From: an uncultured Pseudomonadota bacterium
GTDB lineage: Bacteria > Pseudomonadota > Alphaproteobacteria > UBA9219
Reading direction: 5' to 3'
DNA: 33,139 nucleotides
NCBI GenBank assembly: GCA_903869345.1
Contig: CAIPYM010000018.1
Coordinates: 1-33,139 of the forward strand
Positions 1-33,139 of the stretch are shown piece by piece. The first letter of the stretch is position 1. Each line of letters starts with the position of its first letter. A program made the position numbers and the translations under genes. The notes under the pieces are model-generated. The model was not told where the DNA came from, did not search any database, and saw nothing but the letters and a program-made list of their open reading frames with translations.

Positions 1-1
1 G

Positions 2-229
2 CCCTCGCCGATTCTTCTGCCTTACCGTGGCGTTGGCCCCCGCGTGGACCCGTCGGCGTTTCTCGCGCCTGGGGTTGTTGTTGTGGGCGATGTTGTCATC
101 GGGCCTCAGACTTCGGTGTGGTTCGGAAGCGTCCTCCGGGCCGACATGGGAACCATCCGCGTCGGAGCACGGTCCAACCTTCAAGAAGGCACGGTCGTTC
201 ACGTCACCTCGGGCGGCCAGGGCGTTTAA
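2..229 (+). pseudogene. gamma-class carbonic anhydrase family protein, 3'-truncated remnant (5' end outside window)
   Basis: The reading frame is open from base 2 and stops at TAA 227-229. The peptide has the N-terminal pattern of the gamma-carbonic anhydrase (YrdA/PaaY-like) left-handed beta-helix family: an LPYRG entry, then PSAFLAPG, GDVVIG, SVWFGSVLRADMG and IRVGARSNLQEGTVVHV. Family members run to roughly 170-180 residues and carry metal-binding histidines in later coils. Here the frame ends about 70 codons in, just after VVHVTSGGQG, and only 6 bases later the stop codon of secA begins on the other strand. The missing C-terminal coils are not found in the window. I infer a pseudogene created by a deletion or rearrangement next to secA. 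A short functional protein is unlikely because the helix and most metal ligands are missing. Confidence 0.8.
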
Positions 230-235
230 AAGAGC

Positions 236-2992
236 CTAGGCCACGTGACCATGGCAATGCTTGTACTTCTTGCCCGAACCGCAGGGACACAGGGCGTTGC
301 GCGGGACGTTTTGCCACGTCGCGGGGTCGTGGCGGTCAAAGTGATGGCGCATCGGGTGAGCGTGCGCGGGATGCGACGCGGCGGCGTGTTCAGCACCATC
401 CAGCGGCGCGAAGGGATCCGGTGATGCGCCCGGCGGAAATCCCCCTTCCCCCGGCAAGACCCCATGAATCTCTTGAACATCACGCGGACGACGCGCCAGG
501 TATTCCTCCAGTGTGGGCAAACGCACCTCGGCATGCAAAAGCGTGCGAGTCACGCGGTGCCGAACGTCGTCCAAAAGCGCTTGGAACAGCTCAAACGCCT
601 CGCGGCTGTATTCGTTGAAGGGGTCACGTTGCCCGTACCCCCGCAAGTGAATCCCCTGCCGCAGGTGGTCGAGCGCTAACAGATGTTCCCGCCATGCCTG
701 ATCCAGGATTCCCAAAAGAACCGCTTTCTCGGCACGTTGCAAACTCTCCAGCCCCGCGTCCGCCGCCTTAGCCGCCATAGCCCCATCAGCCGCGTCGTGC
801 AGGCGCATCGTGATTTCGGCTTCCGCGATGCCTTCTTCGTGCGCCCAGGCTTCCAAGGGCAGCTCCAGATTCAAAATCTCCTTAGCCCAGGCCTTCAGCT
901 CCGCGATGTTCCATTGCTCCGGGTACGCATGCGGAGGGATCGCCCGGCGAACGGCGGACGCGATGATGTCGTGGCGCATCTCCCGCGCGAGGTCGCTCAC
1001 GTGCGGCGCAGACATGATCTCACGGCGCTGCTCGTACATGACGCGGCGTTGATCGTTCATGACGTTGTCGTACTTGAGGAGGTTCTTGCGAATGTCGAAG
1101 TTTCGCGCCTCCACCTTGTGTTGCGCCTTGCGGAGCGCGGTGCTGATCCAGGGGTGCGCGATTTTCTCCCCGTCCCGAAGGCCCAGCTTGGCCAAAACGC
1201 CTTCCATGCGCTCCGACCCGAAAATCCGCATCAGGTCGTCTTGAAGCGAAAGATAGAACTTGGACGCGCCGGGATCACCCTGCCGTCCCGAGCGCCCGCG
1301 CAACTGGTTATCAATGCGCCGGGATTCGTGACGCTCCGTGCCAATGACAAAAAGTCCCCCGCCCGCCATGGCTTTCGCGCGCGCGGCCTCGATCTCACGC
1401 CGCAAAACCTCGATGTGCGCGGCATGGCCGGGATCGTTCACGTCCAGATTCTCTTCGGCAATGCGCATCTCCAGGTTGCCGCCCAGCTGAATGTCCGTCC
1501 CGCGTCCCGCCATGTTGGTCGCGATCGTCACCGCACCCGGCCGTCCGGCTTGCGCGATGATGCTGGCTTCCTGTTCGTGGTAACGCGCGTTCAAAACGTT
1601 GTGCGGAATCCTGTTTTGCTTGAGCAGCGCGGCCAGGTGTTCGGATTTTTCGATGGACACCGTGCCCACCAAAACGGGCTGATGCCGAGCGCGACAGGCT
1701 TCGATGGTCGTGATCAGGGCCGCGTATTTTTCTTCCAACGTCCCGTAAATCTCATCGTCCTGGTCGTCGCGGCGCACGGGCATGTGCGTTGGGATCTCCA
1801 CCACATCAAGGGCGTAAATCTCGGCAAATTCGGCGGCCTCGGTCAGCGCCGTTCCCGTCATGCCCGCGAGCTTGGGGTACAGGCGGAAGTAGTTTTGGAA
1901 CGTGATGGACGCGAGTGTTTGGTTCTCGCGCTGAATGGCCACGTGTTCCTTGGCCTCAAGCGCTTGGTGAAGGCCGTCGGAATAGCGCCGACCTTCCATC
2001 ATGCGACCTGTGAACTCATCAATGATCAGAACCTTGTCGTTCTTCACGATGTAATCCACGTCGCGCGTGAAAAGCGTGTGGGCGCGCAAAGCCTGGTTCA
2101 CGTGATGGACCGCCGCGATGTTGGGCGCGTCATAAAGGCCTGCGCCTTCGATCAAAAGGCCCGCCTCGGCCAACAGGTCTTCGATCTTCTCATTGCCCCT
2201 TTCGGTGAGAGTCACCGTCTTGTTTTTCTCTTCCTTCTCGTAGTCCTCAGGCGTCAGATCCGCGACCAGCGAGTCCACTTTCACGTACAGTTCCGACGAA
2301 TCCTCAGCGGGCCCCGAGATGATCAGCGGCGTCCGGGCTTCGTCAATGAGGATGCTGTCCACCTCGTCCACGATGGCGTAATTAAAAGGCCGTTGAACAA
2401 GGTCTTCCGGCGCGAACTTCATGTTGTCGCGCAAGTAGTCGAACCCAAATTCGTTGTTCGTGCCATAGGTCACATCCGCCGCGTACGCCGCGTGACGTTC
2501 CTCGTCCGACAAGCCATGCACGATGCACCCGACCGACAGGCCCAGGAAACGGTACACGTTCCCCATCCACTGGCTGTCGCGCTTGGCCAGATAATCGTTC
2601 ACGGTCACGACATGAACGCCCTTCCCGGTCAGGGCGTTGAGGTAAACGGGGAGCGTCGCAACCAGGGTTTTGCCCTCACCCGTCCGCATTTCGGCGATGC
2701 GTCCACTGTGCAGGATCATGCCGCCACGGAGCTGCACGTCAAACGGCCGTTGCCCAAGCGCACGCTTGGCGGCCTCCCTCGCCGTCGCGAAGGCCTCCGG
2801 CAAAATGTCGTCGAGCGTCGCGCCCGCCGCAAGCCGCTCCCGCAAAGCAGGCGTCTGGGCCTTCAAGTCCTCGTCGCTGAGGGCCGAAATTCGCGGCTCC
2901 AGCGCGTTGATGGCAGCAAGAGTCGTGTCCTGGCGGCGCAAGACGCGGTCGTTATGGGACCCAAGAAGACGACGAACGGCGGAGACAAGCAT
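236..2992 (-). CDS. secA: Protein translocase subunit SecA
   Basis: SecA is the ATPase motor that pushes unfolded preproteins through the SecYEG channel. The 918-residue protein is full length for the family. Visible motifs are the Walker A MRTGEGKT (residues about 102-109), the [19 protein letters not shown] helicase motif, [10 protein letters not shown], and RGRSGRQGD. The C-terminal SEC-C zinc motif [13 protein letters not shown] (about 902-914) contacts SecB and lipids. I chose the ATG at 2992 because the protein then begins [16 protein letters not shown], matching the usual MLxxLLxxxFGSxNDR start; the frame is open upstream to 3163 but that peptide is not SecA-like. The gene stands alone, convergent with the carbonic-anhydrase remnant, with a leader of about 280 bp before the next divergent gene. 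No good Shine-Dalgarno sequence is seen, only a short AGAG. Confidence 0.98.
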
Positions 2993-3076
2993 GGACGGCT
3001 CTCTAGCCCTTGAGAATCTGCAAGAAAACGGAGGCCCTACGCCTTCGTGCCGAGAGGGATAGCAGATTGAACCCGC

Positions 3077-3105
3077 GCCCGCGAGGGGGTGGGTTCCTCG
3101 CGGGC
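3077..3105 (-). other. Strong hairpin in the secA leader
   Basis: A perfect 10-bp stem, GCCCGCGAGG paired with CCTCGCGGGC, closes a 9-base loop about 85 bases upstream of the secA start. No run of T follows on either strand, so it is not a classical Rho-independent terminator. It may be a regulatory structure in the secA mRNA or a degenerate palindromic repeat. The other 2993-3276 sequence holds no gene I can support. Confidence 0.5.
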
Positions 3106-3276
3106 TCCCCAGCTCTTTGAGCGGCCCGGTTGCCTCGGAAAACAAGACCAAGCTCCACAACACGCCCCAATTAACAATTTGCAGGGCGTCCCGAATGGAT
3201 TATTTTCGACGGACCGTCGCGTCTCCGTTGGGGGCGGCACACCGGTGGCCTCTCAAGGCCCGAGGACATGGGGTTG

Positions 3277-5688
3277 ATGATGATCACCGCAACCAGCCTT
3301 TACCAAAAGCTTCACGAAGCCCGCACCGAAGAAGATGTCAAAGATATTTACATCAAGGCGTTGGGGCTGAAACAATACACCAAGGGCCTGATTGATATTC
3401 AGACCCAGGAAATATGGATTGAGGCGAAAGACAAAGGCACGACATCCACCTATGCGATGTTCACGCAGCTTTTGCACTATGTGCAAGTGGCCCTGAACAA
3501 AGGTGAACGGATCCCCCCGTTCCTCGCCGTCGTGGACACCGAAAAAGCCGCCATCATGAAGACGGCGGATGTTCTGCCGTTTCTCAAAAAGAAGACCATC
3601 AAATGGGGCAAATCGGCGAGCCAATTTTCCAAGGAAGCGTTGGAGGAGGTTTCAGCCTTTATCGGAACCTACTTTGTCTCCTTCAAAATGGCCGATCACG
3701 GGGACGAGTTTATCCAAACGGTCAAGGCGGCGATCCAATCGGGCGACATCATCCGAACGCAAATCACGCCGGACAATTTGAAGCAGGTTTTTGACAAATG
3801 GGTGGAGATGATCGGGCGGGAAATTAAGGGCGTTGATTCCGACGATTACAACCTCCTGTTCTTTGCCGACATCATGAGCGACGGCACCGTGGCCACGCAC
3901 GACAACCTGCCCGCCCAGCTTTTGCACAAAAACAACACGCCCGTTTTTGAACTGGGCGGGACCCTCTACGAATTGGGCAACAAGGAGGGCTACCGTCGCT
4001 TTTGGGCGATTTATCACCGCCCGCCCGAGGCGGAGTACCGCAATTATTTGTTGGAGCGGCGCGATAACCTCATCCCCCTGGACGAGCGGTCCTTCAAAGG
4101 CGCGTACTACACCCCCCTGCACGTGGTGGATAAAGCCTACGACAAGTTGGCGGAAACGCTGGGGAAAAACTGGCAAAAAAATTACATCGTGTGGGACATG
4201 TGCTGCGGCGTTGGGAATCTGGAAGTCAAACATTCCAACCCGCGCAACGTTTATATGAGCACGTTGGACGAAGCGGATGTTGACGTGATGCGCGCCACGA
4301 AAACCTGCGTCGCCGCAACGCGATTCCAATACGATTACTTGAATGACGACATCAACGAACTCGGCCAGATTGATTATTCGCTGACCAACAAAATGCCCAC
4401 AGGCCTTCGCAAAGCGATTGCCGAGGGGAAGAAGATTCTGGTGCTGATGAATCCGCCGTACGCGGAGGCCTCCAATTCGCAAGGCAACGAAGGGAAAAAG
4501 GATGTTGCCTCAACACGAATGGGCGCGTTGATGAACAGCGAGGATTATGGGTACGCCGCACGGGAATTGTTTGTGCAATTTATGGTGCGAATCGCCAAGG
4601 AGATTCCCACGGCAACGCTTGCCATGTTCAGCACGTTGAAATATGTGAACGCCTCCAATTTTGAAGGATTTCGCAAGGTATGGGATGCAAAATACCTTGG
4701 GGGGTTTGTGGTTCATAGCAAGGCCTTTGATGGACTGAACGGCAATTTTCCGATCGGCTTTCTGGTGTGGAAAACCGATCAAAATGGATGCAAAAGAACG
4801 CCCATTTCTGAAATTTCTGTTGAAATCATCGATAAAAAAGCAAGGGCGATTGGGGAAAAGAAATTTTATAATATTCCCAACCATCTGTTTTTAAGCGAAT
4901 GGATTAGCCGGACTCAGAAAAACAGCACACCGGCCATCCCTTTAATCAACACCATCACCCCGACAACCCAAACGAAAAACGTCCGCAATACACGTTGGGC
5001 CGATAACGCCATCGCCCATTTCTTTTGCAACGGAAATGATATGCAGCACGCCGGAACAATGACCGCGCTTTTTTCGTCCGTTCATTCCATCGGTCACGCA
5101 GGCGGATACTTTGTCACACCGAAGAATCTCGGACACGTAGCCGTTGTTTTCTCCGTTCGCCGCCTGATCAAGCCCACCTGGATCAATGACCGTGATCAGT
5201 TTTTACAACCCCGCGAGCCTCTTTCGGCGGGGTTCAAAAACGATTGCCTGATCTGGATGTTGTTCAATGGCAGCAACCTGACGGCCAGTGCCGATGGGCT
5301 GAAATGGAACGGGAAAACGTGGTCCATCGTCAATCACTTTATTCCCTTCACCGAATCCGAAGTCGGTGCGCCCGACCGCTTTGAATCCGACTTTATGGTC
5401 ACGTACCTGGCCGACAAAAAACTCTCGCTCGAGGCCCAGGCGGTCTTGGACGCCGGACGCGTTCTCTGGCAGGCCTATTTTTCCGAAACCGATGTTCACA
5501 CCGTGCGCGATGAGCTCAAGCTGAACCGTCCCGATGTGGGGTGGTACCAAATCCGCAACGCCCTCAAAAAACGTCAGGCCAGCGGTGATTACAAAGACGT
5601 TGATTTTTCCCCTTTTGAAGACGCTTATAAAACGCTCACCGAAAAACTCGCGCCCCTGGTGTATGAACTGGGTTTCCTCAAGGATTAA
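3277..5688 (+). CDS. Putative Type IIG restriction enzyme / N6-adenine DNA methyltransferase
   Basis: The protein of about 803 residues has the marks of a combined restriction-modification enzyme. The SAM-binding motif I appears as WDMCCGVGN (residues about 305-313) and the adenine-methyltransferase catalytic motif as NPPY (392-395), followed by a typical FPIGFLVW segment (about 490). The N-terminal 150 residues could be a PD-(D/E)xK nuclease: D40 of LIDIQ followed by E49-A-K51 in IWIEAK. The C-terminal third would then hold the target-recognition domain. Start: ATG 3268 leaves no room after the GAGGA at 3262-3266, so ATG 3277 (or 3280) fits better. The gene is visibly AT-richer than its neighbours, especially around 4640-5160, and has no separate methyltransferase or specificity gene nearby, suggesting horizontal transfer. 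Its 3' end overlaps lpxB by 11 bp. A solitary methyltransferase is the alternative; the target sequence cannot be read from sequence. Confidence 0.8.
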   Translation: MMITATSLYQKLHEARTEEDVKDIYIKALGLKQYTKGLIDIQTQEIWIEAKDKGTTSTYAMFTQLLHYVQVALNKGERIPPFLAVVDTEKAAIMKTADVLPFLKKKTIKWGKSASQFSKEALEEVSAFIGTYFVSFKMADHGDEFIQTVKAAIQSGDIIRTQITPDNLKQVFDKWVEMIGREIKGVDSDDYNLLFFADIMSDGTVATHDNLPAQLLHKNNTPVFELGGTLYELGNKEGYRRFWAIYHRPPEAEYRNYLLERRDNLIPLDERSFKGAYYTPLHVVDKAYDKLAETLGKNWQKNYIVWDMCCGVGNLEVKHSNPRNVYMSTLDEADVDVMRATKTCVAATRFQYDYLNDDINELGQIDYSLTNKMPTGLRKAIAEGKKILVLMNPPYAEASNSQGNEGKKDVASTRMGALMNSEDYGYAARELFVQFMVRIAKEIPTATLAMFSTLKYVNASNFEGFRKVWDAKYLGGFVVHSKAFDGLNGNFPIGFLVWKTDQNGCKRTPISEISVEIIDKKARAIGEKKFYNIPNHLFLSEWISRTQKNSTPAIPLINTITPTTQTKNVRNTRWADNAIAHFFCNGNDMQHAGTMTALFSSVHSIGHAGGYFVTPKNLGHVAVVFSVRRLIKPTWINDRDQFLQPREPLSAGFKNDCLIWMLFNGSNLTASADGLKWNGKTWSIVNHFIPFTESEVGAPDRFESDFMVTYLADKKLSLEAQAVLDAGRVLWQAYFSETDVHTVRDELKLNRPDVGWYQIRNALKKRQASGDYKDVDFSPFEDAYKTLTEKLAPLVYELGFLKD

Positions 5689-6907
5689 CCGAGAGCGAAC
5701 CTCCAAGAGGCCGCTTCACACACCCCCAGACAACCTCTGCCGCGCGAACCGAGGGCGCGGGACCGTCGCGGCCAAGCCAGGGCGCAACGTCGGCCAGGGC
5801 CTCGCGCTGCGTCGCGCGGGCCTTGGGACTGTCCAAAAGCGCCGCAACTGCCTCGGCCAGGGCGTGCGGAGTGCATTTTTCCTGCAACAATTCGGGCATC
5901 ACGGCGCGGCCCTGCATCAGGTTCACGAGCGTCGCAAACGGGCACCGGATCAGTCGCCGCGCAATCAAGGCCGTTAGCGGGTGAACCTTGTACGCGATGA
6001 CCGACGGCAGGCCCGCCAGCGCAAGCTCCAGGGAAACCGTCCCCGAGCAAGCCAGCGCAACCGTCCCGGCGGCCAGGGCGTCGTATTTGGCGTTTTCGCC
6101 ATGAACCACCAACGTGGGCACCGGCCAGGTCTTCGTCCGCTCCTCCATCGCGCTGGCCACAACGCCGAGGGTCGGAACCAACGCCTTCAGAGTCGGGTAC
6201 CGGGTTTTCAGGTACGCAAGCGTCGCCCGGAAAATCGGCTCCAGCCGCGCGACTTCACTGCGACGGCTTCCCGGCAAAACCACCACGAACGGGCCACCCT
6301 CCCGCGCCTCGGGCCAGCGAGCGAAAATCCGCTCCGCCCGTCCCTTGCCTGCGTTGCTTTCCACCAACGGGTGCCCGACGAACGTGCACGCCAGACCCTC
6401 GCGCGTGAAGTACGGGGGCTCAAACGGCAACACCGTCATCAGGTGGTCCAGAACCCCCGCCAGGGCCTTCGCGCGTCCGGGCCGCCACGCCCAGACCGAG
6501 GGCGCCACGTAGTGAACAAGGGGACACGGGGCCCCGCCCTTTCGCAGGCGCTTGGCCACGCGCAGGCAGAAGTCGGGCGAGTCAATCGTGATGAGCGCAT
6601 CGGGGGGCTCTCGCCGTACTTCGGCGACCGTGGCCTTCAGACGTCGCGCGAGCGTCGGCAAGTGACGCAGCACCTCGATAAGCCCCACGTGCGCAAGGTC
6701 TTCTTGGGGGAAGAACACCTCTAATCCGGCGGCCCGCATTTTTTCGCCGCCAATGCCGCGAAAGCGGACCTCGACCCCTTCGGCCTCACCTCGCGCCTGC
6801 AGCGCCCGCATGAGCCGTGCGCCCAGGAAGTCCCCGGAGGGCTCACCCGCAATCAGGAAAAAGGATCGAACGGGGGAGGACGGCACGGAACGATTCCCAA
6901 AAGCCAA
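5678..6907 (-). CDS. lpxB: Lipid-A-disaccharide synthase
   Basis: LpxB joins UDP-2,3-diacylglucosamine to lipid X to give the tetra-acyl disaccharide of lipid A, at the inner membrane. The protein of about 409 residues shows the family's N-terminal FLIAGEPSGDFLGARLM, the IDSPDFCLRVAKRLR segment, HYVAPSVWAWRPGRAK, VGHPLVE, VVLPGSRRSEV, and the late CSGTVSLELALAGLPSVIAYKV, all in the expected order. The frame begins at a TTG (6907) with no Shine-Dalgarno; the GTG at 6886, giving VPSSPVRSFFLIAG, is an equally likely start and matches usual LpxB N-termini better. In most Gram-negatives lpxB sits in an lpxD-fabZ-lpxA cluster; here it is alone between a restriction gene and an unknown gene. Its stop codon lies inside the last codons of the convergent restriction/methyltransferase gene. 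Confidence 0.96.
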   Translation of the reverse strand: MAFGNRSVPSSPVRSFFLIAGEPSGDFLGARLMRALQARGEAEGVEVRFRGIGGEKMRAAGLEVFFPQEDLAHVGLIEVLRHLPTLARRLKATVAEVRREPPDALITIDSPDFCLRVAKRLRKGGAPCPLVHYVAPSVWAWRPGRAKALAGVLDHLMTVLPFEPPYFTREGLACTFVGHPLVESNAGKGRAERIFARWPEAREGGPFVVVLPGSRRSEVARLEPIFRATLAYLKTRYPTLKALVPTLGVVASAMEERTKTWPVPTLVVHGENAKYDALAAGTVALACSGTVSLELALAGLPSVIAYKVHPLTALIARRLIRCPFATLVNLMQGRAVMPELLQEKCTPHALAEAVAALLDSPKARATQREALADVAPWLGRDGPAPSVRAAEVVWGCVKRPLGGSLSVNP

Positions 6908-6965
6908 AGGGCGTAGACGGCTCGCGCACTCTACCAGACAACGAGAAAGGAGGAAGAGCTCCCCT

Positions 6966-7068
6966 CCGTCGTCCTCACGAACAACGTGAAGCGATCCAGG
7001 GGACCGGGCTGAAGACGGGGCAAACGGCCCTGGATTGCTTCGTCCCCTTCGGGGACTCGCAATGACGG
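6966..7068. repeat. Palindromic intergenic repeat, copy 1
   Basis: GAAGCGATCCAGGG (6988-7001) and CCCTGGATTGCTTC (7028-7041) form a 14-bp inverted repeat with one G-T mismatch. The right arm continues through a GTCCCC-TTC-GGGGAC hairpin (7042-7056) to TCGCAATGACGG. The left arm carries a degenerate counterpart, CTCCGTCGTCCTCACGAA. Read on the minus strand the right arm is CGTCATTGCGAG...GAAGCAATCCAGGG, a dispersed palindrome type familiar from many bacterial genomes. It fills the gap between lpxB and the next gene. A related copy lies at 19469-19620. Confidence 0.7.
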
Positions 7069-7105
7069 AAGAGTCAGCCGTTTTCTACTGTCGGACTCGT
7101 CGCCC

Positions 7106-8065
7106 CTAGCTCGCCTGGGGGAGGCGAAATTCGAAGCTCGCATCCTCACCCTCTTCCGCCAAAGCCTTCACCGCCGCTGCCGCTTTCTCCGCCGGGGAGG
7201 ACGTTGCCGCGCGAGGCCCTCCATCGGAGTCTTTGGGCTTGTGCGCTTTCCTCTGTTCGGCGATCAGCGTGATGATCGCGCTGGTGAGCCCAAACAGGGA
7301 CATCGCCTGCTCGGGCGAAAGCACGGTGTCCGGAGTCAACAGCGGCGTCCGGTACTGTTCCTTGATTTGCGTCAGCATCTGAAGAAGGCGCTTGTCCGGC
7401 CGGGACGAAGTGGTCTCATCCTCCGCCAACGCCGTGAGCTTTTTCAGGTACATGCTGTAGTTACGTTCCGCCTTGCCGGGTGCGCCCGCGAAGACTTCGT
7501 AGTAAGGGCGCAAGGCAAGCTCCGTCGCCCGCAGCAAATGAACCGCCGCCGCTGTCCCAAGCCCGAAGGCCAGGGCGCGTCCTGCCGTCTTAAACTCGGC
7601 TTGCGTGGCTTCGGGAATCCACGCCAACACATCGGCCGGAAAAGCTTGCTGCGCGTTCTCAATCAGGTCGTGGATGGAGTAAATCCCCAGCTTGCCCGCC
7701 GCGTACGTGGGGGCCTGATTCAGCTCGGCTGCAAAGGCGTGCTCGAACCGGTCAATGTACCCCCCAATGAGTGTGAGATCGTGCGGGTCCAAGCGTTCGT
7801 CGCCGGGGTTTGTTTTCATCTGCCGCGTGGCGGGATCGATGAAGTACTTGTCAAAAAGCGCCCCGATTTTCCCCAACAACCGCGTCGCCTCGACCTTGGA
7901 GGCTTCCAGCACCAACGGATCCCCCTTGATGAGCGAATCCAACGCCGTCTGCGCCTCGGTCAAAGGCCCTAACATGTCGGCCACACGACTCTGCGGATCG
8001 CTGGTTAGAAGCCCCCGCAACGTGGCGGCCAATTCGTAAAAGCGGTAGGGGTTCAGGTGTTTCAT
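7106..8065 (-). CDS. Uncharacterised 319-aa protein, possibly HEPN-like
   Basis: I do not recognise this family with confidence. The protein begins MKHLNPYRFYELAATLRGLL after a GAAGGG ribosome-binding sequence. It appears mainly helical and soluble, with no signal peptide or membrane segment. The core around residues 160-200 (FKTAGRALAFGLGTAAAVHLLRATELALRPYYE, given as landmarks only: AGRALAFGLGTAAAVHL, then RATELALRPYYE) resembles a segment of uncharacterised proteins loosely related to HEPN domains, but the Rx4-6H ribonuclease motif is not evident. The last 60 residues are charged, low-complexity and rich in Ala, Lys and Glu, and probably disordered. It lies between lpxB and the ferritin-like gene on the same strand, 166 bp from the latter. 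HEPN membership is an inference from one segment. Confidence 0.75.
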   Translation of the reverse strand: MKHLNPYRFYELAATLRGLLTSDPQSRVADMLGPLTEAQTALDSLIKGDPLVLEASKVEATRLLGKIGALFDKYFIDPATRQMKTNPGDERLDPHDLTLIGGYIDRFEHAFAAELNQAPTYAAGKLGIYSIHDLIENAQQAFPADVLAWIPEATQAEFKTAGRALAFGLGTAAAVHLLRATELALRPYYEVFAGAPGKAERNYSMYLKKLTALAEDETTSSRPDKRLLQMLTQIKEQYRTPLLTPDTVLSPEQAMSLFGLTSAIITLIAEQRKAHKPKDSDGGPRAATSSPAEKAAAAVKALAEEGEDASFEFRLPQAS

Positions 8066-8231
8066 CGGACAATCCCTTCGGGGTTCTGTCGAAAAGAAGA
8101 ATCAGGGGCCAACGTTCGCCCAAGGGCAACGCTGTCTATTACGGCCCCGTGCTCTCTTGAGCTCTTCAGGCGACTACTCCAGATGAAGGCTTTCGTCAAT
8201 GTCCGAAGGCCCAAAAAACCGCCCCCTCCCC

Positions 8232-8735
8232 CTACCGTCCCCCGCGTTCAACCATCAGCGTCAGGTCTTCGCGGAGGCTCTGAAGGTCCTCTTCGTGTTC
8301 GACCTCTTGGGCGAGAATTCCCAGCGCCAAGTTGTAGGTCACGGGATCGGCCTCTTTTGTCGCGTCCATCAAGCCTTTGTAAAAGGAAATGGCGCAGCGC
8401 TCGCCCTTGATATTCTGGTCGAGCAGAGCAACCACGTAGGGATCGTTAGGCGCATCGTAGGCACAGGGGCTTTCTTTCGCCCACTCCTCGGGAGTCAGGA
8501 CGGGCGTTCCTCCCAACTGGATGATGCGCCCCGCGAGCAGATTCGCGTGCGCGAGTTCTTCCGTCGCGTGCAGGGCCAGCTCGGCGGCTACCGCATTCTT
8601 CATCGGCCCTTTGATGAGCTTGGCACCCAGCCAGTACTGGTAATATGCCAGCCACTCGCTCGCGTAAGCCTTGTTGAGTAGGTCAAGGATATGCTCCACA
8701 CCCTGACCCACCATTTCCCGTCCGCGCAATCCCAT
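8232..8735 (-). CDS. Dps-like (DPSL/thioferritin-type) ferritin-like protein
   Basis: A 167-residue four-helix ferritin-superfamily protein. Likely ferroxidase ligands are E27 (in SEWLAYYQYW), E60 and H63 (in EELAH), E112 (in GERCA), and E144 and H147 (in EVEH). Two cysteines, C91 in PCAYDAP and C114 in GERCA, match the cysteine pair that marks the Dps-like (DPSL or thioferritin) branch, known from archaea and some bacteria. Members of that branch oxidise Fe(II) with peroxide, store iron as a hollow 12-mer, and protect DNA from oxidative damage. The ATG at 8735 is well supported by GGGAGG a few bases upstream (plus-strand CCTCCC near 8742-8747). It diverges from the pheA remnant across a gap of about 200 bp that presumably holds both promoters. 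A bacterioferritin is less likely because no heme-ligating methionine is apparent and the protein has the DPSL pattern. Confidence 0.88.
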   Translation of the reverse strand: MGLRGREMVGQGVEHILDLLNKAYASEWLAYYQYWLGAKLIKGPMKNAVAAELALHATEELAHANLLAGRIIQLGGTPVLTPEEWAKESPCAYDAPNDPYVVALLDQNIKGERCAISFYKGLMDATKEADPVTYNLALGILAQEVEHEEDLQSLREDLTLMVERGGR

Positions 8736-8941
8736 GATCAGCCTCCCTCAACAATCCGAGACCGCGCGACTCCGGCGCGATTCCTCTCGCCCCGGAAGTT
8801 TAGCCCTTCCGCCCGAGAAGGCCAAACGCATGGACGCGCGTTCCCTTCAAAAGGCCCCACCACGCTGCTTTCGCGCCTCAGCGTTCCGGGTGTCAGAGTG
8901 CCTCAACTTTGCACACGTCTACGGGAAAACAGGGGGACGAC

Positions 8942-9451
8942 ATGACCGCCACCATCGCGTTTCAGGGTGTTCCGGGGGCCTATTCGGACCTCGCGTGCCG
9001 GGCCGCCGCGCCGTCTTATGAACCCCTTCCCTGCGCGACGTTTGAAGACGCTTTCGCCGCCGTGCAAGAAGGGCTGGCCGAACGCGCCCTGTTGCCCGTC
9101 GAAAACTCCACCGCCGGGCGCGTGGCGGGGGTTCACTACGTTCTGCCGGAGGCGGGGTTATCCATCGTCGGGGAGCATTATCAACCGGTGGTCCATCACT
9201 TGCTGGCCGTCCCAGGGGCGCGTCTGGAGACGATCACCCAGGCCATGAGCCTTGATCAGGGGTTGGCGCAATATCGCCTTTGGCTTCGTGAGCACAACAT
9301 TCAGTCCGTTGCTTATCTGCAAATTTCTTGGCGTATTTGGCACGGACTTTTGCGTCATCCATCGGAGTGCCCGTTAGATCATTCCAACGGGCATCGTCAC
9401 ACCAACGCATCCTTATCTCCTTCGTCAGCAGACTCTCTTCCGGCGCTTTAA
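8942..9451 (+). pseudogene. pheA: Prephenate dehydratase, truncated after the first half
   Basis: Prephenate dehydratase makes phenylpyruvate in phenylalanine synthesis. From ATG 8942, preceded by GGGGGA, about 125 codons match the family: IAFQGVPGAYSDLACR, ATFEDAFAAVQEG, LLPVENSTAGRVAGVHYVLPE, IVGEHYQPVVHHLL, and LREHNIQSVAY. The similarity ends near base 9316, where family members continue into ADTAGA. The rest of the frame, to TGA/TAA 9449-9451, is only the antisense of a GIY-YIG nuclease gene. The catalytic TRF motif and the C-terminal ACT regulatory domain are missing and do not reappear downstream before ftsK. The product is therefore almost certainly inactive. The intact start signals suggest a fairly recent event. 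Another chorismate mutase/prephenate dehydratase elsewhere in the genome could compensate. Confidence 0.88.
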
Positions 9452-9797
9452 TGGCCTTTCCGTTCGGATTGGGGGTGTCGGTGACGTTGCGTAGAGGCAC
9501 GTCCAGGGAATCCAACGCTGCGATGATTCTTCGCTCCTCTGCTGTCACTTCTTCGGCTTTCCTTTTTTTGAAGGCAAGGGCATCGATTTTGCATTTCTCC
9601 TTCGCGTGAGAAAGAAATCTGTCCACGACATTTGTGGCCTTGCCGACGTAATAACTGCCATCCTTGAAGGAAAGGACATAAATGCCTGTTCGCTCGCCTT
9701 CAGTGAACAGATCGACAACCGACCTCATGCCAGCGACCTTACGGAACTTGCTGAACCCTACAAAAATAAGCCGCTTTTCAAGCTCTTCCCGTTCCAT
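9234..9797 (-). CDS. GIY-YIG nuclease domain protein with a chimeric C-terminus
   Basis: A 187-residue protein with the GIY-YIG signature at residues about 37-60: TGIYVLSF, then SYYVGKATNV, followed by the conserved arginine in DRFLSHAKE. These enzymes cut DNA with a single metal ion; small free-standing ones occur in mobile elements and repair contexts, and its role here is unknown. ATG 9797 is chosen because GGGAG lies 8 bases upstream; the frame extends to 9863 without support. From about codon 162 (after KKFADKQ) the protein reads the antisense strand of the pheA remnant, so the last 25 residues are acquired, not ancestral. The gene is AT-richer than ftsK and secA. It probably arrived with, or was joined by, the event that cut pheA. 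Confidence 0.85.
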   Translation of the reverse strand: MEREELEKRLIFVGFSKFRKVAGMRSVVDLFTEGERTGIYVLSFKDGSYYVGKATNVVDRFLSHAKEKCKIDALAFKKRKAEEVTAEERRIIAALDSLDVPLRNVTDTPNPNGKAIKAPEESLLTKEIRMRWCDDARWNDLTGTPMDDAKVRAKYAKKFADKQRTECCAHEAKGDIAPTPDQGSWPG

Positions 9798-9957
9798 GCT
9801 GATAACTCCCATGAAGGGGGCCAGGAAAAAGATTGTGCCGATTGATCTCCGCGCAACATGCATTTTTTACCATGAGGATCGGCCAGAGGGTAGGAGCAAA
9901 GTCTTGGCGGAAGGGTGCCCCTGTTGCCCGTCCGCCGTTCCCGGTAATCTGCCCGCC

Positions 9958-12420
9958 ATGTCACATCCCCTCACACGTCCGAATCGCGCGGGACGCTCCA
10001 CCTCTCAAGCCGAGCGACGCTGGGTCCCCGAGCCCGTGCACGCGTTCCTGGGGCGCGTTTGCGCAGGGGGCGCGGGGGCGGGTCTCGCGCTGGTGGGCAT
10101 CGCGTTCGCGCTGGCCACGCTCAGTTACGATTCCCGCGATCCCTCCTGGAACACCGCCGCACCGGTGGGCAGGGCCGTGCACAACATGTTGGGCGGTCCC
10201 GGCGCGAGCGTGGCCGATTTAGCCCGGCAGTGCTTTGGCCTTTCGTCCCTAAGCCTGACTCTGATTTTGGTCGCCTGGGGCTGGCGCATCGCCGCGCGTC
10301 AGGGCCTGGGGCTCATCACCTTGCGCCTTGTGGCCGCCGTGCTGGCCTTCGTGGTCCTGGGCACGGCCGGGGCCCTTTGGACCGCCGAGCCTTCGTCCAT
10401 GGACCTTTGGGGCGGGGCCATCGGGCACGTTCTGGGCCGGGGCCTACGGACGAGTTTGCCCCCGTGGAGCACGCCGTTGGTCACTCTGCTTTTGGGCACG
10501 TTAGGCCTGGGAGCCCTTGTCGCCGCCTGCGCCCTGGATCGCCGGGCGATTCTTGTCCTTCTGCGCACGGCCCACGCTGCCGGGAGGTGGTTGGGCCGTC
10601 AGACGGTTGCAGGTGTACGGAGGCTCCTGCAGCGTCTTCGTGCCCCGCGCACTTGGGAAGAGGGGGATGACGCGGAGGAAACAGGCGACGGTACGGGGCT
10701 CAAACGCAGATCGGTGGAGGGGCACGACACGGAACGGACGGACGACCCCGAGACCGAATCCCACGCCTTTGTGCGCGGGGATCTTCCCACGTCCCACGAC
10801 CCCGCGACCCGCGAAACCAAGATTCTTCGGCTCGGTCATGTGGAAAAACGCACGCCCAAGACTCCCTCCCGCGTGGCTCCCCCTCCCCCACGGCGCGTTG
10901 TCACGGCAACCGATGGAGCGTACGCCGTCCCGCCGTTGGATCTTTTGGGATGGCCCGAGAGCGCGAAAACCGTGGCCCCCGGTCTCTCGCCCGAGGCGTT
11001 GGACAAGAACGCCAAAATGCTGGAAGGCGTTTTAGCCGATTTCGGCGTTCACGGGCACATCACGCGCGTGAGTCCTGGCCCTGTCGTCACGCTTTATGAA
11101 CTGGAGCCCTCCCCCGGCACACGCGCCTCGCGCGTCATTTCCCTGGCCGACGACATCGCCCGCAACATGAGCGCAACCTCCGTGCGCGTGGCGGTCGTGC
11201 CGGGTCGCAACGTCATCGGCATCGAACTGCCCAACCGCCGCCGCGAGACGGTTTACTTGCGCGAGATTCTGGCCAGCCGCGCTTACAACGAGCATCCGGG
11301 CACCCTGCCGCTCGTCTTGGGTAAAGACATCTCGGGGGCGCCCATCATCGTTGACCTCGCGCGCATGCCGCACCTTTTGATTGCGGGCACGACGGGTTCG
11401 GGCAAATCGGTGGGACTCAACACGATGATCCTGTCCCTGATTTACCTGCTGCCGCCTCAACGCTGCCGGTTCATCATGATCGATCCGAAGATGCTGGAAC
11501 TGTCCATGTACGAGGGCATTCCGCACCTTCTCGCCCCGGCCGTCACCGAGCCGCGCAAGGCCATTCGCGCACTCAAGTGGACCGTGCGCGAAATGGAGGA
11601 CCGCTACCGCAAAATGTCCAAGCTCGGCGTTCGGAACATTGAAGGCTACAACGCCCGCCTACGTGAGGCCTCCCGCAAAGGCGAACGGTTGACACGCCTT
11701 GTGCAGCCGGGATTTGACCCCGAAACCGGTAAACCGCTTTACGAAGAGCAGGCCCTGGACCTTGCGCCGCTTGCGTACATCGTCGTCATCGTGGACGAGA
11801 TGGCCGACCTGATGCTGGTCGCGGGCAAGGACATCGAGGGCGCGGTTCAACGGCTCGCGCAAATGGCGCGGGCGGCGGGGATTCATCTCATCATGGCGAC
11901 ACAACGCCCTTCGGTGGACGTCATCACGGGCACGATCAAGGCGAACTTCCCAACGCGCGTCAGCTTCCAGGTCACGTCCAAAATTGACAGCCGCACCATC
12001 CTGGGCGAACAGGGGGCCGAGCAGCTTTTGGGCCAGGGCGACATGCTCTACATGGCGGGGGGCGGGCGCGTCACGCGCGTGCATGGCCCCTTTGTGCGGG
12101 ACGAGGACGTGGAATCGGTCGTCGCGTTCCTGAAAAGCCAGGGGGGGCCCGATGATCTCATGGACATCACCGCCGATGACTCGGACGATGAGGGCTCGGA
12201 CAAGGGCGAGAGCGGCGACGACTCCGGCGGCAACGAACTTTACGACAAGGCCGTTGACCTTGTGTTGCGCGAACGCAAGGCGTCCATCAGTTTCGTGCAA
12301 CGGCACCTGCAAATTGGCTACAACCGCGCAGCGACTCTGATTGAACGCATGGAGCGCGAGGGCGTTGTCGGCGAAGCCAACCACGTGGGCAAACGTGAAG
12401 TCCTGGGCCGTAAACCGTAG
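9958..12420 (+). CDS. ftsK: DNA translocase FtsK
   Basis: FtsK anchors at the division septum and pumps chromosomal DNA to help resolve dimers at dif. The 820-residue protein has an N-terminal region of about four membrane segments (roughly residues 30-190), a charged and proline-rich linker (to about 330), and the RecA-like motor with Walker A GTTGSGKS (477-484), IVVIVDEMADLM as Walker B, and MATQRPSVDVITGTIKANFPTR. The C-terminal gamma winged helix, which reads the KOPS orientation sequence, is seen as SISFVQRHLQIGYNRAATLIERMEREGVVG. ATG 9958 gives MSHPLTRPNRAG; the frame is open back to 9682 but that stretch is not FtsK-like and overlaps the GIY-YIG gene. No strong Shine-Dalgarno is present. 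The gene is free-standing; alphaproteobacteria often have it near lolA, which is absent here. Confidence 0.96.
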   Translation: MSHPLTRPNRAGRSTSQAERRWVPEPVHAFLGRVCAGGAGAGLALVGIAFALATLSYDSRDPSWNTAAPVGRAVHNMLGGPGASVADLARQCFGLSSLSLTLILVAWGWRIAARQGLGLITLRLVAAVLAFVVLGTAGALWTAEPSSMDLWGGAIGHVLGRGLRTSLPPWSTPLVTLLLGTLGLGALVAACALDRRAILVLLRTAHAAGRWLGRQTVAGVRRLLQRLRAPRTWEEGDDAEETGDGTGLKRRSVEGHDTERTDDPETESHAFVRGDLPTSHDPATRETKILRLGHVEKRTPKTPSRVAPPPPRRVVTATDGAYAVPPLDLLGWPESAKTVAPGLSPEALDKNAKMLEGVLADFGVHGHITRVSPGPVVTLYELEPSPGTRASRVISLADDIARNMSATSVRVAVVPGRNVIGIELPNRRRETVYLREILASRAYNEHPGTLPLVLGKDISGAPIIVDLARMPHLLIAGTTGSGKSVGLNTMILSLIYLLPPQRCRFIMIDPKMLELSMYEGIPHLLAPAVTEPRKAIRALKWTVREMEDRYRKMSKLGVRNIEGYNARLREASRKGERLTRLVQPGFDPETGKPLYEEQALDLAPLAYIVVIVDEMADLMLVAGKDIEGAVQRLAQMARAAGIHLIMATQRPSVDVITGTIKANFPTRVSFQVTSKIDSRTILGEQGAEQLLGQGDMLYMAGGGRVTRVHGPFVRDEDVESVVAFLKSQGGPDDLMDITADDSDDEGSDKGESGDDSGGNELYDKAVDLVLRERKASISFVQRHLQIGYNRAATLIERMEREGVVGEANHVGKREVLGRKP

Positions 12421-12580
12421 TCCCCCGTTCGCACGTTTCCCGCGATTCATACTCCTCGTTGTTCCCACTTTTGCCTGTTCGGACTTCAGCGGCTGCGACA
12501 TCAGCGCCCTCCATCTTCCTTGACCTTCTGGCGTGACGACGATGGGCACCTCGCTCGGCAAAACAGGGGGGCAGGGCGCA

Positions 12581-12601
12581 AAAAGGCTTCATTTGCCTTT
12601 T
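12581..12601. other. Small hairpin between ftsK and the rodZ-like gene
   Basis: AAAAGGC and GCCTTTT form a 7-bp stem around a 7-base loop, about 160 bases after the ftsK stop. There is no clear downstream T-run, so a terminator role is only a possibility. The remaining 12421-12662 sequence shows no gene. Confidence 0.3.
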
Positions 12602-12662
12602 GAAGGGGGACTGCCTAAATAACCTTGGTAAGGATTTTTTCGTTTTCGTCGACCGTTGGCCC

Positions 12663-13790
12663 ATGGCTTCTCCCCCCCGTTCGCCCCATGCCCCGCCTCC
12701 TGGACCCGCCCAAACGGGTTCTGGCGCTAAGCCCTCGCCCGCAGGTCCCGCCGGAGGATGGGCCGTCGCCGATACGCCCTCCCCCTGGAGCCACGACAAG
12801 CGACCCTCGGGCTCCCCCCCCGCGCCGCCTCCGGGGTCTTCCAGTCCGCCGGGCGAGCCCCCATCCCCCAAGGGCGCTCCGGCGGAAAAACTGGGAAGCG
12901 CGCTGCGACGGCGGCGAACGACGTACGGACTCAGTCTTGAGACCGTCGCGAATGATTTGTGTATCAAGGCGTCGTATCTGGAGGCCTTGGAAAACGACAA
13001 GCCAGAAGACCTTCCTGCCGACGCCTACGCTATCGGGTTTTTGCGTTCCTACGCCGTTTACCTCGGCGTTGAAGGCAAAAGCGCGGTCGAGCGCTACCGC
13101 CGCGAGATGGAGGGCCGAAGACGGCAACCGCAGCTCGTCCTTCCGCAACCCCTTCCGGAAGGCCATGCGCCCTCGTTTAAGATCCTGCTGGGAGGCGCGG
13201 TTGCCGCGTTACTTGCTTATTTGGTGTGGTATGCCTTCTCGGACACCAAGCACGCGCCCGATTCCCCTCCTCCGCCCCTTGGCGAAGTGACCGAATCCCT
13301 ACCGACGGTTGTCCCTCCCCCCCCCGCGTCCCTCACGCCTCCGGCCACACCCCCGGCCTCGACGGTTTCACCGTCCCCCGCCTTGCCCCTCGCGGTTCAG
13401 ACTCCCGGACCCCCTGCAGCCGCTCCGACGGTGTTGGGCGGCCCTTCCGTTGTTTCCACCACGCCCGCGCCTTCACCCGCGAACGAGCCCTCGGCCCCCA
13501 CTTCCGTCTCACGGGTGCTCGTCCAGTCCCATGAACCGAGCTGGATTCGCATTGCGGACCCCCAGGGCCGCGCGGTCTTTGAGCGTATTCTCTACCCAGG
13601 GGAAACCTACGCCGTTCCGGACATTCCGGGCCTTCGGCTCACGACCGGCAACGGCGGAGGCACCTTCCTCCGTCTTGACGGGGTTGACCTCCCTCACCTG
13701 GCGGAGCGTGGCAGCGTTGTGCGTGACGTGCCCCTTGACGCTACCCTTCTTCGCGCTTTTCACGCCCCCTCAAACACCCCCGTGCCGTAG
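12663..13790 (+). CDS. rodZ: RodZ-like cytoskeletal protein (HTH_25 plus DUF4115)
   Basis: RodZ links the MreB cytoskeleton to the cell-wall elongation machinery. The 375-residue protein has a proline-rich N-terminal stretch (about residues 1-75), a helix-turn-helix domain of the HTH_25 type (LGSALRRRRTTYGLSLETVANDLCIKASYLEALE, landmarks LGSALRRRR and YLEALEND), a single membrane segment at about 177-195 (ILLGGAVAALLAYLVWYAF), a long Pro/Ala/Thr-rich periplasmic linker, and a C-terminal DUF4115 domain (VLVQSHEPSWIRIADPQGR). This order is typical of alphaproteobacterial RodZ homologues. The proline-rich N-terminus is unusual, since HTH normally begins near the start. ATG 12663 has no clear ribosome-binding site. 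The last 31 bases overlap the convergent pheS gene. Assignment to RodZ is by architecture. Confidence 0.88.
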   Translation: MASPPRSPHAPPPGPAQTGSGAKPSPAGPAGGWAVADTPSPWSHDKRPSGSPPAPPPGSSSPPGEPPSPKGAPAEKLGSALRRRRTTYGLSLETVANDLCIKASYLEALENDKPEDLPADAYAIGFLRSYAVYLGVEGKSAVERYRREMEGRRRQPQLVLPQPLPEGHAPSFKILLGGAVAALLAYLVWYAFSDTKHAPDSPPPPLGEVTESLPTVVPPPPASLTPPATPPASTVSPSPALPLAVQTPGPPAAAPTVLGGPSVVSTTPAPSPANEPSAPTSVSRVLVQSHEPSWIRIADPQGRAVFERILYPGETYAVPDIPGLRLTTGNGGGTFLRLDGVDLPHLAERGSVVRDVPLDATLLRAFHAPSNTPVP

Positions 13791-14830
13791 TGCCGGAGCC
13801 ACCGGGTGTCGCCCTCAAAGAACGTGCGAAGGTCGGGGATGCCCTCGCGCAGCATCGCAAGACGCTCAACGCCCATGCCAAACGCGAAGCCCTGGGTGCG
13901 CTCGGGATCAAGACCTCCGTGGTGCAGAACGTTCGGGTGGACCATCCCGCAGCCCAAGACCTCCAGCCAATCCTGCTCGCCCTGACCCACATGACCCAGT
14001 TTCAGCTCCCCCTTGCTGCGCGTGCAACCAATGTCCACCTCGGCGCTCGGCTCGGTGAAGGGGAAGTACGAAGGCCGAAAACGCACGGGTAAATCGGCAC
14101 GACCAAAGAAGGTGCGCAGGAACGTCATCAAGCACCCCTTGAGGTGCCCCATGTGAATGCCCGGCTCAATCACTAAGCCTTCGATTTGGTGGAACATCGG
14201 CGTGTGAGTCATATCGTAGTCGCGCCGGAACACGCGCCCAGGCGTCAGAATACGAAGCGGAGGCGCTTGGCGCCGCATCGTCCGGATCTGCACGGGCGAG
14301 GTGTGCGTCCGGAGCACCATGGGCGTTCCGTCCGGGCGGGGCGGAAGATGGAACGTCGCCTGCATATCCCGCGCAGGATGGTCGGGGGGGATGTTGAGGG
14401 CCGTGAAATTGGTCCAATCATCTTCAATGTCCGGCCCCTCGGCCACATGAAACCCGAGGCTCGCGAAGGCCGCGACAATGGTCTCAATCGTGCGCGGGAT
14501 GGGATGGAGCCGCCCCTCGGTCCGGGTCCGCGCGGGCAGCGTGACATCCACGGATTCGCGAGTCAGGCGGACGGCCAACGCAATTTCCTCCAGCGCGGCA
14601 GCACGTTCCGCGAGGGTTTGCAAGAGCGAGGTTTTCAGCACGTTCAGCGCCGCGCCCTGGACTTTGCGGGATTCGGGATCGAGCCCGCCAAGGGCCTTCA
14701 GGCGCTCGGTCACCTCGCCCTTCTTGCCGAACAGCGCGACACGCACGGCATCCAGCGCGGCCCCGTCCGGGGCTTCGGCAATCTGCGCTCGGGCAGCGCG
14801 TTCAAGGTCATCCAGCGACGAAACAGACAT
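13760..14830 (-). CDS. pheS: Phenylalanyl-tRNA synthetase alpha subunit
   Basis: PheS is the catalytic subunit of the (alpha-beta)2 enzyme that charges tRNA-Phe. The 356-residue protein has the N-terminal coiled coil (residues about 1-90, including [19 protein letters not shown]) and the class II core: [44 protein letters not shown] (landmarks NFTALNIP and HPARDMQ), [13 protein letters not shown] as motif 2 region, [40 protein letters not shown], and [15 protein letters not shown] as motif 3. The beta-subunit gene pheT, which nearly always follows, is absent: the next gene downstream is rodZ, overlapping by 31 bp on the other strand. A terminator-like hairpin sits just before the gene, suggesting regulation by transcription attenuation. 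Confidence 0.97.
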
Positions 14831-14854
14831 TACGGCACGTTACCTGCAAAAATT

Positions 14855-14887
14855 CAAAAAAGCCCGCGAACCTGGCTCACGGACTTT
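14855..14887 (-). terminator. Terminator-like hairpin in the pheS leader, candidate attenuator
   Basis: On the minus strand AAAGTCCGTGAGC (14887 to 14875) pairs with GTTCGCGGGCTTT (14871 to 14859) as a 13-bp stem with three G-U pairs and a 3-base loop, followed by a TTTTTT run. It ends about 24 bases before the pheS ATG. The pairing is good only for minus-strand RNA, since the plus-strand version has mismatches. No upstream gene on this strand needs a terminator, because nuoD is divergent. A 36-codon GTG frame (about 14877-14984) ends inside the left arm but has only two Phe codons. Confidence 0.6.
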
Positions 14888-14997
14888 TTGTTTTACACCC
14901 GAGAAACCGTGAAGCGCAAAACCGCGTTTTGTGCCGCCGCGCCCTCGGGGTAGACTGGGAGCCCCTGCCCGTTCCGACTCGCCGCACGAGCCCCCCG

Positions 14998-16203
14998 ATG
15001 CCCAACGCCGCTCCCGCACCCCTCGCGCCGCCCCTCAAGCCCGAGCCGTTCACGCTCAACCTCGGGCCGCAGCACCCTTCAGCGCACGGTGTCTTGCGCC
15101 TGATCCTGGAGCTTGACGGCGAGGTCATCGAACGCGCCGACCCGCACATCGGCCTTTTGCACCGGGGAACCGAAAAACTCATCGAGCACAAGACCTACCT
15201 TCAGGCCCTGCCCTACTTTGATCGGCTCGATTACGTCGCCCCGATCGCGCAAGAGCACGCGTTTGCCCTGGCCGTGGAAAAGCTCCTCGGTATCACGCCC
15301 CCACCGCGCGCCCGTGCCATTCGGATTTTGTTTGCCGAGCTCACGCGTATCGCCAACCACCTTTTCAACATCACAACTCTGGCGATTGATATTGGGGCCG
15401 TTACGCCCTCGCTCTGGGGGTTTGAGGAACGCGAGATCATCATGGGGTTCTGCGAACGCATCAGTGGAGCGCGGCTGCACGCCAACATGATCCGCCCCGG
15501 CGGTGTGGCGCGGGACATGCCCTCGGGCCTCGCCGAGGACATCGCGGCGTTCACGCAGCGATTTCCGCGCACGCTCGCGGACATTGAAACGCTGCTGACC
15601 GATAATCGCATTTTCCGCCAACGCACGGTCGGGATCGGCGTTGTCGGCAAGGCGCAAGCGCTGGATTCCGGGTTTGTCGGCCCCGTGCTGCGAGCGAGCG
15701 GCATTCCCTGGGATCTCCGCAAGGCCCAACCCTATGACGGGTACGAGGACCTGTTGTTCGAGGTCCCCATCGGCACAACGGGGGATTGCTTTGCGCGGTA
15801 CCTCGTGCGCGTGGAAGAAATGAAGCAATCGCTTGTTATCATCCGTCAAATTCTGGCCGCGCTCCCCGAGGGGCCCGTGATGGTGGACAACCCCCAAGTG
15901 GCCCCGCCCGCCCGCGAGCTGATGAAGACCTCCATGGAGGCGCTGATCAACCACTTCAAACTGTTCAGTGAGGGCTTTCACGTCCCCGAAGGCGCGACGT
16001 ACACCGCCGTTGAAGCCCCCAAGGGCGAGTTCGGCGTTTACCTGATCGCGGACGGCACGAACCGCCCGTACCGCTGCAAAATCCGCGCCCCCAGCTTCGC
16101 GCACCTGCAGGCCCTGCCCCAGCTTTGCGTCGGGCACCTCGTGGCCGACGCCGTGACCATCCTCGGCAGCCTCGACATCGTCTTCGGCGAGGTGGATCGG
16201 TAA
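14998..16203 (+). CDS. nuoD: NADH-quinone oxidoreductase subunit D
   Basis: NuoD is the 49-kDa subunit of respiratory complex I, in the peripheral arm near the quinone site. The 401-residue protein shows the family's [23 protein letters not shown] (landmark GPQHPSAHG), [47 protein letters not shown], and [34 protein letters not shown] (landmark DIVFGEVDR) at the C-terminus. ATG 14998 matches the usual N-terminus; the frame is open back to 14929. Unlike most alphaproteobacteria, where nuoD lies within nuoA-N, no other complex I gene is in this window; pheS diverges on the left and a GNAT acetyltransferase follows 121 bp on the right. The protein looks intact, with no sign of decay. Confidence 0.96.
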
Positions 16204-16324
16204 CAGAGGGCAGAAGGCAGGGATCAGAAAACCACCCCGGCGATATCAGCATTGAGGGCCAGCGATCGTGTTCGCTACAGCATAAGGAATTGACGCCTCG
16301 TTCGATCGGCGGCACAAACGACCG

Positions 16325-16819
16325 ATGTTAAAAATTCGCCTTGCCACGCCCAGCGATGCAGCGGCCCTTATGCGGGTACATCGAGAGGCCGTCTTTGCAA
16401 AAGCGGCCGGGCATTATGATCCGGCCCGTCTGGAATCGTGGTCACCGGGGGCCACGCCGGACCGTGTTGCGCGTGTCGAGCGCGAAATTGCTGACCCGGA
16501 TTTCATCGTGCTTGTGGCGGAGGTTGAGGCCGAAGTGGTGGGCTTTGCGATGGCAACCCCGCCCCAAAACAAGCTTCAGGCGCTGTATGTCAAACCCAAT
16601 GCGGAGGGTCGGGTGGGACGGGCTTTGCTTGCTGAAATTGAGAAACGCGCCTTCAGCGCGGGCGCGTCCCTTCTGGCCTTTGATGCCTCGCTGAACGCTG
16701 AGGCCTTTTACAAGGCCAACGGGTACACGGAAACGGGCCGAGCCGACTACGTTTCACCCAGCGGCGAGGCAAGCCCTGCCGTGCAGATGCAAAAAGAAAG
16801 GCCTCTCCCAACGGCATGA
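16325..16819 (+). CDS. GNAT family N-acetyltransferase
   Basis: A 164-residue acetyl-CoA-dependent acetyltransferase of unknown substrate. It begins KIRLATPSDAAALMRVHREAV, the common GNAT N-terminal strand and helix, continues through VGFAMATPPQNKLQALYVKPNAEGRVGRALLAEIEKRA (landmarks LQALYVKP and GRVGRALLAEIE, the acetyl-CoA pyrophosphate-binding region), and ends with AFYKANGYTETGRADYV. The usual QxxGxG/A loop is altered to NAEGRVG. The start ATG 16325 is followed by a normal start and has no strong ribosome-binding sequence. It lies between nuoD and the squalene-hopene cyclase on the same strand, with a 96-bp gap before the latter, so co-transcription is possible. Sequence gives no clue to its target. 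Confidence 0.87.
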   Translation: MLKIRLATPSDAAALMRVHREAVFAKAAGHYDPARLESWSPGATPDRVARVEREIADPDFIVLVAEVEAEVVGFAMATPPQNKLQALYVKPNAEGRVGRALLAEIEKRAFSAGASLLAFDASLNAEAFYKANGYTETGRADYVSPSGEASPAVQMQKERPLPTA

Positions 16820-16915
16820 AGGACGCTCCCCCTACGCCATCACCTCCCCGCTTGGATTCGGCGCGGTCTTCGCGCATTCTGCGCCCGCCGTTTCCTCTTT
16901 TCGCCTGCGCTGCCC

Positions 16916-18895
16916 ATGTCGCGTCCCTCTGCCGTGTCCTCGCCCGCGTCCGCTGTCCCTCCCTTGGGGGGTCGCGCTCTCGCAGCGGGCCTTGAAAACG
17001 CGATCCGCCAGGGCACGGACGCGCTGTTGGCGTTGCAAAAACCGGACGGGCACTGGGTGTTTGAGCTGGAGGCCGACGCCACCATCCCCGCCGAATACAT
17101 TTTGCTCGATCATTTCCTTGGCACGCTGACCCCCGAAAGGACGGCGCTTCACGAACGCATGGCCGTTTACCTCCGCTCGCGCCAAAGCGAGGAGCACGGG
17201 GGGTGGCCCCTGTTTCACGGCGGCGCGTTCGATATCAGCGCAAGCGTCAAGGCTTACCTCGCCCTGAAGTCCGTCGGCGACGATCCCGACAGTCCTTCCA
17301 TGGCGCGGGCGCGGGCGTCCATTTTGGCGCACGGCGGCGCGGCGCGAAGCAACGTCTTCACCCGGATTCAGCTGGCGCTCTTTGGGTTTGTGCCGTGGCG
17401 GGCCGTGCCCGTCATGCCCGTTGAGATCGTTCTGCTGCCTCGGTGGTTTCCCTTTCACCTCAGCAAAGTTTCGTACTGGTCGCGCGTGGTCATCGTCCCG
17501 CTGGTGGTCCTGATGGCGCTGAAACCCTTGGCCAAAAATCCCAAGGGCCTCACGGTAGAGGAATTGTTTCTCCTTCCGCCCGCGCAAATGCGTGTCTGGC
17601 CGACGGTTGCGGGGCCCTCGCTGCTAACGGCGGCGTTTCGGGCGCTGGATGTCGTCTTGCGCCGCGTGGAGCCCTGGATTCCAAAGGCCCTTCGCGCCCA
17701 TGCGATCAACCGCGCGATGGCGTGGGTGGGCGAGCGCCTAAATGGTGAAGATGGTCTCGGCGCGATTTACCCGGCCATGGCGAACGCTCTGATGGCCTAT
17801 ACCGCGTTGGGGTACGCGCCCGATCATCCGCAACCCGCCATTGTACGAAAAGCGATCGATAAGCTCGTGGTGGACACGCCGGAGAAAACCTATTGCCAGC
17901 CGTGTGTCTCGCCCGTGTGGGACACCGGCCTTGCCTTGCACGCGCTCTTGGAAGCCAAAGCCGCGCCCGAGGTTCTGCAGAAAGCGTGCACGTGGCTTGC
18001 CCAACGGCAAATCCTGGACGTTGCGGGGGACTGGGCGGAGATTCGGCCGGACGTCGCGCCAGGGGGCTGGGCGTTTCAGTACGCAAACGCCTATTACCCG
18101 GATCTGGATGATACCGCGATGGTGGTTTTGGCCTTGGACAGGACCGACCGCGAACGCTACCGCGTCGCCATGGACCGTGGTGTCAGTTGGGTCCTCGGGC
18201 TTCAGTCCACGAACGGCGGATGGGGCGCGTTTGATGCCGACAACACGGCGTTTTACCTGAACGCCATTCCGTTCGCGGACCACGGGGCGCTCTTGGATCC
18301 GCCGACGGCGGACGTGACGGGGCGGTGCCTTTCCATGCTGGGACAGCTCGGTTTCTCGCGGGGCGGCGCGGCGGTTCAGCGGGCGGTTGATTACCTCCGG
18401 CGCGAGCAAGAGCCCGAAGGGTGCTGGTTTGGTCGTTGGGGGACGAATTACATTTACGGCACGTGGTCCGTGCTCTGCGCCTTGAACGCGGTGGGCGTGC
18501 CGCTCGAAGATCCAGCCGTGCGCAAGGCAGTTGCGTGGCTTTACGCGCGGCAGCAGGCCGACGGCGGATGGGGCGAGAGCGGGCAAAGTTATTGGCCCGG
18601 CACGCCGAAAGGCGAAGGGGTCCCCAGCACGCCCGCGCAAACCGCGTGGGCGCTTTTGGGCCTGATGGCAGCAGGCGAGGTTGACAACCCCGCTGTGGCC
18701 CGTGGCGTCGCGCATTTGCAGACAACCCAAAACGCCGAAGGGCTTTGGGACGAAGAGCCCTATACCGCCGTGGGTTTTCCGCGCGTCTTTTACTTGCGCT
18801 ACCACGGGTACCGGGCGTTCTTTCCCCTCTGGGCGCTCGCGCGGTACCGGAACCTCACGCAAGGCAACGCGACGCAAGTGATGGTCGGGCTGTAG
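16916..18895 (+). CDS. shc: Squalene-hopene cyclase
   Basis: This enzyme folds squalene into hopene, the first committed step to hopanoids, the sterol-like lipids that stiffen bacterial membranes. The 659-residue protein is normal in length. The catalytic DXDD motif is DLDD at about residues 396-399, in YYPDLDDTAMV. Several QW repeats are visible, including QKPDGHWVF near residue 41, QSTNGGWGAFD, and QQADGGWGESG. The C-terminal YRAFFPLWALARYR membrane-binding region is also typical. The start ATG 16916 gives MSRPSAV; no strong ribosome-binding sequence is seen. The hopanoid partners hpnC, hpnD and hpnE that supply squalene are not in the window, so the cluster appears broken up here too. A second GNAT gene follows closely. 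Confidence 0.96.
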   Translation: MSRPSAVSSPASAVPPLGGRALAAGLENAIRQGTDALLALQKPDGHWVFELEADATIPAEYILLDHFLGTLTPERTALHERMAVYLRSRQSEEHGGWPLFHGGAFDISASVKAYLALKSVGDDPDSPSMARARASILAHGGAARSNVFTRIQLALFGFVPWRAVPVMPVEIVLLPRWFPFHLSKVSYWSRVVIVPLVVLMALKPLAKNPKGLTVEELFLLPPAQMRVWPTVAGPSLLTAAFRALDVVLRRVEPWIPKALRAHAINRAMAWVGERLNGEDGLGAIYPAMANALMAYTALGYAPDHPQPAIVRKAIDKLVVDTPEKTYCQPCVSPVWDTGLALHALLEAKAAPEVLQKACTWLAQRQILDVAGDWAEIRPDVAPGGWAFQYANAYYPDLDDTAMVVLALDRTDRERYRVAMDRGVSWVLGLQSTNGGWGAFDADNTAFYLNAIPFADHGALLDPPTADVTGRCLSMLGQLGFSRGGAAVQRAVDYLRREQEPEGCWFGRWGTNYIYGTWSVLCALNAVGVPLEDPAVRKAVAWLYARQQADGGWGESGQSYWPGTPKGEGVPSTPAQTAWALLGLMAAGEVDNPAVARGVAHLQTTQNAEGLWDEEPYTAVGFPRVFYLRYHGYRAFFPLWALARYRNLTQGNATQVMVGL

Positions 18896-18917
18896 AAAGA
18901 GCCAAGGGAGCACAACG

Positions 18918-19412
18918 ATGGATTGGCGAATCACGACGTTCACCGAACTGACGCGGGACGAGCTTTACGACGTTCTGAGTCTACGGAATCAGGTTTTTGT
19001 CGTCGAGCAGCGTTGCGCGTACCTCGATGTGGACGGGCGTGATAAGGCGTCACGGCATGTTATGGCGCACGAGGATGGGCGGCTGTTGGCCTATTGTCGC
19101 TTCCTCCCGCCAGAAGAATCCTGTCCCGACTGGACCATCTGGCGCGTGGTCGTCGCTCCCTCGGCCCGTGGACGCGGGCTCGGGCATGACCTGATGCGTC
19201 GGGCCATCGCCGCCATTCAACAGGCGGGGGGCACGAGCATTCACCTGTCCGGGCAGGCGCACCTCCGTGCATTCTACGAAAGCCACGGGTTTACGGTCGT
19301 CAGCGCCCCTTACGGCGAGAGGATTCCTCACCTGTCGATGCGGTGGACAGAGGGAGACGCGGGGGTTGGGAGATTTTACGCCGGAGGATCACAAAGCCCT
19401 TGCGACGGTTGA
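18918..19412 (+). CDS. elaA: ElaA-like GNAT family acetyltransferase
   Basis: A 164-residue GNAT protein whose beginning MDWRITTFTELTRDELYDVLSLRNQVFVVEQ and YLDVDGRDKASRHVM (landmarks LYDVLSLRNQVFVVEQ and DVDGRDKASRH) closely match the ElaA family. The acetyl-CoA site appears as VVVAPSARGRGLGHDLM (motif A) and the C-terminal part as AHLRAFYESHGFTVVSAPYGERIPHLSM. The physiological substrate of ElaA proteins is not well established. A strong AAGGGAG sequence lies about 7 bases before ATG 18918. It is 22 bp after shc, so it is probably co-transcribed with it. The last 15 residues extend past the usual end. Confidence 0.9.
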   Translation: MDWRITTFTELTRDELYDVLSLRNQVFVVEQRCAYLDVDGRDKASRHVMAHEDGRLLAYCRFLPPEESCPDWTIWRVVVAPSARGRGLGHDLMRRAIAAIQQAGGTSIHLSGQAHLRAFYESHGFTVVSAPYGERIPHLSMRWTEGDAGVGRFYAGGSQSPCDG

Positions 19413-19816
19413 GCCCTCCCCGAAATCGCACGCGTTTGATGATGAAGTGACAGGCTGACTGTTTGTCGCTTTTTTCTCAGCCTCTCCCCGTCAATCGCAA
19501 GGCCCCTGAAAGGGACCGGGACGATCCATCTCCTGCCCTGTCCGTTCGACCGAAAGGGTGTGAGCTGGATCACTTCGTTGCGCTCGCGATTGACAGAGGG
19601 GGGCCGTGGCTGAGAAAAAGGCCCTTGTGTGCCGTGTCGCAGCCTCAACACCCCAGGGAGTCGTGGGTTCACGTTTCAACCGAATCGCGGGCTTTTTTGT
19701 GCCCCGAACGCCGCTTCCGCCCACCCCTGCCTCAAGCGGGCTATAGGCGAAGGATGGAATCCAGGAGCCCTATCTGATCACATCCCTTGTTTTACAAAGG
19801 AACCAGGAAGCCTTGG
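19413..19816. other. 404-bp intergenic region without a supported gene
   Basis: It lies between elaA and the AT-rich orphan gene, which both end toward it. It holds the second palindromic repeat copy at 19469-19620. After that come a T-run at about 19692-19697 following AATCGCGGGC, possibly part of a terminator, and no convincing coding frame; the frames present are short and share no familiar motif. Confidence 0.6.
19469..19620. repeat. Palindromic intergenic repeat, copy 2, with longer terminal inverted repeats
   Basis: TTTTTCTCAGCC (19471-19482) is inverted as GGCTGAGAAAAA (19608-19619). Inside it GTCAATCGC (19490-19498) pairs with GCGATTGAC (19586-19594), and GATCCA (19523-19528) with TGGATC (19566-19571). 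On the minus strand the right part reads TGTCAATCGCGAG...GAAGTGATCCAG, resembling the CGTCATTGCGAG...GAAGCAATCCAG of the copy at 6966-7068. The spacing suggests a non-coding MITE-like or structured repeat. Confidence 0.6.
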
Positions 19817-20584
19817 TCACGAACTTAACACCTGTATGGTCGTCACGCATGTCTGTGGAAAGCCGTTCCTCTGTAGAGTGTATCCAGGGGGCAAGAAGGG
19901 GGGGGGCTTCACCGATAGCGTTACATCCTCTGCGGCGGTCTGTAGTTGTCCGAGTGCAGTCGCAACGGTCTCCAGTTGCCGACTCTGTTCCCTCTCCAAT
20001 GCTAGGCAAGCCCCCTGATCCCCCTCTCCCCTCGGTCCCAGGCAGCGCTCTACTGCCTGACAGGTTGTCCCTATAACAATTGCCGTTGGGGAACTGGTTT
20101 GAGGGCTCGATCTGTAAACATTTACCGCCGTTAATTGATCAAAATGATCAAAAAGGCCCTTAAAGCCCTGAACACCTGCTTGTACAGCCTCAACCCAGGC
20201 GTCTAAAGGCCCGAGGTCGTCACGGTCTTTGAGAAAACCACGAAGTCTCTTAGTTAACCCATCACCAACAACAAGCCCTATTTGACCACGAACCAATTGG
20301 CCCCTTACAAAATCCAATACCTGAGGGATCCATGCACTGGACAGCATAGCATCTGAATTAAAACCAAAAAATTGTGGGATCTCAATTTTCTGATCTTGCC
20401 AAAACAACCCAAGTATTAAATCGTTCTTACGAGCATTTAATTCAAGTCTTGGAACAAGAACACGCATTTCGCTGGGAGGAGAAGAGAGTGCTGTTTGACG
20501 GGTCTTGGGCGCTGCCCCCTGTTCCGTAACATGTATCCGAGCGGCAGGGCCAGACTGGGCGGTGGATCCACCTAATGTTGCCAT
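19817..20584 (-). CDS. Unrecognised 255-aa protein in AT-richer DNA
   Basis: I do not recognise the family. ATG 20584 is supported by a perfect AGGAGG 5 bases upstream, and the frame then reads MATLGGSTAQSGPAARIHV. The protein has no signal peptide or clear membrane segment. It has a Ser/Pro-rich first 40 residues, then a predicted mixed region (LVPRLELNARKNDLILGLFW, DFVRGQLVRGQIGLVVGDGL) and an acidic-amphipathic C-terminal part with Gln/Glu-rich helices (LEREQSRQLETVATALGQL). No catalytic motif is evident. The DNA is clearly richer in A and T than flanking genes, with codons such as TTA, AAT and ATA more common, suggesting recent transfer. It lies at the distal end of the minus-strand run after the small methyltransferase, 88 bp upstream of which its own start signal stands. 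Confidence 0.65.
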   Translation of the reverse strand: MATLGGSTAQSGPAARIHVTEQGAAPKTRQTALSSPPSEMRVLVPRLELNARKNDLILGLFWQDQKIEIPQFFGFNSDAMLSSAWIPQVLDFVRGQLVRGQIGLVVGDGLTKRLRGFLKDRDDLGPLDAWVEAVQAGVQGFKGLFDHFDQLTAVNVYRSSPQTSSPTAIVIGTTCQAVERCLGPRGEGDQGACLALEREQSRQLETVATALGQLQTAAEDVTLSVKPPPFLPPGYTLQRNGFPQTCVTTIQVLSS

Positions 20585-20589
20585 GTTAT

Positions 20590-20595
20590 CCTCCT
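20590..20595 (-). promoter_or_regulatory. Perfect ribosome-binding site of the orphan gene
   Basis: AGGAGG on the minus strand, 5 bases before ATG 20584. It fixes the start, excluding the longer frame to 20641, and shows that the gene is likely translated. Confidence 0.75.
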
Positions 20596-20672
20596 GATTT
20601 GTTTGGTTCCTTCTCTGTTTTGCCTCATGATTTACTTGCATGCAATCTTTTCATGCCCCCGGCCCACGAAAT

Positions 20673-21335
20673 TTACCGCACCCCCTCCACCTCCCACACG
20701 GTGGTGAGGCGCTCGTCGCGTTCTTCGAGGTCGCGGAGGACGGGGATGGTGTACCGGGCGATCTCGCGGACGCCCTGGTCGGGCACGTAGGCGCGGCCCG
20801 GATCCCCCAAAAGGACCCGCGTTCCGTTTCCGGCGCACAGGCGCAGAAAACCCAGGATCAGGGGGGCCATGGGCTGCTCGTAACACACGTCGCCCGCCAG
20901 GATCAGGTCAAACCCCTCCAGGGCCTGCGTCAGGTCCACCCCTCGGCGTTGCCCCACGATAACCCCGTTGCGGGCTGCGTTTAGGGCGAGGGCGGCCTGG
21001 GCCACGGGATCAATGTCGGCGGCCTCCACGTGCCACGCTCCGGCTTTGGCGGCAGCAATTGCGCCAATCCCGCTTCCGGCGGCAAAGTCCAAAACGCTCA
21101 ACCCCCGAACGACCTCCGGCGTGTCCAGGATGTACCGCGCGAGCGCCTGTCCCCCCGGCCACGCAAACGCCCAGTACGGCGGGGTGATGGCGTCTTGGTC
21201 CAACCACTCGGCCGTCGCAATCCAGATCGTCGTCATGGCCTCGGCCACGTGCAGCTTGACCTCGGGCACGAACGGCACGGGCTCGAGGCGGGTGTGGTGA
21301 CGCACGAAGGCGAGGAGGTCGCGTCTTAGGTCCAC
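20673..21335 (-). CDS. Class I SAM-dependent methyltransferase, ETFB-lysine/PrmA-like
   Basis: A 220-residue methyltransferase. It has PPYWAFAWPGGQALARYIL before motif I (VLDFAAGSGIGAIAAAKAGA), the acidic strand-2 end AADIDPVAQAALALN, and LILAGDVCYEQPMAPLIL, then VLLGDPGRAYVP. This arrangement is that of the alphaproteobacterial proteins related to mammalian ETFB-lysine methyltransferase (METTL20) and annotated variously as nicotinamide N-methyltransferase. The true target is unknown; electron-transfer flavoprotein or a ribosomal protein are candidates from family knowledge. The GTG at 21335 gives VDLRRDLLAFVRHH and the expected length; the frame extends to 21527 within ubiA but without similarity. 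Its first codons overlap the ubiA stop by 10 bp, implying translational coupling. Confidence 0.88.
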   Translation of the reverse strand: MDLRRDLLAFVRHHTRLEPVPFVPEVKLHVAEAMTTIWIATAEWLDQDAITPPYWAFAWPGGQALARYILDTPEVVRGLSVLDFAAGSGIGAIAAAKAGAWHVEAADIDPVAQAALALNAARNGVIVGQRRGVDLTQALEGFDLILAGDVCYEQPMAPLILGFLRLCAGNGTRVLLGDPGRAYVPDQGVREIARYTIPVLRDLEERDERLTTVWEVEGVR

Positions 21336-22204
21336 GCGCGGCTCGTCATCAGAGCCGCAAGCACGAGCGCACCCACCAAGGCACTGCGCCTGAACGCGCG
21401 GGCGCAACGCGCGGGGTCGTCGGGATCCCACGTCCAGAGGGTATGCCCCGCAAACGCGGCACTGAGACTCATGAGTCCCAGCAGGGGCATCCACCCGCCG
21501 CCCGCGCAAAGCCCCGCTGTCGTCCACAGCGCGAACGCGCCGCCGTAAAACGCCGCCACAGCCGGGCGGACATGAATCCCCAACCGCAGGGCCGAGGATT
21601 GAATGCCCACGTTCGGGTCATCGGCCTTGTCCTGGCAGGCGTAAATCGTGTCGTAAGCCAGGGTCCAGAGGATTCCCCCGACGTACAACGCCACCGCCGG
21701 GAATCCCAGACTTCCGCGCACGGCGCTCCAGGCCATCAGAGCGCCCATGTTGAACGTCAGCCCCAACACCACCTGCGGCCATCCCGTCACGCGCTTGGCC
21801 CAGGGGTAGATCACCACCAACGCCAGGGCCGCGATTCCGAGGGCGATGGTCACGTGGTTAAACTGAAGGAGGATCACAAGCCCCATGATCAGCAACAGAA
21901 GCAGAATCAGTCCGGCCTCGGGAACCGAGACCTCCCCCGTGGCGAGGGGACGAAGGCGCGTGCGGTCCACGTCCCGGTCCAAGCGCCTGTCCACGAGATC
22001 GTTGATCAGGCACCCGGCGCTCCGCATGATGACGGCCCCGGCTCCGAACAGCGCGAACGTGACGACGGCTGCCGACGGCTCCACGATGAGCGACAGGCTC
22101 CACCAACACGGCAGAAGAAGGAAGGCGATCCCGGTCGGTTGATGGAGGCGCAGGAGACGCACAAAACGCCCAAGGCCCTGAAGGTTTACCACGTCTGACG
22201 CCAT
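21326..22204 (-). CDS. ubiA: 4-hydroxybenzoate polyprenyltransferase
   Basis: UbiA attaches the polyprenyl tail to 4-hydroxybenzoate in ubiquinone synthesis, within the inner membrane. The 292-residue protein has about eight to nine membrane segments and both aspartate-rich motifs: NDLVDRRLDRD (residues 68-78) and DTIYACQDKADD (185-196), which bind Mg2+ and the prenyl diphosphate. The ATG at 22204 is strongly supported by AAGGAGGT (22213-22220) upstream; the frame to 22441 runs through the CobS-like gene. It forms a tight unit with that gene (34 bp gap) and the methyltransferase that overlaps its end. Ubiquinone is the substrate of complex I, so this fits nuoD in the same genome. Confidence 0.95.
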   Translation of the reverse strand: MASDVVNLQGLGRFVRLLRLHQPTGIAFLLLPCWWSLSLIVEPSAAVVTFALFGAGAVIMRSAGCLINDLVDRRLDRDVDRTRLRPLATGEVSVPEAGLILLLLLIMGLVILLQFNHVTIALGIAALALVVIYPWAKRVTGWPQVVLGLTFNMGALMAWSAVRGSLGFPAVALYVGGILWTLAYDTIYACQDKADDPNVGIQSSALRLGIHVRPAVAAFYGGAFALWTTAGLCAGGGWMPLLGLMSLSAAFAGHTLWTWDPDDPARCARAFRRSALVGALVLAALMTSRAWT

Positions 22205-22238
22205 CGCGCGAAACCTCCTTAAGGCTCGGGGGTTGATC

Positions 22239-23123
22239 TTATTGAATCGCCAACACCACCGCGAGAACGCTGAGGTCGGTGACATGCTGAAGGGTGCCCA
22301 AGAGCGGTCCATTGTACCCGCGCACATGGTACCCCCCCACGATGGCGACCAACAGCCCCGCCCCGGCCGCGATGCCCAGCGCCACGCTCGCGGCCGAGCC
22401 CAACACCGCAACGCCCACAAAAACGCCCAAGGCGACCGCAAGCATCATCCGCAGCGCGGGCGGTTGTTGGAAATGATCGGCGACGGGATCACCCTCCACG
22501 GGGCGCAACCACGAGGCCGCGACGACCATCAGGGTTCTGGACCACGCGCACGAGGCAATCAGGGCCTGAAACACCAGCACGTTGCTGTTCAGGCTGGCCA
22601 GGATGCCGATTTTCAAAATGATGACCAAGACAACACCGAGCGTGCCATAGCGCACGGAACGCTCCCCCTGAAGCCACACGAGGGGGTGCGCCTGGGCGCG
22701 GGCTTGCCCGTAATGGTTCACAAGCGTTGAAAGCTCTTCTTCGTGAATCGCTCGCGTGATCCACAGCATGCCCACGACGGCAAGCGTGGCCGTGATGGTG
22801 CTGGGCAACGCGATGTGCGACGTGATCCAGTCGAGGCTCGCACCAAAGAGGCCAATCAGCGCCCCGATTGCGGGAAACCAGACCATGGATTTGCGAATGA
22901 CGCGACGCGTCGGCGGTTCTTGCAGCGTAAAATCGAGCCGCGTGAGGTAGCTGAGGGCCACCACCAACTCGGCCAACAGGGTCTCGGCCGAGGGGGGGCG
23001 AATCGTCAGAACCGAAGGGCTCGGTGGTCCATGAGGCGGTTCGGGCGAGGCCGTCGGGGGCTCGGGCGGGTGAGCGGGCTCGGCGGGCGGCGGGGGGGGA
23101 AAGGACGGGGTCGGATCGGTCAT
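22239..23123 (-). CDS. CobS-fold membrane protein lacking the acidic catalytic motifs
   Basis: CobS joins alpha-ribazole to adenosylcobinamide-GDP to finish cobalamin. The 294-residue protein follows CobS along its length: VVALSYLTRLDF near residue 54, FPAIGALIGLFGA at 83-96, IHEEELSTL at 126-134, TLGVVLVIILKI, and GYNGPLLGTLQHVTDLSVLAVVLA at the C-terminus, with five to seven membrane segments. However, the family's HxDGLADTxDG motif has become HEEELSTLVNHYG, RDSRIGTYG has become GERSVRYGTLG, and the late GDVLGA has become GPLLGT. All the acidic metal-binding positions are thus altered. It also has an unusual Pro-rich N-terminal tail of about 45 residues (PSFPPPPPAEPAHPPEPP region). ATG 23123 follows an AAGGA sequence. 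It is the first gene of a unit with ubiA and the methyltransferase. Cobalamin function is doubtful, and family assignment is by eye. Confidence 0.75.
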   Translation of the reverse strand: MTDPTPSFPPPPPAEPAHPPEPPTASPEPPHGPPSPSVLTIRPPSAETLLAELVVALSYLTRLDFTLQEPPTRRVIRKSMVWFPAIGALIGLFGASLDWITSHIALPSTITATLAVVGMLWITRAIHEEELSTLVNHYGQARAQAHPLVWLQGERSVRYGTLGVVLVIILKIGILASLNSNVLVFQALIASCAWSRTLMVVAASWLRPVEGDPVADHFQQPPALRMMLAVALGVFVGVAVLGSAASVALGIAAGAGLLVAIVGGYHVRGYNGPLLGTLQHVTDLSVLAVVLAIQ

Positions 23124-23239
23124 GGCCTGTTCCTTATACAGGCCGCCGCCCCGCGCCCGCAACGGCTTCCGGGGCTTTCAATGTGCAGAGTTGTGCGCGC
23201 GAGGAAGGAATCACCCCCTGAGCTTGCTTATCAGCCCCC

Positions 23240-25354
23240 TCACCCCTCCAACAGCGCCTCCCACGCGGTCTCATCAAGGCACGGGACGTTCAGCTCCCGC
23301 GCACGTTTAGCGGTGCTGCCGGGCTTGTCGCCCACGATCACGTAATCGGTCGCGCGGGACACCGCGCTTGCCAACGTGGCCCCGACGGCCTCGGCGAGGG
23401 CCTTGGCCTCGGCCCGAGTCATCCCGGTCAGCGTCCCCGTGAACACCAGGGTTTTGCCCGCAAGCGGGTGCCCTGTACCTGTTGGGGGGGGCGGAGCGGG
23501 CTCCACAACCAGAAGGTTGCTGAGATCATCCAAGAGCGCCCGATGATGCCCGTCCGCGCAAAACGCCGTGAGCGCGCGCCCCATGTCGGGCCCCATTTGG
23601 TCCAGCGCCTTCAGGTCGTCCCACGCGGCCGAGGTCTCGTCCCGCGCCTCGTCCATTGCCCGCCGCCACGCGGCCAGGGTCCCGTAACGGCGAGCCAGCT
23701 GCCGCGCAGTTTTGTCGCCCACGTGCCGAATGCCCAGCGCGAACAGGAACCGATCCAGCGGCACGCGCCGCCGCGCCTCAATCATCGCCAGCAGCTTGGT
23801 CACCGAATCCTCGCCCCACCGATCCCGCGTTTTCAGGTCGTCCCGCCGTGATTCCAGGCGGAAAAGATCGGCGGGGGTGCGTATCCACCCCAGGTCCCAA
23901 AGCTCCCGCAGCCGTCGCGTCCCAAGGCCTTCGATGTTCAACGCATCGCGGCTCACAAAATGCTCCAGCCCTTCAAGCGCCTGGGCCGGACAAGTCAGCC
24001 CGCCCGTGCAACGCCGCGCCACCTCGCCCGGTTCACGCACCGCCAAGGCTCCACAGGCGGGGCACCGATCCGGCAGGGCAAAGGGGCGGGAGTCCGGTCC
24101 TCGCCGATCAGGGAACACCTCCACCACTTGCGGGATCACATCGCCCGCGCGTTGCACGCGAACAAGATCACTCTCGCGGATGTCTTTGCGGGCGATTTCA
24201 TCCTCGTTGTGGAGCGTCGCGCGGCTAACGACGACCCCGCCGACCGTCACGGGCTCCAGCTCGGCAACGGGCGTCAAAACCCCCGTGCGCCCCACTTGCA
24301 CGACGATGCGGTTGAGGCGCGTCGTGGCTTGCTCAGGTGGGAACTTGTACGCGGTCGCCCAGCGCGGGGCACGGCTGACGGTTCCGAGCCGCGCCTGGTC
24401 CGCGAGGCTGTCCACTTTGTACACAAGGCCATCCGTGTCGTACGGCAGCGCGTGCCGCTCGCGCTCCATCTCCGCAGCATAGGCCAGCAGAGTTTCCACC
24501 GTGTCGCAAAGACGGGCGGGCTCATTGAGCGTGAACCCCCAAGCGTGCAGGCATTCCCGCAGGGCGCTTTGCGTGGCCATGGGCAGCGTCTCACCAGGGG
24601 CGGGCACCAAGGCGTAGGCAAAAAACCCAAGCGGACGGCTCGCCGTGATCGTGGGATCAAGCTGCCGCACGCTTCCCGCCGCCGCGTTGCGCGGGTTGGC
24701 AAACGGGTCCTTCCCCGCCGCTTTTTGCGCTTCGTTCAACGCCAAGAAATCGGCGCGACTGAGGTAAATCTCCCCCCGAACCTCCACGTGCTCCGGGCAC
24801 GGTCCCTGAAGACGGGCGGGAAGACTTCGGATCCCACGCGCCTGGGCCGTGATGTCCTCACCCGTCGTTCCGTCGCCGCGCGTTGCGGCCCGGATCAGCA
24901 CGCCGTTTTCGTACACCAGGGCGGCCGAGAGCCCGTCAATCTTGGGCTCGGCCACCATCGGGAGCGACTCGTCCGACGCTTTCCCCAAAAACCGCCGCGC
25001 ACGGGCGACAAACTCCCGCGTCTCGGTTTCTGTAAAAACGTTGGCCAACGACAGCATGGGGACGCGATGCGTCGCTTTCGTGAACCCCCCGGCGGGCGCA
25101 GCCCCCACGCGGGTTTCGGGGTCGTCCGGGGGCGGGGGGAGGTCGGGAAAACGCGCCCGCAACGTCCGGTACTGTTCGCGCAACGCATCGTAATCGGCGT
25201 CCGAGAGCACGGGCGCATCGAGCTGATGGTACAGGCGATCATGATGCGCGATCGTTCGCGCAAGGTCGGCCAAGTCGCGGACCGCCTGGACCCGCGCCGC
25301 GTCCTCCTCCAGCGAGGGAAACAAAGGGGCCTCGGGGGGCGAACGATGCGGCAT
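23240..25354 (-). CDS. ligA: NAD-dependent DNA ligase
   Basis: LigA seals nicks in Okazaki fragments and repair using NAD+. The 704-residue protein has the NMN-binding domain Ia (HHDRLYHQLDAPVLSDADYDALREQY, landmark YDALREQY), the adenylated lysine K138 in EPKIDGLS, and the nucleotidyltransferase motifs TRGDGTTGEDIT and YKFPPEQATTRL. An OB fold is followed by the four-cysteine zinc finger CPAC...CTGGLTCPAQ, helix-hairpin-helix repeats, and a C-terminal BRCT domain (about 625-700: LAGKTLVFTGTLTGMTRAEAKALAEAVGA, landmark KTLVFTGTLTGMTR). ATG 25354 has AAGGAGGG upstream. In alphaproteobacteria it commonly follows bamD and recN; here bamD is 129 bp upstream and recN is missing. Confidence 0.98.
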   Translation of the reverse strand: MPHRSPPEAPLFPSLEEDAARVQAVRDLADLARTIAHHDRLYHQLDAPVLSDADYDALREQYRTLRARFPDLPPPPDDPETRVGAAPAGGFTKATHRVPMLSLANVFTETETREFVARARRFLGKASDESLPMVAEPKIDGLSAALVYENGVLIRAATRGDGTTGEDITAQARGIRSLPARLQGPCPEHVEVRGEIYLSRADFLALNEAQKAAGKDPFANPRNAAAGSVRQLDPTITASRPLGFFAYALVPAPGETLPMATQSALRECLHAWGFTLNEPARLCDTVETLLAYAAEMERERHALPYDTDGLVYKVDSLADQARLGTVSRAPRWATAYKFPPEQATTRLNRIVVQVGRTGVLTPVAELEPVTVGGVVVSRATLHNEDEIARKDIRESDLVRVQRAGDVIPQVVEVFPDRRGPDSRPFALPDRCPACGALAVREPGEVARRCTGGLTCPAQALEGLEHFVSRDALNIEGLGTRRLRELWDLGWIRTPADLFRLESRRDDLKTRDRWGEDSVTKLLAMIEARRRVPLDRFLFALGIRHVGDKTARQLARRYGTLAAWRRAMDEARDETSAAWDDLKALDQMGPDMGRALTAFCADGHHRALLDDLSNLLVVEPAPPPPTGTGHPLAGKTLVFTGTLTGMTRAEAKALAEAVGATLASAVSRATDYVIVGDKPGSTAKRARELNVPCLDETAWEALLEG

Positions 25355-25416
25355 GAAACTCCCTCCTTCAACAGGGGCCGCAAATCATGCCCCGATGGAC
25401 GCGCGTAATCCAGGCC

Positions 25417-25454
25417 GGAGGGCTCCCGCAGGTTTGGCAGAACGCGGGCCCTCC
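25417..25454. other. Hairpin in the bamD-ligA gap
   Basis: GGAGGG (25417-25422) and CCCGC (25425-25429) pair with GCGGG (25444-25448) and CCCTCC (25449-25454), an 11-bp stem with a 2-base bulge and a 14-base loop. It stands where recN would be expected. On the plus strand TTGTTGTT follows; on the minus strand no T-run follows, so an end-of-transcript role for bamD is not supported. Confidence 0.45.
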
Positions 25455-25483
25455 TTGTTGTTCACAAGATCATGAACAGGCCC

Positions 25484-26293
25484 TTACAGGCCGAGGTGAC
25501 TCAGCCAAGAATCGCGGGAAGGGGCAGCTGGCTGGAGGCCCTTTGTCGTCAAAAGACGGTAACTGTCTTCGTACCAATCGCTTCCGGGGAAATTGTGCCC
25601 CAAGACGGCTCCGGCTTCTTGCGCCTCTCGGGGAAGACCCAAGGCGAGGTCGCATTCCACAAGGCGGTGCAACGCTTCGGGCGTGTGGCTGGTGGTGGGG
25701 TATTCCTCCACCACATGCCGGAATCGCAAGATGGCGGCGGTGTAGATGCTGCGCTTGAGGTACTGACGGCCCACATCCATTTCCGCCCCCGCGAGGTGGT
25801 CATGAATGAGTGAAATTTTGATGTGAGCGTCTTGCGCGTAGGGGGTGTCCGGGAATCGCGTGATCACATCGCTCAGGGCTTGCAGGGCTTCGCGGGCCCA
25901 CGTCGGGTCGCGCCGAACGTCCTCGATGCGCTCGTAGAAACACAGGGCACGCAGGTAAAGGGCGTACGCAACGTCCTTGTGGCCTGGGTGAAGCTGCAGA
26001 AACGCGTTCAGAGTCACGATGGCGTCATCGTAATCAAGCGCTTGGTACTGCGCGTACGCCGCCATGATCTGGGCGCGTTTGGCCCAGGGGGAATAAGGGT
26101 GCTGGCGTTCGATGTCCTCGAACACCTTGGCCGCTTTTTTATTCTCCCCCTTGTCCATCAGGTCCGAGGCCTTCAGGTACAGGGGCTCGGCGGGCGTCTC
26201 GGGCTCGTCCGTGGGCGTGGACGAACAGGCCCCGAGGCTCCCAAGCGCAAGCCCCAGGATGACTAGGCGGACGGAGGGCAAAAAGGACAGCAT
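25484..26293 (-). CDS. bamD: Outer membrane protein assembly factor BamD
   Basis: BamD is the essential lipoprotein of the BAM complex that inserts beta-barrel proteins into the outer membrane. The 269-residue protein starts with a lipoprotein signal peptide (MLSFLPSVRLVILGLALGSL, lipobox LGAC, so the mature Cys is about residue 22). Five TPR repeats follow: YLKASDLMDKGENKKAAKVFEDIERQHP (landmark KAAKVFEDIERQHP), YDDAIVTLNAFLQLHPGHKDVAYALYLRALCFYE, and the last with SIYTAAILRFRHVVEEYPTTSHTPEALHRLVEC. Start ATG 26293 has GAGG upstream; the longer frame to 26377 begins at TTG. It directly follows atpA with a 76-bp gap, which is an unusual neighbour. The porin at the right end of the window would be a BAM client. 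Confidence 0.94.
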   Translation of the reverse strand: MLSFLPSVRLVILGLALGSLGACSSTPTDEPETPAEPLYLKASDLMDKGENKKAAKVFEDIERQHPYSPWAKRAQIMAAYAQYQALDYDDAIVTLNAFLQLHPGHKDVAYALYLRALCFYERIEDVRRDPTWAREALQALSDVITRFPDTPYAQDAHIKISLIHDHLAGAEMDVGRQYLKRSIYTAAILRFRHVVEEYPTTSHTPEALHRLVECDLALGLPREAQEAGAVLGHNFPGSDWYEDSYRLLTTKGLQPAAPSRDSWLSHLGL

Positions 26294-26369
26294 GCGAAGG
26301 GCCTCATGAAGAACCGACGGCGGAGACAAGGGCCGAGGAATCGCGTTCCTGCCGCAACGCCAAGGGCCG

Positions 26370-27902
26370 TTACGCAAACCCCTGGGTGTACGATTCCAAA
26401 CAGGCCTTCAACGTCGCTTCCGTTTCCGGCTTGATTTGCAGGTCCTTGCGCAGAGTCTCCAGAACGCTTGCGTGGCGCGTGCGGAAGGCGACCAAAAGGC
26501 CTTGTTCAAACCGGGCGACATCCTCCAGCGCGATTCCGTCCAGGTACCCCCGCACGCCCGCGTAAATCACGACGATTTGTTCTTCAATGGGCATAGGGGC
26601 GTACTGGGGTTGTTTGAGGAGTTCGGTCAACCGCTTTCCTCGGTTGAGTAGCCGTTGCGTGGTGGCGTCCAAGTCCGAGGCGAATTGCGCGAACGCTTCC
26701 ATTTCGCGGTATTGGGCGAGCTCCAGCTTGATGGATCCCGCGACTTGTTTCATCCCTTTGACCTGAGCCGCCGAACCCACGCGGCTGACCGAGATCCCGA
26801 CGTTGATCGCTGGGCGAATGCCTTTGTAGAACAGGCTCGTTTCCAAGAAAATCTGGCCATCGGTGATGGAAATGACGTTGGTCGGGATGTACGCCGACAC
26901 GTCCCCGGCTTGTGTTTCGATGACCGGCAGAGCTGTCAGCGACCCGCCGCCCCGTTCCGCATTAAGCTTGGCGGCGCGCTCCAAAAGCCGGGAATGCAGG
27001 TAAAACACGTCGCCTGGGTAAGCCTCACGTCCCGGCGGGCGGCGCAACAACAGCGACATTTGACGGTACGCCACGGCGTGTTTGGACAAATCATCGTACA
27101 CGATCAGGGCGTGCTGCCCGTTGTCGCGGAAATGTTCCCCCATCGCGCAGCCCGTGTAGGGCGCAAGGAACTGCATCGGCGCAGGTTCAGAGGCTGTCGC
27201 GGCCACGATGGTGCAGTACTCCATGGCCCCGGCGTCTTCCAGCGCCTTCACCAACAGCGCCACGGTTGAGCGTTTTTGTCCAATCGCCACGTAAATGCAC
27301 GTGAGTTTTTGGGAGGCCTCGCCCCTTTGATTGAGGATTTTCTGATTCAGGAACGTGTCGAGCGCAACGGCGGTCTTCCCGGTCTGCCGATCCCCGATGA
27401 TAAGCTCGCGTTGCCCACGGCCAATCGGCACCAGCGAATCAATGGCCTTCAGGCCCGTCTGCATGGGCTCGTTCACCGACTGCCGAGGGATGATCCCCGG
27501 CGCTTTGACATCCACGCGGGCTTTCGTGACGTTCGTGAGAGGCCCTTTGTCGTCAATTGGATTCCCCAACGCGTCCACGACACGTCCCAAAAGCCCAGGT
27601 CCCACGGGGACTTCCACGATGGTTTCTGTGCGCTTGACCGAATCACCCTCGCGGATGCGACGGTCGTCGCCGAAAATGACGACACCCACGTTGTCCTGTT
27701 CGAGGTTCAGCGCCATGCCGCGCACGCCGCTCGCGAACTCCACCATTTCTCCCGCGCGGACGTTATCAAGCCCGTACACGCGGGCCACACCGTCCCCGAC
27801 GGACAGGACCTGGCCGACCTCGGCGACTTCGGCGCTGATGTCAATCTCGGCCATTTGGCGCTTGAGGATCGACGAGATTTCGGCGGCTCGAATCTCAACC
27901 AC
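26370..27902 (-). CDS. atpA: ATP synthase F1 subunit alpha
   Basis: The alpha subunit forms the hexameric F1 head with beta and carries non-catalytic nucleotide sites. The 510-residue protein begins [15 protein letters not shown] and has GDRQTGKT (residues 170-177) as the P-loop, [12 protein letters not shown] before it, then [47 protein letters not shown] (landmarks [13 protein letters not shown] and [22 protein letters not shown]), and [20 protein letters not shown]. The start is a GTG preceded by AAGGAG at 27910-27915. Normally atpH, A, G, D and C follow in order. Here atpH lies 48 bp upstream as expected, but bamD follows and atpG, D and C are missing from the window. Confidence 0.98.
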
Positions 27903-27909
27903 GGGATGA

Positions 27910-27915
27910 CTCCTT
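27910..27915 (-). promoter_or_regulatory. Ribosome-binding site of atpA, fixing its GTG start
   Basis: AAGGAG on the minus strand, 7 bases before GTG 27902. It supports this non-ATG start, which also gives the usual [10 protein letters not shown]-terminus. Confidence 0.75.
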
Positions 27916-27950
27916 CGCTCTTGATCGGGAAACGTTGGTTGGAGGGGGCT

Positions 27951-28544
27951 TCACGATGCCCTCGGTGGTGGACCGGCGAGTCCCTGCGCGAGGTGCGCCA
28001 GCTTGCCGCGCAGCGAGGCGTCAATCAACTGGGAGTTCACACGCAGCACAAAGCCTCCCAGCGCGGCCGGGTCTTCGACGATCTCCAGACGGTACCGTGG
28101 CCCAAAACGGCCTTTCAGCAGCGTTTCCAGCCGGTCTTTTTGCCCCCTTGTCAAAGGCCGGGCGACTTCGGCGCGGACGGTAACTTCGCCCAGCCGTGCC
28201 GCGCGGTCCACGTTGAACACGGCCAGAAGGACCGGCAACACACCCAGACGACGCCCCTCGGCCAAAGTCATGAGCAGGCGAATGGTGAGGGGGGCCAGAC
28301 CAAGCTCCACGCCAAGTGCCGCCATCAGCTTGGCCATGCGGTCGCGGGGCGCACGTGGGCTGCGCAGGACATCGCGCAAAAGGGCGCTGTGAGCCAGGGC
28401 GTCTTCCAGAATCGCGCCGTCGCGCTGCGCCCTGTCCATTTCGCCCCGCTCCTCCGCGAGGTCAAGCCACGCCTCCACGTACCGCCGCGCAAGCGGGGCC
28501 GAAGGGCTGAGAATCAGGCGAGAGACGGCGGTGGACGCGGACAT
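27951..28544 (-). CDS. atpH: ATP synthase F1 subunit delta
   Basis: Delta connects the F1 head to the peripheral stalk. The 197-residue protein has the family's pattern: [20 protein letters not shown] at the N-terminus, [24 protein letters not shown], and the C-terminal part with [28 protein letters not shown] and [28 protein letters not shown] (landmarks [20 protein letters not shown]). The start ATG 28544 gives [14 protein letters not shown], with a short serine-rich leader typical for alphaproteobacteria; the frame extends to 28823 but the extra part overlaps metK. It is the first gene of the run atpH-atpA-bamD-ligA and diverges from metK across 156 bp, which should contain both promoters. 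Confidence 0.95.
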
Positions 28545-28700
28545 GGGGCCCTCGGATATCCCCGGATGGGAGCTGCTGCACGGCATAGCAAACGCTCCCT
28601 CCCGGCGCAACCGAAGGAACGCGATGAGGTATCTGCGTACGCGTTGCGCGAACATCCTGTCTCGTGTATTGCTGCATCCCTCCAAACTGAGGGTGCTCCG

Positions 28701-29879
28701 ATGCCTGCCTTTTCGTCCTCTTACCTCTTTACGTCCGAGTCCGTTGGCGAAGGCCACCCCGACAAGGTGTGCGACAGAATCTCGGACGCCATTGTGGACA
28801 TGTACCTCAAGGAAGACCCGCACAGCCGACTAGCGATTGAGACTCTGGCCACCACCAACCGAATCGTCGTTGCAGGCGAGCTGCGGGGTCCGGGTCATTT
28901 GACGCCGCACGACATGGAACACGCGGCCCGCGAAGCGGTGCGCGAGATTGGCTACGCGCAAAAGGGGTTCCACTGGCAATGGGCCGACGTGCAAATCTAC
29001 GTGCATGCGCAGTCGGGCGACATCGCGCAGGGTGTGGACGCCTCGGATTCCAAGGACGAGGGCGCGGGCGACCAGGGCATCATGTTCGGGTATGCCTGCA
29101 ACGAGACGGCGTCGTTTATGCCTGCGCCGTTGGGCTTGGCGCATGAGGTTTTGCGCCGCCTGTCGGACGATCGTCACGCGGGCAAGTTGCCCATGCTGGG
29201 CCCCGACGCAAAAAGCCAGGTGACGCTAGAGTACGTGAATGGCAAGCCCACACGCGTGGCGCGGCTTGTGGTCTCAACACAACACGACGAGAGCGTGGAT
29301 CAGCAGGCGGTGCGTGAGATGGTGCGCCCCTACGTTTTGGCCACGGTACCGGAAGGCTGGATGTGCCCGGAAGAGTTTTTCTACGTGAACCCCACAGGGC
29401 GGTTTGTGATCGGCGGACCTGACGGCGACACGGGGCTCACGGGCCGCAAAATTATTGTGGACACCTACGGCGGCGCGGCCCCGCACGGGGGCGGCGCGTT
29501 TTCGGGCAAGGACCCGACCAAAGTGGACCGCTCGGCGTGCTACATGGCGCGGTACATCGCCAAAAACATCGTCGCGGCGGGCGTGGCCGATCGGTGCACG
29601 ATTCAGCTGGCCTACGCGATTGGCGTGCCCGAGCCCCTGGCCGTGTACGCGGACACGCACGGCACGCATAAGGTGGACGTGACGAATCTGGTGGACATCA
29701 TCCGGCAGGTTGTGAAGCTGACTCCCCGCGCGATTCGCGAGCACCTGGGGCTCAACCGCCCCATTTACAAAAAGACATCGTCGTTCGGGCACTTTGGACG
29801 GGAGCCCGAGGACGACGGCCATTTCTCGTGGGAACGTCTCGACCTCGTTGCCGATTTCCAACGCGCCTTCGGGTTGTGA
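28701..29879 (+). CDS. metK: S-adenosylmethionine synthetase
   Basis: MetK makes S-adenosylmethionine from methionine and ATP, feeding the methyltransferases in this window. The 392-residue protein begins with [26 protein letters not shown] (landmark [18 protein letters not shown]) and has the signature [16 protein letters not shown] near residues 122-137, then [24 protein letters not shown] (landmark [19 protein letters not shown]), and [32 protein letters not shown] (landmark [17 protein letters not shown]). ATG 28701 has GAGGGT upstream; the open frame before it (from 27276) is only the antisense of atpA and atpH. A 43-bp gap separates it from folP, so the two are probably co-transcribed. 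I saw no recognisable SAM riboswitch in the 156-bp gap. Confidence 0.98.
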
Positions 29880-29922
29880 GGCGGGGGCGACAAAGGGCCC
29901 TCAGGTCTAGCCGTCTGCTGCC

Positions 29923-30792
29923 ATGCTGACTCTTCCCTTTCTTGGCCGCCGTCCCCTCATCATGGGGATTGTGAACGTCACCCCGGATTCGTTCTCGGGT
30001 GACGGGCTGGCGCTGCGGGGGTTTGATGCGGTTCTTGCCCAAGCAACGCGGTTTTGGGACGAGGGCGCGGACATCCTGGACATCGGCGGGGAAAGCTCCC
30101 GCCCCGGCGCAACGCCCGTCAGCGCCGAGAACGAAATCAAGCGCGTGGTGCCCGTGATCCGCGCCCTGCACAAACAGCGCCCGGATCGTCCCCTGAGCGT
30201 GGACACCACCAAGCCCGCCGTCGCCGCGGCAGCGCTGGAGGCCGGGGCCGTCGTGGTCAACGATACGTCAGGGGGGCGTGATTCCGCGCTGGCCCTGCTT
30301 GCCGTTCGCGCGGGGGCGTACCTGGTCGTCATGCACACCCGCGCTCGACGGAATTCGGTGACAACGCATGCCACCCTGGGCGGAGCCTATGAAGCCTCGC
30401 CCGATCCGGACATCACGCGAACCGTGTGCACGTGGTTTGAGGAGGCCAAAACCCAGGCTCGTGCGGCGGGGCTTGCCGTGGGGTCCTCGCCCGAGGATCC
30501 CGCAGGGCGTCTGATCCTGGATCCCGGCCTCGGGTTCGGTAAAACGACCGAGGACAACCTTTGCCTGCTGCGGGACACGCCCAAGCTACGGGCGGCGGGC
30601 TGCCCTCTGATGGTGGGGCCTTCGCGTAAGCACTTCATCGGGCAGATTCTGGGCACGCCCGCGAACGACCGACTGGAGGGCTCGGCCGCCGCTGTCGCTG
30701 CCGCCGCTCTGGGCGGCGCGGATATCGTCCGCGTCCACGACGTGCGTTTCATGGCCCGCCTGGTCCGGATGACCACCGCCATCCGGGGTTAG
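29923..30792 (+). CDS. folP: Dihydropteroate synthase
   Basis: FolP joins p-aminobenzoate to the pterin diphosphate in folate synthesis and is the sulfonamide target. The 289-residue TIM-barrel protein has IMGIVNVTPDSFSGDG (residues about 14-29), DILDIGGESSRPGATPVS, LSVDTTKPAVA, VVVNDTSGGRD, DPGLGFGKTTEDN, and LMVGPSRKHFIGQI, ending in RVHDV. These are the pterin and pABA binding segments. Position VNDTSGG has a Thr where the common form has VND(I/V)(S/N)G, which is within family variation. ATG 29923 is preceded by a weak ribosome-binding region. It follows metK closely and is followed by tRNA-Thr on the opposite strand, ending 3 bases before it. Confidence 0.96.
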   Translation: MLTLPFLGRRPLIMGIVNVTPDSFSGDGLALRGFDAVLAQATRFWDEGADILDIGGESSRPGATPVSAENEIKRVVPVIRALHKQRPDRPLSVDTTKPAVAAAALEAGAVVVNDTSGGRDSALALLAVRAGAYLVVMHTRARRNSVTTHATLGGAYEASPDPDITRTVCTWFEEAKTQARAAGLAVGSSPEDPAGRLILDPGLGFGKTTEDNLCLLRDTPKLRAAGCPLMVGPSRKHFIGQILGTPANDRLEGSAAAVAAAALGGADIVRVHDVRFMARLVRMTTAIRG

Positions 30793-30795
30793 TCC

Positions 30796-30871
30796 TGGTG
30801 CCCCCCGAGGGATTTGAACCCCCGACCCTCTGATTACAAATCAGATGCTCTACCAACTGAGCTAGAGGGGC
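30796..30871 (-). tRNA. tRNA-Thr(UGU)
   Basis: On the minus strand the 76-base sequence folds as a cloverleaf with acceptor GCCCCTC paired to GGGGGGC (one T-G pair), the D arm GCTCAGTTGGTAGAGC, the anticodon stem TCTGA/TCAGA around the loop TTTGTAA with anticodon TGT, the T arm GGGGGTTCAAATCCCTC (TTCAAAT loop), and the CCA end encoded at 30796-30798. It reads ACA codons. It overlaps the 3' end of tadA by 38 bases and lies 3 bases from the convergent folP stop. Confidence 0.96.
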
Positions 30872-31418
30872 CACCCGGAACGCCCGACGTTACCGGGAGA
30901 CAGGCATTTTCGGCAAGGGGGCCCTTGTGTCTTTGGCTTTTTTTCGGGGACCACCCCGCACGCTCCAAAGACGGGCCGCGTTTGGGATCAAAAAACGCTT
31001 TTAACAACGCGCTCGCACGGCGCTCCTCCACCCCGCCAATCACCTCGGGCGCGTGCAGGCACGTCGGTTGTGTGAAAAAGCGCGGGCCGTGCTCAACCGC
31101 GCCGCCCTTGGGATCGTAGGCCCCGAACACCACACGCGTCACGCGCGCCAAGCTGATCGCCGCCGCGCACATCGCGCAAGGTTCCAGAGTCACATAAAGA
31201 ACGCAAGGCGCAAGGCGCGGCGTTCCTTGGCGTCGCGCCGCCGCACGCAGCACCAAAACCTCCGCGTGCGCCGTCGGGTCCGCCAACGCTTCCACGGCAT
31301 TGCCCGACCGGGCCAAAACCTCGCCGGACACGCTGACAAGCACCGCACCCACGGGCACCTCGCCCCGCGCGGCCGCAGCTTCGGCTTCCTGAAGGGCCTG
31401 GAGCATAAAGTCCGACAC
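30834..31418 (-). CDS. tadA: tRNA-specific adenosine deaminase
   Basis: TadA deaminates adenosine 34 of tRNA-Arg(ACG) to inosine so that it can read CGU, CGC and CGA. The catalytic HAE (H51-A-E53) and PCAMC (P80, C81, C84) of the zinc cytidine/adenosine deaminase fold are present, with EVPVGAVLV upstream and GAYDPKGGAVEHG after. The family usually ends near KAFFDPKRG (about residue 150). Here no stop appears until TAA in the anticodon region of tRNA-Thr, giving about 45 extra residues; the last, SSSVGRASDL, are simply the tRNA gene translated. Translation from GTG 31418 (VSDFML) or ATG 31406 (MLQAL) is possible; neither has a good ribosome-binding site. It is 12 bp downstream of the next gene, so likely an operon. 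Confidence 0.93.
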   Translation of the reverse strand: MSDFMLQALQEAEAAAARGEVPVGAVLVSVSGEVLARSGNAVEALADPTAHAEVLVLRAAARRQGTPRLAPCVLYVTLEPCAMCAAAISLARVTRVVFGAYDPKGGAVEHGPRFFTQPTCLHAPEVIGGVEERRASALLKAFFDPKRGPSLERAGWSPKKSQRHKGPLAENACLPVTSGVPGGPSSSVGRASDL

Positions 31419-31430
31419 GCGCCGATCCGA

Positions 31431-31796
31431 TCAGACCAGCTTGCTGGTTGTGTCCTTGGAGGGAGCGTCCTTGGAAGCCTCCGGCTGTCCTGTCGCGGTC
31501 AGGCCCATGCGCAAGTAAGCAACAACCGATTGCGGCGGGCTTTGGGTTTGAACCTCACCGCTGGCATTGAAAAACCGTGTGACGATCACGCCCGCGATGG
31601 AATCGAACAGCTGGGATGAGAGCTGCGTCAAGGAGCGGCTCTTGTTTTGCCCCCCCGAGGGGGCCTTGGATTCCGTCACGTTCGCAGACGACGAAGCTTG
31701 GGGAAGAGGGGGCCGCCCCGTGACAGGTGCCGAATCTGCGGGGGACGGTGTCGACGTCGCCGTTTTTTCCCCCTGCCAACGTGTGATCGAATCCAT
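31431..31796 (-). CDS. Small uncharacterised protein, 121 aa
   Basis: ATG 31796 has a strong GGAGGA ribosome-binding site 6 bases upstream, and the gene ends 12 bp before tadA. The first 55 residues are Ser/Pro/Thr-rich and probably disordered. A conserved-looking core then reads LFDSIAGVIVTRFFNASGEVQTQSPPQSVVAYLRMGLT. The RFFN(A/S)SGEVxxQxPPQxVVAYLRxGL pattern faintly resembles FlaG-like or flagellum-associated proteins of alphaproteobacteria, but this is only an impression. The C-terminus is a short charged tail (EASKDAPSKDTTSKLV). No signal peptide or membrane segment is seen. It lies 220 bp from the porin, separated by that gene's terminator. Confidence 0.7.
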   Translation of the reverse strand: MDSITRWQGEKTATSTPSPADSAPVTGRPPLPQASSSANVTESKAPSGGQNKSRSLTQLSSQLFDSIAGVIVTRFFNASGEVQTQSPPQSVVAYLRMGLTATGQPEASKDAPSKDTTSKLV

Positions 31797-31954
31797 GGCG
31801 TTTCCTCCCTGCCGTACGATGAGGCGCGATCCACGCCCGCGCTTCGGAACCGTCTTTCAAGCTCCGAATGAGATCCACACGCCTACGTAACTACCCCTTT
31901 TCAGGGAATTGTGCAAGGTGAAACCTTTTATCGAACTATTTGCCGCTTTTTAGG

Positions 31955-31989
31955 AAAGAAAAAGGGCGGTGGTTTTAGCCACCGCCCTT
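31955..31989 (-). terminator. Rho-independent terminator of the porin gene
   Basis: On the minus strand AAGGGCGGTGG, CTAAAA loop, CCACCGCCCTT forms an 11-bp perfect stem (31989 to 31962), followed by TTTTTCTTTCC. It lies 26 bp after the porin stop codon, which is the expected distance. Confidence 0.85.
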
Positions 31990-32014
31990 CGTTCTTGAAC
32001 ACACGTTCTTTCAG

Positions 32015-33139
32015 TTAGAACGCGAATTTTTGGCTCAACATGAAGACATGACCATCGTTGCTCTTGTCAGCCCCAACATCCTTCTGGCTGAACAAGACGG
32101 CATCCACGGCCGAGGTCATGCCCGGATAACATTTGTAGGTCGCACCAACGCCAACGGCCGAGAAGTTCTTGACAATCACATCGGAAATCGCACCGCCCAA
32201 CGGGAAACGCCCTGAACCATCGAGGTAGTTGATGGCGACGGCGGTCTTGTCAAACTCGTACTTGCCACCAATCGTCCAGACATCCCCGCTCTTACTTCTA
32301 TTCGTATCGGTCATCGGGATCAAGCAACGGGGGCAAATGTCCGTGATCGTGGTCGTGGATTTGCCTGTATCAACATACGACCCACCGATCGTGAACCCCT
32401 CATACCCCAGCTGCGCCCCAAAGCCAAAGGACGTGAAGTTATCGGGCCTGCTGCTAACCAACATACCACCGCAGCCAAGGCAGGGTGGTGTCCTCCACAT
32501 CCCCGCCATACCACCACCGCCGTTGGCCCCCGAAGCCGTCGCGCTGATCACGGCGGTTACAGGGTTCCAGTTGCCCGTGTACTGCACGGAGCCTTCCAGA
32601 AAGTCATTGTAGGCCACCCTGTTCTTGATTATCGCAACATTTTGCCCTTGAACACCAACGTTCGGCGCAAAGGAGACCGCGGCTTGCAGCTTGTGGTTCG
32701 CGTTGCCCACCTTGGGGGTGAAGTACGAAACCTTCGTGCTGTTTTCCTCGGCGTCAACACCGGCCGCCCTCAGACGAACCAGGCTATCCGTGAAGTCAAC
32801 GTACTTGCCATCAATCTGACCTTCCCCAACCGTCGGGGCCGAGACGAACAGATCTGACGCACCATGCGAGTCGCCGAACAGCACCTTACCCCAACCGCCC
32901 GACAACCAGACGTAGGATTGGTCAATCTTGGCCGTTGTCCCACCAGCCGCGTAGTTGTTGGTCGAGGTGGCTTCGTTCGTGAGGCTCACGAGAGCACCGT
33001 ACTCAATCCCGTTTGACGCTTTGCCAGCGGCTTCGACATTGACCTTGTAGGCCGTCTCAAAGTCGTAGCTGCGACGATTCGCGGCGAAAGGGGCAATGGA
33101 GGACTCATGGAATTGAGCGGCACGAAAATCAACGTAACC
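32015..33139 (-). CDS. Outer-membrane porin, 5' end outside window
   Basis: The frame is open to the window edge, so at least 374 C-terminal residues are present and the signal peptide is not. The sequence has alternating aromatic and charged strands typical of a beta-barrel porin of the alphaproteobacterial Gram-negative porin (Porin_4-like) type: DFETAYKVNVEAAGKASNGIEYGALVSL, SYVWLSGGWGKVLFGDSHGASD, and the final HVFMLSQKFAF ending in Phe, the signal recognised by the BAM complex. The mature protein carries cysteines in probable outer loops: CLGC (about 32465-32490) and CPRC (about 32315-32340). Such porins admit small solutes. Strong terminator downstream indicates it ends a transcript. 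BamD, encoded in this window, would assist its assembly. Confidence 0.9.
   Translation of the reverse strand, partial: GYVDFRAAQFHESSIAPFAANRRSYDFETAYKVNVEAAGKASNGIEYGALVSLTNEATSTNNYAAGGTTAKIDQSYVWLSGGWGKVLFGDSHGASDLFVSAPTVGEGQIDGKYVDFTDSLVRLRAAGVDAEENSTKVSYFTPKVGNANHKLQAAVSFAPNVGVQGQNVAIIKNRVAYNDFLEGSVQYTGNWNPVTAVISATASGANGGGGMAGMWRTPPCLGCGGMLVSSRPDNFTSFGFGAQLGYEGFTIGGSYVDTGKSTTTITDICPRCLIPMTDTNRSKSGDVWTIGGKYEFDKTAVAINYLDGSGRFPLGGAISDVIVKNFSAVGVGATYKCYPGMTSAVDAVLFSQKDVGADKSNDGHVFMLSQKFAF

Follow-up and report, generated by a model that had tools for sequence, protein, structure and literature searches.

The window analysed here, a stretch of 33,139 nucleotides, is contig C18 from a draft genome of 1.74 Mb in 76 contigs (completeness 99.3%, contamination 0.13%). 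The closest relatives in public collections bear names such as Micavibrio and Rhodospirillales bacterium, which places the organism among the alphaproteobacteria, in a Micavibrio-like order. The window carries the 5' part of a second pheA gene, which ends at about position 9316, where its tail meets that of a GIY-YIG nuclease gene of foreign appearance. The reading that we favour, and consider reasonably probable, is that a redundant copy of pheA was recently broken through one deletion, as an instance of ordinary gene decay. A complete pheA lies on another contig (C6) of the same genome.

The cut pheA gene and its assembly context

The pheA match begins with the ATG at 8942 and ends at 9315. 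Against the frame 8942-9451, the Pfam prephenate dehydratase domain (PF00800) aligned over profile positions 1-123 of 181 only (E = 7e-30), and DNA comparison with the intact C6 copy gave 82% identity over window positions 8937-9315 (90% for the protein), falling to the background level from 9316. An earlier note on this DNA had placed the end of the match at about 9316, where both the domain profile and the DNA identity indeed stop. The frame itself continues for 44 more codons, to a stop at 9449-9451, through DNA that translation confirms to be antisense to the nuclease gene, again as the note had described. The features of the locus are as follows.

8232-8735, minus strand: ferritin-like gene, intact left-hand neighbour (PF00210, E = 2e-26)
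8942-9315, plus strand: about 124 of 283 codons from the 5' end of a second pheA, encoding prephenate dehydratase (PF00800 positions 1-123 of 181; 82% DNA and 90% amino acid identity to the C6 copy)
9316-9317, no strand: breakpoint, pheA tail to tail with the nuclease gene (identity to intact pheA stops at 9315)
9316-9451, plus strand: read-through tail of the pheA frame, 44 codons and stop, antisense nuclease DNA (translation, read-through count)
9234-9316, minus strand: read-through tail of the nuclease frame, 27 codons and stop, antisense pheA (translation)
9317-9797, minus strand: native part of the GIY-YIG nuclease gene, about 160 codons, probably without its 3' part (PF01541, E = 4e-5; longer relatives; G+C 0.506)
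9958-12420, plus strand: ftsK, intact right-hand neighbour (Pfam FtsK domains; start placed by homology, not at the first ATG of the open reading frame, 9682)

The ftsK relatives align from residues 2-17 of the start placed at 9958. On the other side, proteins with 78-84% identity to the ferritin-like protein occur in three genomes from other genera, yet its gene is present in just 5 of the 33 genomes of the order; so patchy an occurrence suggests gene transfer.

Compared with monofunctional PheA proteins (PRK11899/NF008866; solved structures 6vh5 and 7alz), the first 124 residues of the fragment align without gaps; the known enzymes also possess the rest of the catalytic domain, the TRF motif and a regulatory C-terminus, all of which the window copy lacks. 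The fragment scored 164 bits against an NCBIfam equivalog cut-off of 359, and it has no complete PDT domain with a TRF motif. As judged from this truncated sequence, the remnant cannot act as an enzyme. The note had stated that the lost half is not downstream, and tblastn and blastn gave no match to it above chance anywhere in the window. It had also proposed looking for that half elsewhere in the genome: searches of the genome and the window found it absent from the rest of the assembly, the C6 gene apart.

The whole-genome checks behind these statements consisted of searches of the genome plus about a fifth of its sequence. Exact overlaps of 55 bases between contig ends suggest that the assembly graph was built with k = 55. 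At the junction no repeat approaches this length, the longest shared word being 18 bases with about a fifth of the genome compared, and positions 9317-9957 have no strong second match in the whole genome. A draft in 76 contigs could in principle hold a chimera at 9316, or contigs C18 and C6 could derive from two related organisms. Either artefact is very unlikely, given the junction data, the 0.13% contamination, a composition that fits the genome on both contigs and the fact that, in the first 20 kb of the window, the pheA fragment is the sole coding stretch with a second copy, the contig end apart. The composition and duplication checks likewise give no support to a contaminant origin of the second pheA. 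The breakpoint at about 9316 is genuine in the assembly.

Elsewhere on the contig, positions 1-227 hold the 5' piece of a gene resembling gamma-class carbonic anhydrases. Contig C14 carries an intact copy with 98% identity to it; the window piece breaks off at about 227, nine bases short of the 3' end of secA, and is a second, younger duplicated gene piece on C18. The first 55 bases are shared by contigs C8 and C59. At 19468-19645 and 6947-7073 lie dispersed repeats, about 110-180 bases long and bounded by inverted repeats, with dozens more copies at 70-93% identity across many contigs of the genome; they look like a palindromic intergenic element. Between secA and lpxB, a plus-strand gene at 3268-5688 encodes a protein of 806 aa that weakly matches type II DNA methyltransferases; the gene sits in a low-G+C island (about 0.45-0.56) and looks acquired.

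The intact pheA and the history of the two copies

The earlier note had raised a possible loss of phenylalanine synthesis and had suggested a search of the genome for another prephenate dehydratase. Profile and protein searches found a complete gene of 283 codons at C6:32205-33053, which removes the ground for that suspicion. Its product scored 398 bits, above the equivalog cut-off of 359, matched PDT positions 1-180 of 181 with the TRF motif present, and aligned end to end with the solved prephenate dehydratase 6vh5; it has the full PDT domain and a C-terminal ACT-like region, the latter a weak match below the Pfam cut-off. Phenylalanine synthesis is probably intact, because this complete pheA is available on C6. 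That the break abolished the pathway is scarcely conceivable: loss does occur in the group, as 2 of 21 good genomes of the order lack any prephenate dehydratase match, but here a complete gene of 283 codons, with TRF motif and ACT-like region, aligns with solved enzymes over its entire length. In the order-level search, two near-complete genomes of the same family (G002, 99%, and G010, 98%) showed no prephenate dehydratase match at all, and real loss of this step seems to happen in these bacteria.

Comparison of the two copies over the first 375 bases shows 70 differences, distributed as 9, 7 and 54 over codon positions 1, 2 and 3, with dN of 0.07-0.09 and dS of 0.6-0.95 between the fragment and the C6 gene. 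Since 54 of the 70 differences are in third positions and dN is far below dS, the divergence accumulated mostly under constraint, most of it while both copies worked. The fragment would then once have been part of a constrained, full-length second pheA that was broken recently. Had the fragment evolved along its entire branch free of constraint, a rough clock would predict dozens of amino acid changes, whereas about three are seen; assuming such a clock, the break probably came late, when all but a small fraction of the time since the separation of the copies had passed.

In a tree of 37 sequences the two copies are sisters, with a branch of 0.025 leading to the fragment and of 0.098 to the intact copy, and the next nearest pheA has about 65% protein identity. 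At the 13 differing sites, the fragment has the state commoner in relatives at 9 and the intact copy at 2 (residues 111 and 122), with 2 ties. The alignment and tree offer evidence that the broken copy had probably been the more conserved of the two. Gene order does not indicate which locus is ancestral, as the neighbours of pheA vary among relatives and neither the C18 nor the C6 locus matches them.

A different history would have an already cut pheA fragment of a sister species arriving by transfer, perhaps together with the nuclease gene, and never complete in this lineage. A recent arrival from a diverged donor would likewise show constrained differences, and the adjoining ferritin gene is patchy in the order; on the other hand, no donor is known, the closest pheA outside the pair being as distant as stated above, and the GC3 of the fragment (0.72) is native, nearer the genome median (0.70) than that of the intact copy (0.63). 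We consider such a transfer quite unlikely.

The nuclease gene and the origin of the junction

The nuclease reading frame, on the minus strand, starts with the ATG at 9795-9797, runs through about 160 native codons to about 9317 and then through 27 codons antisense to pheA, ending in a stop at 9234-9236. The GIY-YIG domain (PF01541) was matched at E = 4e-5, barely over the curated cut-off and over 39 of 78 positions. Residues Y40, Y50, R60, E88 and N104, judged by eye, fit the GIY-YIG motif and are common to one of the two nearest relatives, a plasmid protein of Rhodococcus opacus (WP_120661494.1, 342 aa, 36% identity over 76 aa); the match appears weak but real. A second relative, a Deinococcus plasmid protein, is 33% identical over 73 aa. 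No homologue was found outside its own genome among 385 genomes of the class, nor in a collection of genome contigs, and a profile built from the nuclease and its Rhodococcus relative returned motif-level matches only over 398 genomes of the phylum. An assignment as a phage or mobile gene was rejected: there was no match in phages, viral contigs or PHROGs, and PADLOC gave only weak hits, to the GIY-YIG motif. A single-sequence structure model, with a mean pLDDT of 40, was too low for use.

The earlier note had proposed a comparison of GIY-YIG C-termini. Both detectable relatives run about 145-190 residues beyond the position matching the breakpoint; this expected length rests on two distant proteins, the Deinococcus one being poorly preserved at its start. 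In the Rhodococcus protein and the window nuclease the GIY-YIG motif is equally far from the start (residue 35 vs. 38), but the former runs on for about 190 residues more, the window copy natively ending at about residue 160. Because both relatives continue well past the corresponding point, the nuclease gene was probably also cut and its 3' part is probably missing.

A single deletion would be the simplest cause of both truncations, since two tail-to-tail genes both lack the ends that face the junction; this is clear for pheA and, on the nuclease side, judged from two distant relatives. In the proposed course of events, the lineage would have held two full-length, diverged pheA genes, of which the copy now on C18 stood tail to tail with the foreign-looking nuclease gene. 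One illegitimate deletion would have taken the last approximately 56% (about 159 codons) of this pheA together with any intervening DNA and, probably, the 3' part of the nuclease gene. With what was left of the two genes joined at about 9316, each frame would have continued in the antisense strand of the other until it met a stop. None of the 33 genomes of the order, all of them from other genera, showed the locus in its undeleted, ancestral form. Inversion or translocation was rejected, as the 3' half of pheA was not found elsewhere in the genome, the C6 gene apart. A search for repeats, promoter or terminator signals at the junction gave nothing convincing.

The earlier note had suggested a deletion plus an insertion. 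The deletion would suffice; the insertion, though possible, is not needed, as the nuclease relatives extend past the break. This alternative has a foreign segment with the nuclease gene integrating with one end within the second pheA and the other immediately ahead of ftsK, and replacing the 3' half of pheA. The nuclease gene does look foreign, with a G+C content of 0.506 against 0.62-0.70 on both sides and a GC3 of 0.575 against the genome median of 0.70. It lies in a low-G+C block (9268-9906) that dips to 0.50 between flanks of 0.62 and 0.70. An insertion would also fit the want of any relative of the nuclease in the class and the loss of a conserved gene of about 315 aa, which we take by eye to be metallophosphatase-like; it lies upstream of ftsK in 5 of the 10 relatives examined and is missing in the window. 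However, neither an integrase or transposase nor a target duplication or terminal repeat was seen, and the nuclease seems itself to be cut there, so that the insert would have to end inside the nuclease gene. We regard an insertion with replacement as fairly unlikely, and favour the single deletion.

The hybrid reading frames

When two convergent genes lose their stop codons to a common breakpoint, each must be read on into the antisense strand of the other. Counted from randomly chosen points of the genome, read-through has a median of 39 codons; it extends for at least 26 codons in 62% of cases and for at least 45 in 46%. The tails of 27 and 44 codons need no explanation, because their lengths match chance in a G+C-rich genome; the two hybrid frames are chance read-through of ordinary length. 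The earlier note had read one breakpoint as the source of two chimeric proteins: two hybrid frames do exist, but lengths at chance level do not mark them as special proteins, and the antisense tail of the nuclease, which it had put at 25 codons, counts 27 on translation. We infer that neither hybrid protein is functional. It is highly improbable that the nuclease is expressed and that selection maintains it with the 27-residue tail from antisense pheA, as a new protein end drawn from the antisense strand of a metabolic gene.

Two known situations resemble the junction. Deletions that join parts of two genes create new open reading frames, generally without immediate function (PMC12803068). The window likewise has two gene parts, probably linked by a deletion, with new frames arising; in the described cases the start of one frame is joined to the end of another, whereas here the parts meet tail to tail and in antisense. 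Convergent overlaps, for their part, are common in prokaryotes (PMC2174442), and the window shares with them two genes on opposite strands whose 3' ends overlap, by 218 bases; those overlaps are small extensions of two working genes, whereas this one follows the truncation of at least one gene. The junction departs from known deletion-born frames only by its antisense layout and is an ordinary recent pseudogene junction.

For the organism, the cut pheA in the window does not imply phenylalanine auxotrophy, given the intact copy elsewhere. The locus is a clear-cut case of a duplicated housekeeping gene in which the breakage of one copy is still recent, and its tail-to-tail, antisense layout may make it a small test case for deletion-born reading frames.
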